DNA from: Niveibacterium microcysteis
GTDB lineage: Bacteria; Pseudomonadota; Gammaproteobacteria; Burkholderiales; Rhodocyclaceae
DNA length: 64,000 nucleotides
Direction of reading: 5' to 3'
Assembly (NCBI RefSeq): GCF_017161445.1
Contig: NZ_CP071060.1
Coordinates: 3,658,001 to 3,722,000 of the forward strand
Shown: positions 1-64,000 of the stretch, piece after piece
Position numbering within the stretch: the stretch's first letter is position 1
How the letters are laid out: each line of letters begins with the position of its first letter
Program-made: the position numbers and the translations under genes
The notes under the pieces: generated by a model
What the model was told of the DNA's origin: nothing
The model's input: only the letters and a program-made list of their open reading frames with translations
Databases searched by the model: none

Positions 1-523
1 AGAGCATGATCGCGAAGAAACTGAAGGTGGCCGCCTGGTTGAACACCAGCGCCCGTGAATCGCTCGCGCTGCCGTGCGCGAGCTGCAGAAGGCCACCACT
101 CCAGACCAATGCGAGCACCAGCAGCAGCGCGATGCCCCCGGCGCGGCGCCCGAGTACCAGGGTGCCCACCACCACCGCCACGAACACGCCAGACATCTGC
201 AGGGTCCGGATCGTGCCCAGCCGCAGCGCGATCGACACCGCAATCGCGCAGCACAGCAGCATCAGGATCACGACCACCGGCCGCACCACGCGACGCCGGA
301 TCAGCACGAAGAACAGTGGCCAGAACAGCAGCGCGCCGAGCAGGGAATACATCGCGACCGGGCTCGAATGCCAGCCAGTCAGCAGCATGAAGGCCGCGAA
401 GGTAAAGACCAGCAAGCCAACGACCACCAGCAGATCGCGTAGCACCGGCACGAGCTCGTCACCCAAGCCGAACGCCGGCCCGGTCGAATCCCCCCCGAAT
501 AGTCGATGCCAGGTTTCCCGCAT
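1..523 (-). CDS. Polytopic membrane protein, N-terminal part (truncated by window edge)
   Basis: This is a minus-strand reading frame that starts at ATG (complement of 521-523) and runs off the left edge, so only about 174 N-terminal residues are visible. After a hydrophilic stretch of about 28 residues there are at least five strongly hydrophobic segments, near residues 29-48, 57-75, 79-98, 107-124 and 128-146, joined by short Arg-rich turns such as IRRRVVRP. This layout resembles the membrane-sensor module placed before PAS or kinase/GGDEF domains, but the downstream part is not visible and I do not recognise the family. It is transcribed in the same direction as the gene at 616-1359. Confidence 0.6.
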   Translation of the reverse strand, partial: MRETWHRLFGGDSTGPAFGLGDELVPVLRDLLVVVGLLVFTFAAFMLLTGWHSSPVAMYSLLGALLFWPLFFVLIRRRVVRPVVVILMLLCCAIAVSIALRLGTIRTLQMSGVFVAVVVGTLVLGRRAGGIALLLVLALVWSGGLLQLAHGSASDSRALVFNQAATFSFFAIML

Positions 524-615
524 GCGCTGTGTCCGATGCTTGCCGCTTCTGGCAATTACGGCAGCGCGCAGGTTTTCCGTAGGTGCCCGCCGGGCGGCAG
601 GCTATCGGTACAGCC

Positions 616-1359
616 TTATTGCGGATTGCGGGCTGCGCGCTGCCAGGCAATCACGGCCTGAGTGGCGTGCGCCATGATGCGGTCGCGCAGATCCTTTGGC
701 AGTTCCTGCGAGAGTGCCGCAAACAAGGCCTGCGTGGTCTCCTGCGCGATGCCCTCGGTCGCCAAGTTGTGCGACAGGCATCGCAGCTGGATGTGCGCGA
801 GCGCGTCGGACACCAGACGCCAGCCGTCGGCCGGCATCTGCCGCGTGAGGGCCATCATCAGGCCACCCAGCGTACGCAGGACGGCGAAGGCTTCTTCGCG
901 CTCGCCCGAAGCAATCATTGCGTGCCACAGCGCGAGGTGGATGCCGCGCCGCAGTTCGACCTTGAAGGCAAAGCCGCAGCCCTCTTCATCGTTGAGGCGC
1001 GCGAACCACGCTTGGCAGCGCCCTTCCTGGGCCACATCCATCGTGTCGCGCAAGGCACCGACCAAGGCGGTGATGCCAAGCATGCACACGGGGCCGAAAG
1101 CCTGGCTCCACGCCAGCCCCCACTGATCGAGGCCGGCCAGTAGCAGCGCCTTGCGCGCCGCGGCGCCCTCGGCGTCGGCCATGCCTGCCCACTCGGCGAG
1201 TTGGCCGCAGATCGTCACCACCGCGCCGACGCGCTCCTGCTGTTCGGATTCAAGCGTGTGGCGAAAGATCTGCACGAAGGCATCCTGGACTAGGCGGGCA
1301 GCCTGTTCCTGGGCGTCGCGGGCAACCGTGGCATCAAGGGTGTCAAGCGGGGAGTTCAT
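616..1359 (-). CDS. Hypothetical helical protein, 247 aa
   Basis: I do not recognise this protein. The frame stays open further upstream, but the ATG at 1359 (MNSPLDTLDATVARDAQEQA) is preferred because the extension would overlap the next gene at 1419 and has odd composition. The protein is rich in Ala, Leu, Gln and Glu, is predicted by eye to be almost entirely alpha-helical, and has no signal peptide or obvious membrane segment. Several Cys and Trp residues are scattered (GPVCMLG, GRCQAWF, EEGCGF) without a metal-binding pattern. No strong Shine-Dalgarno sequence precedes the ATG. It lies between the putative aminopeptidase gene and the membrane protein on the same strand. Confidence 0.55.
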   Translation of the reverse strand: MNSPLDTLDATVARDAQEQAARLVQDAFVQIFRHTLESEQQERVGAVVTICGQLAEWAGMADAEGAAARKALLLAGLDQWGLAWSQAFGPVCMLGITALVGALRDTMDVAQEGRCQAWFARLNDEEGCGFAFKVELRRGIHLALWHAMIASGEREEAFAVLRTLGGLMMALTRQMPADGWRLVSDALAHIQLRCLSHNLATEGIAQETTQALFAALSQELPKDLRDRIMAHATQAVIAWQRAARNPQ

Positions 1360-1418
1360 CAAAGCGGCGTCCGGCGAAGAAAAGCGAGGCGCGATTGTGC
1401 CCGAGGGCGCTGCCGGCG

Positions 1419-2498
1419 TCAGTTCGGGCAGACCCCGGCAGTGAGTGCGCGCTCGCGTGCATCGCGCGGCTGCGATGCAATCTGCTTCACGCCCTTGTAG
1501 AAACGCGGCAAGGCGTCGCCACAGGCGGCCAGCATCTGGCGGAACGCTGGCACCTTGCCGGTGTAGACACCAACCGACGCGAGCAAGGCGTTGTTGATCG
1601 GCTGCGCGAACCAGCGGTCGTAACCGGCGTAGCCGCCCCAACGCTCGGTTTTGATCTGCTGGTAGCGCTCGCCCATGGCGGCGATCAGCGCAGCCTTGCG
1701 CGCCAGCTTGTCCGCGGCGGGCAGATCGCTCGCATAGAGCGCTTCGAGTTGGCGGCGGTAGTCGAGCACCAGCGCGCGAAAGTCCTCGCGCATGCGCTGG
1801 GCCCGTTCAAAGCCGTCACGCAATGTGGCCTTCCCCGGCTGCGCCATCCAGCGCTCGACGCCGGCCTCCTCCACCGCCGTAGCGAAGGATTCGTTGAACT
1901 CGGTGTCGTCTTTGACGTAGGCGACCTGATGCGTCAGCTCGTGAAACAGCAGGCGGGCGAACTCCGTCTCGGGCCATGCGATGAAGGTGGACAGCAGCGG
2001 GTCAGAGAACCAGCCCAGCGTGGAATAGGCGGGCACGCCGCCGACATACACGTCGTAGCCCTGCGCACGCAACTCGGCTGCGCGTGCGTCGGCATCTGCC
2101 TTGTCGAAGTAACCGAGGTAGCCGATGCAACCAGCCACCGGTACGCACCACTCCTTCAGACGCACCGACAGCGGATCGGCGGCGAACACGTTCCACGACA
2201 CGTACGGGCGGTCCAGCGCGGTGTAGCGCGCGTAGCTGTCGTTGTCCGGCAAGCCGAGTGTGTCGGACGCAAAGCGGCGGATCTGGCGTGCGCGTTCGAG
2301 GTTTGCGCGCAGTGACTCCGGGGTATCTCCCTCCGCCACCACCTCTTCGATCGGGCGGCTGTGACTCAGCAGCGCGATCTGCCCGCCGGCCGCCTGCAGG
2401 TAGTACACGGGCGAGACGGAACACGCGGATAGCCCGAACAGCAGCGCGACGGCGGCCGAAACCGCCGCAATGCCTGCCAGTCTCACGCGCCTGCCCAT
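1419..2498 (-). CDS. Putative lipoprotein aminopeptidase (COG4324 / PF10023 type)
   Basis: The N-terminus is a lipoprotein signal: basic MGRRVR, a hydrophobic stretch and the lipobox LSAC with Cys near residue 26, so the mature protein is probably membrane-anchored. Near residue 190 is a zinc-metallopeptidase-like HELTH motif (LLFHELTHQVAYVKDDTEFN), followed by a downstream Glu in NESFATAVEEAGVE that could be the third ligand. Length (359 aa) and motif fit the predicted aminopeptidase family PF10023; activity is known only by family prediction. It begins 6 bases after the aminopeptidase P stop codon, so the two are probably co-transcribed, giving a peptide-degradation pair. Confidence 0.8.
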   Translation of the reverse strand: MGRRVRLAGIAAVSAAVALLFGLSACSVSPVYYLQAAGGQIALLSHSRPIEEVVAEGDTPESLRANLERARQIRRFASDTLGLPDNDSYARYTALDRPYVSWNVFAADPLSVRLKEWCVPVAGCIGYLGYFDKADADARAAELRAQGYDVYVGGVPAYSTLGWFSDPLLSTFIAWPETEFARLLFHELTHQVAYVKDDTEFNESFATAVEEAGVERWMAQPGKATLRDGFERAQRMREDFRALVLDYRRQLEALYASDLPAADKLARKAALIAAMGERYQQIKTERWGGYAGYDRWFAQPINNALLASVGVYTGKVPAFRQMLAACGDALPRFYKGVKQIASQPRDARERALTAGVCPN

Positions 2499-2504
2499 GC
2501 GCGA

Positions 2505-4316
2505 TCAGATCGCCTGCGTGTTCGCCTCAAGCCAGGCGAGCGCTGCTCCGGTCACCAGGGGCGCAACACGCTCACGCACCGTAGCGTGATAGGCGTTGAG
2601 CCAGGAGACCTCGTCGTCGCGCAGCAGGCCGCGGTCGATGCAACGGGTATCGATCGGGCACAGGGTCAGCGTTTCAAAGGCAAGGAAGTCGCCGAACTCG
2701 GTGCTGCCGGCCTCAACGTTGAGCAGCAGATTTTCGATCCGCACGCCCCATTGGCCGGGGCGATAGATGCCCGGTTCGTTGGAGGTGATCATGCCCGGCT
2801 CCATCGCCATGTCGGCATTCGGAATCGCCTTCGAGATCGACTGCGGCCCTTCGTGCACATTCATAAAGTAGCCGACACCATGGCCGGTGCCGTGGCCGTA
2901 CTCGATGCCCTCGGCCCAGATCGGCGCACGCGCCAGCGCGTCGAGTGCCGGCGACAGGGTGCCGCGCGGAAACTTCGCACGCGACAGGCTGATCATGCCC
3001 TTGAGGACCAGCGTGAAATCGCGCTTCTGGGCCGCGGAAGGGGTACCCACCGCAACGACGCGGGTGATGTCGGTGGTGCCGCCGAGGTACTGACCACCCG
3101 AATCGATCAGCAGCAAACCATCGCCCGCGATCGTGGCATGCGAGGCATCGGTCGCGTGGTAGTGCGGCATCGCGCCATTGGCATTCCAGGCCGCGATGGT
3201 GCCGAAACTCGCGCTGACGAAGCCGGGGCGACGCGCACGCGCGGCGGTGAGTTTCTCGTCGACCGTCAGCTCGGTGATCGTCTCGCGGCCGATCGCCGAT
3301 TCGAACCATGCGAAGAACTCGGCCAGCGCGGCCCCATCCTGTGCCATCGCCTCGCGCACATGCGCCGCTTCGGCGGCGGTCTTGCGCGACTTGGCCAAGG
3401 TGCTCGGGTTGATTGCCTCGACAACACGCGCGCCTTCCGCCACCTTTTCGCGCAGCCCCAGCGTCACGCGGCGCGGGTCGAGCAGCAGCGTCGCGTCGGC
3501 CGGCAATGCCGCAAGGGCCGCAGGCGCCGCGTCGTAGGGCGCCAGCACGACACCGTCCGTTGCCAGCCGCTCAGCCAGGGCGGCCGGCACTTTCCCTCCA
3601 CCCACAAACAGCGTCGCCGTGTCGGCACCGATCAATGCGTGAGCGATGAACACCGGGTTATAGCTGACATCCGAACCGCGCAGATTGAAGAGCCAGGCGA
3701 TGTCGTCGAGCGTCGAGAGGAAATGCCAGCCTGCCCCATGTGCCGCCATCGCAGCGCGCACACCGGCGAGCTTGTCCGCACGCGAAGTCGCGGCATGCGG
3801 AGGCAAATGCTCATACACCGGCGCCGCTGGCAGTGCCGGGCGGTCGGACCACACCTCGGCGACGAGATCCAGATCGGCGCGCAGCGTGATTGCGCGCCCG
3901 CCGAATGCCGCGCGCAGTTGTTGCGCCGCGGCCAGCCCGAGCGAGCTGCCATCGACCGCCAGCGAGCCGCCTTCCGGCAGGTTAGCCGCAAGCCAGTCGA
4001 CATGCTGGGTGTTGTTACCCGTCGGGATGCGCATCAGCGTGATGCCGGTGCCAGCGAGTTCGGCCTCGGCCTGCACCCAGTAACGGCTGTCGGCCCACAC
4101 GCCCGCGAAATCGGTTGTAACGACCAGCGTACCCATCGAACCCGTGAAGCCGGACAGCCACTGCCGGGCTTGCCAGTGCTCAGGAAGGTATTCCGACAGA
4201 TGCGGGTCGGCAGACGGCACCAGGCAGGCATCCACGCCGTGGCGGCGCAGGGCGGCGCGCAGCTGGTCGATGCGCGCGCGGATCTCGGTTTCGCGTTGGG
4301 TGCTGGGGCTGTTCAT
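2505..4316 (-). CDS. pepP: Xaa-Pro aminopeptidase (aminopeptidase P, M24B), three-domain form
   Basis: It removes N-terminal residues next to proline. At 603 aa it is the long, three-domain form of M24B rather than the roughly 440-aa E. coli type. The N-terminal creatinase-like domains begin with DACLVPSADPHLSEYLPEHW. The C-terminal pita-bread domain carries the dinuclear metal site: LLIDSGGQYLGGTTDITR (two Asp), GTGHGVGYFMNVHEGP (His), and MITSNEPGIYRPGQWGVRIE (two Glu). A family C-terminal extension follows. It is cytoplasmic, with no signal peptide. The ATG at 4316 fits the family N-terminus. It lies upstream of the lipoprotein aminopeptidase gene in the same direction. Confidence 0.93.
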   Translation of the reverse strand: MNSPSTQRETEIRARIDQLRAALRRHGVDACLVPSADPHLSEYLPEHWQARQWLSGFTGSMGTLVVTTDFAGVWADSRYWVQAEAELAGTGITLMRIPTGNNTQHVDWLAANLPEGGSLAVDGSSLGLAAAQQLRAAFGGRAITLRADLDLVAEVWSDRPALPAAPVYEHLPPHAATSRADKLAGVRAAMAAHGAGWHFLSTLDDIAWLFNLRGSDVSYNPVFIAHALIGADTATLFVGGGKVPAALAERLATDGVVLAPYDAAPAALAALPADATLLLDPRRVTLGLREKVAEGARVVEAINPSTLAKSRKTAAEAAHVREAMAQDGAALAEFFAWFESAIGRETITELTVDEKLTAARARRPGFVSASFGTIAAWNANGAMPHYHATDASHATIAGDGLLLIDSGGQYLGGTTDITRVVAVGTPSAAQKRDFTLVLKGMISLSRAKFPRGTLSPALDALARAPIWAEGIEYGHGTGHGVGYFMNVHEGPQSISKAIPNADMAMEPGMITSNEPGIYRPGQWGVRIENLLLNVEAGSTEFGDFLAFETLTLCPIDTRCIDRGLLRDDEVSWLNAYHATVRERVAPLVTGAALAWLEANTQAI

Positions 4317-4359
4317 CGTTTTATCCGGCTTGTGGCGGTTTAGTCAGCGAGGCAAACGG

Positions 4360-4569
4360 TCAGTTCGCTCCGGCGAAGCCCACGCGATGCGCATGGGCTT
4401 TGCCGGAAAAACTGCCGTCGTCCCGATCGCCACGACGTCCAAAGGCCGCCAGCAGGGCAATGCGCTCGGCACGGCGCAGCGCCTTACCGGTCTTCTGATG
4501 CGCTCCGGCCTTGCGGAGCAGCGCCGCAGCAACCAGTGGGTTGCGTGGCGCGAGGGGTGACTTCTTCAT
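4360..4569 (-). CDS. Small basic conserved-type protein, 69 aa
   Basis: This short reading frame starts at ATG 4569 with a good ribosome-binding site (GGAG, eight bases before the start). The first 42 residues are basic and Ala/Leu rich (MKKSPLAPRNPLVAAALL followed by RKAGAHQKTGKALRRAERI). I recall the RNPLV-RKAGAHxK-ALRRAE pattern from small uncharacterised betaproteobacterial proteins, but cannot check it here. The C-terminal 25 residues are Gly/Asp/His rich and look less constrained. It may bind nucleic acid, judging only from the charge. It sits between the pit terminator and pepP, with its own hairpin-rich leader. Confidence 0.6.
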   Translation of the reverse strand: MKKSPLAPRNPLVAAALLRKAGAHQKTGKALRRAERIALLAAFGRRGDRDDGSFSGKAHAHRVGFAGAN

Positions 4570-4587
4570 TTCGATCTCCAAATACCA

Positions 4588-4609
4588 GGCGGGCCGGTCG
4601 TGGCCCGCC
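4588..4609 (-). other. Perfect 8-bp GC hairpin in leader of the 69-aa gene
   Basis: GGCGGGCC and GGCCCGCC flank a 6-base loop, 18 bases before the ATG at 4569. There is no T-run after it on the minus strand, so it is more likely a leader structure than a terminator. A shorter inverted repeat, GATCGT/ACGATC, lies at about 4634-4650. Confidence 0.5.
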
Positions 4610-4678
4610 GAACGCACGACCAACACCCGTGCTGATCGTGGTCTACGATCATCGCATGTTGGCGCCACAAAATGCAGC

Positions 4679-4702
4679 AAGGGCGGCCCGAAGGCCGCCC
4701 TT
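4679..4702 (-). terminator. Terminator-like hairpin after pit
   Basis: AAGGGCGGCC and GGCCGCCCTT form a 10-bp perfect stem around a 4-base loop, 28 bases after the pit stop codon. The minus-strand sequence downstream is only modestly T-rich (TT, then GCTGCATTTTG), so it would be a strong-stem, weak-tail terminator. Confidence 0.6.
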
Positions 4703-4729
4703 GCGAAACTACCCGACGCTGATCCGACT

Positions 4730-5752
4730 TCAGAAGATTCGGCGACCGATCTCCCAGGACAGCGCAGCAACAAACGCGGAACACGGAATCGTCAGGATCC
4801 AAGCCCAGACGATGTTGCCCGCCACGCCCCAGCGCACCGCTTTGACGTTGTTACATGAGCCCACGCCGACGATCGCACCGGTAATCGTGTGCGTCGTCGA
4901 CACCGGAATGCCAAGCGAGGTGGCGAGGAACAACGTCATCGCGCCACCCGTTTCAGCACAGAAGCCGCCGACCGGCTTCAGCTTGGTGAGCTTCTGGCCC
5001 ATGGTCTTCACGATTCGCCAGCCACCGAACATGGTGCCGAGGCCAATCATCACGTAACACGCGATCACCACCCAGTGCGGCAGATGGTCCGGCGTTGCCT
5101 GCATCCAGTGCGGCACCATTTCCGGGTGCGAAACCGTTGCCGCCACCAGCATCATCCAGATGATGCCGGCCGTTTTCTGCGCATCGTTGCCCCCGTGACC
5201 CAGGCTGTAGAGCGCGGCCGACATCAGTTGCAATCGCCTGAACCACTTATCGACCCGCCGTGGCGCGGTTCGGAAGAAGATCCAGGAGACGGCCAACATC
5301 AGCAGGGAACCTAGCAGCATGCCGAGCATCGGCGACACGACGATGAAGGCAACTGTCTTCAGCACACCCGAGGCGATCAACGAGTCGGTGCCCGACTTTG
5401 CAACCGCCGCCCCAACCAAGCCACCAATCAGCGCATGGGACGAGCTGGAAGGGATGCCGTACCACCAAGTGATCAGGTTCCAAACAATGGCGCCCATCAG
5501 TGCGCCAAAGATCACGTAGTGATCGACGATCGAGGGATCGATCGTGCCCTTGCCAATGGTGGCAGCCACCTTCAACGGAAACAGAAAATACGCCACGAAA
5601 TTGAAGAACGCGGCGAACAGCACAGCCCACTGCGGGCGGAGCACGCCGGTCGACACGACCGTGGCAATGGAGTTTGCTGCATCGTGAAAGCCGTTCATGA
5701 AATCGAACAGCAACGCGAGTGCCAGCAAAACGAGCAAAACCTCGAAGGTCAT
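4730..5752 (-). CDS. pit: Low-affinity inorganic phosphate transporter, Pit family
   Basis: This is an inner-membrane symporter for phosphate (as metal phosphate with protons). The 340-residue product starts MTFEVLLVLLALALLFDFMN, and the family signature GFHDAANSIATVVSTGVL follows immediately. The second signature of the inverted repeat is seen at LYSLGHGGNDAQKTAGIIW. About ten hydrophobic segments are visible, and GIPSSSSHALIGGLVGA and GIPVSTTHTITGAIVG are the paired re-entrant motifs. A longer open frame exists upstream but overlaps the DUF47 gene, so the ATG at 5752 is preferred. It lies 41 bases downstream of the DUF47 gene, the usual arrangement. Confidence 0.95.
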   Translation of the reverse strand: MTFEVLLVLLALALLFDFMNGFHDAANSIATVVSTGVLRPQWAVLFAAFFNFVAYFLFPLKVAATIGKGTIDPSIVDHYVIFGALMGAIVWNLITWWYGIPSSSSHALIGGLVGAAVAKSGTDSLIASGVLKTVAFIVVSPMLGMLLGSLLMLAVSWIFFRTAPRRVDKWFRRLQLMSAALYSLGHGGNDAQKTAGIIWMMLVAATVSHPEMVPHWMQATPDHLPHWVVIACYVMIGLGTMFGGWRIVKTMGQKLTKLKPVGGFCAETGGAMTLFLATSLGIPVSTTHTITGAIVGVGSCNNVKAVRWGVAGNIVWAWILTIPCSAFVAALSWEIGRRIF

Positions 5753-5793
5753 CAGGAAACCCCGGTGAGTCCAGCAATCATGTTCGGGAACGC

Positions 5794-6420
5794 TTACGCG
5801 TTCTCGAACACGATGCCTTCGAGAATGGTGGCAACGATGTAGCAACGATCCGCCATGTCTTCGAGGCGCTCGTACACCGTACGCATCTTCATCACCTGAC
5901 GGACCTCCGGCTCTTCGCGGAAAAGGCGGGCCATCGCGCCACGCATGACGACGTCGGTCTCGTCCTCGATGCTGCCGATTTCCTTGCAAAGCTCCAGAAT
6001 GCGCTTGGCGTTCTCCATGTTGGAGATCAGGGCCACTGCCTCGCGCACCTTCTCGGTGGCCTGCACGCACAAGTCGGCCAGCTCCTTGGCCTCCGGCGTG
6101 AGCTTCTGGATGTCGTACTCGTACACCGTCAGTGCGGCCGCTTCACACACGTCGAGGATGTCGTCGAGCCGCAGCGCCAGAGCGTGGATGTCTTCGCGGT
6201 CGATCGGCGTGATGAAGGTCTTGTGCAGCAATTCCAGCGTGCCATGGGTCAGCGTATCCGCTTCCTTCTCCACCGCCTCAATGCGGCGAAGACGGCTGGG
6301 CAGCTGGTTGATGTCCGTCATCAGCGCAGCAAGTTCACGGGAGGCTTCAACTGCCTTGACGGCAACAGCATCGAAGGATTCAAAAAAACGCCCCTCTCGG
6401 GGCATCAGACGAGCAAACAT
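5794..6420 (-). CDS. DUF47 / PhoU-like Pit accessory protein (TIGR00153 type)
   Basis: The 208-residue, all-helical cytoplasmic protein starts MFARLMPREGRFFESFDAVA and contains the family patterns IEAVEKEADTLTHGTLELLH and REDIHALALRLDDILDVCEA, typical of DUF47 proteins related to PhoU. These proteins are encoded next to pit genes and are thought to modulate phosphate uptake; the exact mechanism is not established. The acidic ExxE/D patterns in the two helical bundles are probable metal-binding positions by analogy with PhoU. The first gene of a two-gene unit with pit. Confidence 0.9.
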   Translation of the reverse strand: MFARLMPREGRFFESFDAVAVKAVEASRELAALMTDINQLPSRLRRIEAVEKEADTLTHGTLELLHKTFITPIDREDIHALALRLDDILDVCEAAALTVYEYDIQKLTPEAKELADLCVQATEKVREAVALISNMENAKRILELCKEIGSIEDETDVVMRGAMARLFREEPEVRQVMKMRTVYERLEDMADRCYIVATILEGIVFENA

Positions 6421-6452
6421 GGGGGCTCTCGGCCAAATGTAACGAAAGCGTA

Positions 6453-6458
6453 ATTTTA
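6453..6458 (-). promoter_or_regulatory. Possible -10 element for DUF47-pit
   Basis: TAAAAT on the minus strand lies about 33 bases before the ATG at 6420. No convincing -35 is present at 16-18 bases, so this is a weak call. Confidence 0.3.
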
Positions 6459-6501
6459 TGCCACGAACGGCCTTTCGCCCACAACAATCAAGAAAAACCC
6501 G

Positions 6502-7047
6502 TCACTTCAACAAGTTGCTGAACTTCTTGCGGAATTTTGCGAGCTTCGGCGCGACCACGAGTGAGCAATACGGTTGCGCTTCATGACCCCGAAAATACCC
6601 TTGGTGATAGCGTTCCGCGGGGTAGAACCGTGGCAAGGGTGCGATCTCGGTAACGATCGGGTCAGCAAAAACACGATCACGCATCAGCGCTTCGATCAAG
6701 GATCGCGCCTCGGCACCCTGCGCCTCGTCGGTATAGAAGATCGCGCTGCGGTACTGCGGCCCGACGTCGTTGCCCTGCCGATTTGGGGTCGTCGGGTCGT
6801 GGATTGCGAAGAACACTTCCAGCAGATCGCGATAGCTGACGACACCCGCGTCGAAATCGACTTTCACCACTTCAACATGCCCGCTGTCGCCACGACATAC
6901 AGCCTCGTACGACGGATCGGGAAGATGCCCACCGCAATAGCCTGACGTCACCGCCAGCACACCCTTCATCTGCTCGAAGACAGCCTCTAGGCACCAGAAG
7001 CATCCCCCGCCCAGCACTGCCGACTGCACACCTGCCCGTACATCCAT
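6502..7047 (-). CDS. msrA: Peptide-methionine (S)-S-oxide reductase MsrA
   Basis: It reduces the S-epimer of methionine sulfoxide in proteins, using thioredoxin. The catalytic motif GGGCFWCLEAVFEQ places the nucleophilic Cys at residue 16. Other family motifs are GYCGG, GHVEVVKVDFD, FFAIHDPTTPNRQGNDVGPQ and the C-terminal QPYCSLVVAPKLAKFRKKF, whose Cys is a likely resolving residue. Length (181 aa) is normal for the single-domain form, with no fused MsrB. GGAGGT five bases before the ATG at 7047 supports the start. It has its own transcription start, being divergent from the small plus-strand gene at 7167. Confidence 0.96.
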   Translation of the reverse strand: MDVRAGVQSAVLGGGCFWCLEAVFEQMKGVLAVTSGYCGGHLPDPSYEAVCRGDSGHVEVVKVDFDAGVVSYRDLLEVFFAIHDPTTPNRQGNDVGPQYRSAIFYTDEAQGAEARSLIEALMRDRVFADPIVTEIAPLPRFYPAERYHQGYFRGHEAQPYCSLVVAPKLAKFRKKFSNLLK

Positions 7048-7166
7048 CGCTCACCTCCGTGTAAACTTGCGACCAGCCAATCGCACTCCGTTTCGACCGC
7101 AGCAATGCAACACTGTTTCACAGTTCAGCGCTCAATTTTTCGGCCGATCTGCCGATCGCGAAAATC

Positions 7167-7376
7167 ATGAAGGTAGAAAAACAAGCGGACGGGATCTGGA
7201 TCGTTCGCACACCTGATGGTCGCGTCGCGGGAACCCTCGATGGCCGCTATGGAGAGTGGGTTGCGCGCGCCGGCGCGCTGACCTTGGGTGTCTGCAGATC
7301 GCGCCAGACCGCGGAGATTCTCGTCAGGGCGCACGCCAACGGGCAGAAGTCCGCGAAGTGGCTCAACGGAAACTGA
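7167..7376 (+). CDS. Small hypothetical protein, 69 aa
   Basis: A short plus-strand frame encodes a compact protein with alternating beta-like segments (ADGIWIVRTPDGRVAGTL, YGEWVARAGALTLGVC) and ends WLNGN. It has no signal peptide or membrane segment and I recognise no family. No clear Shine-Dalgarno sequence precedes the ATG. It converges on tamB and overlaps the tamB 3' end by 14 bases, which is unusual but tolerable. It is reported because the translation looks protein-like (mixed composition, phased Gly/Asp turns) and it fills the only free space here; it could still be spurious. Confidence 0.45.
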   Translation: MKVEKQADGIWIVRTPDGRVAGTLDGRYGEWVARAGALTLGVCRSRQTAEILVRAHANGQKSAKWLNGN

Positions 7377-10300
7377 TGTTGTAGTGCAGATCGATCGCGT
7401 TGTCGCTACCCGCGCGCGCCACCATCGATACGCGGCGCGTCAGCGCATAGCTCAGCTTCACCAGACTCTCACTACCGCTGAGGCTTTGCTCGTAGGTCAG
7501 GTTGATATCCCGCGTCAGCCGTTTGCCGAGCATCACCACCTGGCCGGCGACCGTATCGCCACCTGCGCTCGCGCTGCTGCTTGAAAAACCGGTCGCCGAG
7601 CCGGCAACCTGGCTCGTCGCGCCATGGCCGAGGCCTCGGTTTTCCGACTGCGCGATCATGATCTGATCGATACCGAACGTATTCGCGATCTGGTTCGTCA
7701 GCCCGCCTGTCTGGTCGCCCAGCACAGCACCGGCCGCCGCCATCAGCAAGGCCGCATCGCCATCGGAGTTGCCGCCCGGTGCCCGACCGAGCACGATCCA
7801 CGAGAGCTTCTCGGCGTCCGGCACGTTCGGCTCCGAAATCAGCCGGACCTTGGGCCGCTGCGCCGAGCCGCTGATCTGCACGCCGGCCTCCACCGCCAGA
7901 CCTTTACGGACCGCTTCGATCGACAAGGTCGGATTGTCCAGCGGTCCCTGAAAGGTAATCAGACCCTCGTCGATCGACAAGCGCTGGCCATAGGCGTCGT
8001 ACTGCCCATCACGGGTTTCGATACGCCCACTGGCACGCAGCGCCTCGCCTGGGCGTGCGCGCAAACGGATCGCGCCGGCAAGTCGGGTATCGACACCAAA
8101 GGCGTGCAGGTAGAGCGCATTGCCCAGATCGGCTTCGACATCGGCGGTGATACGGAACGGCTTCTCCTGCGGTTTGGTACGCCCGCGCACCACAACGTCG
8201 TCGTCAAGCGTTGGCGCGCCGGTACGCGTCGGCCCAATGAAGCCGGCCGGCACCGTCACGCTGCCCGTCACCGCCATCGAATCCCAGCCCGTCTTGATCT
8301 GTCCCTCGCCTGACAACATCAGCCACAGGTCACGCCGCTGCAGGATAGGCAGGCGATCGGCGTTGATACGGAAACTGCCCTCGCCGGTTGCGAGCTCCAC
8401 CGTGCCGGTAGCCGTCGCGCTACCGGGCTGGACGGTCAGGCCCGCGTAGTCGATGCGCTTTTCGTTGGGCCGCACGCGACTCGGTGACGTGAAGGACAGA
8501 TCATCGAGATAAAGCCGATCGGCATCGAAGCGCGCCTTCAGCACCCCACCGCCGAGCCGCAGCCCTTGCTCCACCAGCATCAGCCCCAAGCGTTCGCCGC
8601 TGATGGCACCAGTAGCAACCGGGTTGTCCGGCGTGCCGCTCAGGGAAAAGTCGCCGGTCAATCCGCCCTCGGTGCGCAGGTTCGGATCGAGCAGGGGTCC
8701 AATCCAATCAACCGACGGCACCTCAAGGCGCGCGCGGCCCAACAGCGGCAGGCTGCGTGCGATTCGCCAGCCCTTGCCTTCGCGGCGCGACTGCGCGGTG
8801 GCGGAGGCCGAAATCACGCCGATGCGCGTACCGGCAGCACTTGCAGCAAGGGCAAGCCGGTCGTCGTTGGCTGCGATGATGGCTTCGAATTCGGTGAGGC
8901 CCAGCGCAACCGGCGCGTCCCCCTCAAGCACCAGGTCACCCGCTTCGCGGAACACACGGATCTGCCCGTTGACCGCCTTCTGCAGATGCAAGTCCCATTC
9001 GGCACCCATCTGCAGCGTGTTGCCGCGTGCGACCACCTGCTGCGATTCATTGAGCGCAAGCCCCAGGCGCAAGCCCGTCATCGAACCCTTGGCAACAATC
9101 TCGTCCGGGTTCCAGCGGGTTTCGTCGAGCCGGAACGATGCGCGATCGCCGAGCAAGCGCGTCTTGCCAAGTCGGAAGTGGTCTGGCCCGACTTCCAGCG
9201 TAGCCGGCTCGGCCAGCGACGCCTCGCCGTTCCACTCAAGGTCGAAGCGGTCAAGCATGCCGTTCCAGTCAAGGCGATCCGACAGGCCGCCATGCGCGGC
9301 GAGCTGCAATGCATGGGAGCGCGGGAAGTCCGCCTCCAGGGTCACGCGATGATCCGAGCGCTTGCCAAGCACGGTAAGGGCGCCGCGATGAACGATCTGT
9401 TCCGCGCCCGCCGCCGAGCGCAGGCCGCCCAGCGTAAACCGTATGTCGATCGCGCCTTCTCGCCCCTCACTCAGTCGGCCACGCAGATTCACCGCATCCA
9501 CACGGACGACATCGGGCACCGCGAGCTGCGACGCAACGAGGTCGATCTGCCCGGCGGGCTGATCCAGCGTACCGCCCAGCGTGCCGCGAGCGGACAGGCG
9601 GCCCGAGAAGCCTTGCCCCAGATGTTCGAGTTGCGGCGCATCGATCCGCAGCGTGAGCCGATCGCCAGCCGCGCCGAAAGCGCCCTGGACTGCCAGCCGA
9701 TTGCCGAGCGCGGCGAGGTTCACATCGGCGTGATGAATTCGCGAGCCATCGAGCGACAGCGAACCGCCCCCCGACAGCGGCATGCCAGCGAGCCGGCTAT
9801 CCGTCAGCTGCAACTGGCCGTCGAGCGCCAGACGCGGTGACAAGCGGCCGCTCGCCGCCAGCGCACCGTTCAACTGGCCACGCGGCGCCTGGTTCCAAAG
9901 CGCAGCCGGATCAAGGTCGCGGGCTTCGCCGTTGACCTTGAAATTCTTTGCGGCGCCGAGATCGATCCAGCCCGTCGCGCTCGCGAGCATGGTGCCCATG
10001 GTCAGGCGCAGTCGCTCCACTTCGATGCGCTCCCCGCGCAAATCCCCGGCGAGATCCGCAACCAGGCGGCCATCGCTCAGCTTGCCTTCGAGGCGTTGAC
10101 GCGCCGGCTCCCCACGCGCGACCAACTCGCCACCCAGGCGCGCCGTCGGCAGCGCCTTGTGCAGCTTTGCCGGATCGATGCCAGCGAGCGAGATCCTCGC
10201 GTCGGTGCGGCCAATCGCATCCGGCGCCCCTTCTGGCGACGGACGCCAGGCCAGGGCGCCGGCGATACGCCCAGCCCCCGGCAGCGCAAGCGCCAATTCC

Positions 10301-11382
10301 TTGACGATCAACTCGCTCGCATCAAAGGTCAGGCGGCCGGAGGCCCGTTCGATCGGCAGACGCCCTTGGTCGATGCGCCCCGGTGCGGCGTTGGTGATCT
10401 CAAAAGGCCCCTCGATGCGCGACTCGGCAAGCCGTGCAGCCTCTGGCACCCCGTGCGGGTCAAGCGCCGGCTGCAGCCGCACACGCACCTGCAACGCGGC
10501 CTCCGGCGCATCCGGATGAAAACGGCTCGGATCGATCGGGCCGCCCTCCAGCGCAATGGTCCGCAGCAACATCGGCTCGAACAGCCGCAAGCCGAGTTCC
10601 CCATCGGCCTTCATTGCGTCGCTGCTCGCTTGCAAGCCCAGCGTCATGTCGGTCAGCGACCCATGCGCCGCGAGTTTGGCCTCGATCGGATGCGCACCGT
10701 AGTGCGCCGAAATGTTGCCCACGGCGTCGATGGCAAACGGCGCCATCGTCGCGAGCGCGCCATCGAGTCGTGCCGGGCCCCAGTCGGTGGTGCCGGAGAC
10801 GTGCGAAAACCGCCAAAGCTCGTGCCCCATGTCCGCGGCGGCAGACGCCTCGCGCAACTCGAACATGCGGTCGAGCTTCGCGCCATCGCGCTGGAACAAC
10901 GTGAAATGACCGAGTGCCACATCATCCAGGCGCAGCCCTATCGGCAACGCGATGGCGTTGAGCGGGCCGCTGGGCTCATGTGACAGCGTGTAGGTGACCG
11001 AAAGGCTCTGCACCCGCACCCGCTTTGCATGCACCCAACCGCTCAGCAGTTCCGAGGGCGACCAGTCGATGGCGAGCTTGCGGGCATCGACATCGACGCC
11101 CGCCATGGCGAACACGAAGCGCTCCGCACGCAGGGAATCAGCCAGCCGACCACTCGGTTGCTCGATGCGGATCTGGCCGCGGGTCGCGACGTCCAGCGCA
11201 TGCGCGAGAAAGCGCAACCCGCCTTCGGTACCGATCGACCAGCTGATGGCCACCCAAGGCAGTACCGCCGCCGCCGCCCCCAGCAGAATCGCCAGCGGAC
11301 GCCGCGCCGCACGCCCCACGATGCCGGGTCGCGGCTCCGAGGCTGGCGCCGGGGTCTCGGGAGTGGCTTCGTCAGCCTGCAT
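7363..11382 (-). CDS. tamB: TamB-like translocation and assembly module protein (DUF490, AsmA-like)
   Basis: This is an inner-membrane-anchored periplasm-spanning protein that, with TamA, helps outer-membrane protein or phospholipid transport. At 1339 aa it matches family length. A single N-terminal membrane anchor lies near residues 29-48 (PLAILLGAAAAVLPWVAISW), followed by a long, repetitive beta-rich region (GxLxLxxxR-type strands) and the C-terminal DUF490 domain with RASGRIETRDGQYDAYGQRL, SWIVLGRAPG and a terminal amphipathic strand ending YNISFR. No tamA lies next to it: the upstream gene is trpC, 18 bases away. Confidence 0.9.
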   Translation of the reverse strand: MQADEATPETPAPASEPRPGIVGRAARRPLAILLGAAAAVLPWVAISWSIGTEGGLRFLAHALDVATRGQIRIEQPSGRLADSLRAERFVFAMAGVDVDARKLAIDWSPSELLSGWVHAKRVRVQSLSVTYTLSHEPSGPLNAIALPIGLRLDDVALGHFTLFQRDGAKLDRMFELREASAAADMGHELWRFSHVSGTTDWGPARLDGALATMAPFAIDAVGNISAHYGAHPIEAKLAAHGSLTDMTLGLQASSDAMKADGELGLRLFEPMLLRTIALEGGPIDPSRFHPDAPEAALQVRVRLQPALDPHGVPEAARLAESRIEGPFEITNAAPGRIDQGRLPIERASGRLTFDASELIVKELALALPGAGRIAGALAWRPSPEGAPDAIGRTDARISLAGIDPAKLHKALPTARLGGELVARGEPARQRLEGKLSDGRLVADLAGDLRGERIEVERLRLTMGTMLASATGWIDLGAAKNFKVNGEARDLDPAALWNQAPRGQLNGALAASGRLSPRLALDGQLQLTDSRLAGMPLSGGGSLSLDGSRIHHADVNLAALGNRLAVQGAFGAAGDRLTLRIDAPQLEHLGQGFSGRLSARGTLGGTLDQPAGQIDLVASQLAVPDVVRVDAVNLRGRLSEGREGAIDIRFTLGGLRSAAGAEQIVHRGALTVLGKRSDHRVTLEADFPRSHALQLAAHGGLSDRLDWNGMLDRFDLEWNGEASLAEPATLEVGPDHFRLGKTRLLGDRASFRLDETRWNPDEIVAKGSMTGLRLGLALNESQQVVARGNTLQMGAEWDLHLQKAVNGQIRVFREAGDLVLEGDAPVALGLTEFEAIIAANDDRLALAASAAGTRIGVISASATAQSRREGKGWRIARSLPLLGRARLEVPSVDWIGPLLDPNLRTEGGLTGDFSLSGTPDNPVATGAISGERLGLMLVEQGLRLGGGVLKARFDADRLYLDDLSFTSPSRVRPNEKRIDYAGLTVQPGSATATGTVELATGEGSFRINADRLPILQRRDLWLMLSGEGQIKTGWDSMAVTGSVTVPAGFIGPTRTGAPTLDDDVVVRGRTKPQEKPFRITADVEADLGNALYLHAFGVDTRLAGAIRLRARPGEALRASGRIETRDGQYDAYGQRLSIDEGLITFQGPLDNPTLSIEAVRKGLAVEAGVQISGSAQRPKVRLISEPNVPDAEKLSWIVLGRAPGGNSDGDAALLMAAAGAVLGDQTGGLTNQIANTFGIDQIMIAQSENRGLGHGATSQVAGSATGFSSSSASAGGDTVAGQVVMLGKRLTRDINLTYEQSLSGSESLVKLSYALTRRVSMVARAGSDNAIDLHYNISFR

Positions 11383-11400
11383 GCTGCGGCCGACGCCGAC

Positions 11401-12228
11401 TCAGGCGAACAGTCGCGCCAGCTCGGCGCCAGGATCCGCCGCGCGCATGAACGCCTCGCCGACGAGGAACACATTGACCTGCCGCGCGCGCATCGTCGCG
11501 ACATCAGCGGGCGACAGAATGCCGCTTTCGGTGACGACGATTCGGTCGGTAGGAATGCGGTGCAGCTGTGACAAAGTGGCGTCGAGGCTCACTGCGAAGC
11601 TGCGCAGGTTTCGGTTGTTGATGCCGACCAGCGGCGTCTTCAATTGCAGCGCGATATCGAGTTCGTCCGCGTCATGCACCTCGACCAGCACCGCCATACC
11701 CAAGGCGTTGGCTTCTGCCTCAAGCGCGGACAACTGCGCCAGTGCAGTCGCCGGAGCGTGGCCCACCGCGCCCTCGGGCGGCAGGAAGGCCGCCACGATC
11801 AGCAGAATGCAGTCGGCCCCCATGGCGCGCGCTTCATGTACCTGGTAGCTGTCGACAATGAAGTCCTTGCGCAGCACCGGCATTGAGCAGGCTGCGCGTG
11901 CAGCCTTGAGGTAGTCCGGCGAGCCCTGAAAGTAGTCACGGTCAGTGAGCACCGACAGGCAGGCCGCCCCACCCTGCTCGTAGGACATTGCGATCTCGGC
12001 CGGGCGAAAATCGGCGCGGATCACGCCTTTGGACGGGCTTGCCTTCTTGATTTCGGCGATCACACCGGACTGCCCCGCCGCAATCTTTGCACGCAGGGCC
12101 CCGACAAAATCACGCAGCGGCCCACCTTGATCGGCCGCCGCACGCATCGCCTCGCGCGACACTGCTGCGGTGCCCGCTGTAACTTCCTCGCGCTTGGTTG
12201 CGATGATCTTCTGAAGAATGTCTGACAT
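11401..12228 (-). CDS. trpC: Indole-3-glycerol phosphate synthase
   Basis: It catalyses ring closure of CdRP to indole-3-glycerol phosphate in tryptophan synthesis. The 275-aa TIM-barrel protein shows the conserved [64 protein letters not shown] and [12 protein letters not shown] motifs with the catalytic Lys and Glu positions present. It is monofunctional, with no fused TrpF. It is the last gene of trpE-G-D-C, 15 bases after trpD; tamB follows after 18 bases and may be co-transcribed. trpF, trpB and trpA are not in the window. Confidence 0.96.
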
Positions 12229-12243
12229 CGGCTCTTCCGTCGC

Positions 12244-13272
12244 TCAGGCGGCAAATTTCTTGGTGTACTCGACCAGCTGATCGACCTTGGCCCGCGCTGC
12301 GCCGCTCGCGATCGTCGCGATGGCGCGCTCGACGCCATCGGCCAGCGAGTCGGCAATGCCCGCCACGTACAGGCTGGCACCGGCGTTGAAGGCAACGATA
12401 TCGCGCGCCGCAGGCAATTTGCCGGTCAATGCGCCCAGCAACATCTCACGTGAATCCTCAACGGTCGCAGCACGCAAGGCCGAGGCTGCGTGCAGCGGCA
12501 GGCCGACATCTTCCGGCGACAAGCGGTACTCGCGCACCACACCGTCGCGCAACTCGCCCACCATCGTCGGCGCGGAGATCGACAGCTCGTCGAGACCATC
12601 CAAGCCATGGACGATCATCACATTGCGTGCGCCCAGGCGCTGCAGCACCCGTACCTGGATGCCGACCAGATCGGGGTGGAACACGCCCATCAACTGATTC
12701 GCCGCATTGGCCGGGTTGGTCAACGGGCCGAGGATGTTGAAGATCGTCCGCACGCCCAACTCGCGCCGTACCGGGCCTGCGTGTTTCATGGCCGCATGGT
12801 GGCTGGGCGCGAACATGAAGCCAACACCGATGTCGTCGATGCAGGCGCCCACCTGTTCCGGGCTCAGCGATAGATTCACACCGAGCGACTCGAGCACGTC
12901 GGCCGAGCCGGACTGCGACGACACCGAACGACCGCCATGCTTGGCCACACGCGCCCCAGCGGCGGCGGCAACGAACATCGCACCGGTTGAAATATTGAAG
13001 GTGTGCGCGCCATCACCACCGGTGCCGCAGGTATCGACCAGGGTCTGCACATCGGATTTCAGCGGCACCTTGGTTGCGAATTCGCGCATCACCGTGGCAG
13101 CGCCGGCGATTTCACCAACGGTTTCCTTCTTCACCCGCAGTCCGGAAATGATGGCCGCGATCATCACCGGCGACACCTGGCCGGACATGATCTGCCGCAT
13201 CAGATCGACCATCTCCTCATGGAAGATCTCGCGGTGTTCGATGACGCGTTGAAGGGCTTCTTGGGGGGTCAT
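12244..13272 (-). CDS. trpD: Anthranilate phosphoribosyltransferase
   Basis: It transfers phosphoribose from PRPP to anthranilate. Conserved motifs are [17 protein letters not shown] (PRPP/Mg binding), [40 protein letters not shown] and [14 protein letters not shown]. Three possible starts exist; the ATG at 13272 ([20 protein letters not shown]) is chosen because a GGAGG lies exactly six bases before it, while the ATG at 13278 would sit directly on that GGAGG and the GTG at 13287 would include it in the coding region. This gives 342 aa, the usual length. A strong hairpin lies between trpG and trpD. Confidence 0.96.
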
Positions 13273-13291
13273 GCTCATCCTCCGCACATGT

Positions 13292-13320
13292 GAATGAAGC
13301 GGCGCTCGGCCGCTTCATTC
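13292..13320 (-). other. Intercistronic hairpin trpG-trpD
   Basis: GAATGAAGCGGC and GCCGCTTCATTC form a perfect 12-bp stem with a 5-base loop, in the 56 bases between trpG and trpD. There is no T-run on the minus strand, and the trpD ribosome-binding site starts only about 10 bases after it. It may stabilise or process the mRNA, or set the TrpD level. Confidence 0.7.
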
Positions 13321-13328
13321 ATGTGCTT

Positions 13329-13892
13329 TCACATGTCGAGAAAGTTCTTCAGCAACTGGTGGCCACCTTCGGTCAGGATCGACTCCGGGTGGAACTGCAC
13401 GCCTTCGATCGGCAGCGTGCGATGCCGCACGCCCATGATCTCGCCGTCCTCGGTCCACGCCGTCACTTCCAGGCAATCGGGGCACGTTTCACGTTCGATC
13501 GCCAGCGAGTGGTAGCGCGTTGCCGTGAAGGGATTGGGCAACCCGCGGAACACACCCTTGTCGGCATGCGAGATAGGCGAAGTCTTGCCGTGCATCAGGC
13601 GCTTGGCATGCACGATCTTGCCGCCGAAGGCCGCGCCGATCGACTGATGCCCAAGGCACACGCCGAGGATCGGCAGCTTGCCGGCGAAGTGCTTGATCGC
13701 CGGCACCGAAATGCCCGCCTCGGCCGGCGAACACGGGCCGGGGGAGACGACGAGCTTCTCGGGCTGCATCAGCTCGATCTGCTCGACGGTGATCTGGTCA
13801 TTGCGAAACACCCGCACATCGGCACCGAGTTCGCCGAAGTACTGCACGAGGTTGTAGGTAAAGCTATCGTAGTTGTCGATCATCAGCAGCAT
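13329..13892 (-). CDS. trpG: Anthranilate synthase glutamine amidotransferase subunit
   Basis: It supplies ammonia from glutamine to TrpE. It is a class I amidotransferase of 187 aa with the nucleophile in [12 protein letters not shown], the His-Glu pair in [14 protein letters not shown] and the oxyanion motif [13 protein letters not shown]. The N-terminus [20 protein letters not shown] is canonical; an AGGAG seven bases before the ATG at 13892 decides the start over longer in-frame alternatives that overlap trpE. Such subunits often also serve PabB in folate synthesis. It is 11 bases downstream of trpE. Confidence 0.96.
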
Positions 13893-13903
13893 GGCAGGGC
13901 TCC

Positions 13904-15391
13904 TTATTCGAATCGGGTGTCGAGGCCGCGTTCGGCCATCTCGGCAGCGCGCAAGACCGCACGGGCCTTGTTCTGCGTTTCCTGCCATTCCGATTCGGGA
14001 TTGGAGTCGGCAACGATGCCGGCCCCCGCCTGTACATGCAGCTGGCCGTCCTTGAGTACTGCGGTGCGGATCGCGATTGCGACGTCCAGCTCGCCATCGA
14101 AGCCCAGATAACCAACGGCACCCGCGTAGATGCCGCGCTTGACGGGCTCCAGCTCGTCGATGATTTCCATCGCACGGACCTTCGGCGCGCCGGACACGGT
14201 GCCCGCTGGAAACGCGGCGCGCAGCACGGCAAGTGGCGCAGCGCGCTTGTCTTCGAGTTCCTTGAGCTCGCCCTCGACGTTCGAGACGATGTGCATCACA
14301 TGTGAGTAACGCTCGACGATGAACTGCTCGGTGACCTTGACGGTACCGGTAGCAGCAACGCGGCCGACATCATTGCGACCGAGATCGAGCAGTTGAAGAT
14401 GCTCCGCGCGCTCCTTCTCGTCGGCGAGCAGATCCTTCTCCAGCGCCAGATCCTCTTCATGTGTCGCGCCGCGTTTGCGCGTGCCGGCGATCGGCCGCAC
14501 GGTGACGGTGCCGTCTTCGAGCTTGACCAAGATCTCCGGCGAAGCGCCGACGACATGGAAGTCCTCGAAGTTGAAGTAGAACATGTACGGGCTGGGGTTC
14601 AGCGCGCGAAGACTGCGATAGAGCGCCATCGGACTGGCCGCGAAGGGCTTGCTCATGCGCTGCGACAGCACCACCTGCATGATGTCGCCATCGACGATGT
14701 ACTGCTTGGCGCGCCCGACCGCCGCCTTGAAAGCCTCTTCGCCGAAGCTGCTGACCGCTTCGGCCGGCTCGACCGACACATCCTGCGGAATCGCGACCGG
14801 CTCACGCAGCTTCGCAAGCAGCTCCTTCAGGCGACGCTGCGCGCGCTTATAAGCGCCGGGCACTTCCGGCTCGGCATACACCACCAGCGTCAGCTTGCCG
14901 GAAAGGTTGTCGACAATCGCGATCTCTTCGGACAGCAGCAAAACGATGTCCGGCACGCCGAGCGGGTCCTTCGGCTCATGCTTGGCCAGCTTGGGCTCGA
15001 TGTAGCGCACGGTGTCGTAGCCGAAAGCGCCGACCAGCCCGCCGCAGTACCGCGGCAGGCCATCACGCGGCGGCACCTTGATCCGCTGCATGAATTCGCC
15101 AATGTAGTTGAGCGGATCACCGTAGTCGCGACGCTCGACGAGGCGATCATTGGTCAGCAGCAGGGCCGAGCGGCCGTACACCTCGATGCGGGTGTTGGCG
15201 CGCAAGCCGATGATGGAGTAGCGGCCAAAGCGCTCACCGCCCTGCACGGATTCGAGCAGGTAGGTCCAGGACTCGTTGGCGAGCTTCAGGTAGATCGACA
15301 GCGGCGTATCGAGATCGGCAAAGGTCTCGAGCGTCAGGGGGATGCGGTTGTAACCCTGTTGGGCCAACGCGAGAAATTCGGATTCGGTCAT
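13904..15391 (-). CDS. trpE: Anthranilate synthase component I
   Basis: It converts chorismate to anthranilate with TrpG. The 495-aa protein has the N-terminal regulatory domain with the Trp-feedback motif LLES ([16 protein letters not shown]) and the chorismate-binding domain with [46 protein letters not shown] and [20 protein letters not shown]. Two adjacent ATGs exist at 15394 and 15391; the second has the better five-base spacing from GGAG and gives [19 protein letters not shown], the familiar N-terminus. The 234-base gap from gph holds a possible leader peptide. Confidence 0.95.
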
Positions 15392-15517
15392 CATGACTCC
15401 ACGTTCTTGTCCCGCGCCGGGCGCCCAATCGGTGAGGCGCACTTCAAGCTGGTCGCGGGCGGATTGTCCTGAACATCAGGGCGCGGGCGAACCGCGCCAG
15501 AACTGCGGTGTGGGGGC

Positions 15518-15613
15518 TTAAAGAGCCCGCCACGAGCACCCGGTGCGCTGCCATCGTGCGGCGGCGCGAGACGGGAGGTGCTCCTTTCCGATGTTCAGGT
15601 TCTCGCAGGTCAT
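15518..15613 (-). promoter_or_regulatory. Candidate trp leader peptide (31 codons, two Trp) upstream of trpE
   Basis: In the gph-trpE gap a 31-codon frame starts at ATG 15613, only 12 bases after the gph stop, and contains Trp at positions 21 and 28 near its end (ARWQRTGCSWRAL), followed by TAA. Its stop codon lies within a small inverted repeat (GGGCT/AGCCC, 15514-15528), and a longer-range repeat CTGAACATC/GATGTTCAG (15469-15477 and 15590-15598) spans the leader. Against it: no Shine-Dalgarno sequence, the Trp codons are not adjacent, and I find no T-run terminator. It is a candidate for attenuation only. Confidence 0.3.
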
Positions 15614-15625
15614 GAGGGTCGAGGT

Positions 15626-16312
15626 TCAGGCCGAAGCGCGCCCGATCAGGCGCAGCAATCCGGGGAAGGCCGATACTAACCCGTCGCATTCGATGGTGTC
15701 CACGGCACGCCCCTCGCTGTAGCCATAGGTCATCAAGAGCACAGGTATCCCTGCCGACTGAGCGGCCAGCGCGTCGTTCGCCGAATCGCCGACCATCAGC
15801 GCACGCGTCGGCGACACGCCCAGCGCTTCGCACGCATGCAGCAACGGCGCGGGATCGGGCTTCTTCACCGGCAAGGTGTCTCCACTGACAACACAGCCGA
15901 AGAAGTGCGCCAGGCCCATGTGATCGAGCAAGGGCAGCGTAAAGGCGCCGGCCTTGTTGGTGATGCACGCCATGCGGATGCCCTGTGCCTGCAAGGCACC
16001 GAGCGTGTCCGCCACGCCTTCGTAAATTCGTGTGGAGCGCCCATTTACTGCAGCGTAATGACGGCGGAATACCGCGACCGCGGCTTCCAGCGATGCCCCG
16101 TCACACGCGGCACGCCCGTCAGTCAGGCAGCGCTCCACAAGGTTCGGAATACCCCGCCCGACAAACCGCGTGACCTCGTCCAGCGAGCGAGTCGGCTCGC
16201 CCAGCTCCTCAAGCATCCGCCGTGCGGCCTCGTGGAGATCGGGGATCGTGTCGAGCAGCGTGCCGTCCAGGTCGAACAGCACCACATCCACATCGAAGCG
16301 GGGCGTCGTCAT
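15626..16312 (-). CDS. gph: Phosphoglycolate phosphatase (HAD family)
   Basis: It hydrolyses 2-phosphoglycolate formed during DNA repair or photorespiration-like metabolism. The 228-aa HAD hydrolase has motif I VVLFDLDGTLLDTIPDLHEA, motif II CITNKAG, a Lys in LPVKKPDPAPLL and motif IV LMVGDSANDALAAQSAG. The small helical cap is inserted after motif I (type C1). It sits three bases downstream of rpe and upstream of trpE, the common betaproteobacterial order. HAD substrate assignment rests on sequence flavour and context. Confidence 0.92.
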   Translation of the reverse strand: MTTPRFDVDVVLFDLDGTLLDTIPDLHEAARRMLEELGEPTRSLDEVTRFVGRGIPNLVERCLTDGRAACDGASLEAAVAVFRRHYAAVNGRSTRIYEGVADTLGALQAQGIRMACITNKAGAFTLPLLDHMGLAHFFGCVVSGDTLPVKKPDPAPLLHACEALGVSPTRALMVGDSANDALAAQSAGIPVLLMTYGYSEGRAVDTIECDGLVSAFPGLLRLIGRASA

Positions 16313-16315
16313 CGT

Positions 16316-17008
16316 TCAGACCTGGGCCAACTGCTCGCGCAGCGCGGCGATCACGCTGTCGTAGCGATTGGGGTCACTCGCCTTGCCGGCCCCGAACACG
16401 GCCGAACCGGCCACGAAGGTGTCGGCGCCCGCGCGGGCGATCTCGGCAATGTTGTCGACCTTCACGCCACCGTCAATCTCCAGCAGCACCTTCTTGCCGG
16501 TTTGCAGCTCCCATGCATCGAGGCGTTTGCGCGCTTCCGCGAGCTTCACCAAGGTCTGCGGAATGAACTTCTGGCCGCCGAACCCGGGGTTCACCGACAT
16601 CAGCATGATCAGGTCGATCTTGTCCATCACATGATCGAGCCAGGACAAGGGTGTTGCCGGATTGAACACCAGGCCGGCCTGGCAACCGTGGTCGCGGATC
16701 AGCGCCAGCGTGCGATCCACATGACGGGTTGCTTCCGGATGGAAGGTGATGACATTGGCGCCCGCCTTGGCGAACATCGGCACCAACGCGTCGACCGGCT
16801 CCACCATCAGGTGCACATCGATCGTCGCGTTCGTCAGCGGGCGCAGCGCCTCGCAAACGAGCGGGCCGATCGTCAGATTCGGCACGTAATGGTTGTCCAT
16901 CACGTCAAAGTGGATCCAGTCAGCGCCGGACGCCAGAACGTTCAAAACCTCTTCGCCGAGCTTGGCGAAGTTTGCCGACAGGATGCTCGGCGCGATGCGA
17001 TAACTCAC
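16316..17008 (-). CDS. rpe: Ribulose-phosphate 3-epimerase
   Basis: It interconverts ribulose-5-phosphate and xylulose-5-phosphate in the pentose phosphate pathway. The 230-aa TIM barrel has all signatures: [61 protein letters not shown] and [11 protein letters not shown], including the catalytic Asp pair and metal-binding His. The start is taken as GTG at 17008 with a G-rich ribosome-binding site (GGGGG) six bases before; an ATG farther upstream would add 25 non-homologous residues. It is the first gene of the rpe-gph-trpEGDC run, divergent from apaG. Confidence 0.95.
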
Positions 17009-17142
17009 GGTGTTCCCCCACCCCAAAACCACGATTTTCCCAGATGCGGACGGATTCCGGAAACGGACCGTGAATTCGAACATGGCGCGCCGCGCGAATG
17101 CCCGTTTGAATGAGGGTCTGACTCAAACCCGGCCAACCCGCC

Positions 17143-17526
17143 ATGCCTGAAGCAAAGTCGCCAGCGATTACCGTGTCCGCGCAAGCGCAATACATCGAAG
17201 AGCAGTCAGACGCGGAGGCGGGCCGTTTCGTCTTTGCCTACAAGGTGACGATCGAGAACACAGGCGATACGCCGGCACAGTTGGTCAGCCGTCACTGGGT
17301 GATCACCGATGCCGCAGGGCATGTGCAGGAAGTAAGAGGCATCGGCGTAATCGGCGAACAGCCCCGGCTCGCTCCGGGCGAAGCCTTCGAGTACACCAGC
17401 GGCTGCGCCATTGCGACCGCGGTCGGCACGATGCGAGGCGCCTATCAGATGGTGGCGGAAGACGGCACACAGTTCGAAGCCGAGATTCCGGAATTCGTGC
17501 TCGCCGCGCCCGGCATGCTTCACTGA
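17143..17526 (+). CDS. apaG: ApaG domain protein
   Basis: The 127-aa single-domain protein has the ApaG fold signatures: FVFAYKVTIENTGDTPAQLV, SRHWVITDAAGHVQEVRGIG, GVIGEQPRLAPGEAFEYTSG and GTMRGAYQMVAEDG. ApaG proteins are cytoplasmic beta-sandwich proteins linked genetically to Co/Mg efflux and related to the FBXO3 domain; the biochemical role remains unclear. It is divergent from rpe with about 134 bases between, and converges on the diguanylate cyclase gene (33 bases between stops). Confidence 0.95.
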   Translation: MPEAKSPAITVSAQAQYIEEQSDAEAGRFVFAYKVTIENTGDTPAQLVSRHWVITDAAGHVQEVRGIGVIGEQPRLAPGEAFEYTSGCAIATAVGTMRGAYQMVAEDGTQFEAEIPEFVLAAPGMLH

Positions 17527-17559
17527 ACGCGGCCGCGGCCCTAACCGCGCCGCATGGCC

Positions 17560-19371
17560 TCAGGCGAGGCGCAACGTGGCTATCGCGTGCAGCGACTCGG
17601 GCGCCGTCTCGTCGCCGATCAGACGAACGACCACAGGCACGCCGGCCGACTCCGCCGCCGCCGCAACGGCCGCCACGGCGCGGCGGTGCAGGTCGTCTCC
17701 TGCGGCGGAGACGCTGACGTAGTGCAAGGCACTGCCAAGCAAGGTTTCAATTCTCAAACGCACCGGGTCCGACACCCGCAGAGCGCAGCGCAAACCGCGC
17801 GCAATCAGATCCGACAGCGCTTCAGGACGCACCATGCCTGCGTCGAACTCGAGGACCAGCGTTGCGCCCACCGCGCCAATGCGCGCCACGACGCCACGAC
17901 AGGCCGTTACGAAGCGAGGGTCGCTGAGACTGGACCGCGCAGGCGCCATCGCCCACACACCGCCTGCGGCGCCCTCCGCAGCCACCGCGAGGCGCTCAAG
18001 CAACTGAAGATCCGCATCCAGCGCCAAACCAGCATCCGGCGCCACAAGGTCCGGCAGCAGAACATCACGCGCCTGGTCTCGCGACCACGCCGCGGCGTGC
18101 AGGCGTCGGGTCCAGATCTGGCCGTCCGCACCGACGAGCACGTCCCAGTGGGCCCCAAGCGCACCCTCGGCCATGGCAGCACGCCAGCTCGCCTCCGCCG
18201 CGTCCTGCTGCGCCACCAACTCATCGAACTCAGGTGCGGCGAAGCGGAAGCAGTTCTTACCCGCATTCTTCGCGCGGTACATGGCCACATCGGCAATCGC
18301 AACCAGGGCGTCGTCCTCGCCGTCATGCGGATACACGGCAACGCCGATGCTGGCCGCTACGCGCAACAGATGATCGCCGTATTCGATGACCTCGGTGGCA
18401 CAGGCCACCAGCTTGTAGGCCAAGCGTGCCGCCGCGAGCGGATCGGCCAGCTCGTCGGCGATGACCACGAATTCGTCGCCGCCCAGGCGCGCAACGGTAT
18501 CGCTCTCGCGCACCGCGGCAACGAGACGGCTTGCCACCGTGCGCAGCACCTGGTCACCCGCAGCGTGGCCATGCTGATCGTTGACCGGCTTGAAGTTGTC
18601 CAGATCGATGAAAAACAACGCGAAGCCAGCCCGGTTGCGCCGCGCCTTGGCTTGAATGGCGTTGAGCGCCTGACGGAAGCCCGTCCGCGTAAGAAGGCCG
18701 GTGAGCTCATCGATGCCGGCCAGCGAGCGGCTTTGCGCATGCGCCTCGCTTTGCGCGGCGGTCTGGCGCACGAGTTCAGCGCGCGCCTCGGCGAGCAGGG
18801 CAGTCTGCCGGCTGATGTCCTCGCGCAAGCGATTGCTGCGCCGGCTCGCGACGACGCCGACCACCAGCACCGAGATCAATACCGCAAGCGCGATCCAGAC
18901 CGCCATCGGCTGGCGATCGACGGCCTGCCGCGCCACCGCGATACCGGACTTGATCGGCATCGCGCCCGGCTCGGCGGCGTATAGCTTGGGGTCGCCGGCG
19001 ATGACCCAGACCTCGCGGTTGAATTCCTCAAGCGGCAGCAGCTGATCCGTCGACACGCTCTTCTCGGCGCCTCGGTGGATGATGAAGTTCAGCTGCGTCG
19101 CCTCTTCTGCAATCGGCACATCAAAATACACGCCGAAGTCAGTGGTGCCGGCCGGCTTCAGCGGCTCGGTCCAGCGGGTGTCCTCGCCAAGGTTGTGCCC
19201 CTCACCCCAGACATGAAGCCCCCAACCGTTGTAGAGGCCATCCGCGCGGTGGAAGTGAATCCGCGCAAACCCTTGCGGCGCCACCGCCCACGCGGGAACG
19301 GACGCGCCCAATACCGCCAGCACCAGCGCTAGCCAGGCAAGAAATCTGAGTGGCATTGGGCGTCGTGACAT
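17560..19371 (-). CDS. Membrane diguanylate cyclase with PUD sensor and degenerate EAL tail
   Basis: The 603-aa protein reads as: signal peptide or anchor (1-29); a periplasmic domain (about 35-130) with FARIHFHRADGLYNGWGLHV and NFIIHRGAEK that resembles the pullulanase-associated PUD (CBM41-like) fold; a membrane segment (157-175); a GGDEF domain (about 215-380) with intact GGDEF at 297-301, DxLT (DELTGLLTR) and an I-site RESD at 288-291. The remaining 200 residues follow an EAL domain outline (ending DETAPESLHAIATLRLA, matching the usual E-T-eql-L tail) but lack EAL, DDFG and metal ligands. It should make c-di-GMP in response to a periplasmic, perhaps carbohydrate, cue. TGATG couples it to argJ. 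Confidence 0.85.
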   Translation of the reverse strand: MSRRPMPLRFLAWLALVLAVLGASVPAWAVAPQGFARIHFHRADGLYNGWGLHVWGEGHNLGEDTRWTEPLKPAGTTDFGVYFDVPIAEEATQLNFIIHRGAEKSVSTDQLLPLEEFNREVWVIAGDPKLYAAEPGAMPIKSGIAVARQAVDRQPMAVWIALAVLISVLVVGVVASRRSNRLREDISRQTALLAEARAELVRQTAAQSEAHAQSRSLAGIDELTGLLTRTGFRQALNAIQAKARRNRAGFALFFIDLDNFKPVNDQHGHAAGDQVLRTVASRLVAAVRESDTVARLGGDEFVVIADELADPLAAARLAYKLVACATEVIEYGDHLLRVAASIGVAVYPHDGEDDALVAIADVAMYRAKNAGKNCFRFAAPEFDELVAQQDAAEASWRAAMAEGALGAHWDVLVGADGQIWTRRLHAAAWSRDQARDVLLPDLVAPDAGLALDADLQLLERLAVAAEGAAGGVWAMAPARSSLSDPRFVTACRGVVARIGAVGATLVLEFDAGMVRPEALSDLIARGLRCALRVSDPVRLRIETLLGSALHYVSVSAAGDDLHRRAVAAVAAAAESAGVPVVVRLIGDETAPESLHAIATLRLA

Positions 19372-20612
19372 CAGGAGCGGTAGTCAGCGTTGATCTTCAC
19401 GTAGTCGTAAGAGAAGTCGCAGGTCCAGACCGTAGCCGCCGCGGGGCCGCGGGCGAGATCGATACGCACGGTGATCTCTTGCGATTTCATGATACGTGCA
19501 CCGTCGGCCTCGCGATAGGCCGCCGCGCGGCCGCCCAGCTCAGCAACGAGGACCTCGCCGGCAGCATCGCCCAGCCAGACGCGCAGTCGATCGACATCGA
19601 GGTCCGCAACGCCGGCGTAGCCGATTGCCGCCAGGATGCGGCCGAGATTCGGGTCGGAGGCAAAAAAGGCGGTTTTGACCAACGGTGAATGCGCAACGGC
19701 GTAGGCGACCTTGCGGCATTCCTCCCGGTTCGCGCCGCCCGCAACCGCGATGGTCATGAACTTGGTGGCGCCCTCGCCATCGCGCACGATCGCCTGAGCC
19801 AGCCACACCGCCACCTCGATCACGGCAGAACGCAGCGCGGCATAGTCGGCGGAGGCCGCGTCAGTGATTTCTGCGGCGCCGGCCGCCCCGGTAGCGATCA
19901 GGATGAAGGAATCGTTGGTGGAGGTGTCGCCATCGACGGTGATGCTGTTAAAGGACAGATCCGCCGCCTCACGCACCAACTGCTGCAACAACGCTTGCGA
20001 GACAGCCGCATCGGTCGCCATGAAGCCGAGCATAGTCGCCATGTTTGGCTTGATCATGCCGGCGCCCTTGCTGATGCCGGTAATCGTCACCGTCTTGCCG
20101 CCCAACTCGATGCGCCGGGACGTGGCCTTCGCGATCGTATCGGTCGTCATGATACCGTGCGCAGCGTCATGCCAGCCATCGGCACGCAAGTCAGACTGCG
20201 CAGCCGGCAGCCCGGCCACCAGGCGATCCATCGGCAGATGCTCAAGGATCACGCCAGTCGAGAACGGCAGTACCGACGTCGCCGCAATACCCAGGCGCGA
20301 GGCGACCGCCTCACAGGTTGCGCGCGCGTTCTGCAAACCCAGCGCGCCGGTACCCGCATTCGCGATACCCGTGTTGATGACCAAGGCGCGAATCGCCGAG
20401 CCCGCCTCCAGGTGAGCCTGGCAGACCTGAACCGGTGCCGCGCAGAAACGGTTCTGCGTGAACACGCCGGCAGCGCGGCTGCCTTCCGCCAATTCGATCA
20501 GGGTCAGGTCGCGACGATCTGCCTTGCGGATACCTGCCTGCGCGACGCCCAGTCGGACGCCGGCGACCGGCAGCAGTTCAGAGGCGATGGGCGGATTCAG
20601 GCAAACAGGCAT
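19371..20612 (-). CDS. argJ: Bifunctional ornithine acetyltransferase / N-acetylglutamate synthase
   Basis: It recycles acetyl from N-acetylornithine to glutamate in arginine synthesis. The 413-aa precursor cleaves itself before a Thr nucleophile in the motif [20 protein letters not shown], which is intact, giving alpha and beta chains. Other motifs: [29 protein letters not shown] and the C-terminal [19 protein letters not shown]. The start at ATG 20612 agrees with family N-termini. The secA, HDOD, argJ order on one strand is seen in betaproteobacteria; the stop overlaps the start of the diguanylate cyclase. Confidence 0.96.
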
Positions 20613-20672
20613 GGCGGCTCCAGGCAGTTAAGGCCGCGACAGGGCGGCCGATCAGCCTGCAAGTTTAACGGA

Positions 20673-22118
20673 TCAGGCACGTGCCCCCCGAGCCGCTACG
20701 TGTTCGAAGCCCATCGACGCCTGCTGCACGAAATGCAGCACCCCAGTCGCATCCTCTTCGGACAGCACCGCATCCGCCTTGATGCGATCTGCGTAGAACG
20801 CGCCGATCGTCCGACCATGCACCACGATTGGGGCGATAACGAACGGTGGCACGCCCCCGGCACGAGTCAGACGCTCGAGGCGCACCGGCGCCTCGAAGGC
20901 ATTGGCAACGACGAAACTCTGCTGGCGCGCCACCACGGTATTGACCAGCTCGCCGGGGCTGCCATCGAGCGCAAACTGAAATGCCCGCACCAGCGCATCA
21001 GCGCCGGGCCCCAAGCCGGCCTTGCCAACCAGGTGCTGGCGATCCGGTGTCAGCATCGCAAACAGGGCGCGATCCATGCCGATACCGCGGAAGATCCCCT
21101 CCAGCGCCAGCGTCAGCACGTCGTTCAAATTCGGTTTGCCCGCGATCAGCATCGAAAGGTCGCGCAGGATCTTGAGTTGCAACAAGGGGTTCGGACCGCT
21201 CGAATCCTCATCTTCCTGCACCGTCACGGCGCCGCCGCTGCGCGGCAGAGGAATCAGTCGCGCCGCCTCATGCGCCCCGTAGTTCACCGCAGCCTGCGCA
21301 GCGGCAACGGCGTTATCGGTGATCAGCGGCAGGATTTCGTCCAGGGGCCGGTCGAGATGCTTCGAGATCTGGTCGAGCACCTGTCTTGTGGCGGGCGCCT
21401 CCCAGCCTCCCTCGGCCTGCCGCGCGAGCGAGTGTGCCAGCGCAACCGATTTCTCGCGGTCCCCGCCCCGCTCGCCTTGTTCGATGACACTGGTCAGCAA
21501 GCCGCCCAAACGCCAGTCCTTCACCAAGCCCAAGGTAATCTGGCGCAGTCGATAGCCCAGCACGTTCTGCTCGGCCACTTCGGCGGGCACGCCGGTTGAC
21601 AGCGTGCTGTCGAGCGACTGGGCCGCCTCATCGCCGAAGCACCAGAAGGCCATCTCGCCTACACGGGCGAGCAAGGCGGAAATGAAGACTTCTTCCGGGT
21701 TCGGGTCTGCCTTCAGCGCGGCCAGGGTGCGGGCTTGAACCGCAGCATGAAAGGCGCGCGCCATCTCGGTCACGACGCGCTCCCGCACGCCGCCGCGCAG
21801 CAAGGCGTCGATCAGCACGAGCGACAGCGCCATGTTGGCGACCGCGTCAAAACCAAGTACCACAAGGGCGCGGCTGACCGTGCTGATGTGGGCGCGCGAG
21901 GGATTGAAGTACGCGCTGTTGGCGAGCTTGAGCACCTTGGTCGTCAGCGCGGCGTCCTGCAGGATGATCGAAGCCAGCGCCGAGGCCGACGCCTTCTCGT
22001 CGTCCGCGACTTCGCGGATCGAGTCCACGGTGCGCCCGAACGCCGGCATGTCGCGTTCGCGTATGCGCGCGACAAAGCCCTGGGCCCCAAGGCGGCGAGC
22101 GTCCTGCAGCGTGGTCAC
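20673..22118 (-). CDS. HDOD domain protein with C-terminal GAF-like domain
   Basis: The 481-aa protein has an HDOD domain in the first 280 residues (ASIILQDAALTTKVLKLANS, the PSRAHISTVSRALVVLGFDA pattern) in which the HD dyad is replaced: ALLARVGEMAF instead of HDIG, so no phosphohydrolase activity is expected. A GAF-like domain follows at about 310-475 (LNDVLTLALEGIFRGIGMDR, then VIAPIVVHGRTIGAFYADR). HDOD proteins act in signalling, often with c-di-GMP pathways, and their partners are usually unknown. One of three HDOD genes in this window. It lies between secA and argJ on the same strand. Confidence 0.88.
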   Translation of the reverse strand: MTTLQDARRLGAQGFVARIRERDMPAFGRTVDSIREVADDEKASASALASIILQDAALTTKVLKLANSAYFNPSRAHISTVSRALVVLGFDAVANMALSLVLIDALLRGGVRERVVTEMARAFHAAVQARTLAALKADPNPEEVFISALLARVGEMAFWCFGDEAAQSLDSTLSTGVPAEVAEQNVLGYRLRQITLGLVKDWRLGGLLTSVIEQGERGGDREKSVALAHSLARQAEGGWEAPATRQVLDQISKHLDRPLDEILPLITDNAVAAAQAAVNYGAHEAARLIPLPRSGGAVTVQEDEDSSGPNPLLQLKILRDLSMLIAGKPNLNDVLTLALEGIFRGIGMDRALFAMLTPDRQHLVGKAGLGPGADALVRAFQFALDGSPGELVNTVVARQQSFVVANAFEAPVRLERLTRAGGVPPFVIAPIVVHGRTIGAFYADRIKADAVLSEEDATGVLHFVQQASMGFEHVAARGARA

Positions 22119-22187
22119 GATGGCTGGCTCCTACATGTCACAAACCCTTAACGGCAGCGAAACCAGCAAGCTGTAGCGCATGAAAGC

Positions 22188-22214
22188 AAAACGCCGGCAC
22201 TCGGCCGGCGTTTT
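22188..22214 (-). terminator. Rho-independent terminator after secA
   Basis: AAAACGCCGGC and GCCGGCGTTTT form an 11-bp stem with a 5-base loop, 21 bases after the secA stop; TTTT lies at the 3' end on either strand, but only secA needs it here. Confidence 0.85.
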
Positions 22215-22235
22215 CTGGGGACGGAAGACAGCCGA

Positions 22236-24965
<2,730 letters not shown>

Positions 24966-25043
24966 GTTGACTCGGGGGTCAGGCGTAAAAGCGGCGATTC
25001 TAACACGCGGGGCGCAATGCCCCCGGACGCGGGGGTCAAACGC

Positions 25044-25499
25044 ATGAGCCGACCACCCCGCGCGCGCCTGATTGGCACCCTGGTCGGCGGCGATTCGCCG
25101 CTCGCGCGACTGCAGGAACACGCCCGCCAACTCGTACGCCTGCAGCGCCAGCTTGACCTGCAACTGCCTGACTACCTGCAGGGTGCAGTGGCCGTCGCGA
25201 ACCTGCAGAACGGCGTCCTTGCTCTGCATGTGCAGAACGCAACGGTGGCTGCGCGCCTCAAGATGCTGTTGCCGCGACTTCGCGAGGGCCTCGCGGCGCA
25301 AGGCGCTCAGATCGAGGAGATCCGCGTGCGCGTTCGACTGCAGAAGAGTACCGACGCGCGACGGCCGCAGCCGGTACGCGAGATTGATGCGGACGTGCTC
25401 GCCGGACTGGAGCACCTGAAAGAACAGTTGAGCGAGCGGTCTCCGCTCGCCGCGCCACTGGCACGGCTGATCGAGCGCGCCGCGCGGCGCCGCTCGTAA
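25044..25499 (+). CDS. DUF721 / DciA-like protein
   Basis: A 151-aa plus-strand gene, from ATG 25044 ([20 protein letters not shown]). The N-terminal half has the DUF721 layout [40 protein letters not shown] and [18 protein letters not shown], followed by a basic C-terminal tail. DciA, the helicase operator that loads DnaB in most bacteria without DnaC, belongs to this family; a helicase role is therefore possible but not shown. It is the usual neighbour of secA and lpxC in betaproteobacteria. It converges on the 62-aa gene with zero bases between stop codons. Confidence 0.85.
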
Positions 25500-25688
25500 T
25501 CAGAACACCGGCATCAGCACACGCTCAAGCAGGAGCAAGCCAAGAAATACGAGCACCGCTACGAGAGTGAAGCGGGCCAGGTTCTTCGCCAAGCGCAAAT
25601 AGCCTGCGCGGCCGGTGAACAGGTAGGCGAAGTAGCTCGCAACGCCACCGATCGCAACCAGAACGACGAGCAGCCGTAAGATCAGCAC
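25500..25688 (-). CDS. Small two-helix membrane protein, 62 aa
   Basis: The product is almost wholly hydrophobic: helix 1 about residues 3-25 (ILRLLVVLVAIGGVASYFAY), a basic loop GRAGYLRLAKNLAR, and helix 2 about 41-57 (LVAVLVFLGLLLLERVL). It is likely an inner-membrane protein of unknown role; no family recognised. It begins three bases after the lpxC stop, so it is probably translated from the lpxC mRNA, and it ends exactly where the convergent DUF721 gene ends. It occupies the place of secM in enterics but has no arrest motif. Confidence 0.7.
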   Translation of the reverse strand: MLILRLLVVLVAIGGVASYFAYLFTGRAGYLRLAKNLARFTLVAVLVFLGLLLLERVLMPVF

Positions 25689-25691
25689 GCC

Positions 25692-26612
25692 TCAGGCCGC
25701 GGCGTGGAGTTCAAAGGCGCGCGAAAGCGAAGCCGGTACATCTTCATCGCGGTCGAAACTCACGATATCCCAGGCAGTCTTGTCTTCGAGCAACGCGCGC
25801 AGAACCTGGTTGTTGAGCGCATGGCCGGACTTGTGTGCCGAGTAGGCCGCCAACAAGGGATGGCCCGCGAGGTAGAGATCGCCGATGGCGTCCAGCACCT
25901 TGTGCTTGACGAACTCGTCGCCGTAACGCAATCCATCGGCATTCAGGACGCGGTACTCGTCCATCACGATCGCGTTGTCGAGGCTGCCGCCACGAGCGAG
26001 GCCCGCGTCGCGCATGTACTCCACCTCGTGCATGAAGCCGAAGGTGCGGGCACGCGAAATCTCCCGCACGTATGAATGCTCCGCAAAATCGACCGAGACC
26101 TCGGTGCCGGTTCGATCGATTGCGGGGTGATTGAACTGGATCGAGAACGCAAGGCGAAAGCCTTCATGCGGATCGAGGCGAACCCATTTATCCCCCTCCC
26201 TCACCTCAACCGGTTTCAGTACGCGAAGGAACCGCTTCGGAGCACCCTGCTCTTCGATGCCGGCGGACTGGATCAGGAATACAAACGGCGCAGCCGACCC
26301 ATCCAGGATCGGAATTTCCGGGCCATCTACATCGACATAGGCATTATCGACACCCAAGCCAGCCAACGCGGACATCAAGTGTTCGACAGTACCGATCTTG
26401 GCCTCGCCCTGCTGCAAGCCGGAACACAGGCGCGTATCGACGACCGAGTAGGGCGAAGCAGGCAAATCGACCGGCGGATCGAGATCGACCCGGCGAAAGA
26501 CGATGCCGGTATCCGGTGCTGCCGGGCGCAGGCTGAGCGTTACCTTGATGCCGCTGTGCAGCCCGACACCGGTGGCGGTGACGATGGTCTTCAGCGTGCG
26601 TTGTCCGAGCAT
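25692..26612 (-). CDS. lpxC: UDP-3-O-acyl-N-acetylglucosamine deacetylase
   Basis: It catalyses the committed, zinc-dependent step of lipid A synthesis. The 306-aa protein has [20 protein letters not shown], the zinc ligand region [20 protein letters not shown], and the second ligand set [20 protein letters not shown] with His and Asp, followed by [13 protein letters not shown] (catalytic His). Start ATG 26612. It follows ftsZ as in enterics but is separated from it by the ftsZ terminator, and has its own promoter-like sequence. Confidence 0.97.
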
Positions 26613-26645
26613 AGACGGGCTCCGGCAAGAGATTGATCGGAAACG

Positions 26646-26654
26646 ATTTTATCA
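26646..26654 (-). promoter_or_regulatory. Possible extended -10 promoter of lpxC
   Basis: TGATAAAAT on the minus strand (extended -10 TGn plus TAAAAT) ends 34 bases before the lpxC ATG; no good -35. It lies just downstream of the ftsZ terminator, so lpxC needs a promoter here. Confidence 0.45.
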
Positions 26655-26721
26655 CGCGGGCCGCAGGCGACGATTGACACCCGCTATCGTCAGCATAGGC
26701 CACCGATATCCAGAAACGAAA

Positions 26722-26743
26722 ACGCCCCGCCGAGGCGGGGCGT
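26722..26743 (-). terminator. Rho-independent terminator after ftsZ
   Basis: CGCCCCGC pairs with GCGGGGCG around a short loop, then TTTTCGTTTC on the minus strand, 20 bases after the ftsZ stop. It closes the dcw cluster. Confidence 0.85.
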
Positions 26744-26762
26744 CCGATTCATCATCTGCCGA

Positions 26763-27902
26763 TCAATCCGCTTGCTTGCGCAGAAAGGCCGGAATGTCCA
26801 GCGTACCGAAGCCATTGGCGCTCATCGCCTCAACGGTCGAACGGCGGTGCTGGCGACGGATGACCGCCGGCTGTTCCAGATCGGCATAGTTCACTTCGAT
26901 CCCGACGTTGTCGGTGCCGGTGCGAATCACGTGCATCGGCGGCTTCTGCGCGGCAGCCTTCGCAACGCCAAGACCCGTTGCGACAACGGTCACGCGAATG
27001 CGATCTTCCATCGCTTCGTCGAACACGGTGCCGTAGATCACGAATGCGTCGGCATGCGCAAAGGCGCGCACGGTATTCACCGCTTCACGGACTTCGCTCA
27101 TCTTCAGCGAACGGCTCGCCGAGATGTTGATCAGCACGCCACGCGCGCCCGAGAGTTCAACACCTTCAAGCAGCGGGCAGCAAGCAGCCTGTTCAGCCGC
27201 GATGCGGGCGCGATCGATGCCGGCAGCTTCAGCCGAACCCATCATCGCGCGGCCCATTTCGGCCATCACGGTGCGGACGTCCTGGAAGTCGACGTTGACC
27301 AGGCCCGGAATGTTGATGATTTCAGCGATGCCGCCGACCGCGTTGCGCAGCACGTTGTCGGCGGAACGGAAGCACTCTTCAACGCTGGCGTCGTCGCCAT
27401 GCACTTCCATCAGCTTGTCATTCAGCACCACGATCAGGGAGTCGACGTGCTTGGCGAGTTCTTCGATGCCGCTGTCCGCGACACGATTGCGGTTCTCGAA
27501 GTCGAACGGCTTGGTCACCACGGCGACCGTCAGCACGCCCATCTCGCGAGCGACTTCTGCGACAACGGGCGCGGCCCCAGTACCGGTGCCACCGCCCATG
27601 CCGGCGGTAATGAAGGCCATGTGCGCGCCGGTCAGCGCGTCAGCGATCCGGTCGCGCGCATCCAGCGCCGCTGTACGGCCAGCTTCGGGCTTCGCGCCCG
27701 CGCCGAGGCCGGAATCGCCGAGCTGAATCTTGGTGGCAGCGCTGCTGCGCTTGAGAGCCTGGGCGTCGGTATTGGCACACACGAACTCAACCCCTTTGAC
27801 CCCTTCGCGGATCATGTGGTCGATGGCGTTACCACCCGCACCGCCAATCCCGATCACTTTGATGACGGTTCCGACGGCTTCTTTTTCCCTGATCTCGAAC
27901 AT
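26763..27902 (-). CDS. ftsZ: Cell division protein FtsZ
   Basis: It is the tubulin-like GTPase that forms the Z ring. The 379-aa product shows GIGGAGGNAIDHMI near the N-terminus, the tubulin signature GGGTGTGAAPVVAEVA, the T7-type region FENRNRVADSGIEEL, and the C-terminal conserved peptide GTLDIPAFLRKQAD that binds FtsA and other partners. The linker before that peptide is short. AGGAGG lies 10 bases upstream of the ATG at 27902. A 160-base intergenic region before it contains a promoter and a large hairpin, so ftsZ may be expressed separately from ftsA. Confidence 0.98.
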   Translation of the reverse strand: MFEIREKEAVGTVIKVIGIGGAGGNAIDHMIREGVKGVEFVCANTDAQALKRSSAATKIQLGDSGLGAGAKPEAGRTAALDARDRIADALTGAHMAFITAGMGGGTGTGAAPVVAEVAREMGVLTVAVVTKPFDFENRNRVADSGIEELAKHVDSLIVVLNDKLMEVHGDDASVEECFRSADNVLRNAVGGIAEIINIPGLVNVDFQDVRTVMAEMGRAMMGSAEAAGIDRARIAAEQAACCPLLEGVELSGARGVLINISASRSLKMSEVREAVNTVRAFAHADAFVIYGTVFDEAMEDRIRVTVVATGLGVAKAAAQKPPMHVIRTGTDNVGIEVNYADLEQPAVIRRQHRRSTVEAMSANGFGTLDIPAFLRKQAD

Positions 27903-27932
27903 CTGCCTAGCCTCCTGATTCAGCCCTGGCGC

Positions 27933-27972
27933 AGGTGGTTTACCCCGCTGTCGGGGAATTTAACAACCACCT
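27933..27972 (-). promoter_or_regulatory. 40-base inverted repeat in ftsZ 5' leader
   Basis: AGGTGGTT (27933-27940) pairs with AACCACCT (27965-27972), and inside it CCCCG (27943-27947) pairs with CGGGG (27952-27956), giving a two-part hairpin. It begins one base after the -10 of the ftsZ promoter and ends about 30 bases before the ATG. It could be an operator or an mRNA structure. Confidence 0.7.
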
Positions 27973-27973
27973 A

Positions 27974-28001
27974 AATATAGTACGCCAATGAAAGTTTACA
28001 A
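27974..28001 (-). promoter_or_regulatory. Promoter upstream of ftsZ
   Basis: On the minus strand TTGTAA (27996-28001) and TATATT (27974-27979) are separated by 16 bases, within an AT-rich stretch unlike its surroundings. It is between ftsA and ftsZ, where dcw clusters often carry extra ftsZ promoters. Confidence 0.65.
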
Positions 28002-28062
28002 CTAAATATCGGCGCCATGCCACATGCAATTGCTGCGCCGTGAAATACTTTGGCTCGCGTGC

Positions 28063-29292
28063 TTAGAAATTGCGCGCAAACCACGCCATAACTCGTTGAA
28101 ATGACTGCTTCACACTACGTGTTTCGTGCGCGTGCAGCCCCCTGCGCCGTTGCGCTGCCGCCTCGAAAAGCAGGCCCATTGCGGTCGCATACTGCGGGTG
28201 GCAAACCATGTCGGCGAGACTGCCCTGGTAATGCGGAATGCCGATGCGCACCGGGGTATGGAAGATCTCCTCGCCCAGTTCCACAACGCCGGCCAGCACC
28301 GCCGAGCCGCCCGTCAGCACGAGGCCGGAGGACAGCAGTTCCTCGTAGCCACTGCGACGCAGTTCGGCCTGCACCAGCTCGAACAACTCGGAGACGCGCG
28401 GCTCGATCACATCGGCCAAGGCCTGACGCGAGAGCTTGCGCGCAGCGCGCTCGCCAACGCTCGGCACATCAATCATCGCTTCCGGATCAACCAAGGCCGG
28501 CATCGCAACGCCGTAGCGGATCTTGATCTCCTCGGCCTCGGCCGTCGGCGTACGCAGCGCCATGGCAATGTCATTGGTAACCTGATCGCCTGCAACTGGG
28601 ATCACCGCCGTGTGGCGGATCGCGCCTTGCGTGAAGACGGCGATGTCAGTCGTACCGCCGCCGATGTCGACGAGACACACGCCGAGCTCTTTCTCGTCCT
28701 CGGTCAGGGTCGCGAAGCTCGATGCGAGCGGCTGCAACACAAGGTCGTTGACCTCGAGGCCGCAGCGGCGCACGCACTTGACGAGGTTTTGCGCCGCGGA
28801 CACCGCGCCGGTGACGATGTGCACCTTCACTTCGAGGCGCACGCCGCTCATGCCGATCGGTTCGCGCACGCCGTCCTGCCCGTCGATGATGAATTCCTGC
28901 GTCAGGATGTGCAGGATCTGCTGGTCCGCCGGGAGCGGCATCGCCTTGGCCGTTTCAATCACACGCTCAACGTCGAGCGGCGTGACCTCGCGATCCTTGA
29001 TCGGTGTCATGCCGTTCGAGTTGAAGCTGCGGATGTGGCTGCCTGCAATGCCGGTGTAGACATCGCGGATCTTGCAGTTGGCCATCATCTCGACCTCCTG
29101 CACGACCTTTGAGATCGCCTCGACGGTGGCTTCGATGTTGACCACGACGCCCTTGCGCAGGCCGCTGGATGGCTGCGACGCGGCGCCGACCACTTCGAAG
29201 CGGCCGTCCGGCTTCATCTCGGCGACCAGCGCGGTGATCTTCGAGGTGCCGATGTCGAGGCCGACAATCAGATCCTTGTATTCCTTGCTCAT
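28063..29292 (-). CDS. ftsA: Cell division protein FtsA
   Basis: It is the actin-like membrane tether of FtsZ. The 409-aa protein has the phosphate-1 motif DLIVGLDIGTSKITALVAEM, the SHS2 domain with GIAGSHIRSFNSNGM, the phosphate-2 motif VCLVDIGGGTTDIAVFTQGA and adenosine motif GLVLTGGSAVLAGV, and a C-terminal amphipathic helix (VKQSFQRVMAWFARNF) for membrane binding. ATG 29292 overlaps the ftsQ stop by four bases (ATGA), which favours it over upstream in-frame starts. Confidence 0.98.
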   Translation of the reverse strand: MSKEYKDLIVGLDIGTSKITALVAEMKPDGRFEVVGAASQPSSGLRKGVVVNIEATVEAISKVVQEVEMMANCKIRDVYTGIAGSHIRSFNSNGMTPIKDREVTPLDVERVIETAKAMPLPADQQILHILTQEFIIDGQDGVREPIGMSGVRLEVKVHIVTGAVSAAQNLVKCVRRCGLEVNDLVLQPLASSFATLTEDEKELGVCLVDIGGGTTDIAVFTQGAIRHTAVIPVAGDQVTNDIAMALRTPTAEAEEIKIRYGVAMPALVDPEAMIDVPSVGERAARKLSRQALADVIEPRVSELFELVQAELRRSGYEELLSSGLVLTGGSAVLAGVVELGEEIFHTPVRIGIPHYQGSLADMVCHPQYATAMGLLFEAAAQRRRGLHAHETRSVKQSFQRVMAWFARNF

Positions 29293-30113
29293 TGTTTTGC
29301 CTTGTTGCTGGGGGCCACGGCGACCTGCACCGCAAATCCGGTCGGGTAGCGCAAGTCCGCCACCGTCGCGGGCGCCTGCAGGCGAGTGCGCGCCTGCGGC
29401 CAAACTGATACGAACCGCGCCAGGCGTTCGCCAAGCGGGGTGTTAGGCTGATCACGTCCAAGCTCGATCACGAGCCCGTCTTCGAGGCGGATCTGCCAGG
29501 CCTGCCGCTGCGAGTAGTTCAGGGCGGCCGGCACGGCGCTGATCGATGCAAGCTGAGACGCGAAGTCGCGATAGCGCTCAAGCACCTGCGACGCGCTCCC
29601 CTCGGGTCCGGAGAAGACCGGCAGGTGCGCATTCGTCGCTGCGATGAAGACCTCGCCTTGCTGATTCACCAGGCGCGTATCGCCGTTGTCACCGGCGCGC
29701 CAGTAGGCCGCGGCAACATGTTCCTCGAGCTTCACCTCAAGTGTTGCCGGCCACACGCGCCGCACTTCTGCGCGACGCACCCATGGCAGCTTTTCGAACG
29801 CGGCACGCGCGTCGTCGAGACTGACACTGAAGAAATTGCCTTTCAGGCCGGAACGAGCCGCGAACTCAAGCTGCGCAGAGGTCACCTGCGACAGCGGTGA
29901 AACCACCACGACTTCACGGAAACCGAAGAGAGGCATGGCGAGCGCGGCGCGCATCGCGGCATAGCCGAGCGCGACCGAGGCGAAGAGCAGCAGCGCGTCC
30001 GCGATGCCGTTCATCCACTCCGGTCGATGCCAGAGTCCGCGCGGCTCAACAGTGGCGCGCGCGGGGCGCGCCGTCGAGGCGTTGCGGCCAAAGGCGGGTT
30101 GGTGCTCAGCCAA
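29289..30113 (-). CDS. ftsQ: Cell division protein FtsQ
   Basis: It is the bitopic divisome scaffold that recruits FtsB/FtsL. The 274-aa protein has a cytoplasmic head, one membrane helix (about residues 37-59, GIADALLLFASVALGYAAMR), a POTRA domain beginning with FREVVVVSPLSQVTSAQLEF and the beta domain with LPWVRRAEVRRVWPATLEVK and VFSGPEG. It overlaps ddl by eight bases at its start and ftsA by four at its end, so it is translationally coupled in the dcw run. Confidence 0.95.
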   Translation of the reverse strand: MAEHQPAFGRNASTARPARATVEPRGLWHRPEWMNGIADALLLFASVALGYAAMRAALAMPLFGFREVVVVSPLSQVTSAQLEFAARSGLKGNFFSVSLDDARAAFEKLPWVRRAEVRRVWPATLEVKLEEHVAAAYWRAGDNGDTRLVNQQGEVFIAATNAHLPVFSGPEGSASQVLERYRDFASQLASISAVPAALNYSQRQAWQIRLEDGLVIELGRDQPNTPLGERLARFVSVWPQARTRLQAPATVADLRYPTGFAVQVAVAPSNKAKQ

Positions 30114-31026
30114 GTGCAGCCCCCTTGAGGATTTCGACGCACAAATCTTCGAATGCGATACCCGCAGCGCGCGCGGCCATCGGCACCAGCGAGTGCGAGG
30201 TCATGCCCGGGGCGGTGTTCATTTCGAGCAGATAGGCACGGCCGTCGGCGGTGAGCATCAGGTCTGCACGTCCCCAGCCCCGGCAACCCAGCACGGCGGA
30301 CGCGCGCATCACGATCGCCTGCAGTTCGGCCTCGCGCTCGGCGGGCAAGCCGCACGGGCAGTGGTACTGCACGACATCGGTGAAGTACTTGTTCTGGTAG
30401 TCGTACTTGCCATCGGGCGCGGCGATACGTACCAGGGGCAAGGGTTTGTCACCCAGGAAGGGCGCCGTCAGTTCCTGACCTTCGATGAACTCTTCGGCAA
30501 TGACGAGTGAATCGAAGCGCGCTGCGAGCGCCCAGGCTTCCTTCAACTGCGCCACCTCGGTGACCTTCGTCGCACCCATGCTGGAGCCTTCATGCACCGG
30601 CTTGACGAAGATCGGCAGGCCGAGGTCACGTGCCACATCGTCCCAGTCGGTTTCCGCATCGAGCAGGCGGAAGCGCGGCGTCGGCAGGCCTGCTGCCAGC
30701 CACACCAGCTTGGTGCGCCACTTGTCCATCGAGATCGCGGAAGCCATCACGCCACTGCCGGTGTAGGGAATCCGCAACGTTTCCAACACGCCCTGCAGGG
30801 TACCGTCCTCTCCACCGCGGCCGTGCAGGATCACGAAGGCGCGATCGAAACCCTCGTCGCGCAGCGCCATCACATCGCGCTCCGATGGATCAAAGCGGTG
30901 CGCGTCCACGCCTCGCGCAAGCAGCGCTTCGAGCACCGCGCCGCCCGACATCAGCGACACATCGCGCTCGGCCGACGAGCCGCCCATCAGCACTGCAACC
31001 TTGCCCAGTTCTTTCACGTCCGTCAT
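30106..31026 (-). CDS. ddl: D-alanine--D-alanine ligase
   Basis: It makes D-Ala-D-Ala for the pentapeptide. The 306-aa ATP-grasp enzyme shows KVAVLMGGSSAERDVSLMSG, HGRGGEDGTLQGVLE, PIFVKPVHEGSSMG, KYDYQNKYF and the metal-binding YLLEMNTAPGMTSHSLVP with the catalytic residues present. Family numbering would make it DdlB-like by position. It starts three bases after murC stops. murB, usual between murC and ddl in many proteobacteria, is absent. Confidence 0.96.
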   Translation of the reverse strand: MTDVKELGKVAVLMGGSSAERDVSLMSGGAVLEALLARGVDAHRFDPSERDVMALRDEGFDRAFVILHGRGGEDGTLQGVLETLRIPYTGSGVMASAISMDKWRTKLVWLAAGLPTPRFRLLDAETDWDDVARDLGLPIFVKPVHEGSSMGATKVTEVAQLKEAWALAARFDSLVIAEEFIEGQELTAPFLGDKPLPLVRIAAPDGKYDYQNKYFTDVVQYHCPCGLPAEREAELQAIVMRASAVLGCRGWGRADLMLTADGRAYLLEMNTAPGMTSHSLVPMAARAAGIAFEDLCVEILKGAALG

Positions 31027-31029
31027 TTG

Positions 31030-32418
31030 CTACACCTGCGCCAGCTTGCCAGGGACAGCGCCGATCGAGCCCGCCCCCATCGTGATCACAACATCGCCAT
31101 CGCGCGCGGACTCCAGAATGCGCGCCGGCATCTCTGCAATATCCTCGACGAACAGCGGTTCCACCTTGCCAGCCACACGAATCGCGCGCGCCAGCGAACG
31201 ACCGTCAGCCGCCACCAGCGGGGCCTCGCCCGCTGCGTAAACTTCGCCCAGCAGCAAAGCGTCAACCGTGCCAAGCACGCGGACAAAATCTTCGAAGCAG
31301 TCGCGCGTGCGGGTGTAGCGGTGCGGCTGAAAGGCCAGCACGAGGCGACGCCCGGGGAACGCGCCACGCGCTGCGGCAAGCGTGGCGGCCATCTCGACCG
31401 GATGGTGGCCGTAGTCGTCGATCAGCGTGAAACTGCCGCCTGCGGGCAACGCCACTTCGCCATAGCGCTGGAAGCGGCGGCCGACACCCTGGAACTCCGC
31501 CAGTCCGCGAGCGATCGCCTCATCCGGCACACCCACTTCAGTCGCCACCGCGATCGTCGCAAGTGCATTGAGCACGTTGTGCATACCCGGCAGATTCAGC
31601 GTAACCGGGTAGCGCACGGTGCTGCCGTTCTGGCGCACCACATCGAAGTGCATCTGCCCATCCACGGCACGCACGTTTTCAGCGCGCACCTGCGCATCCG
31701 GACTCAGGCCGTAACGGATGATCTGCTTCGACACGAAGGGCATGATCTCGCGCACGTTCGGGTCGTCGACACAGAGCACCGCGACACCGTAGAAAGCGAG
31801 GCGGTTGAGGAAGTCCACGAATGCGTGCTTGAGGCGCGCGAAATCGTGGCCGTAGGTTTCCATGTGATCGGCGTCGATGTTCGTGACGACCGAAATCACC
31901 GGGCTCAGCATCAGGAACGACGCGTCCGACTCATCCGCTTCGGCAACCAGGAATTCGCCGGTACCAACGCGCGAATTCGCGCCGACGGCGTTGAGCCGGC
32001 CACCGATCACGAAGGTGGGGTCGAATCCGCCCGCGTTGAGCACGCTCGCGACCAGGCTTGTCGTGGTGGTCTTGCCGTGCGTGCCGGCAATCGCGATGCC
32101 CTGCTTCAGGCGCATCAGCTCGGCCAGCATCTGGGCCCGCGGCACCACAGGAATCTGGCGCGCACGCGCGGCCTGTACTTCCGGGTTGTCGCGCTGCACG
32201 GCGGTGGAGGTGACGATTGCGTCTGCATCGGCCACATGCTCGGCCGCATGCCCCTGCACCACTTTGATCCCGAGGCCGGCAAGGCGACGGGTGGTCGCAT
32301 TGTCAGCCAGGTCGGAACCGCTCACGGCGTAGCCCTGGTTCGCCAGCACCTCGGCGATCGCGCTCATGCCGGCGCCGCCGATGCCGACGAAGTGGATGCG
32401 TTTGATCTTGTGTTTCAT
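31030..32418 (-). CDS. murC: UDP-N-acetylmuramate--L-alanine ligase
   Basis: It adds L-Ala to UDP-MurNAc. The 462-aa Mur ligase has an N-terminal Rossmann domain ([20 protein letters not shown]), the ATP-binding loop [19 protein letters not shown], the metal and substrate region [17 protein letters not shown] and the C-terminal domain with [18 protein letters not shown] and [13 protein letters not shown] 32418. A 64-base gap from murG contains a small GAGGG/CCCTC hairpin (32432-32446) near its ribosome-binding region. Confidence 0.97.
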
Positions 32419-32482
32419 GACTCACACCCGGGAGGGAAAAACCCTCTAGTGTACCGGGCCGCGCGCGTCAGACCGGGGGCCT

Positions 32483-33577
32483 TCATGCCTTACCCCCGCT
32501 GGCGAGCGACTCGATGATGTCTGCGATGCGTTCGGTTGCATCGGGTTTGCCGATGCTGCGCGCCGCGTTGGCCATCGCGAGGCAACGTGCGCGGTCGATC
32601 TGTTGCAGCATGGATGCAAGTTTCGCCGCTGACAGTTCAGCCTGCGGCAGGTGCAGCGCGGCGCCGGCCTTTGCGAGCAACTCGGCGTTATCGCGCTGAT
32701 GCGAAGTCGTCGACACGACCAGCGGGACGAGAATGCTGGCAACGCCCGCAGCCGTGAGTTCGGCGGCAGTGACCGCGCCGGCGCGGCAGATCACCAGGTC
32801 GGTGTCGGCCAGGCGGCGCGGCATGTCGTCGATGAAGGCCACGAGCTCAGCCTCGACGCCGGCCTTTGCGTAAAGCTCGCGCAGCGAATCGATGTTGGCC
32901 TTGCCCGATTGATGCGTCACCTGCGGCCGCTCATTCGCCGGAATCAGCGCAAGCGCAGCGGGCACCGCCTCGTTCAGCGCGCGCGCGCCTAGGCTGCCAC
33001 CAACCACCAGCACCTTGAGCGGACCACTGCGGCCGGAATAGCGAACGGCGGGGTCCGGCAGCGCGCAGATCTCGCGACGCACCGGATTGCCAGTAACCAC
33101 AGCCTTCCCCGCCAGCGAACCGAAGTCGCCAGCAAAGCCGAACAGCACGCGCTGGGCGAAGGGCCCGAGCAGCTTGTTCGACAGGAGGGGCGCGGCATCA
33201 GCGTTCACCAGCGCAAGCGGACGGCCAGTGATGCGCGCCGCGATGCCGCCCGGCACCGTCACATAGCCCCCCATGCCCAACACGACGTCGGCGCGCGCAG
33301 CACGGATCAAGCCGATGCTGCGAACCAAGCTGGAGAAGAAGGCGAACACGCCGCGCACCGCGTGGCCGACCCCCTTGCCACGCAGGCCTGCAAATTCGAT
33401 GGTGTCCAGCGCGAGGCCGTGGCGCGGAACGATCTCACCTTCCATGCCATGTGCGGTGCCCAACCAACGCACCGACCATCCGCGTGCCTGCATCGCCTGA
33501 GCGATCGCGAGGCCAGGGAAAATGTGGCCGCCGGTGCCGGCCGCCATCACCATGAGGGTACGAGACGGCGCGCTCAC
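32483..33577 (-). CDS. murG: UDP-GlcNAc:lipid I transferase MurG
   Basis: It converts lipid I to lipid II on the cytoplasmic face of the membrane. The 364-aa GT-B glycosyltransferase shows [54 protein letters not shown] and the acceptor region [23 protein letters not shown] 33577 is taken as the start because it overlaps the ftsW stop (GTGA) and has GGAGG six bases before it; a longer frame upstream is antisense-like noise over ftsW. Confidence 0.96.
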
Positions 33578-34815
33578 GCGCGGCCTCCGCGGGTCAGCTG
33601 GCGTGTTTCCCAATCGATGCGCAGCAGCACCGCCAAGGCAACGCAGTTGGCAAGAATGCCGGAGCCGCCAAAGCTCATCATCGGCAGCGTGAGGCCCTTG
33701 GTCGGCAGCAGGCCCATGTTCACGCCCATGTTGATGAAGGACTGCACGCCAAGCCAGATGCCGATGCCCTGCGCCACGAGGCCCGCAAAGTGGCGCTCGA
33801 TCAGATGCGCCTGCCGGCCGATCGCGAACGCACGCTGCACAAGAATCGCGAACAGCGTGATAACCGCCAGCACGCCGACGAACCCAAGTTCCTCCGCGAT
33901 CACGGCGAGCAGGAAGTCGGTGTGCGCTTCGGGCAGATAGAAGAGCTTTTCGACGCTCGCGCCCAAACCGACACCGAACCACTCACCACGGCCGAACGCG
34001 ATCAACGCGTGCGAGAGCTGATAGCCTTTGCCGAAGGCGTCCTGCCAGGGGTCCATGAAACCGAGAATGCGTTCGCGGCGATAAGGCGACAGCCAGATCA
34101 ACAGCACGAAGCCGACGATCGCAACCGCGATCAGCATGCCGAAGATGCGAACGTTGATGCCACCGAGGAAGAGGATGCCGAATGCTATCGCGGTGATCAC
34201 GACAAAGGCGCCGAAGTCCGGTTCGCGCAGCAGCAGGAAGCCGACGAACAACACTACCGCTGCGAGCGGCATGAAGCCGCGCCGGAAGCTCTTCATGTCG
34301 CCAAGCTTGCGCACCGTGTAGTCGGCGGCGTACAGCGCAACGCCTAGTTTCATCAGCTCGGACGGTTGCAGGTTCGCGAAGCCGAATCCGATCCAGCGCC
34401 GTGCGCCATTCACATCGCGCCCGACGTGCGGAATCAGTACCAGCAGCAAGAGCACAACGCCAACAGCAAACAGGGCCGGCGCGAGTTTTTGCAGCGTCCC
34501 GATCGGCACCTGGAAGACCATCGCACCCGCCGTGAGCCCGATCAGCAGGAACACGACATGGCGGACCAGGAAGAAGGTCGGCTGGTAGTGCGTAAAGCGG
34601 TTACCTTCGGCGGTTGCGATCGACGACGAGAACACCATCACCACGCCGAACAGCAGCAGCGCAGCAGCCGACCAGATCAGAAGCGGATCGAGTTCGCGCG
34701 GCGTCTGCGGCGTGCCGGTCAAGCGCCCAACCGCGCGATGCGCCGCGTGCGAGCCCATCGGCAAGCCCGGCTCGGGGCGCGCAAACATGCCGGCAAGGCG
34801 GGCGAATACGCTCAT
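33574..34815 (-). CDS. ftsW: SEDS peptidoglycan glycosyltransferase FtsW
   Basis: It polymerises lipid II at the septum with FtsI. The 413-aa SEDS protein has about ten hydrophobic segments after a 55-residue cytoplasmic head, and the family motifs [20 protein letters not shown] (catalytic-loop region), the large periplasmic loop [20 protein letters not shown] and the signature [23 protein letters not shown] 34815 overlaps the murD stop by four bases, deciding the start over one 13 codons upstream. Confidence 0.97.
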
Positions 34816-36203
34816 AGCCTCACCACCCCCGGCAGTTGCCAGACCGCTTCGCAAAAGACTTCGGCGCGGTGCGCATAGTTGCGGAACATGTCCAGGCTGG
34901 CACAGGCTGGCGACAGCATCACGGCGTCACCCGCCTGGGCGTGCGCATTGGCCTGCACTACCGCAGCCGGCAAATCGGCGGCGTGAACCATCGGCACGCC
35001 ACAGCCTTCTGCGGCGACCTCAATCTGCTTGGCGTCCCGACCGATCAACACGACGACACGGGCGTGGTGCGCAAAGGCGTCGCGCAGCGGCGTGAAATCC
35101 TGGCCCTTGCCATCACCGCCGGCGATCAGGGCAACACGCTGGCCAAGGCCTTCGAGCGCCGCCAGCGTTGCACCAACGTTCGTCCCCTTGGAGTCGTCGT
35201 AGAACACAACGCCATCGGCACGCTTGGCGACCGGTTCGACACGATGCGGCAAGCCACGGAAGTTGCGCAAAGCGTCGAGCATCGCCGGCATCGGCAATCC
35301 GATCGCGTGCCCGAGCGCCAGCGCCGCGAGCGCGTTCGCGACGTTGTGAGCCCCAGCCAGCGGCAATTCAGCACGCGGCATCAAGGGCTGTGTGCCCTTG
35401 GCGAGCCACGCTGCGCCCGCCTGCTCCATCAATCCGAACTCAGCCTCATCGGCCGGTGTGCCGAGCCCGAAACTGAACGCTTGGCCAGCGCGGCGCATCG
35501 CCGCCACGCGCGCATCGTCGCGGTTGAACACTTGCACCCGGCAGCGATCGTAGATCGCGGCCTTCGCTGCGGCATACGCGTCCAGACCATCGTAGCGATC
35601 GAGGTGATCGTCGCTGATGTTCAACACCGTGGCTGCATCCGGCGCAAAGCTGTCGCAGGTTTCGAGCTGAAAGCTCGACAGTTCGAGAACCCAGGCTTGA
35701 GCCGGTGTGCCAGCGTCCTCACGGCGCATCCACTCGTCCAGCGCCGCGGGGCTGATATTGCCGGCGACTGCGACGTCCAAACCTGCGGCGCGGCACAACG
35801 CACCGGTGAGTGCCGTCGTGGTGGTCTTTCCATTGGTACCGGTGATCGCAACGACCGGCACGTTTTGACCGCTCGCTGCGAGCGCGTCGGCAAACAGTTC
35901 GATCTCGCCGGTAATGCGGATGCCGCGCTCCCGGGCGGTAGCGACCAGGTCCTGGCGCGGATCCAAACCGGGGCTGATCGCGAGCATCTCGATGCCATCG
36001 AGCAAGTCGGCGCTGAAGGTACCGCAGCGCAGGTCCACTTGCGGGAACGCGGCAAGCGCCTCGCGCCCCGGCGGTGTCGCACGCGAGTCGGCAACGCGCA
36101 CGCGCGCGCCCTGCCTGACCAGATGGCGCGCCATGGCGAGGCCGGACTCACCCAGCCCGAGCACCAGCACTGGTTTGTCGCGGAGGATCACTGCGTCACC
36201 CAT
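34812..36203 (-). CDS. murD: UDP-MurNAc-L-alanine--D-glutamate ligase
   Basis: It adds D-Glu to the peptide stem. The 463-aa Mur ligase has [20 protein letters not shown] at the N-terminus, [39 protein letters not shown] and the C-terminal [20 protein letters not shown] with [14 protein letters not shown]. All motifs needed for ATP and substrate binding appear intact. Two bases separate it from mraY; its stop is shared with the ftsW start. Confidence 0.97.
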
Positions 36204-36205
36204 GC

Positions 36206-37294
36206 TCAGCGCAGCTTCAGCGTGGAGAGACCGAACAGGACGAGCATCAGCGTGATGATCCAGAAACGGACGACCACCTGCGTTTCCTTCCAGCCACCGA
36301 GTTCGTAATGGTGGTGCAGCGGCGCCATGCGGAAGATCCGCTTGCCCCCGGAGTACTTGAAGTAGGCCACCTGCACCATCACCGACATCGCTTCCGCAAC
36401 GAACAGACCGCCCATGATGAAGAGCACGATTTCCTGGCGCACGATCACGGCGACGGTACCCATCGCCGCGCCAAGCGCGAGCGCACCCACGTCACCCATG
36501 AACACGTCGGCCGGATAGGCGTTGAACCAGAGGAAGCCAAGTCCCGCGCCACACAGCGCGCCACAGAACACGGCCAGCTCGCCAGCACCCGCAACGTAGG
36601 GCACCCCAAGGTATTTCGAGAAACCGATGTGACCGGCGACGTATGCAAACACCGCCAGCGCCGCGGACACCATCACCGTCGGCATGATCGCGAGGCCGTC
36701 GAGGCCGTCCGTCAGGTTCACCGAGTGGCTGGTGCCGTTGATCACGAAATAGCCGAGCACCATGAAACCGACGGCGCCAAGCGGATAGACCGCGCTCTTG
36801 AAGAAGGGAACGATCAGTTCAGTCTGCGCGGGCACCGTTGCTGTCATGCCGAGGTACACCGCTGCGCCACCGGCGATCAGCGAGGTCCACAAGTACTTCC
36901 AGCGCGATGCCAGACCCTTCGGATCGCGATACACGACCTTGCGCCAGTCATCGACCCAGCCCACTGCGCCGAAGCCCAGCGTCACCAACAGGACAACCCA
37001 GATGTAACGATTCTTCAGGTCGCCCCACAGTAGCGTGGTGATCGCGATCGCGATGAGAATCAGCGCGCCGCCCATCGTCGGCGTACCCGCCTTCGTCAGG
37101 TGCGATTTCGGGCCATCGTCCCGCACTGCCTGGCCGATCTTCTTCGCGGCAAGCCAGCGGATCACGCCCGGGCCGAAGATGAAGGAGATCACCAGCGCGG
37201 TCAGCGCCGCCAACATCGTGCGCAGCGTGATGTAGCCGAACACGTTGAAGGTGCGGATGTCCTGACCGAGCCAGAGAGCGAGTTCGAGAAGCAT
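36206..37294 (-). CDS. mraY: Phospho-MurNAc-pentapeptide transferase MraY
   Basis: It transfers phospho-MurNAc-pentapeptide to undecaprenyl phosphate, making lipid I. The 362-aa integral membrane enzyme has ten hydrophobic segments, the family motifs [35 protein letters not shown] (aspartate pair), [16 protein letters not shown] and the terminal [23 protein letters not shown] 37294. It lies 18 bases after the murF stop. Confidence 0.98.
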
Positions 37295-37312
37295 TGCCTT
37301 GAGTCCTGCCGA

Positions 37313-38692
37313 TCAATCGGCCGACGCCAGCGCGTCGACCACACGTTCCATCTTCATGAAGCGAGAACCCTTCACCAGCACGACCGTGTCGGGTGTCAGC
37401 GTTTCACGCAGCGCAGCGATAAGCGTTTCGATGTCGCCGAAGTGACGACCGCCCTCGCCGAAATTCCTGGCCGCCACCGCCGAGTGCTCGCCAAGCGCGA
37501 ACATCACATCGACACCCTGGCTTTTCGCGTAGCCGCCGATCTCGTCGTGATACTGCGCCGCGCGGTCACCGATCTCGCCCATGTCGCCGAACACGAAGAC
37601 CTTGCGTCCTGCGGTCATCGCAAGCACATCAAGCCCTGCACGTACCGAATCGGGGTTGGCGTTATAGGTGTCGTCCAGCAGCGTGGCACCGGAACCGGCG
37701 GCTCGACGCAACTGCAGACGCCCCTTGGTACCGGTATAGCCGCCAAGGCCATCGTTCACCGCCTGCAGCGACGCCCCTGCAGCGAGCGCAGCCGCGGCAG
37801 CAGCAGCCGCATTGCGCACGTTGTGTACGCCCGGCACCTGCAGCGTGAATCGCACCGCGCCTTGCGGCGTATCGAGTACGACGCGGGCGTCCAGCGCACC
37901 CAAATCAGCCGAAGCACGCACTTCCGCGTCCGCGTTCATCGCGAAGCGACTGCAAGGCCGGCCCGCATTGGCCGCGATCCAGCGATCAGCGTGCGGATCG
38001 TCCGCATTCACTACTGCAATGCCGGTATCACCGAGGCCGTTGTAGATCGCACCCTTCTCGATCGCCACTGCATCGAGCCCGCCCATGCCAGCCAGATGCG
38101 CACGCTGCGCGTTGTTCACCAGTGCAACGGTGGGCTGCGCGATGCGCGTCAGGTAGTCGATCTCGCCCGGGTGGTTCATGCCCATTTCGATCACGGCGAA
38201 ACGGTGCGTTGGCCGCAGGCGCAACAGCATCATCGGCATGCCGATGTCGTTATTCAGATTGCCAACCGTTGCCAGCACCGCCGAGTCATCAGCCCCGTCG
38301 AGCCGGGCTTGCGCACGCAGAATCGCCGCGCACATTTCCTTAACCGTGGTCTTGCCGTTGCTGCCGGTTACACCAATCAGCGGCAGGTTGAAGCGCCCGC
38401 GCCACCAAGCGGCAAGCGTGCCGAGCGCCAGACGCGTATCAGCGACTACCACGCACGGCAATGGCCATTCCGTCGCTGCGTCGGCATGGCGCTGATCGAT
38501 CAGCGCAGCGGCGGCGCCACCCTCGGCAGCCTGCGCGAGAAAGTCGTGGCCATCGAAGTTGTCACCGCGCAGCGCTACAAAGAGCTGGCCCGCCGCGAGC
38601 GCCCGGGTGTCACTGCCGACCGATGTCAGCTCGGCATCGACGCCACGCAGTTCAGCGCCCAACGCAGTCGCGGCTTCACTCAGTTTCATCAT
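37313..38692 (-). CDS. murF: UDP-MurNAc-tripeptide--D-alanyl-D-alanine ligase
   Basis: It adds D-Ala-D-Ala to the tripeptide precursor. The 459-aa Mur ligase has GSNGKTTVKEMCAAILRAQ for ATP binding, GMNHPGEIDYLTRIAQPT, NNAQRAHLAGMGGLDAVAIEK and the C-terminal LDDTYNANPDSVRAGLDVLA. The ATG at 38692, which overlaps the murE stop and has AAGGAG seven bases before it, is chosen over the adjacent ATG at 38689. Confidence 0.97.
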   Translation of the reverse strand: MMKLSEAATALGAELRGVDAELTSVGSDTRALAAGQLFVALRGDNFDGHDFLAQAAEGGAAAALIDQRHADAATEWPLPCVVVADTRLALGTLAAWWRGRFNLPLIGVTGSNGKTTVKEMCAAILRAQARLDGADDSAVLATVGNLNNDIGMPMMLLRLRPTHRFAVIEMGMNHPGEIDYLTRIAQPTVALVNNAQRAHLAGMGGLDAVAIEKGAIYNGLGDTGIAVVNADDPHADRWIAANAGRPCSRFAMNADAEVRASADLGALDARVVLDTPQGAVRFTLQVPGVHNVRNAAAAAAAALAAGASLQAVNDGLGGYTGTKGRLQLRRAAGSGATLLDDTYNANPDSVRAGLDVLAMTAGRKVFVFGDMGEIGDRAAQYHDEIGGYAKSQGVDVMFALGEHSAVAARNFGEGGRHFGDIETLIAALRETLTPDTVVLVKGSRFMKMERVVDALASAD

Positions 38693-40197
38693 GCTGACGC
38701 TCCTTGCGGATCCTTCCACTGCTTCAACGCAAGTTGTGCATGTTCAAGGTCGGAGAACGGATGCCGCTCGCCCGCCACTTCCTGATAGGGTTCGTGCCCC
38801 TTGCCGGCAAGCAGGATCACATCGTCGGGCGCCGCCTGGACGATTGCCTCGGCGATTGCGCGATCGCGATCAGCAACCACGACGGCGGTCGCACCTGCCC
38901 CGGCGCGAACCTGATCGAGAATCGCGAGCGGATCTTCGCTACGCGGGTTGTCGCTCGTCAGCACCACACGGTCTGCAAGCCGTGTCGCAACTGCGCCCAT
39001 CATCGGCCGCTTGCCGGGGTCGCGATCGCCGCCGCAACCGAACACGCAAACGAGCTGCCCACCACGCGCCTGCGCAGCCGGGCGCAGCGCCTTCAGCGCC
39101 TGCTCAAGAGCATCCGGCGTATGGGCGTAATCGACCACTACCAACGGCTGCATCACACCGCCAATCGCCTGCATCCGGCCAGGCGGCGCGTGAAGCGCCT
39201 GCAGCACGCCGGCCACATCGTCCAGCGCATGGCCGGCGGCGAGCAAACTACCCGCGACTGCGAGCAGGTTGCTGACATTGAAGCGGCCGACGATGCCAAC
39301 CTCGACCTCTTCGCGCATGCCACTCCACATCAGCGTGAAACGCTGGCCAGTGGCGGTACCGTGGATGTCCGCCGCGACCAGCGGACGCACCCCGGCAGGC
39401 AGATGCTCCGGGCAGTCGCCGGCGGTGTAGCCAATCGTAAGCGGCAAGCGCCCACCGCAGTCGGCCGCCAGCTCGAGACCGAATTCGTCGTCAACGTTGA
39501 TCACCGCTGCGCGCAGCGCAGGCCAGTGAAACAGCTTCGCCTTGGCGGCTGCGTAGGCCTCCATCGAGCCGTGATAGTCGAGGTGATCGCGCGTCAGGTT
39601 CGTGAATACGGCGGTATCGAAGTGCGCGCCGGCAACACGGTCCTGATCGAGCCCGATCGAGGAGACCTCCATCGCCGCTGCGCGAGCGCCGTCCGCAACA
39701 AAGTTCGCCAGTGCCGCATGCAGCACCAGCGAGTCCGGCGTGGTGTTGAGACCTTCTTCGAGCGCGTCGGGGTAGCCGATGCCAAGCGTGCCAACCACGC
39801 CGCAACGTTCATGCAGCGCGGTGAAACAGCGCGCCAGCCATTGCGATGACGAGGTCTTGCCGTTGGTGCCGGTGATGCCGATCAGGCGCAACTGGCGCGA
39901 CGGCTCGCCGTAGACGAGATTCGCGAGGTCGCCCGCGACATGCGCAAGGCCTTCCCAGCCCAGATGCGGCACGACAACCGCGCCATCCCAGTGATAGCCG
40001 GCACGCTCCCACAACACCGCAGCGGCGCCACGGCGCACGGCTTCGGCGATGTAACGGCGGCCATCGCTGCGCGCACCGGGATACGCCAGGAAGACGTCGC
40101 CCGGCTCGATCGCGCGCGAATCGGCACAGAGGCGTGTCGGCACAACACCGCTGGAAGCCAGCGCATCCAGGATCAGACGGGCTTCGCGCTGGCTCAC
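38689..40197 (-). CDS. murE: UDP-MurNAc-L-Ala-D-Glu--diaminopimelate ligase
   Basis: It adds meso-diaminopimelate, seen from the DNPRSEDP motif (LTSDNPRSEDPLAILDQVRA) that selects mDAP over lysine. The 502-aa product also has [19 protein letters not shown] (ATP), NTTPDSLVLHAAL, EVSSIGLDQDRVAGAHFDTA and TNLTRDHLDYHGSMEAYAAA. The peptidoglycan is therefore the usual Gram-negative A1-gamma type. The 3' end overlaps murF, and the start overlaps the ftsI stop. Confidence 0.97.
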   Translation of the reverse strand: MSQREARLILDALASSGVVPTRLCADSRAIEPGDVFLAYPGARSDGRRYIAEAVRRGAAAVLWERAGYHWDGAVVVPHLGWEGLAHVAGDLANLVYGEPSRQLRLIGITGTNGKTSSSQWLARCFTALHERCGVVGTLGIGYPDALEEGLNTTPDSLVLHAALANFVADGARAAAMEVSSIGLDQDRVAGAHFDTAVFTNLTRDHLDYHGSMEAYAAAKAKLFHWPALRAAVINVDDEFGLELAADCGGRLPLTIGYTAGDCPEHLPAGVRPLVAADIHGTATGQRFTLMWSGMREEVEVGIVGRFNVSNLLAVAGSLLAAGHALDDVAGVLQALHAPPGRMQAIGGVMQPLVVVDYAHTPDALEQALKALRPAAQARGGQLVCVFGCGGDRDPGKRPMMGAVATRLADRVVLTSDNPRSEDPLAILDQVRAGAGATAVVVADRDRAIAEAIVQAAPDDVILLAGKGHEPYQEVAGERHPFSDLEHAQLALKQWKDPQGASA

Positions 40198-41942
40198 ATG
40201 CCCTCCTTCACGTCGGCATCGGTGCGCTGGGTTTGTGCGACCTGCATCGGGCGCAGCGGTGCGTCGGGCGGCACGCCAAGCGCACGCAACGAGCCCGCCA
40301 TCACCTCGGAGAACACCGGCGCAGCAACCTCACCGCCGTAGTGTTTGCCGCCGGTTGGCTCGTCGATCATGACCGCGACGACCAGTCGCGGATTCGAGAT
40401 CGGACCGAGCCCCACGAAGGAGGACACATACTTGTTGGCGTATACACCGCCCTCGATCTTCATCGCGGTGCCGGTCTTTCCACCAACGCGATAGCCCGGC
40501 ACCTGCGCGAGCGTGGCGGTACCGCCGGGCTGCGTCACGCTTTCCAGCATCGCGCGCACTTCACGCGCCGTTTGCTCGGAGAAGACCGGCTTGCCGTGCA
40601 GCGGCGGCGTATCGACACGGGTAAGCGAGAGCGGAATCAGATCACCCTGGCGCGCGAACACCAGATAGGCCTGGGCGATCTGCATCAGGTTCACCGAGAT
40701 GCCGTGGCCGTAGGACATCGTGGCCTGCTCGATCGGACGCCAGATCCGTGCAGGGCGCAGACGGCCGGGCGCCTCGCCCGGGAAGCCCAGCTTGAGCTGC
40801 GAGCCGAAGCCAAGCGAATCGAACATCTGCCACATTTCTTCGGGCGGCATCGACAGCGCCATCTTCGCCGAGCCGATGTTCGAGGACTTCTGGATCACCT
40901 GGGCGACCGTCAGCGCGCCGTGCGGGTGGGCGTCGGAAATCGTCGCTGAACCGATCGTCATGCGGCCCGGCGCGCAGTTGATGATGGTATCGAAGCGGAA
41001 CTTGCCCTTGTCCAGCGCCAGCGCTGCGGTGAAGGGCTTCATCGTCGAACCCGGCTCGAACGTATCGGTCAGCGCGCGGTTGCGCAGCTGTGCGCCGGAG
41101 AGGCGCACACGGTTGTTCGGGTTGTAAGTGGGGTTATTCACCAGCGCGAGGATCTCGCCGGTCTTCACATCAATCACAACCGCGCTGCCGGCCTTGGCCT
41201 TATTGACCGTAACCGCCTGCTTGAGCGCACTGTAGGCGAGGTACTGTATCTTCGAGTCCAGTGCCAGGACGACGTCGGCGCCTTCGCGCGGCTTCTTGAT
41301 CGACTCCACGTCCTCGACGATGTGGCCGCGGCGGTCCTTGATCACGCGACGGCTGCCCGCCTGGCCAACCAGATCCTTCTGGAACGCCAGCTCGATGCCC
41401 TCCTGCCCCTTGTCGTCGACATCGGTGAAGCCCACCACATGGGCTGCGACCTCGCCGGTCGGGTAGAAGCGGCGGAATTCGTTCTGTTCGTGAATGCCGG
41501 GCAGGTTCAACGCCGCGATGCGATCAGCCAGTTCCGGCGGCACCTGACGCTTCAGGTAAACGAACTCCTTCTCCGACGCGAGCTTGCGGTTGAGTTCGCT
41601 CGCATCCATGCCAAGCATCCGCGCCAGCTCACGCGACTGCGCCGGCGTCAGCGTGACGTCGTCCGGAATCGCCCACACCGAACGAACCGGCGTGCTCACC
41701 GCCAGCACGTCGCCGTGGCGATCGACGATCTTGCCGCGATCGGCCGGCAGCTCGATCACGCGGGCATAGCGCGACTCGCCCTTGGCCTGCAGGAAGTCCG
41801 TCTTCACGCCTTGCAGCCACACCGCGCGGCACACCAGCGCCACGGATGCCGAGAGCAGCATCACCAGCACGAAACGCGCGCGCCAGACCGGCAGCTTCTC
41901 GGAGAGTAGCGGGTTGTGGTTGAAGGTGAAATTCTTCTTCAC
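40194..41942 (-). CDS. ftsI: Septal peptidoglycan transpeptidase FtsI (PBP3)
   Basis: It cross-links septal peptidoglycan together with FtsW. The 582-aa class B penicillin-binding protein has a membrane helix at about residues 21-40 (VWRARFVLVMLLSASVALVC), a dimerisation/pedestal region, and the transpeptidase triad: STMK in FEPGSTMKPFTAALALDKG, SSN in VIQKSSNIGSAKMALS, and KTGT in RVGGKTGTAMK. ATG 41942 overlaps the ftsL stop by four bases. Confidence 0.97.
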   Translation of the reverse strand: MKKNFTFNHNPLLSEKLPVWRARFVLVMLLSASVALVCRAVWLQGVKTDFLQAKGESRYARVIELPADRGKIVDRHGDVLAVSTPVRSVWAIPDDVTLTPAQSRELARMLGMDASELNRKLASEKEFVYLKRQVPPELADRIAALNLPGIHEQNEFRRFYPTGEVAAHVVGFTDVDDKGQEGIELAFQKDLVGQAGSRRVIKDRRGHIVEDVESIKKPREGADVVLALDSKIQYLAYSALKQAVTVNKAKAGSAVVIDVKTGEILALVNNPTYNPNNRVRLSGAQLRNRALTDTFEPGSTMKPFTAALALDKGKFRFDTIINCAPGRMTIGSATISDAHPHGALTVAQVIQKSSNIGSAKMALSMPPEEMWQMFDSLGFGSQLKLGFPGEAPGRLRPARIWRPIEQATMSYGHGISVNLMQIAQAYLVFARQGDLIPLSLTRVDTPPLHGKPVFSEQTAREVRAMLESVTQPGGTATLAQVPGYRVGGKTGTAMKIEGGVYANKYVSSFVGLGPISNPRLVVAVMIDEPTGGKHYGGEVAAPVFSEVMAGSLRALGVPPDAPLRPMQVAQTQRTDADVKEGM

Positions 41943-42217
41943 CGTGCAGCTCCAGCGTCGCCATCAAGCACCAGCACGTGGCGCGGATCCGGGGTAACAA
42001 GGTGAAGCCGCTCGCGAGCCACCTTCTCCACGCGCGAGTGCGCGGCCCAGGTGCTCTGCTCAAGCTGCAACTGCCCCCACTCCACCTCCAGCGCCCGCTC
42101 ACGGGTCTGCAGGCGTTCAAGCTCGATAAACAGCTTGCGCGACTGGTGCTGCGCCGAGACCAGCGCAAGTGCGCTTGCCAGCACCAGCACGATCAGGATG
42201 ACGTTGAGGCGAACCAT
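41939..42217 (-). CDS. ftsL: Cell division protein FtsL
   Basis: The 92-aa bitopic protein has one N-terminal membrane helix (about residues 3-22, LNVILIVLVLASALALVSAQ) followed by a coiled-coil segment (SRKLFIELERLQTRERALEVEW) and RVEKVARERLHLVTPDP. Low sequence identity is normal for FtsL; identification rests on the helix plus coiled-coil layout, the length and its place between rsmH and ftsI. It bridges FtsQ/FtsB and FtsWI. Confidence 0.92.
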   Translation of the reverse strand: MVRLNVILIVLVLASALALVSAQHQSRKLFIELERLQTRERALEVEWGQLQLEQSTWAAHSRVEKVARERLHLVTPDPRHVLVLDGDAGAAR

Positions 42218-42220
42218 GGA

Positions 42221-43147
42221 TCAGATCCGCTCCGCGATACGCATGATTGCGCTGCGCGCGCGCGGGTTGGCCGCCACCTCGGCAGCGCTCGGCCGCACCG
42301 GTTTGCCGATCAGGCGCATCGGCGGCGGCGGCAGATCTGCCGCACGCACCGGCACGCCACGCGGCGGCTCAACCGAATGCGACGCATCGCGCAGAAACTG
42401 CTTTGCGATGCGGTCTTCGAGGGAATGAAAGGCAATCACGGCAATCCGCCCGCCTGTCGCAAGCCGATCCACGCACTGCGGCAGGATCAGCGACAGCTCC
42501 TCAAGCTCGCGATTGACGTGAATCCGTAGAGCCTGGAAGGTGCGCGTCGCAGGGTGCTGCCCCGGCTCGCGCGTGCGCACGACCTTTTCCACGAGCGCGG
42601 CAAGTTGCCGTGTGGTTGTAACAGGTTGCCCTGCCCGAGCAGCAACAAGCGCCTTTGCAATCTGGTAAGCAAACCGTTCTTCACCGTACCCCCTCACTAC
42701 TTCGGTGATTTCCTGCACGGATGCCCGCGCAAGCCATTCCGCGGCGGTTTCGCCGCGGGTCGTATCCATGCGCATGTCGAGCGGCGCATCGAATCGGAAA
42801 CTCATGCCACGCGCGGCGTCGTCGAGCTGCGGGGAAGACACCCCAAGGTCCAGCAGCACGCCATCCACTTTCGCGATACCCAGTTCGTCCAAAGCGCTGG
42901 AGAACGCGGAAAACGGTTCATGCACCAGCGTCAGCCGCGCATCACCTAGCGCCTTGCCGGCCGCGATGGCAACCGGATCGCGATCGAAGGCGATCAGGCG
43001 ACCGGCCGGCCCCAAACGCTTCAGAATCGCGCCGCTGTGACCGCCGCGACCGAAGGTGCCGTCTACATAAATGCCGTCTGGCCGGACTGCGAGTGCGTCG
43101 ACCGCCTCGTCCAGCAGGACTGTCACGTGCGCCAGTTCGGCGCTCAC
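42221..43147 (-). CDS. rsmH: 16S rRNA (cytosine(1402)-N4)-methyltransferase
   Basis: It methylates N4 of C1402 in 16S rRNA; RsmI, also encoded in this window at 56026-56916, modifies the 2'-O of the same base. The 308-aa SAM-dependent enzyme shows [26 protein letters not shown] (SAM loop), [31 protein letters not shown] and [18 protein letters not shown] 43147 overlaps the mraZ stop (GTGA) and is preferred to upstream in-frame starts inside mraZ. Confidence 0.97.
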
Positions 43148-43590
43148 AGCGACAAGGTCTCCAGGCCAGGCGGGAGCAAATCGGCGCCCAGCGCCAGCAT
43201 TTCTTCCTGCTGCTTCTGCCAGCCAGCATCGGACCACAGCTCAAAGTGATTGCCCTGGCCGACCAGCCAGACCTGCTTGTCGAGCTGGGCGAACTGGCGC
43301 AGCTCCGGGGCGATTAGTACGCGGCCGGCGGCGTCCATTTCTTCGTCGCGCGCGAAGCCAACCAGCAAACGTTTGAGCAATGCGGAACGCGCCTCAAGGC
43401 TGGGCGCAGCGAGCACCTTGTCGCGAATCGGTTCCCAGGCGGGCACCGGATAGACGAGCAGGCAGCGATGCGGGTGTGCAGTGATCACGAGCTGACCACT
43501 CGACATGACTGTCAGGGCGTCACGATGCCGCGACGGGATCGCCAGGCGACCCTTCGCATCGAGACTCAGCGCGGCAGCGCCCTGAAACAT
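43144..43590 (-). CDS. mraZ: Transcriptional regulator MraZ
   Basis: It is the dodecameric AbrB-like DNA-binding protein that represses the dcw operon in E. coli. The 148-aa product carries two SpoVT/AbrB-like half-domains: [20 protein letters not shown] with the DNA-binding motif DxKGR, and [20 protein letters not shown] with the related DAAGR. It is the first gene of the dcw cluster, and the operator repeats at 43650-43689 lie 60 bases upstream, so autoregulation is likely. Confidence 0.97.
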
Positions 43591-43649
43591 CGAAACCCTT
43601 TCAGCTCATCGGGAGGTGGTTGAGCCACTTCGCGACACGCGCGACTGAC

Positions 43650-43689
43650 TTACGTCCACTTTTTCCCATTTTTCTCCACTTCGCACCAC
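43650..43689 (-). promoter_or_regulatory. MraZ operator: four 10-bp direct repeats
   Basis: Reading the minus strand, four 10-base units follow each other without gaps: GTGGTGCGAA, GTGGAGAAAA, ATGGGAAAAA and GTGGACGTAA. This matches the TGGG/GTGG-type boxes at 10-bp spacing known to bind the MraZ oligomer upstream of mraZ. They lie immediately downstream of the -10 element, the right place for repression. Confidence 0.85.
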
Positions 43690-43716
43690 TTTAGGTAAAA
43701 GAAACACCCCGGTCAA
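43688..43716 (-). promoter_or_regulatory. Sigma70-type promoter of the dcw cluster
   Basis: Minus-strand TTGACC (43711-43716) and TAAAGT (43688-43693) with an exact 17-base spacer; the start point would fall in the MraZ boxes, about 95 bases before the mraZ ATG. Confidence 0.8.
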
Positions 43717-43953
43717 GCGAGCCCCGCGACGTTTTTCTCAAGCAACACAATGACTTATCGCTCTCCGCCAGATTTCACAAAGAGAAATATTCAATCAATC
43801 CAATGGGATAGAGAGACAAGCGCAGAAAGCGCTTGAAATTTGTGGCCTAGCGGAAGGTCGTCATCCGCCGCATCGCAGGCGCGACGCGCGATTGGCCCGA
43901 TACCCAAGATGCGTATCCGGGTCGAACATGGCGGGAGAGAAAAGGCGGGAAGT
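43717..43953. other. Intergenic region mraZ-rnpB, no gene seen
   Basis: Nothing coding is supported. It includes an AT-rich segment (about 43760-43810) and a perfect 7-bp hairpin CAAGCGC/GCGCTTG at 43817-43835. The minus-strand sequence just after rnpB, GGCGG with CCGCC followed by TTTTC (about 43944-43964), may serve as the rnpB terminator. Confidence 0.5.
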
Positions 43954-44333
43954 GGAAGTCCGCCGATAAGCCGGGTTCTGTCGCGCCCCCTTGCGGAGAC
44001 GGGGCAGTCATTCCTCTGGTCGACGCATTGCTGCGAAGCTCTAGCAGCCTACCCGGGAGCTCAGCGGGCCGCCTCAACGCTCCCCTATTTGGCCTTGCCC
44101 CGAATGGGGTTTACCGTGCCGTACGTGTCACCACGGACGCGGTGGGCTCTTACCCCACCGTTTCACCCTTACCTGATCCCCTTGCGGGGCCATCGGCGGT
44201 CTGCTCTCTGTTGCACTTTCCGTCGCCTTGGGCCTTTCGGCTTATAGCGCCCGGCCGTTAGCCGGCATTCTGCCCTGCGGGGCCCGGACTTTCCTCGATA
44301 CCTTGCGATACCGCGACTGCCTGGCGGACTTCC
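43954..44333 (-). ncRNA. rnpB: RNase P RNA, class A
   Basis: This is the catalytic RNA that matures tRNA 5' ends. On the minus strand the conserved P4 core GAGGAAAGTCCGGGC appears near the 5' end and ACAGAACCCGGCTTATCGG near the 3' end, and the termini pair (GGAAGTCCGCC with GGCGGACTTCC, P1). Internal hallmarks include GGTAAGGGTGAAACGGTG and GAGCAGACCGCC regions. The length of about 380 bases matches E. coli (377). It lies between the dcw promoter and a PPOX flavoprotein gene. Ends are set by the P1 helix and may be off by a few bases. Confidence 0.95.
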
Positions 44334-44340
44334 GAGACGG

Positions 44341-44346
44341 ATTGTA
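44341..44346 (-). promoter_or_regulatory. -10 element of rnpB
   Basis: TACAAT on the minus strand ends seven bases before the predicted first base of rnpB (44333). The -35 region has no clear hexamer; a strong stable RNA promoter might rely on UP-like or G/C discriminator features. Confidence 0.6.
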
Positions 44347-44351
44347 CCCCG

Positions 44352-44942
44352 TCACGGGTTGAGCTCGATCATCGCCCAGTCGCCGCGACTGGCCAACCAG
44401 CGCAAATGACGATTCGGCTCAGCGCGCAGGTCAAGGCGTTCGGCACGCTGCGGCGACAAAATCAGCAGGCCAAAACTGGCGGGCGGCACGGTCGGTGGGA
44501 TTGCGCCAGCCTTGGATGCCGCGGCAAGTATCTGCCCGGGCGCCGGCCACACGAAGCGCTGCCGAGACGACTCGGACAGCCGCGCCCAAACACGCTCGCG
44601 CAATGCGTGATGCTTTCGGGCTCGAGGGCCGGCCACCACCGCGCGCCCGCGCAAGCGCCACTGCACCCGGGCATCGGCAAAGTACCAACAGGCCTCGGCC
44701 TTCCCCTGATGGGCGATCTGCTCGCATTTCTGGCTGCGCAGGTCGGTTGTGAACACAAGCTCCCCCTCGCGCCCGAAGCAGCGAAAAGTGAGCGTGCGAT
44801 TGGCAGGGAAACCGTCCGCATCGAGGGTTGCGAGCTGCACGAAACTGGCGGCCGGGTGCTGCGCATGGGCAGCAAGATCGGCGCTCAGGACATGACGCCA
44901 AGCCGGCACGCTCTCGGCCGGCAAGCGGGGAATAGAAGACAT
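44352..44942 (-). CDS. FMN-dependent PPOX-type flavoprotein (Alr4036 family)
   Basis: The 196-aa protein has the pyridoxamine-phosphate-oxidase-like split barrel: SFVQLATLDADGFPANRTLT, FTTDLRSQKCEQIAHQGKAE, ACWYFADARVQWRLRGRAVV, and a C-terminal RLDLRAEPNRHLRW segment. The Alr4036 type binds FMN, and its substrate is unknown; it is not typical PdxH because the usual PdxH C-terminal substrate residues are not evident. Adjacent to rnpB, whose -10 lies only nine bases after its stop. Confidence 0.85.
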   Translation of the reverse strand: MSSIPRLPAESVPAWRHVLSADLAAHAQHPAASFVQLATLDADGFPANRTLTFRCFGREGELVFTTDLRSQKCEQIAHQGKAEACWYFADARVQWRLRGRAVVAGPRARKHHALRERVWARLSESSRQRFVWPAPGQILAAASKAGAIPPTVPPASFGLLILSPQRAERLDLRAEPNRHLRWLASRGDWAMIELNP

Positions 44943-45183
44943 TCGTCGGAGAATCGGGGGTTACAGATCAACAGGAAGACCCAAGCGTAACTTGAGCGCT
45001 GAATCAGACCGAACGGAACCAGGAACAGGACTCGGTCTCGGCTGGAGCGACCCTGCAGCGAAGCGGGCCGCCAACTGACCAATTATTGCATGTGGCCGCA
45101 CCGCACCGCCGTCCGCGGCGGTTCAGATCCTTCCGACGCAGCCGTTAAAGCGTTGTCACCAACACCGCCCGGAAACACCTGCC
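44943..45183. other. Intergenic region, divergent PPOX / HD-GYP genes
   Basis: The 241 bases hold divergent start regions. I see no convincing promoter hexamers, terminator or gene; short frames here are shadows. A GGCCGC-rich patch lies around 45065-45120. Confidence 0.4.
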
Positions 45184-46410
45184 GTGTCATCGATCAAGAA
45201 GATCTCCGCCGAACAATTGCGCGTTGGCATGTTCCTGCATGACCTGGACTGCGGATGGATGGAGCACCCCTTCCTGCGCAACCGCTTCCTGCTGTCCGAT
45301 GAGGGGCAGATCGAGAAGGTCATGGCCGCCGGGATACACGACGTGTACATCGACACTTCGCGCGGGCTGGATGTCGAGAACGCGCCGACCGCAGAAGAGG
45401 TCCGAGCAACGATCGAACGCGAGATGATCGAACTGGCGGCGCAAAAGCCCGCCGCGCCGCTGAAGGTCGACGTAGCCAGCGAGATGGCACGCGCCAAGCA
45501 GATCAAGAGCCAGGCCGAGGCGATGGTGCGCAACGTGATGCAGGACGTGCGCCTGGGCAAGGCCGTAGAGATGGAGGCCGTTGAGCCCTTGGTGCAGGAC
45601 ATCACCGAGTCGGTGCTGCGAAACGGCGGCGCGCTGCTGACGCTGCTGCGGATCAAGAACAAGGACGACTACACCTTCCTGCATTCGGTCAGCGTTGGAA
45701 CGCTGCTGATCGCGTTTTGCCGCGGCGTCGGCATGGATGCCGAACTGACTCACCAGGCCGGCCTCGGCGGCCTGCTGCACGACACCGGCAAGGCCTTCGT
45801 GCCAGACGAGGTGCTGAACAAACCCGGCCGGCTGACTGACGAAGAGTTCGAGCTGATCAAGCGCCATCCGAAGGACGGCTGGGATGTGCTGTTGAAAACG
45901 CCGGATATCGGCGAGATCCCGCTCGACATCACACTGCACCACCACGAGCGTGTCGATGGCAGCGGCTACCCCGACAAACTGCCGGGCGACAAGATCTCGA
46001 CGCTCGCCAAGATGGCCGCGATCGTGGACGTCTACGACGCAATTACCGCCGACCGCTGCTACCACAAGGGCATGCCCGCCACCGACGCGCTGCGTAAGCT
46101 CTACGAATGGAGCAAGTTCCACTTCGAGCCGACGTTGGTGCAGGCCTTCATGCGGATTGTTGGCATTTACCCGGTCGGCACCCTGGTCAAGCTCGAATCA
46201 GGCAAGCTCGGCGTGGTCACTGAACAGAACGAGAGCAGCCTGCTGACGCCGGTGATCAAGGTGTTCTTCTCTGCCAAGTCGAACGGCTATGTCGAACCCT
46301 ACTTGCTCGACCTTTCGCGCCCGCTGGGCAGTGGCGGTGGCGACCGTATCGTCGGGCACGAAGACCCGGTGAAGTGGAAGCTGGATCCGATGCGCTTCCT
46401 GGGCATCTGA
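45184..46410 (+). CDS. HD-GYP domain phosphodiesterase with DUF3391
   Basis: It probably degrades c-di-GMP. The 408-aa cytoplasmic protein has an N-terminal DUF3391 domain (EQLRVGMFLHDLDCGWMEHP to about residue 100), then HD-GYP (about 150-330): LLTLLRIKNKDDYTFLHSVS, GLGGLLHDTGKAFVPDEVLN, LHHHERVDGSGYPDKLPGDK. The HD dyad, HHExxDGSGYP signature and spacing are intact. A C-terminal domain starting PVGTLVKLESGKLGVVTEQN is common in the family. Start is GTG 45184, as upstream in-frame codons do not fit. purC lies 48 bases downstream. Confidence 0.92.
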   Translation: MSSIKKISAEQLRVGMFLHDLDCGWMEHPFLRNRFLLSDEGQIEKVMAAGIHDVYIDTSRGLDVENAPTAEEVRATIEREMIELAAQKPAAPLKVDVASEMARAKQIKSQAEAMVRNVMQDVRLGKAVEMEAVEPLVQDITESVLRNGGALLTLLRIKNKDDYTFLHSVSVGTLLIAFCRGVGMDAELTHQAGLGGLLHDTGKAFVPDEVLNKPGRLTDEEFELIKRHPKDGWDVLLKTPDIGEIPLDITLHHHERVDGSGYPDKLPGDKISTLAKMAAIVDVYDAITADRCYHKGMPATDALRKLYEWSKFHFEPTLVQAFMRIVGIYPVGTLVKLESGKLGVVTEQNESSLLTPVIKVFFSAKSNGYVEPYLLDLSRPLGSGGGDRIVGHEDPVKWKLDPMRFLGI

Positions 46411-46458
46411 GACGGCGGCCGCGACCGGTATAATCCGCGCTTTGCCCGGATTCCTGCC

Positions 46459-47352
46459 ATGACCCAGCCGCTCTTCGAGTCCTCGATCAAGAGCCTGCCG
46501 CTCCTCGGACGCGGCAAGGTGCGCGACATCTACGCCGTCAGCGACGACAAGCTGCTGATCGTCACCACCGACCGCCTGTCGGCCTTCGACGTCGTGCTGC
46601 CCGACCCGATCCCGCGCAAGGGCGAGGTGCTGACTGCGCTGGCGAACTTCTGGTTCGACAAGCTCGCGCATGTCGTGCCGAACCAGCTCACCGGCATCGA
46701 TCCAGAAAGCGTGGTGGCTGAAGATGAACGCGATCAGGTTCGCGGTCGTGCGCTGGTCGTCAAACGCCTGAAGCCCTTGCCGATCGAAGCGGTGGTGCGC
46801 GGCTACATCATCGGCGGCGGCTGGAAGGACTACCTTGCAACCGGCGCCGTGTGCGGCATCGCGCTGCCAGCCGGCCTGCAACAGGCCGCCAAGCTGCCGC
46901 AGCCGATCTTCACGCCGTCGACCAAGGCCGAACTCGGCACGCACGACGAGAACATCGACTTCGCCAAGTGCGAAGCGCTGGTGGGCCCGGCCCTCGCCGC
47001 ACAGGTGCGCGACACCGCGATCCGCCTGTATTCCGAAGCACGCGACTATGCCGCCAGCCGCGGCATCATCATCGCCGACACGAAGTTCGAATTCGGTCTC
47101 GATGCCGCCGGCACGCTGCACATCATCGACGAAGCGCTGACGCCGGATTCGTCGCGTTTCTGGCCGGCCGACAGCTATCGTGAAGGGATCTCGCCGCCCT
47201 CCTACGACAAGCAATATGTGCGCGACTATCTGGAGACGCTGGACTGGAACAAGCAAGCGCCAGGGCCGAAACTGCCGGCCGAAGTGGCCGAGCGCACCGG
47301 GGCCAAGTACGTTGAAGCCTACGAACGCCTGACGGGCAAATCGCTCGGCTGA
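46459..47352 (+). CDS. purC: SAICAR synthetase (phosphoribosylaminoimidazole-succinocarboxamide synthase)
   Basis: It joins CAIR and aspartate in purine synthesis. The 297-aa product has [70 protein letters not shown] and [38 protein letters not shown]. At 297 aa this is the longer yeast-like form rather than the 237-aa E. coli form. ATG 46459, with the bidirectional terminator 20 bases after its stop. Confidence 0.97.
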
Positions 47353-47371
47353 GTCGCCGCCAGACCCAATG

Positions 47372-47398
47372 AAAACGCCCGCGTGATGCGGGCGTTTT
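47372..47398. terminator. Bidirectional terminator purC / HDOD gene
   Basis: AAAACGCCCGC and GCGGGCGTTTT form a perfect 11-bp stem with a 5-base loop, ending in TTTT on either strand. It sits between the converging purC and HDOD genes. Confidence 0.9.
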
Positions 47399-47419
47399 GT
47401 TGTTCAGCGCCGAGCCAAC

Positions 47420-48277
47420 TCAACCCGCCAAGGCGGCAAGCGCTTTGCGCCGTTCGTCCGCCGCATCCAGATGCAGTTGCTCAAGCACGTCTTCAGGAAT
47501 GCCGTGCGCGACGATCTTGCGCAGGCTGGTACGCGCGTCCTCGCTCATCAGCGTCAGCGGATTTGGTGTATCCGCCAGCAGGCAAGCCACCATCAGCACG
47601 TCTGGCAAGCTTGCCGGCGGCCACATGGAACCGTACAGCTCGCGGTCGTTCACCGCATCCGCCAGTTCGGGTGCCATGCCCAGCGCCTTGAGCACCGCTT
47701 CACCGATGGGTTTGTGCCAGCACAGCAGCATGTCGGACAACTCGCTCTCGGAATCGAGCAGCGCGGGGTAGTCAGCGGCCTTGCCCAGCAGGTAGAACTG
47801 GCCGATGTCGTGCAGCATGCCGGCCAGCAGCGCGTCGTCGGGCCGCACGGTACGGAAGGTTGCGCTGATCGCGTAGGCCCAACCCGCAACATCAAGGCTG
47901 TGATCCCATAGCAGCGTGGCATAGCGCCGTGCCGGACCAAGGCGCTCGCCATGCGCCAGTTGCGCGGTTGCCACCGCCAGCGCGAGGCTGCGCACTGCAG
48001 CATGGCCAATGCGCATGACCGCGGATTTCACATCCTTCACCGGGTTGCCGCTTGATGCGTACAGAACCGAGTTCGCCAAACCGACGACACGCGCCGCCAG
48101 TACCGGCTCAAGCTGGATCAGGGGAACCAACGCGTCGAGTCCGGCGTCTTCCCGTTCAAGCGTCTTCTGGATTTTTTGCGACACCTCCAGAAAAGTCGGG
48201 AAACTCAGGCTGCCGTCGGCGAGTTCGCGCTCGATCTCGGCGCCAAGCGCCTCGCGCTGCGACTGGGCGTTGTCCAT
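47420..48277 (-). CDS. HDOD domain protein, 285 aa
   Basis: A single-domain HDOD protein. Motifs: LVPLIQLEPVLAARVVGLAN, VKDVKSAVMRIGHAAVRSLA and LLAGMLHDIGQFYLLGKAAD; here the HD dyad is retained as HDIG, unlike the other two HDOD proteins in this window. Other metal ligands are not obvious. HDOD proteins act in signal transduction, sometimes scaffolding c-di-GMP or kinase pathways. GGAGGT 8 bases before the ATG at 48277 supports the start. Divergent from prlC; convergent with purC. Confidence 0.88.
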   Translation of the reverse strand: MDNAQSQREALGAEIERELADGSLSFPTFLEVSQKIQKTLEREDAGLDALVPLIQLEPVLAARVVGLANSVLYASSGNPVKDVKSAVMRIGHAAVRSLALAVATAQLAHGERLGPARRYATLLWDHSLDVAGWAYAISATFRTVRPDDALLAGMLHDIGQFYLLGKAADYPALLDSESELSDMLLCWHKPIGEAVLKALGMAPELADAVNDRELYGSMWPPASLPDVLMVACLLADTPNPLTLMSEDARTSLRKIVAHGIPEDVLEQLHLDAADERRKALAALAG

Positions 48278-48405
48278 CAGGTCCTACCTCCGGAAGAGTG
48301 ATCCCCCCGTGAAGGGGTGGTCGGGCGCGCCGGGCCAGCTCTCAAGCCCGCCCCGCCCTGGCAGTGTTTTCGGCACAATAGCGGCACAACTTTTGGGTCA
48401 TCGAC

Positions 48406-50460
48406 ATGAACAATCCCCTGCTCGACTTCTCCGGCGCGCCGCGCTTCGACATTGTCACCCCGGAACACGTCTCGCCGGCAATTTCCAGCTTGCTCGATGA
48501 AGGCCGCGCCTTGGTCGAGACGCTGACCAGCCAGCCTGGGGAACCGACCTGGGAGAACTTTGTTCAGCCGCTGTCGGACATGACCGACCGCCTCGGTCGC
48601 GCCTGGGGAGTCGTACGCCATTTGCATTCGGTGCTCGATCTGCCGCCGTGGCGCGAAGCCTACAACGCGATGCTGCCGGAGGTAACCCGTTTCTTTGCCG
48701 AGCTCGGTCAAAGCGCGGCGCTGTTCGCCGGCTACAAAGCCCTCGCAGCACGCCCGGACTTTGCCGCATGGCCGCGCGCACGCCGCAAGGTGATCGAGGA
48801 TGCTGTGCGCGACTTCCGCCTTTCTGGCGCAGAGTTGCCGGAGGCCGATAAGCCGCGCTTTCAGGCGATCCAGGAAGAGCTGGCTGGCCTGTCCGCCAAA
48901 TTCTCCGAGAACCTGCTGGACGCCACCAACGCATGGCATGAAGACTTCGCAAACCCGGAGGCACTTGCCGGCCTGCCGGCCGACACCATCGCGAATGCCA
49001 AGGCTGTAGCGGAGAAGGCTGGCGTTGCCGGCTATCGGCTCACGCTGCAAGGCCCTTGCGTGATGGCCGTGCTGCGCCAGGCCGACGACCGCGGGCTGCG
49101 CGAACGGGTGTGGCGTGCGAACGCCACACGCGCATCCGAGTTCTCGGCCGAGATCGGCCACCCCGAGTGGGACAACGGCCCGCTGATCGCCCGCATCCTG
49201 ACGCTGCGCGAGGAGGCCGCGCGCCTGCTCGGTTACCCGAACCACGCCAGCGTATCGCTGGTGCCGAAGATGGCGGGTTCGCCCGGCGAGGTGATCGAAT
49301 TCCTGCTTGACCTTGCGCGCCGTGCGCGGCCATCCGCAGAGCGCGACTTGGCAGAGCTGCGCGAATTCGCCGCCGGAACGCTGGGTATCGCCGACCTTCA
49401 GCCCTGGGATATGGGTTACGCCGCCGAGAAACTGCGGCAAGCGCGTTACGACTTCTCGGAAGAAGCGCTGCGGCAGTACTTCCCCGAGCACAAGGTACTC
49501 GACGGCCTGTTTGGGGTTGTGGGACGCCTTTACGACGTGACGATTCGGCCGGATACGGCGCCCGTGTGGCACCCGGACGTCCGCTACTTCACGCTAACCC
49601 GCGACGGCAAGGACATCGGCCACTTCTACCTCGACCCGTATGCGCGCGACACCAAGCGCGGCGGTGCGTGGATGGACGAAGCGCGTTCGCTGCGCGAGAC
49701 CGCTGCCGGCCGCGAAACGCCAATCGCCTACCTCGTCTGCAACGCGTCGCCCCCAGCCGATGGCCGCCCAGCGCTGTACAGCTTTGACCAGGTCATCACG
49801 CTGTTCCATGAAGCCGGCCATGGCCTGCACCACCTGCTGACGCGGGTGGCAGAGCCTGGCGTTTCCGGCATCAACGGCGTCGAATGGGATGCGGTGGAGC
49901 TGCCGAGCCAGTTCATGGAGAACTTCTGCTGGGAATGGGAAGTGCTGCGCAATATGACCGCGCATGCCGAAACCGGCGCCCCGCTACCGCGCGAGTTGTT
50001 CGATCGCGTGCTCGCGGCAAAGAACTTCCACGCAGGCCTCGGCATGCTGCGGCAAGTGGAGTTCGCGCTGTTCGACATGCGCCTGCACAGCGAATTCAAC
50101 CCCGCTGCGGACGACGTGATGGCGCTGTTGCGCCAGGTGCGTGACGAAGTTGCGGTGATTCATCCGCCCGCCTGGCAGCGCTTCCCGAATGCGTTCAGCC
50201 ACATTTTTGCCGGCGGCTACTCGGCGGGCTACTTCAGCTACCACTGGGCGGAGGTGCTGTCGGCCGACGCCTACTCTGCCTTCGAAGAAGCGGCCGAGAA
50301 GACGGGTAGCGTGCTCGACCGCGCAACCGGCGAGCGCTTCATGCAGGAGGTACTCGGCGTCGGCGGCTCGCGGCCGGCGCTGGAATCCTTCACTGCTTTC
50401 CGCGGTCGCCCACCGAAGCCTGATGCATTGCTGCGCCATCACGGTATGATTACGGCATGA
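48406..50460 (+). CDS. prlC: Oligopeptidase A (M3 metallopeptidase)
   Basis: It degrades cytoplasmic oligopeptides, including cleaved signal peptides. The 684-aa protein has the M3 zinc motif HEAGHGLHHLLTRV with His near residue 468, a downstream Glu ligand in WDAVELPSQFMENFCWEWEV and the substrate-binding IFAGGYSAGYFSYHWAEVLS. Length is as in E. coli OpdA. ATG 48406 at a plausible site. Its stop overlaps the next gene by four bases, so they are coupled. Confidence 0.97.
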   Translation: MNNPLLDFSGAPRFDIVTPEHVSPAISSLLDEGRALVETLTSQPGEPTWENFVQPLSDMTDRLGRAWGVVRHLHSVLDLPPWREAYNAMLPEVTRFFAELGQSAALFAGYKALAARPDFAAWPRARRKVIEDAVRDFRLSGAELPEADKPRFQAIQEELAGLSAKFSENLLDATNAWHEDFANPEALAGLPADTIANAKAVAEKAGVAGYRLTLQGPCVMAVLRQADDRGLRERVWRANATRASEFSAEIGHPEWDNGPLIARILTLREEAARLLGYPNHASVSLVPKMAGSPGEVIEFLLDLARRARPSAERDLAELREFAAGTLGIADLQPWDMGYAAEKLRQARYDFSEEALRQYFPEHKVLDGLFGVVGRLYDVTIRPDTAPVWHPDVRYFTLTRDGKDIGHFYLDPYARDTKRGGAWMDEARSLRETAAGRETPIAYLVCNASPPADGRPALYSFDQVITLFHEAGHGLHHLLTRVAEPGVSGINGVEWDAVELPSQFMENFCWEWEVLRNMTAHAETGAPLPRELFDRVLAAKNFHAGLGMLRQVEFALFDMRLHSEFNPAADDVMALLRQVRDEVAVIHPPAWQRFPNAFSHIFAGGYSAGYFSYHWAEVLSADAYSAFEEAAEKTGSVLDRATGERFMQEVLGVGGSRPALESFTAFRGRPPKPDALLRHHGMITA

Positions 50461-50954
50461 ACACCAAAATCGCTTACTCCGCCATATTTGCGATTGGGCT
50501 CCTTGGCGCGGCGCCCGCCTCCCACGCCGAGAGCATCATCCGCTGGGTCGATTCGGCCGGCCGGGTGCACTACTCGGACATGCCACCACCGCCCGACGCG
50601 AAGCGGGTGGAGGAGCGCATGCTCAAGGGCAGCGCGATCCAAATGGACAAGCTTCCTTACGCAACGCGCCAGGCTGCGTCGCGTTATCCCGTGACCCTCT
50701 ACACAACAGCAGATCGGTGCGATGGGTGTGATCCTGCGCGTAAATACTTGCAAGGCAGAGGAATTCCCTACTCGGAAGTCAAACTTACAAACTCCGAAGA
50801 GGCTGCGTCCGCAGCAAAGCTGCTCGGCAAGAGCAAACCGGAGGAGATCGGTGTGCCGGCCCTGCTAGTCGGCGGGAAAGCAATCCATGGTTTTCTTGAG
50901 ACGGAATGGTCATCAGAATTGAGCGGCGCGGGCTACCCCGCCAAAACACGTTGA
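50457..50954 (+). CDS. Secreted DUF4124-glutaredoxin fusion protein
   Basis: The 165-aa product has a Sec signal peptide (1-24, cut after ASHA), a DUF4124 domain (25-60, IIRWVDSAGRVHYSDMPPPP) and a glutaredoxin-like thioredoxin fold (about 77-160): VTLYTTADRCDGCDPARKYL with CDGC at 88-91, a cis-Pro in IGVPALLVGGKAIHGFLE. The periplasmic site suggests a thiol oxidoreductase or thiol carrier; target unknown. DUF4124-glutaredoxin architecture occurs in betaproteobacteria. It overlaps prlC (ATGA) and is followed by a terminator. Confidence 0.88.
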   Translation: MNTKIAYSAIFAIGLLGAAPASHAESIIRWVDSAGRVHYSDMPPPPDAKRVEERMLKGSAIQMDKLPYATRQAASRYPVTLYTTADRCDGCDPARKYLQGRGIPYSEVKLTNSEEAASAAKLLGKSKPEEIGVPALLVGGKAIHGFLETEWSSELSGAGYPAKTR

Positions 50955-50973
50955 GCTATCTGCTCTGCAAATG

Positions 50974-51005
50974 AAGACCCGCCGGTAGAATCGACGGGTC
51001 TTTTT
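50974..51005 (+). terminator. Terminator after the glutaredoxin gene
   Basis: AAGACCCG and CGGGTCTT form an 8-bp stem with a 13-base loop, and the stem is followed by TTTTT. The stop codon is about 20 bases upstream. The 3' end lies only 15 bases before xthA. Confidence 0.85.
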
Positions 51006-51020
51006 CTTTTGGGGTCTGCC

Positions 51021-51782
51021 TTGAAGCTTGCCACCTGGAACGTCAATTCGCTCAAGGTCCGCCTGCCGCATCTGCTGGACTGGCTCGCGCGCGAGCAACC
51101 CGATATCGTGTGCCTGCAGGAGCTCAAATGCGAGGATGCTTCGGTGCCGCGCGCCGACATCGAAGCCGCGGGTTACCGGCTGGAAACCCACGGGCAGAAG
51201 ACCTACAACGGCGTCGCGATCCTGTCGCGTGCGCCCATCGATGCCGTGCAACGCAACATCCCGGGCTTCGCGGATCCGCAAGCGCGGGTGATCGCAGCGA
51301 CCATCGGGGATGTTCGCGTCGTGGGCGCCTACTTCCCGAACGGCCAGGCCGTGGGCTCGGAGAAGTTCGCCTATAAGCTCGAATGGCTCACCGCGCTGAC
51401 CGAATGGCTGCGCGGCGAAATCGCGGCGCATCCGAAACTGGTGCTGACCGGCGATTTCAACATCGCCCCGGAAAATCGCGACGCACACCCCGACTGGAAG
51501 GAAGAAATCCATGTTTCGGCTCCAGAGCGCGAGGCATTTGCAGCGCTTACCGGGCTCGGTCTCGTCGATGCATTCCGAAACTTCGACCAGCCGGAGAAGA
51601 GCTTTTCGTGGTGGGACTACCGGATGAACGCCTTCCGCCGTAACTTTGGCTTGCGCATCGACCATATCCTCGTCAGCGCGCCGCTGGCAGCGACGCTGGA
51701 GCAATGCTCTGTCGACAAGAGCACCCGCGTGCTTGAGCGGCCGAGCGATCATGCGCCGGTAATCGCCGTCTTCGGCTCATGA
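51021..51782 (+). CDS. xthA: Exodeoxyribonuclease III
   Basis: It is an AP endonuclease and 3'-5' exonuclease of base excision repair. The 253-aa EEP-family protein begins with KLATWNVNSLKVRLPHLLDW and has IVCLQELKCEDASVP (Glu), TYNGVAILSR, VLTGDFNIAPENRDAHPD (Asp-Asn) and RIDHILVSAPL, RPSDHAPVIAVF. The start is assigned to TTG at 51021 with GGGG six bases upstream; a TTG four codons earlier falls in the terminator T-run. Its stop overlaps the Crp/Fnr gene by four bases. Confidence 0.95.
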   Translation: MKLATWNVNSLKVRLPHLLDWLAREQPDIVCLQELKCEDASVPRADIEAAGYRLETHGQKTYNGVAILSRAPIDAVQRNIPGFADPQARVIAATIGDVRVVGAYFPNGQAVGSEKFAYKLEWLTALTEWLRGEIAAHPKLVLTGDFNIAPENRDAHPDWKEEIHVSAPEREAFAALTGLGLVDAFRNFDQPEKSFSWWDYRMNAFRRNFGLRIDHILVSAPLAATLEQCSVDKSTRVLERPSDHAPVIAVFGS

Positions 51783-52432
51783 ACGACCCGCTCGACGGTT
51801 ACACCGCACTCGCAGCGCTTTCGCCGGCGGCGCGGGAACGCGTACTGACAAACAGCCAGCAGATCCAGGTGCCGGCCGGCGCCCAGGTGTTCGACGAGCA
51901 TCAACGCTGCGGCGGGTTTCCCTTCGTGCTGGAGGGCGCCATCCGCGTGATCAAACGCTCGGCACAGGGGCGCGAGCTTCCGCTCTATCGCGTACTGCCG
52001 GGTGAGACCTGCATCGTTTCAACCAGCTGCCTGCTCGGGCATGCGGACTACAACGCCAGCGGCATTGCCGAACGCGACAGCACCCTACTGCTTTTGCCGC
52101 CGAATGAATTCGAGGCACTGATGGCGGAGCCCGCCTTCCGCGACTTCATTTTCCGGCTGATCTCCGAACGCATGGCCGATCTGATGCAACTGGTCGAGGA
52201 GGTGGCATTCCGCCGCCTGGATGCCCGCCTCGCCAGCCATCTGTTGGGCCGTGGCCGCCTGCTTCACGTCACGCATCAGCAGCTGGCGGACGAATTGGGC
52301 AGCGTGCGTGAGATGGTGAGCCGTCTGCTCAAGGGATTCGCCGACCAAGGCCTGGTGCGCCTCGGGCGCGAGCAGATCGAGGTTGTCGACCCGGCTGGCC
52401 TGCGCCGCCTTGCCGCGCCGGAGGCTATGTAA
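51779..52432 (+). CDS. Crp/Fnr family transcriptional regulator
   Basis: The 217-aa regulator has a cyclic-nucleotide-binding-like N-terminal domain (about 15-120) and a C-terminal HTH (THQQLADELGSVREMVSRLL at 165-184, with Arg-Glu and Ser-Arg in the recognition helix). It lacks the four-Cys Fe-S motif of FNR; Cys at 44, 78 and 84 may be redox-active or incidental. It does not carry the CRP cAMP motif RAATV. The 20-bp palindrome overlapping its stop codon is a likely self-bound operator for the downstream DUF2892 gene. Confidence 0.93.
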   Translation: MNDPLDGYTALAALSPAARERVLTNSQQIQVPAGAQVFDEHQRCGGFPFVLEGAIRVIKRSAQGRELPLYRVLPGETCIVSTSCLLGHADYNASGIAERDSTLLLLPPNEFEALMAEPAFRDFIFRLISERMADLMQLVEEVAFRRLDARLASHLLGRGRLLHVTHQQLADELGSVREMVSRLLKGFADQGLVRLGREQIEVVDPAGLRRLAAPEAM

Positions 52433-52445
52433 CCGCGGTTACATA
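52426..52445. promoter_or_regulatory. Perfect 20-bp palindrome, Crp/Fnr-type operator
   Basis: TATGTAACCGCGGTTACATA is a perfect inverted repeat; the core TGTAA-N6-TTACA has the geometry of Crp/Fnr-family sites. It overlaps the regulator's TAA stop and is centred about 68 bases before the DUF2892 ATG. A TCAAAT at 52466-52471 would place the site at about -41.5 for a start near 52477, the class II activator position. Confidence 0.75.
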
Positions 52446-52502
52446 CATCGCCCCCCTCGCTGCGCTCAAATGGCCCCACATAAACCGGCAAAGGAGCACG
52501 AC

Positions 52503-52697
52503 ATGAAGGCAAATGTGGGCGGGATCGACAAAGTGGTTCGCATCGGCGGCGGTGCCGTACTGGTAGGGCTGGCGGCCGCCGGCATCGTTGGCGCCTGGGG
52601 CTGGATCGGCATTGTTCCACTTGCAACCGGCCTGTTCGGAGTTTGCCCGGCCTACGGGCTACTGGGCATCAATACCTGCCCGATGAAGAAGACCTGA
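52503..52697 (+). CDS. DUF2892 small inner-membrane protein
   Basis: The 64-aa protein has the DUF2892 (YgaP C-terminal type) pattern: MKANVGGIDKVVRIGGGAVL, two hydrophobic helices (GGAVLVGLAAAGIVGAW and WIGIVPLATGLFGVCPAYGL), and the closing LLGINTCPMKK motif with two Cys, near residues 48 and 59. In YgaP-type proteins this module anchors a rhodanese; here it stands alone. AAAGGAG seven bases before the ATG supports the start. It is probably controlled by the upstream Crp/Fnr gene. Confidence 0.88.
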   Translation: MKANVGGIDKVVRIGGGAVLVGLAAAGIVGAWGWIGIVPLATGLFGVCPAYGLLGINTCPMKKT

Positions 52698-52720
52698 GCC
52701 AGATCCAACAACGCCGCAAG

Positions 52721-52748
52721 CGCCGACTGGCCATCACGCCGGTCGGCG
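52721..52748 (+). other. Strong hairpin after the DUF2892 gene
   Basis: An 11-bp stem (CGCCGACTGGC with GCCGGTCGGCG, one G-T pair) with a 6-base loop, 23 bases after the stop. No T-run follows; it may be a Rho-type or mRNA-stabilising 3' structure. Confidence 0.5.
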
Positions 52749-52814
52749 CGTCCGCATTCAAGTCCGGCCGGGGGACGCCGATATTCATGGAATACAGTCC
52801 GCCGGAGTCCGACC

Positions 52815-53642
52815 GTGAGCGCCATCGCACAACTCTTTGAACGCATTCCTGACCTGCCCGCCATGCCCAAGGTCATGCAGGATCTGGTGCGTACGATGGA
52901 GGACGACAGCGCGGATCTGAGCGATCTGGCTGACTCCGTCAAACACGATCCAACCCTCTCCGCCCGCGTGTTGCGCATGGCCAATTCGGCCTACTACGGC
53001 GCCACCCGAAAAATCGGCGCGATTGAAGACGCGGTGACCCGCATCGGCCTCAACGCGTTGCGCACGCTGGTGATTGCCTCCGGCATGACCAACACCTTCA
53101 AGGCGGTGCCGGGCGTCAAGCTGCAGCCGTTCTGGCGCCATGCGCTGCTGAGCGCGGCGCTCGCCCGCGCGATCGCGCGCCGCGCGCGAATCGACGTCGA
53201 GTTTTCGTACACCGCAGCGCTGATGCACCGCATTGGCGACCTGCTGCTGCACCTCGCCCACCCGGCAGAGGCGCAGGCGCTTGCCGCGGAAATGGCCGAC
53301 TCAAGCCCGGCCGAGCGCTGCGAGGCGGAACGCGAACGCTTCGGTGCGGACCACTGCGCCGCGGGAGCGGAACTCGCACGCCTGTGGCAGTTCCCGGTCG
53401 CGATCCAGAATGCACTGGGCGCCTATGCCTACCCGGTTTCCAAGCAAGCAAGCCCGTTCGCCATTGTCGTTGCGGTATCGAGCGCCTGCGCGCAAGGTCT
53501 GATGGAGGGCATGTCCGGCGACGCAATCGCCGAGGCGGTGCCCGCAGAATGGCTGGAGAAACTCGCGCTCGACACTGAACAGCTGAGCACGATCCTCGAC
53601 GACGGCCCGGCGATGCTTGCCGAGGCTCAGTCCTTCATCTGA
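52815..53642 (+). CDS. HDOD domain protein, 275 aa
   Basis: Third HDOD protein in the window. It opens with LPAMPKVMQDLVRTMEDDSA, DLADSVKHDPTLSARVLRMA and NSAYYGATRKIGAIEDAVTR, VTRIGLNALRTLVIASGMTN, and the residue equivalent to HDIG is HRIG (ALMHRIGDLLLHLAH), so catalysis is not expected. The start is GTG 52815 with GGAG eight bases upstream. It converges on the DUF3025 gene with seven bases between stops and no visible terminator. Confidence 0.88.
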   Translation: MSAIAQLFERIPDLPAMPKVMQDLVRTMEDDSADLSDLADSVKHDPTLSARVLRMANSAYYGATRKIGAIEDAVTRIGLNALRTLVIASGMTNTFKAVPGVKLQPFWRHALLSAALARAIARRARIDVEFSYTAALMHRIGDLLLHLAHPAEAQALAAEMADSSPAERCEAERERFGADHCAAGAELARLWQFPVAIQNALGAYAYPVSKQASPFAIVVAVSSACAQGLMEGMSGDAIAEAVPAEWLEKLALDTEQLSTILDDGPAMLAEAQSFI

Positions 53643-53649
53643 CGGCCCG

Positions 53650-54456
53650 TCAGGCAGGCGCCACGGCCGCGCGCAGCGGCCGGAACTGGCGCGTATCCGC
53701 GTAGTAATCGGCGTGCGCATTCTCGGCGGCCACGCCAGGAATGCCCAGCAGCGGTATCGCCTGCAAACGCACGCCGCCACCAATGCCGCCCTCGTCGGCA
53801 ATCTGCGCCGACAGCCACTGATCGAGCGCTTGGCAGCGCTGCGCTACTGGACGCTCGAACCAGTCATGCGGCACGCGCTGCAGCAACGCCTTTCCGCACA
53901 GGCCGACAAACGGCGATCGCATTTGGTCGAGCGTCGCATGCCCGAACACCGTGACCTCGATCGCACGCCCCCAGGCGTTGCGGGCATCGAAGAAGAGCTC
54001 GCGCCATTCATGGCCGCGCAGCGCCGCCAGCAAGGTCGGATCAGAGGACGAGACGACCACCCCGCATTCATCAAATTGCGTCAGCGCATCGCGTCGCCGC
54101 CCACGCGGCGCGTGAGGTCCACGCTGCTGCAGTGCCGCGATGTGCGCCGCATTCAGCGCCGCCTTTGCCTGCGGAAAGCGGCGCCACACCAACGCATTGA
54201 AGTAGTCATGCCAATCGTACTCGCGAGTCGGCACACCACCGCTCACGGCGATGCCCGCCTCGTAGCCGAGAGCAGGCGTTTCGCCGACAAGGTGGATTCG
54301 CGTACCGTCCTGCAAGCATGGGCGGGGGCCGGGCCGACCCAGCAGATCATCGAGCGCGTCGCGCGACGGCAAGCGGGAGCCACTGGCGAGCAACGCGTCG
54401 GTGTAGGGTTCGAACAGTGGCCGCCCGGCAAACGCGGCCGGCCCGAGGCCACTCAC
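53650..54456 (-). CDS. DUF3025 protein
   Basis: The 268-aa cytoplasmic protein matches the DUF3025 layout: YDWHDYFNALVWRRFPQAKA, RRRDALTQFDECGVVVSSSD, EWRELFFDARNAWGRAIEVT and FGHATLDQMRSPFVGLCGKA. Function unknown. Start is GTG 54456, overlapping the lipoprotein stop (GTGA), so translation is coupled. It converges on the HDOD gene. Confidence 0.87.
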   Translation of the reverse strand: MSGLGPAAFAGRPLFEPYTDALLASGSRLPSRDALDDLLGRPGPRPCLQDGTRIHLVGETPALGYEAGIAVSGGVPTREYDWHDYFNALVWRRFPQAKAALNAAHIAALQQRGPHAPRGRRRDALTQFDECGVVVSSSDPTLLAALRGHEWRELFFDARNAWGRAIEVTVFGHATLDQMRSPFVGLCGKALLQRVPHDWFERPVAQRCQALDQWLSAQIADEGGIGGGVRLQAIPLLGIPGVAAENAHADYYADTRQFRPLRAAVAPA

Positions 54457-54923
54457 TGCGGAGCCGACTGCCCGTCGGCCGGCGTGCCGCTTGCGGCACG
54501 GGCGGCAGGATCCGGCACGAAACTCAACACGCCATCTTTGCGCACGAAGGCGCCGAGCAGCTGGCCCGGTGGCGCATCGCCACTGGGCTCCATCTTCGCG
54601 ACCTCACATTTTTCAGTGCCGATCGCGTACCAGTGCTTGCCCTGCACCGCCACGAACAAGCCATCGCGAATCCCGTACAGCGACATCTTCGGCCCCTCGG
54701 TATTGCCGGGCACGATCTCCCAACGGCGCTGGCACGCCGGGAACCGGGCCGCGACGAGCGCCTGCTTCACCTCGTCGCTCCAGATGTAGTTGCGCTCGCG
54801 CACCAGCGTTATCGCGTGATTGCGGCCGTCCACCTCATACGCCGCCGCGTTGTTCTCGCAACCCGTGAGCAAGAGCGGCAGGGTCGTCGCAGCGGCAATC
54901 AGCAGCAGTGGGTTAAAGCGCAT
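54453..54923 (-). CDS. Hypothetical lipoprotein, 156 aa
   Basis: The N-terminus is a type II signal: MRFNPLLLIAAATTLPLLLT then GC (lipobox LLTGC, Cys 22). The mature part is soluble and has no recognised domain (VRERNYIWSDEVKQALVAAR, SLYGIRDGLFVAVQGKHWYA), with a Pro/Ala-rich C-terminus. The residue after Cys is Glu, so the outer membrane is the default destination. It lies between pyrC (8 bases) and DUF3025 (overlap), same direction. Confidence 0.75.
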   Translation of the reverse strand: MRFNPLLLIAAATTLPLLLTGCENNAAAYEVDGRNHAITLVRERNYIWSDEVKQALVAARFPACQRRWEIVPGNTEGPKMSLYGIRDGLFVAVQGKHWYAIGTEKCEVAKMEPSGDAPPGQLLGAFVRKDGVLSFVPDPAARAASGTPADGQSAPQ

Positions 54924-54931
54924 GGCTCGGC

Positions 54932-55966
54932 TCAGAGAAGTTTCCAGGCAATCGTCTCGCCGGCGCGCAAGGGCACCAGCGGATCACCGTTGAGGTAGTC
55001 CAGTTGCGCAGGCACCGTCCACGCCTCCTTGGCCAGCGTCACCGTATCGGTATTGCGGGGCAGACCGTACCAGTCCGGCCCGTTGAAGCTGGCGAAGGCT
55101 TCCAGCTTGTCGAGCGCCCCGGCCTGGTCGAAGGCTTCGGCGTACAACTCGATGCCCGCGTTGGCGGTGTAGCACCCGGCGCAGCCGCAGGCCGCCTCCT
55201 TGGCCGACTTGGCATGCGGCGCCGAGTCAGTGCCGAGGAAGAACTTGCGTGAGCCAGAGATTGCCGCCGCAACGAGTGCCTGGCGATGCGTCTCGCGTTT
55301 GAGCACCGGAAGGCAATAGTGATGCGGCCGAATGCCACCCGCGAAGATGGCATTGCGGTTCATCAGCAGGTGGTGCGCGGTAATCGTGGCGGCGATGTTG
55401 TCGCCGGCTTCGCTCACAAATCGCGCGGCATCCGCCGTCGTAATGTGCTCGAAGACCGTGCGAAGACCCGGGAAACGCGCCGTGACCGGCGCAAATACGC
55501 GATCAATAAACACGCGCTCGCGATCGAAGACATCCACGTCAGCATGGGTCACCTCCCCGTGTACCAGCAGCGGCAGTCCAACACGCTCCATGCGCTCGAG
55601 CACCGGATAGACCTTGTCGATCGCGGTCACCCCCGCGTCCGAGTTGGTCGTGGCGCCAGCCGGATACAGCTTGACGGCATGCACGAAGCCGCTTGCCTTC
55701 GCGCGGTCGATCTCGTCTGGCGACGTGTTGTCTGTGAGGTACAACGTCATCAGCGGCTCGAACTTGAGGCCGGCCGGCAGCGCACCGAGGATACGCGCAC
55801 GGTATTCCGCAGCCAGCGCGACCGTCGTAACCGGCGGACGCAAGTTCGGCATCACGATCGCACGACCGAAACGGCGTGCCGTATCGGGCAGCACGGCCGC
55901 CAGCGCAGCGTCATCGCGCAGGTGCAGGTGCCAGTCGTCGGGTCGGGTGATGGTGATCGTTTGCAT
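54932..55966 (-). CDS. pyrC: Dihydroorotase, class II
   Basis: It cyclises carbamoyl-aspartate in pyrimidine synthesis. The 344-aa zinc enzyme shows the metal pair in [14 protein letters not shown], the carbamylated Lys in [20 protein letters not shown], zinc His in [19 protein letters not shown] and [15 protein letters not shown], and catalytic Asp in [20 protein letters not shown]. This is the single-domain, E. coli-like form. ATG 55966. It is the first of a pyrC-lipoprotein-DUF3025 unit. Confidence 0.97.
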
Positions 55967-56025
55967 GCTTGAATCCGGAAAACGGTGAATGCGTCAGTTT
56001 ACCAGCCGGGCTTGCCGCTCCGGCG

Positions 56026-56916
56026 TCAGCCGGCGTCCTTGAGCGCGAGCGCGCGCTCGTAAAGCGCGTTCTTGTTGGCGCCGGTCAGCTGGGCTGCAAG
56101 CTTTGCGGCCGTCTTCAACGGCAGTTCGTCGAGCAGCAGGCGCAGCGTCCGTTCGGTCTCGGGCGACAGTCCCTCGGCCACAATCGGCGGCGCCACGATC
56201 AGCACGAACTCGCCCCGACTGCGGTCGGAATCCGCCGCAAACCAGTCAGCGGCCTCCGCCAGGGGCATGCGCGCGATCTGCTCATGCAGCTTGGTCAGCT
56301 CGCGCGCCACCACCAACTCGCGTTGCCCGCCAAACACGGCGGCGAGGTCGGCGACGCACTCCACGACCCGATGCGGCGCTTCGTAAAACACCAGCGCGGC
56401 TGGCGTGCTGGCGAGGGCTTCGAGCTCCGCGCGGCGTGCTGTCGCCTTGGGTGGCAGGAAACCGACGAACAGGAAGCGCCCTTCGACCAAGCCGGACGCC
56501 GACAGCGCGGTGGTGACTGCACTTGGCCCCGGAACCGGCACAACCGGGAAACCGGCTGCCTGAACCCGCGCCACGACGCGCGCGCCGGGGTCGGAAACGG
56601 CCGGGGTGCCCGCGTCCGTCACCAGCGCGATGTGCTGCCCCTGCTCAAGCAGGCCGACGAGCCCATCGGCCGCCGCCTGCTCGTTGTGTTGATGCACCGC
56701 GAGCAGGCGCGTGCGAATACCGAAGTGATCGAGTAAGCGGCGGGTGTGACGAGTGTCCTCTGCCGCGATGGCGTCCACCTTGCCAAGCACAGCCAGCGCA
56801 CGCATCGTTATGTCATATAGATTTCCGAGCGGGGTCGCGACGATGTAGAGCGCCGGCTTCGCAAGCAAAACGCGGTTGGCAGGAGGTAGAGCGTGCGACT
56901 GATCCGACGAATCCAT
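56026..56916 (-). CDS. rsmI: 16S rRNA (cytidine(1402)-2'-O)-methyltransferase
   Basis: It methylates the 2'-O of C1402 in 16S rRNA, the partner of RsmH, also encoded here. The 296-aa tetrapyrrole-methylase-fold protein has ALYIVATPLGNLYDITMRAL, AEDTRHTRRLLDHFGI, ALVTDAGTPAVSDPGARVVA, VVPVPGPSAVTTALSASGLV and FYEAPHRVVECVADLA. The start at ATG 56916 lies 24 bases inside the divergent yraN gene; a weak GAGAAG supports it, and the family allows a short N-terminal extension. Confidence 0.95.
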   Translation of the reverse strand: MDSSDQSHALPPANRVLLAKPALYIVATPLGNLYDITMRALAVLGKVDAIAAEDTRHTRRLLDHFGIRTRLLAVHQHNEQAAADGLVGLLEQGQHIALVTDAGTPAVSDPGARVVARVQAAGFPVVPVPGPSAVTTALSASGLVEGRFLFVGFLPPKATARRAELEALASTPAALVFYEAPHRVVECVADLAAVFGGQRELVVARELTKLHEQIARMPLAEAADWFAADSDRSRGEFVLIVAPPIVAEGLSPETERTLRLLLDELPLKTAAKLAAQLTGANKNALYERALALKDAG

Positions 56917-57342
56917 GAAGGCTTCTCAAAGGTGCTGGGCGGCGGGCATTCTGCGGCCGGGCCCGAGGCACCGCAAGTTCCGCCGCATCTACGTGATGGC
57001 ACACTGGCCGAACGACTGGCCGAAACCTGGCTGTCTCGACAAGGTCTCAAGGTGATCGCACGCAATGTGCGCTGCAAGCTGGGCGAGATCGATCTGGTAG
57101 CGACCGACGGCGAGATGCTGGTCTTCGTCGAAGTCCGCATGCGCACCGATCCGCGTTTCGGCGGCGCCGCGGCCAGCATCACGCCAGCCAAGCAGGCCAA
57201 GCTGGTGCGCGCCGCGGAGTGGTTCCTCGCCAATGGCGGCAAGGCCTGGGCCGGGCGCCCGTGCCGTTTCGATGTTGTATTGCTCGATCGGCTTCACCTT
57301 TCACACATCGAATGGATCCGCGGCGCGTTCGACGCGTACTGA
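56893..57342 (+). CDS. yraN: UPF0102 endonuclease-fold protein YraN
   Basis: The 149-aa protein has the YraN pattern LAERLAETWLSRQGLKVIAR, NVRCKLGEIDLVATDGEMLV and FVEVRMRTDPRFGGAAASI, a PD-(D/E)XK-like fold in which Asp, and the EVR in place of EVK, lie where catalytic residues occur. Enzymatic activity is not established for the family. GTG 56893 follows AGGAGG by six bases. Divergent overlap of 24 bases with rsmI, a common neighbour pair. Confidence 0.92.
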   Translation: MRLIRRIHEGFSKVLGGGHSAAGPEAPQVPPHLRDGTLAERLAETWLSRQGLKVIARNVRCKLGEIDLVATDGEMLVFVEVRMRTDPRFGGAAASITPAKQAKLVRAAEWFLANGGKAWAGRPCRFDVVLLDRLHLSHIEWIRGAFDAY

Positions 57343-57698
57343 TCGCCGCCACGCTGTTCGTGGCACTGGCCCCCGCCTTCGCCGCACCGCGCCTGCGAGT
57401 GCTGGTGCAGCGAGCACCGCTCGCAGGGTTCACACATTATGAAGCGCCGAGAGTGTGGACGCAGTTGCGCGTTGGGGCACCACTCTCGCTGCAACGCGAG
57501 CCCGACAACCCGCACGACCGCCGCGCGATCGCGGTGAGCTGGCAAGGGCAGAAACTCGGCTATCTGCCGCGCGCCGAAAACGACGCGGTATGCGCCGCAA
57601 TGGATGCCGGCACCGGCATCGAAGCGCGCATCGGCTCACTGACTGACGACGCAGACCCGCGCCGCAGAATTACGATCGAGGTGTTTGTCCTGCCCTGA
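57312..57698 (+). CDS. Secreted HIRAN-domain protein
   Basis: The 128-aa product starts at ATG 57312 (MDPRRVRRVLIAATLFVALA) with a Sec signal ending AFA near residue 25. The rest is a HIRAN domain: FTHYEAPRVWTQLRVGAPLS, LQREPDNPHDRRAIAVSWQG, QKLGYLPRAENDAVCAAMDA. HIRAN in Rad5/HLTF binds DNA 3' ends in the cytoplasm; a secreted form cannot do that and its role is unknown. It overlaps yraN by 31 bases, so it is translationally linked. Confidence 0.82.
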   Translation: MDPRRVRRVLIAATLFVALAPAFAAPRLRVLVQRAPLAGFTHYEAPRVWTQLRVGAPLSLQREPDNPHDRRAIAVSWQGQKLGYLPRAENDAVCAAMDAGTGIEARIGSLTDDADPRRRITIEVFVLP

Positions 57699-57793
57699 AG
57701 TGCATGGGTTCCGGGCTTGATCCGCGCGTGCCAGAATTGCGACACAAGACCTAGATCGGCTTCAACCCCATCCATTAGACAGAGAGCCCCCCA

Positions 57794-58507
57794 ATGAACC
57801 GTCCTATCCGGCAGTACAAGTACTACGACCTGGTGATGGTCGCCTTCGTCACCGTACTGATCTGCTCAAACCTGATCGGCCCCGCCAAGGCCGCGCAACT
57901 GAACCTGCCACTGGTGGGCACGCTGACCTTCGGCGCCGGCGTACTGTTCTTCCCGATCAGCTACATCTTTGGCGACATCCTGACCGAGGTGTATGGCTAC
58001 GCCTACTCACGGCGCGTAATCTGGGCGGGCTTTGCCGGCCTCGCGTTCGCGTCGATCATGGCCTATGTGATCGTGGCGCTGCCACCTGCGCCGAACTGGC
58101 CCAACCAGGCGGTGTACGAAACGGCGTTTGGCTCGACCTGGCGGATCTCGATGGCCTCGCTGATCGCTTTTTCCTGCGGCGAATTCGTGAACTCGTTTGT
58201 TCTGGCCAAGATGAAGATCCTCACGCAGGGCAAACACCTGTGGAGCCGCACGATCGGCTCAACGATCTTCGGTGAGGCAGTCGACTCCTCGCTCTTCTAT
58301 CCGCTGGCGTTCTGGAACAGCGGCATCATGCCGAACGAACTGGTTCCCACGTTGATGCTGTCGCAATTCATTACCAAGACCGCTGTCGAAGTGGTGTTCA
58401 CGCCGCTGACCTACCTCATCGTCAACAAACTCAAGCAACACGAGAACGAAGACTGGTACGACCGGCACACCGACTTCAACCCCTTCAAGCTCGACACCCG
58501 CAACTGA
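57794..58507 (+). CDS. yhhQ: Queuosine precursor transporter, YhhQ/VUT family
   Basis: It imports preQ0 or preQ1 for queuosine synthesis. The 237-aa integral membrane protein has about six hydrophobic segments and the family patterns VTVLICSNLIGPAKAAQLNL, FGAGVLFFPISYIFGDILTE, VYGYAYSRRVIWAGFAGLAF and a conserved FGEAVDSSLFYPLAFWNSG. ATG 57794, preceded by an AGAGAG-type weak ribosome-binding site. I saw no preQ1 riboswitch in the 95-base leader. A terminator follows. Confidence 0.93.
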   Translation: MNRPIRQYKYYDLVMVAFVTVLICSNLIGPAKAAQLNLPLVGTLTFGAGVLFFPISYIFGDILTEVYGYAYSRRVIWAGFAGLAFASIMAYVIVALPPAPNWPNQAVYETAFGSTWRISMASLIAFSCGEFVNSFVLAKMKILTQGKHLWSRTIGSTIFGEAVDSSLFYPLAFWNSGIMPNELVPTLMLSQFITKTAVEVVFTPLTYLIVNKLKQHENEDWYDRHTDFNPFKLDTRN

Positions 58508-58523
58508 TCTGCCACGAGCAAAG

Positions 58524-58553
58524 AAAAGGCCGCGACGTGATCGCGGCCTTTTT
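58524..58553. terminator. Bidirectional terminator yhhQ / patatin gene
   Basis: AAAAGGCCGCGA and TCGCGGCCTTTT form a 12-bp stem with a 5-base loop, with a T-run on each strand. It sits between converging genes. Confidence 0.9.
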
Positions 58554-58570
58554 CGTTGTGGCGCCTGTGC

Positions 58571-60850
58571 TCAGTTGGTGTAGCCGAGGTACAGGTAACC
58601 GGCCCACTTGCCACCGTTGTAGTCGGCCCAGCCTGCGCCCAGATAGAGCGGCCCCAACAACGTGTCCACCCCAAGGTAGGCCGATCCGGCCGGGATGATC
58701 TTGGTGTTGGTGCCGGTGAAGATCTGGTTCCACACCTTGCCTGCTTCAAGCGAGCCCCCGACATAGATGCCAGACCCCAACTGGGGCAGCAGCGAGCTGA
58801 TCTGCTTGTACGCCATGACGCGCCCGAGCGCCGTGCGCGCGCCGGTCAGCTCGTTCGTCTGCATGCCCGACACCTGCAGGAAACCACCGAGCTGGTAAGG
58901 AATCGGGACAGTGGATAGCCTTTGGTCGAGCGACCCGCGCACGCGTGCGGTCGACCGCACGGTGAAGGTGCCAAAGGTGCCGGCCAGATCGCCATCGACT
59001 TCCACCAGTTGCGCAAGATCATCCTGGTCCTTGATGTGGCCCGCCGCGTAGTCCGCACGAAGGAAGTAGCCATGGCGCGGCCACTTTGGGTTGTCCAGTT
59101 GGTCGATGACAAGCTGGGCGCGGCCGCCATACAAGCGCGTCGCCGCGTTGGTGCTGACGCCGATGCCGCCGGTCAGCACTTCGCCCTCCACATGCTCGGA
59201 AAAGGCGGTCAGCCGGAATTCGCCGTAACGCCCCAAGCCGTAACCGCCCCCGACTTCAGCGCCGCGGCGATTGACGCCGATCTCGAACAGACGGTTGCCT
59301 TCAGCGTCGAACAGCGGCAGCGAGGAACTGCCCCACCACACGCCGCCCACCACGAAAGTCGGTGAGTGGCCGATTGGCTGATAGATCTCGGATCTCAGCG
59401 AGGAGTCGGCGCCAAGGCGGAGGTCGTTGCGCCACTGCGCACCCCACCGGTTCAGCCACGTCATCTGGTAATTGCCGAGAAAACTGATCGTCGCGGTGCG
59501 ATAGGTGTCGAGCTTGAAGTCGATGCCCATGCGCAAGTAGTTCGGGCCAACGCTGCGTTCCAGCGGTGTAACGGTCGCCACTTGCTGTCCGCCCGCGTCG
59601 TGCAGGCGATAGTTGATCGAGTCGAAGTCGCCGGTGTCGTACAGCGAATCGAAGCGCTCAAGCAATTGCTCCTGCGTAGCCGGGGGCGTCTTGCCGGTGA
59701 TGACCCCTTCCACTCGGTCCGGCGGCACAAAGCGCGTCTGCGCTACCTCCAACCGGTCGTACGGCTTCTGCGATTCGCTTGCCCGCGTGGCGATCCCGGC
59801 CAGCCAGGCACGGTAGGCCGAGTCGTCAACGGCGAGCGTCGCCAGCTGCGCCTCAAGCGGCAACGTCGCGGCGCTGCCGCGCTCGATGATGTCCTTCACC
59901 GAGGTGAAGCTCGCGGGCGAATAGCCCTCTAGGTCCGGTTCAATCAGCACATCGCCGGGCGCGAGCAGCTTGCGCTGTTCGAGTACGTTGCGCCCGGTCG
60001 CGATATTCATCGCCTGGGCGGCGACGTCGACGAAGGTGCGGATCTCGTCAGGTTTGAGCATCGGCGTGCCCACGTCGACCACGATCACGACATCCGCGGC
60101 ACACGAGCCCGGCGTCTTTTCCTTCAGGTTCTCGATCGGCAGGTTGCGTACGAACATGCCATCGACCAGCAGGCGTCCGTTGTCACTCACCACGTCGAAC
60201 ACACCCGGCACAGCCATGCTCGCGCGCAGCGCGATCGCAAGATCGCCGCCCTTGAACACGCGCATGTCGCCGCGCTCCAGATCGGTAGCCACCGCCTCGA
60301 AGGGAATCGGGAGATCGTTGAACGATTCGCGATAGATGTCGCGCGTCATCTCGCGCAGGAACCGGTCTATCAATTGAGACCCGACGACGCTGCGCGGCAC
60401 TTTCAAGCCGTCTTCGTCGACGCCGAAGGTCATCGCGGCGAGGTTCTGGTAGTCATCCTTCTTGCGCAGGTAGGGCAGATTGCGGCGGTCTGGTGAGCCC
60501 GCGATCAGCTTGTCCCAGTCGGCGTCCTCAAGGCGCCGCCGTATCTCCGGCAAGGGCATGCCTGACGCATAGATGCCGCCGATCAGTGCGCCGGCGCTGG
60601 TGCCCGCGATGCAGTCGATCGGCACATGCAGACGCTCCAGCTGCTCCAGCACACCGACGTGCGCCAGGCCACGCGCGCCGCCGCCGCCGAGCACGAGCCC
60701 GACTCGTGGGCGTTTGGCGGGCGCCGCCGCCACCTTGCTGGTGGCCTCCGCCTTCGGCAGGGCTTTTGGTGCAGATTTGGGCGCGGACTGCGCAGTGGGG
60801 GCGCAGATCACCGCAAGCGCGGTGCACAGGGTCGGAATCAGGCGTTTCAT
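58571..60850 (-). CDS. Patatin-like phospholipase with outer-membrane barrel (PlpD-type, type Vd)
   Basis: The 759-aa product has a signal peptide (about 1-22), a patatin domain (about 50-280) with oxyanion loop GLVLGGGGARGLAHVGVLEQ, nucleophile Ser 85 in GTSAGALIGG and catalytic Asp 230 in LLVDGMFVRNLP (DG-M rather than the more common DG-G), then a POTRA-like linker (about 350-420) and a C-terminal BamA-like beta barrel (about 430-759) ending LYLGYTN. This is the architecture of Pseudomonas PlpD (type Vd secretion), where the enzyme may be released. Not preceded by a regulator. Confidence 0.9.
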   Translation of the reverse strand: MKRLIPTLCTALAVICAPTAQSAPKSAPKALPKAEATSKVAAAPAKRPRVGLVLGGGGARGLAHVGVLEQLERLHVPIDCIAGTSAGALIGGIYASGMPLPEIRRRLEDADWDKLIAGSPDRRNLPYLRKKDDYQNLAAMTFGVDEDGLKVPRSVVGSQLIDRFLREMTRDIYRESFNDLPIPFEAVATDLERGDMRVFKGGDLAIALRASMAVPGVFDVVSDNGRLLVDGMFVRNLPIENLKEKTPGSCAADVVIVVDVGTPMLKPDEIRTFVDVAAQAMNIATGRNVLEQRKLLAPGDVLIEPDLEGYSPASFTSVKDIIERGSAATLPLEAQLATLAVDDSAYRAWLAGIATRASESQKPYDRLEVAQTRFVPPDRVEGVITGKTPPATQEQLLERFDSLYDTGDFDSINYRLHDAGGQQVATVTPLERSVGPNYLRMGIDFKLDTYRTATISFLGNYQMTWLNRWGAQWRNDLRLGADSSLRSEIYQPIGHSPTFVVGGVWWGSSSLPLFDAEGNRLFEIGVNRRGAEVGGGYGLGRYGEFRLTAFSEHVEGEVLTGGIGVSTNAATRLYGGRAQLVIDQLDNPKWPRHGYFLRADYAAGHIKDQDDLAQLVEVDGDLAGTFGTFTVRSTARVRGSLDQRLSTVPIPYQLGGFLQVSGMQTNELTGARTALGRVMAYKQISSLLPQLGSGIYVGGSLEAGKVWNQIFTGTNTKIIPAGSAYLGVDTLLGPLYLGAGWADYNGGKWAGYLYLGYTN

Positions 60851-60924
60851 GGGGGATTCGGCGGCGACAGGGTCTTCGCCGCTTATACCACAGCCCGATC
60901 AGGCGCCGATTGCGCCCGTTTGGC

Positions 60925-61824
60925 TCAGCGCCTTGGCGGCAGGACGGACAGGTGCATCGACTCCAGCCATGAACCACCCGGGGCGATCTCGCGCCAGCCA
61001 GCACTATGGCGCGCGGCGGACGGCAGATTGACGGCATTCGTGACATGGCTGACCGGCTCGACACACACCAGTGGCGCCGATTCAGGCGAATACACAACCA
61101 AGTGGTCCAACCCCGGTGTCGCCGTCAGCGAAATCGAATAGTCGGCGTAGTCCAGCCGCGCACGACGGTTCCAACCCGAAAATCCGTCATCCAGCCCGGT
61201 ACTGAGAACCTTTGTTCCGTCGAGCGGGAAGCGGCCCAGCGCGCGTTCAAAGCCATGCGGAATACGGTCGCCGTTGACGAGCCAGTGGTTTCGCACACGG
61301 GCTCGCAGCCGGGTGCCCGCCGGGCGCGGGAAGTACGGGTGGAAGCCCATGCCGCAGGGCATCGGCGCATTGCTTCGGTTGGTGACCAGCATTGAGACGG
61401 TGAGGCCGCCCGGGTCCAGCGTGATCGTCTGCTCGGCGGAAAAAGCCCAAGGCCACTCGCCCGCCGCCACATCGAGTCGCAGCGTTACGGCGCGTTCACT
61501 TTCGGCGTCGACGTCCCATGGGCGCACCCAGCCGATACCGTGGATCGCATGCGGTGCGCCAAGCGGATGTGGCGCCATCCGCACTTCGTTCCCGTTGTGA
61601 CGAAAGTGCCCCTGGGCGATGCGGTTCGAAAAGGGCACCAGCGGGTAGCAACCGGCATTGCGGATCGCTTGCTCGCGCGGCAGGTCCAGCGGAACGGGCA
61701 CCAGCACATCACGCAGGGCACCATCGAACTCGGCGCGGCACGAAAACAGACGGCCGCCCCACTCGGGTGAGACCTGCGCCGTCCATCCATTGGCCTGCAG
61801 CGTGACAAGCTCTTCTTGCGACAT
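60925..61824 (-). CDS. Aldose 1-epimerase family protein
   Basis: The 299-aa beta-sandwich protein resembles aldose 1-epimerases: LVPFSNRIAQGHFRHNGNEV, HAIHGIGWVRPWDVDAESER (catalytic-type His), MGFHPYFPRP (second His), and PLVCVEPVSHVTNAVNLPSA with the catalytic-type Glu. It is closest in flavour to YeaD/GalM-like sugar mutarotases; the substrate is unknown. AGAGG six bases before the ATG 61824 fixes the start. It lies upstream of the patatin gene in the same direction. Confidence 0.9.
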   Translation of the reverse strand: MSQEELVTLQANGWTAQVSPEWGGRLFSCRAEFDGALRDVLVPVPLDLPREQAIRNAGCYPLVPFSNRIAQGHFRHNGNEVRMAPHPLGAPHAIHGIGWVRPWDVDAESERAVTLRLDVAAGEWPWAFSAEQTITLDPGGLTVSMLVTNRSNAPMPCGMGFHPYFPRPAGTRLRARVRNHWLVNGDRIPHGFERALGRFPLDGTKVLSTGLDDGFSGWNRRARLDYADYSISLTATPGLDHLVVYSPESAPLVCVEPVSHVTNAVNLPSAARHSAGWREIAPGGSWLESMHLSVLPPRR

Positions 61825-61914
61825 CAACAACCTCTTGTTCTTTTTTAGTTCGCCAATCGTACCAAATGCTGCGCCGCACCGTGTCTGGGGGATTCCGTGC
61901 CGCGCAAACCTTCT

Positions 61915-62394
61915 TCAGCGCACGCCGGCCTCGCGCTGCATCCAGGCGTCAAGCGCCTGCCGGCTTTGCCGTCGGATCGCTCGCTGCATCGGCGGCGACC
62001 AGCCCATCAAGGCGCCCGCCGGGCCAAGCGCCATCGCAGCCCAACGCCACAGGTTGAACTGGTCCTCGTGGCGGACGATCTTGCCGTCACGGAAGCGGAA
62101 GCTCGCGTCGATCCGGTTGACGACCTTCCTCCCGGTCTTGCTGAAGGTGTAGCTCGCATCCCAGTGGGCGGCACCACTCGCATCGTCGGCGCGCACCTGG
62201 CTCAGTACGACCTCCAGATCCGCGGCGCGCGCGGTGAGCATTCGCCACATCGCGCCGACCTCGCTGGCATTCAGCACACCGAAAGCCGGATCGCTGAACT
62301 GGCCATCCGGCGCATAGCAGGCCGCCATCGCGGCGCCATCCTTACGCGCCAAGGCGCCGTAGAAGTCATGGATCAACTGTGCGTTTGGATGCAT
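61915..62394 (-). CDS. SnoaL-like (NTF2-fold) protein
   Basis: The 159-aa protein has the NTF2/SnoaL fold pattern: AQLIHDFYGALARKDGAAMA, ACYAPDGQFSDPAFGVLNAS, WDASYTFSKTGRKVVNRIDA, SFRFRDGKIVRHEDQFNLWR. It is probably a small-molecule-binding or isomerase-like protein; the function cannot be told from sequence. A C-terminal helical tail of about 40 residues is present. It lies between recG and the aldose epimerase on the same strand. Confidence 0.85.
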   Translation of the reverse strand: MHPNAQLIHDFYGALARKDGAAMAACYAPDGQFSDPAFGVLNASEVGAMWRMLTARAADLEVVLSQVRADDASGAAHWDASYTFSKTGRKVVNRIDASFRFRDGKIVRHEDQFNLWRWAAMALGPAGALMGWSPPMQRAIRRQSRQALDAWMQREAGVR

Positions 62395-62422
62395 GCGCTG
62401 TCCTTGTTTGGTGTCATTGCGC

Positions 62423-64000
62423 TCAGGCCTTCAGGTACTCGCTGCGACCGCCATGCCAGCGATCGAGTATCGCCGCCGCTGCGGCCGGCTGGCGTGCAAG
62501 CAGTTCTTCCGCGGCGGAACGGGCCGCCTCAACCAGATCGACATCCATTTCCAGATCCGCATAACGCAGCAGTGCGCTGCCGCTTTGCCGCGCCCCGATG
62601 AATTCGCCGGGGCCGCGCAGCCGCAGGTCCTCCTGCGCGATGACAAATCCATCCGTATTCTCGTAAATGACCTTCAGCCGCGCTCGGCCCGTCTGTGACA
62701 ACGGCTGGCTGTAGATCAGGATACAAGCAGAGGCTGCCGCGCCGCGCCCGACCCGGCCACGCAACTGGTGCAATTGAGCAAGGCCGAACCGTTCGGCGTG
62801 CTCGATCACCATCAGGCTTGCGTTCGGCACGTCTACGCCGACCTCGATCACCGTGGTTGCCACCAGCACCTGAACCTCATTGCGGATGAAGCCGTCCATC
62901 ACGGCGGCTTTCTCGTCCGCCTTCAGGCGCCCATGCACCAGACCGACTCGCAACTCCGGTAGCTCAGCGGTCAGGCGTTCACAGGTTTCCACCGCCGTCT
63001 GCAACTGAAGCGCCTCGCGGTCGCGCCCCTTGCCACCCCGTACAGCCCCACCGTCTGCAGCACCCTCGGTTTCCTCGATCAACGGGCACACCCAGTAGGC
63101 CTGCCGCCCCTCGCGGCAGGCGTCGCGGACGCGTGCAACAACGTCGTCGCGCCGCGCATCGGCCACCAGCTTGGTGACGATCGGCGTGCGACCGGGAGGC
63201 AACTCGTCGAGAACCGATACATCGAGATCCGCGTAGAAGCTCATCGCTAGCGTGCGCGGGATCGGCGTCGCGCTCATCATCAGCATGTGCGGCAAGGGCG
63301 CGTCGGAGCCCTCGTACTTCTCACGCAGCGCGAGCCGCTGGCGCACACCGAAGCGGTGTTGCTCATCGACCACCGCCAGCCCGAGCTTCGGAAACGCGAC
63401 CGGGTCTTCGATCAGCGCATGGGTGCCGACAGCCAACAGGGCTTCGCCCGATGCCAGCATCGCCAAAGCCGCCTCGCGTGCCTTCTTCTTCTGGCTGCCG
63501 GCGAGCCACGCCACCTTGATGCCGAGCGGCGTCAGCCACGCAGCGAGCTTGCGGAAGTGCTGTTCAGCGAGGATCTCGGTCGGCGCCATCAGTGCTGCTT
63601 GCCAACCCGCCTCGGCCGCCTGCAGCATGGCGAGCGCGGCGACGATGGTCTTGCCGGAGCCAACGTCGCCTTGCAGCAGGCGCTGCATCGGATGTGGCGT
63701 CGCCAGATCGCGCGCAATCTCGTCCACCGCGCGTTGCTGAGCGCCGGTCAGTGCAAACGGCAGGCTCGCGACCAAAGGGCCGCTGAGTGCCCCACTGCCT
63801 TGCAACACCGGCGCACGGCGCGCACGCCGTGCGGCATACGCTTTACGTAACGAGAGCTGTTGCGCAAGCAGCTCCTCGAACTTGATGCGGCGCCAAGCCG
63901 GGTGCGTGCGGTCTTCCAGCGCGGCGATCGACATGCCGGGCTGCGGATGATGCAACGCGCGCACCGAACGCTCGAACTCCGGCAAGCGCAGGGATTTGCG
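62423..64000 (-). CDS. recG: ATP-dependent DNA helicase RecG, C-terminal part
   Basis: It processes stalled forks and Holliday junctions. About 526 C-terminal residues are visible; the N-terminal wedge domain lies beyond the right edge. Motifs: QRLLQGDVGSGKTIVAALAM (Walker A), AVVDEQHRFGVRQRLALREK (DEQH), LMMSATPIPRTLAMSFY, GLVHGRLKADEKAAVMDGF, ATTVIEVGVDVPNASLM and LRGRVGRGAAASACIL, DLRLRGPGEFIGARQSGSA. The frame reads on beyond 63985, where the only in-window TTG is internal, so no start is assigned. Confidence 0.96.
   Translation of the reverse strand, partial: RKSLRLPEFERSVRALHHPQPGMSIAALEDRTHPAWRRIKFEELLAQQLSLRKAYAARRARRAPVLQGSGALSGPLVASLPFALTGAQQRAVDEIARDLATPHPMQRLLQGDVGSGKTIVAALAMLQAAEAGWQAALMAPTEILAEQHFRKLAAWLTPLGIKVAWLAGSQKKKAREAALAMLASGEALLAVGTHALIEDPVAFPKLGLAVVDEQHRFGVRQRLALREKYEGSDAPLPHMLMMSATPIPRTLAMSFYADLDVSVLDELPPGRTPIVTKLVADARRDDVVARVRDACREGRQAYWVCPLIEETEGAADGGAVRGGKGRDREALQLQTAVETCERLTAELPELRVGLVHGRLKADEKAAVMDGFIRNEVQVLVATTVIEVGVDVPNASLMVIEHAERFGLAQLHQLRGRVGRGAAASACILIYSQPLSQTGRARLKVIYENTDGFVIAQEDLRLRGPGEFIGARQSGSALLRYADLEMDVDLVEAARSAAEELLARQPAAAAAILDRWHGGRSEYLKA

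What the first reader, a model, noticed from the sequence alone, without database searches (positions are those of the whole stretch)
17560..19371. Diguanylate cyclase with a PUD/CBM41-like periplasmic sensor and a decayed EAL tail
The N-terminal 35-130 region looks like the pullulanase-associated (PUD) carbohydrate-binding fold, joined by one membrane segment to an intact GGDEF with I-site. After it come about 200 residues that follow the EAL outline but lack EAL, DDFG and metal-binding residues. Seen: motif presence and absence. Inference: sugar- or glucan-linked control of c-di-GMP, with the EAL remnant perhaps binding c-di-GMP or partners.
Basis: partly seen in the sequence, partly recalled or inferred. 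Interest (0 to 1): 0.7.

Follow-up and report, generated by a model that had tools for sequence, protein, structure and literature searches.

The report
Starch-binding sensor on c-di-GMP enzyme
This gene encodes a membrane protein that joins a starch/glycogen-binding domain outside the inner membrane to an apparently working enzyme that makes the signal molecule c-di-GMP, followed by a leftover signal-degrading domain that has lost its active site but is still maintained, so it may let the bacterium adjust its lifestyle to the presence of alpha-glucans.

Summary
The gene is on the minus strand (17560-19371, 603 aa): a signal-peptide-like start, PUD/CBM41 at 36-131 (Pfam E=6.1e-25), one clear internal membrane segment, intact GGDEF with RxxD I-site, and a tail without a Pfam match.

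The tail models as an EAL domain (pLDDT 91.6); the 50 PDB rows listed are EAL proteins. It keeps 1 of 9 catalytic/metal positions but evolves under constraint (dN/dS 0.058).

The architecture is rare. The 26 family rows form one GGDEF clade. 3 of 26 keep a complete EAL site and 22 of 26 keep five or fewer residues, against 0 of 162 other GGDEF-EAL proteins. Seven PUD residues are invariant in 26 of 26. The genome also has a maltodextrin uptake cluster and a pullulanase, both with PUD domains.

Best reading: a periplasmic alpha-glucan sensor driving a diguanylate cyclase, with a DgcE-like non-catalytic EAL module. No binding or activity was measured. New variant of a known kind.

The parts
17560..19371 (-). 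whole gene, 603 aa: PUD-TM-GGDEF-degenerate EAL
19282..19371 (-). residues 1-30, signal-peptide-like start (hydrophobic stretch followed by AWA)
   Evidence: hydropathy; sequence; no signal-peptide predictor was run
18979..19266 (-). PUD / CBM41 domain, residues 36-131
   Evidence: Pfam PF03714 E=6.1e-25; the whole-genome search gives the same place; CBM41 structures 2j43, 2j44, 2j71 matched
18835..18915 (-). transmembrane segment, about residues 153-179
   Evidence: hydropathy; continuous helix 157-217 in the model
18721..18837 (-). signalling helix between membrane and GGDEF, residues 179-217
   Evidence: AlphaFold model
18253..18717 (-). GGDEF diguanylate cyclase domain, residues 219-373
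   Evidence: Pfam PF00990 E=1.1e-40
18499..18510 (-). I-site RESD, residues 288-291
18469..18483 (-). GGDEF motif, residues 297-301
17563..18234 (-). degenerate EAL domain, about residues 380-603
   Evidence: hhalign to degraded and then to ordinary EAL domains; model and fold searches; residue table
19371..20612 (-). argJ, directly upstream; its stop overlaps the start of this gene by one base (TGATG)
   Evidence: Pfam ArgJ E=5e-144

Best explanation
An inner-membrane diguanylate cyclase whose periplasmic PUD/CBM41 domain binds alpha-glucan chains (maltodextrins released from starch or glycogen by the cell's pullulanase and amylase, and let in by the LamB-type porin). Binding changes the arrangement of the dimer through the single transmembrane helix and the long signalling helix, and so changes c-di-GMP synthesis by the intact GGDEF domain. 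The I-site gives product feedback. The C-terminal EAL domain no longer degrades c-di-GMP; it is kept as a structural or regulatory module that tunes oligomer formation or binds partners, as reported for the degenerate EAL domain of E. coli DgcE. Shown here by sequence or model: the domains, their order, the intact cyclase motifs, the loss of EAL catalytic residues, the EAL fold, purifying selection, and co-residence with alpha-glucan genes. Inferred: ligand identity, the direction of the effect, the mechanism across the membrane, and the EAL module's role.
For: PUD and GGDEF well above Pfam cut-offs. GGDEF and RxxD in 26 of 26 family rows, and Y47, W50, W55, W67, H99, K104, D109 in 26 of 26. 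In 71 other PUDs, K104 in 71, W67 in 71, H99 in 71, D109 in 63. dN/dS against L042: PUD 0.025, GGDEF 0.008, C-terminal domain 0.058. The fold of the C-terminal domain is EAL, and homology runs through partly degraded relatives (E=7.8e-9, then E=3.5e-40). Own genome: LamB, MalK-type ATPase, binding protein, MalF, a second permease, a small PUD protein and a GH13 amylase in one cluster, and a 1288-aa pullulanase with two PUD domains. 7 of 7 genomes with an intact PUD-DGC also have a PUD-bearing frame of at least 1,000 aa. Precedent for a regulatory degenerate EAL on an active GGDEF: PMC6510439, passages read.
Against: No binding or enzyme assay. That the conserved residues form the glucan site is recalled from T. 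maritima CBM41 work; no call confirmed it. T. maritima CBM41 shares Y47, W50, W55, K104 and D109 but has Trp at 53, Glu at 67 and Asn at 99. The tail's profile match to ordinary EAL is modest (E=7e-5, probability 63), and its match to the three intact EAL domains of its own family is not significant (E=0.0063, probability 5.9). The gene lies in a housekeeping cluster (secA-HDOD-argJ-apaG-rpe-HAD-trpE), not beside glucan genes. 13 of the 16 order-sample genomes with a PUD frame of 1,000 aa or more lack the cyclase. One genome with the family (G068) has no LamB match, and two MAGs (G637, G638) hold no other PUD. One genus member (G593) has only fragments of the gene while keeping a pullulanase-size PUD frame, so it is dispensable. 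The domain arrangement in the full-length model is unreliable (pTM 0.54).
Confidence: 0.55

Rival explanations
1. The PUD domain is not a sensor of soluble maltodextrins but an anchor: it holds the cyclase near a polymer (the cell's own glucan, cell-surface glycan) or near the secreted pullulanase and small PUD proteins, and the cyclase responds to crowding or another cue.
For: CBMs generally work as tethers to polysaccharides (recalled). The genome holds three stand-alone PUD proteins of 145, 151 and 166 aa that could share or compete for the same ligand.
Against: A single PUD at an inner-membrane, periplasm-facing position should not reach external polymer; soluble chains are the alpha-glucans expected there (inference).
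Confidence: 0.2
2. The C-terminal domain still works as a c-di-GMP receptor, like LapD or FimX, and feeds signal back to the cyclase.
For: The fold match to LapD bound to c-di-GMP is the best by Z (19.4); the domain is under purifying selection.
Against: One of nine checked catalytic/metal positions kept in all 14 rows of the Niveibacterium-type clade. LapD and FimX pair such an EAL with a degenerate GGDEF (recalled), whereas here GGDEF is intact and has its own I-site. Phosphodiesterase entries tie within 1 Z unit (5m1t 19.1, 8arv 19.1).
Confidence: 0.1
3. Neutral leftover: the EAL tail is a dispensable remnant and the PUD has no present ligand; the gene is on its way out.
For: EAL residues are lost in a graded way across the family.
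Against: dN/dS 0.025, 0.008 and 0.058 for PUD, GGDEF and C-terminal domain against L042; seven invariant PUD residues in 26 of 26 rows; a confident, complete fold.
Confidence: 0.12

Closest known systems
CBM41 / PUD domains of pullulanases (Thermotoga maritima 2j71, streptococcal 2j43/2j44, the window genome's own pullulanase)
   Same: Same Pfam family over the whole domain, same conserved Lys, Asp and Trp (W55) positions
   Different: There they are attached to GH13 enzymes; here the domain is the periplasmic input of a c-di-GMP enzyme. T. maritima differs at positions 53, 67 and 99
E. coli DgcE (MASE1-PAS3-GGDEF-degenerate EAL)
   Same: Membrane-bound, active GGDEF followed by an EAL domain lacking the key residues; published role is to counteract oligomers (PMC6510439, passages read)
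   Different: Input domains are MASE1 and PAS, not a periplasmic carbohydrate-binding domain
LapD / FimX degenerate GGDEF-EAL receptors
   Same: Fold of the EAL module
   Different: Here GGDEF is intact and the EAL has lost 8 of 9 checked positions
PaMorA and PA0575 tandem GGDEF-EAL
   Same: Tandem GGDEF-EAL; best full-length Foldseek matches (4rnf E=1.4e-27, 5m3c E=1.8e-26)
   Different: Different sensor domains; their EAL domains keep the catalytic motifs (recalled)

Membership tests
PUD / CBM41 | Pfam PF03714 above curated cut-off over the domain's length | tested here: met
   88.4 bits against 25, profile 2-96 of 97
PUD / CBM41 | conserved Trp, Lys and Asp positions shared with T. maritima CBM41 | tested here: met
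   W55, K104, D109 in 26 of 26 family rows and in the T. maritima chain; that these contact the sugar is recalled
PUD / CBM41 | binds alpha-1,4/1,6-glucan | not testable with these tools
   needs purified protein
GGDEF diguanylate cyclase | GGDEF motif and domain above cut-off | tested here: met
   139.4 bits against 23.8; motif
GGDEF diguanylate cyclase | RxxD inhibitory site five residues before the motif | tested here: met
   RESD 288-291, GGDEF 297-301
GGDEF diguanylate cyclase | makes c-di-GMP | not testable with these tools
   needs assay
EAL phosphodiesterase | Pfam EAL match | tested here: not met
   no PF00563 up to E=10, none at this place in the genome search
EAL phosphodiesterase | catalytic and metal-binding residues | tested here: not met
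   1 of 9 kept
EAL phosphodiesterase | EAL barrel fold | tested here: met
   EAL fold, hence a homolog but not an enzyme of that kind
DgcE-type cyclase with regulatory degenerate EAL | intact GGDEF plus EAL lacking key residues | tested here: met
DgcE-type cyclase with regulatory degenerate EAL | MASE1 and PAS input domains | tested here: not met
   only PUD, GGDEF and a sub-threshold LapA_dom in Pfam; it may work like DgcE but is not a DgcE
LapD/FimX-type c-di-GMP receptor | degenerate GGDEF | tested here: not met
   GGDEF intact
LapD/FimX-type c-di-GMP receptor | EAL retains c-di-GMP contacts | tested here: inconclusive
   8 of 9 checked positions lost, but other contacts were not checked
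7TMR-DISM sensor | DISMED2/7TM domains | tested here: not met
   no such Pfam match; one clear internal TM segment

The most novel reading that the evidence does not exclude
A polysaccharide-binding module of starch-degrading enzymes has been taken over as the direct periplasmic input of a c-di-GMP cyclase, so that the products of the cell's own pullulanase and amylase set the sessile/motile state; after this fusion the neighbouring EAL lost phosphodiesterase activity step by step and became a non-catalytic regulatory module.
Probability: 0.4. Interest if true: 0.68.

Novelty: new variant of a known kind. Interest (0 to 1): 0.52.

Why it matters
Few ligands of periplasmic c-di-GMP sensor domains are known (recalled). 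Here the sensor belongs to a family with a defined ligand class (alpha-glucans), so the input can be tested at once with commercial maltooligosaccharides. The family also offers a graded series of EAL domains (9, 7, 5, 4, 3, 1 and 0 of 9 residues kept) on otherwise alike proteins, a natural experiment on how an enzyme domain may turn into a regulatory one.

Tried and rejected
Rejected: 7TMR-DISM as the sensor (no Pfam match). Rejected: a real gene on the other strand; the 476-aa plus-strand frame 17554-18984 has no Pfam match, probably a GC-rich shadow. Rejected: an active EAL phosphodiesterase. Led nowhere: the homology search with residues 30-140 scored only 30 candidates and gave 8 proteins, so it says little on how widespread PUD signalling proteins are; the profile search listed the same 16 PUD-GGDEF proteins as and no new one among its best 120. 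Promoter/terminator scan: no promoter-like site (0.7 expected) and one terminator-like site (4.1 expected), uninformative. One broad paper search returned unrelated papers. The sugar-contacting residues of CBM41 could not be confirmed in an open paper (listing; passages of three papers).

Counts and what was left out: the family tables use 24 and 26 rows. L043 and L039 were left out as the same genes as P0005 and L091; L044/L133 (broken) and L066 (frame ends after the membrane segment, 258 aa) were left out. P0001, P0002 and L042, P0003 and L130, or P0013 and P0015 are near or full duplicates in the tree columns, so rows are not independent. For the Niveibacterium-type rows the EAL columns rest on a sequence alignment that is uncertain there. 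The 71 other PUDs are the 80 loci minus 9 (L042-L046, L066, L076, L091, L096); 70 of the 71 ring a crude GH13 motif, L090 does not; 135 of the 215 confirmed relatives were not kept and not seen. One search's patterns selected for W50, L52, H53 and W55 in one pattern and G80, Y82 and D84 in the other, so those columns are not independent evidence in that set. The background was 184 listed proteins: 1 without a motif and 21 with tails under 200 aa were dropped, 162 used; it is a similarity-ranked list, not a random sample. dS is near saturation (1.0 overall for L042, 1.3 for L043; Nei-Gojobori); against L043 dN/dS is 0.21, 0.22, 0.14 and 0.21 for PUD, linker, GGDEF and C-terminal domain (0.29 for the signal stretch). 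Rooted by other GGDEF domains the intact-EAL clade is basal and one loss suffices; but the node that separates L045/L046 is weak (36/37), and the PUD+GGDEF trees put them with the intact clade (96/91, 96/92; midpoint root), so one to a few losses are all possible. In one search, G639 and G640 repeat G509 and G571.

Full report
What is there. The finding lies on the minus strand: one open frame of 603 aa from 19371 down to 17560. hmmscan against Pfam gives PUD (PF03714) at residues 36-131 with E=6.1e-25 and 88.4 bits (cut-off 25), and GGDEF (PF00990) at 219-373 with E=1.1e-40; no EAL match is listed up to E=10. The PUD also matches solved CBM41 structures (2j43 E=8.8e-13, 2j44 E=1.2e-11, 2j71 E=2.2e-8). 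Hydropathy shows a hydrophobic start (windows from residues 5-14), one internal segment (windows from 153-161) and a marginal stretch at 566-567 inside the modelled barrel. The start is followed by AWA, a typical signal-peptidase site, read from the sequence; no predictor was run. So the PUD should face the periplasm and the GGDEF the cytoplasm (inference). The cyclase motifs are whole: GGDEF 297-301 and RESD 288-291; both motifs (GGDEF and RxxD) are present in 26 of 26 family rows.

Not simply rotting. Between the window gene and its close relative L042, dN/dS by Nei-Gojobori is 0.025 for PUD, 0.008 for GGDEF and 0.058 for the C-terminal domain. The tail changes faster than the cyclase but is constrained. 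Synonymous distance is near saturation, so these are rough values.

The family. One search listed 16 PUD-GGDEF proteins besides the window's own; a wider profile search listed the same 16. A PUD-only scan of the GTDB species genomes found 215 confirmed relatives and kept the best 80. Of these 80, seven encode PUD and GGDEF in one open frame (L042, L043, L045, L046, L076, L091, L096); L044 is a broken copy, L066 ends after the membrane segment, and the other 71 lack a GGDEF motif in the frame, 70 of them with a crude GH13 motif. Named hosts are Niveibacterium, Chitinimonas, Albitalea and a few MAGs, mostly Betaproteobacteria (class recalled). A GGDEF tree with 50 other proteins puts the 26 family rows on one side of a branch (SH-aLRT 99; 100/99 after dropping three long rows), consistent with a single fusion. 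Among the 26 rows 3 keep all nine EAL residues, 1 keeps seven, and 22 keep five or fewer (5, 5, 4, 4, 3, 0, 0, 0 and fourteen with 1). In 162 other tandem proteins from the same searches 150 keep nine, 7 keep eight, 4 keep seven, 1 keeps six, none five or fewer. Rooted by other GGDEF domains the intact clade is basal, though the next node is weak. The second Asp of DDFG and the Glu of EGVE are lost in each of the 23 non-intact rows, which suits an early loss of catalysis followed by further decay in separate lineages (inference).

Distribution and neighbourhood. One search shows 7 genomes of the own genus: 4 have the argJ-linked gene intact (G000, G405, G509, G571), G463 has a divergent PUD-GGDEF-EAL (3 of 9 residues) elsewhere and only about 80 bases between argJ and apaG, G593 has fragments, G542 has no PUD match. 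Over the family sample 7 of 249 genomes and 2 of 68 genera have any PUD; over the order sample 17 of 399, of which 3 have the cyclase (G000, G068, G112). The order secA-HDOD-argJ-gene-apaG-rpe-HAD hydrolase-trpE is kept in L130, L131 and L134, and in L133 around the wreck (families of the window genes). The argJ stop and the start codon overlap as TGATG in the window and in L130, L131 and L134, which suggests translational coupling, so any glucan response would be at the protein level (inference).

Why alpha-glucan. In 26 of 26 family rows the positions Y47, W50, W55, W67, H99, K104 and D109 are invariant; in 71 other PUDs K104, W67 and H99 are kept in 71 and D109 in 63. T. maritima CBM41 shares Y47, W50, W55, K104 and D109 but not H53, W67 or H99. 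That the Lys, Asp and aromatic residues form the sugar site is recalled. PMC7410926 (passages) states that CBM41 binds alpha-1,4 and alpha-1,6 linked substrates. The genome has five further PUD matches: two in a 1288-aa pullulanase (PUD twice, Pullulanase_N2, CBM48, a weak GH13 match just under its cut-off, pullulanase C-terminal domain, CBM20), one in a 151-aa protein between a permease and a GH13 amylase in a cluster with LamB, a MalK-type ATPase, a solute-binding protein and MalF, and two in stand-alone proteins of 145 and 166 aa. The 7 of 7 genomes with an intact PUD-DGC also have a PUD frame of 1,000 aa or more; of the seven locus genomes five have a long PUD frame besides the cyclase (854 to 2401 aa; two of the five repeat G509 and G571) and two MAGs do not. 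Against a tight link, 13 of the 16 order-sample genomes with such a long frame lack the cyclase, and G068 has no LamB match.

How it most likely works. A dimer in the inner membrane samples maltodextrins in the periplasm with its PUD domain; the helix from 157 to 217 carries the change to the GGDEF pair. The published analogue for the tail is E. coli DgcE, where the degenerate EAL lacks the key residues, inhibits output and counteracts oligomers (PMC6510439, passages). The full-length model does not fix domain arrangement (pTM 0.54). [quoted passage not shown]

In print. Full-text searches of the held library gave no paper with 'diguanylate cyclase' and 'CBM41', 'GGDEF' and 'pullulanase-associated', 'diguanylate cyclase', 'maltodextrin' and 'periplasmic sensor', or 'PF03714' and 'GGDEF'. 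Searches with looser terms returned listings in which I saw no such protein named in titles or abstract starts. The library lacks most subscription papers, so this shows only absence there.

Verdict. It is a new architecture built from known parts: new variant of a known kind, with a sharp and cheap test of its ligand.

Noticed in passing
L010:7741-8196 (G000:C1:2072740-2073195); similar in L135 (Albitalea) and L041 (G120): Small secreted-looking PUD-only protein (151 aa) inside a maltodextrin uptake cluster, between a permease and a GH13 amylase. In Albitalea a PUD frame also follows a permease and precedes a GH13 frame, and in G120 it follows MalF and a second permease. Function unknown; perhaps a periplasmic glucan-holding protein.
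   Followed up: partly
L007:7859-8359 and L008:7585-8022: Two more stand-alone PUD proteins (166 aa, lipoprotein-like start; 145 aa) in the same genome; no glucan gene was recognised next to them in the ORF lists, which were not annotated in full.
   Followed up: partly
L009:6087-9953 and 12287-14362: Pullulanase with two PUD domains, CBM48 and CBM20 lies about 2.3 kb from a type II secretin gene, reminiscent of pul systems (recalled).
   Followed up: partly
window 20673-22118: HDOD-GAF protein between secA and argJ; kept at 72-96% identity in 5 of 6 genus relatives examined (L130, L131, L133, L134, L141), not in G542 (best match 24% identity).
   Followed up: partly
L133:6300-7103 (same contig as L044): In one genus member the PUD cyclase is reduced to fragments while neighbours are 94-99% identical to the window.
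   Followed up: yes
L141:5182-5262 and L132:6098-7999: G463 has only about 80 bases between argJ and apaG but carries a divergent PUD-GGDEF-EAL gene elsewhere, beside a LysR-type regulator and an OHCU decarboxylase gene.
   Followed up: partly
L076:3110-5128: A PUD-GGDEF-EAL gene with 7 of 9 EAL residues in a MAG labelled Spirochaetales, far from the other hosts; could be transfer or misbinning.
   Followed up: no
P0122, P0123: Proteins of 457 and 356 aa that read as three PUD-like repeats, with PF03714 as the only precomputed Pfam domain.
   Followed up: no
whole genome G000: 67 GGDEF and 23 EAL matches: a c-di-GMP-rich genome.
   Followed up: no
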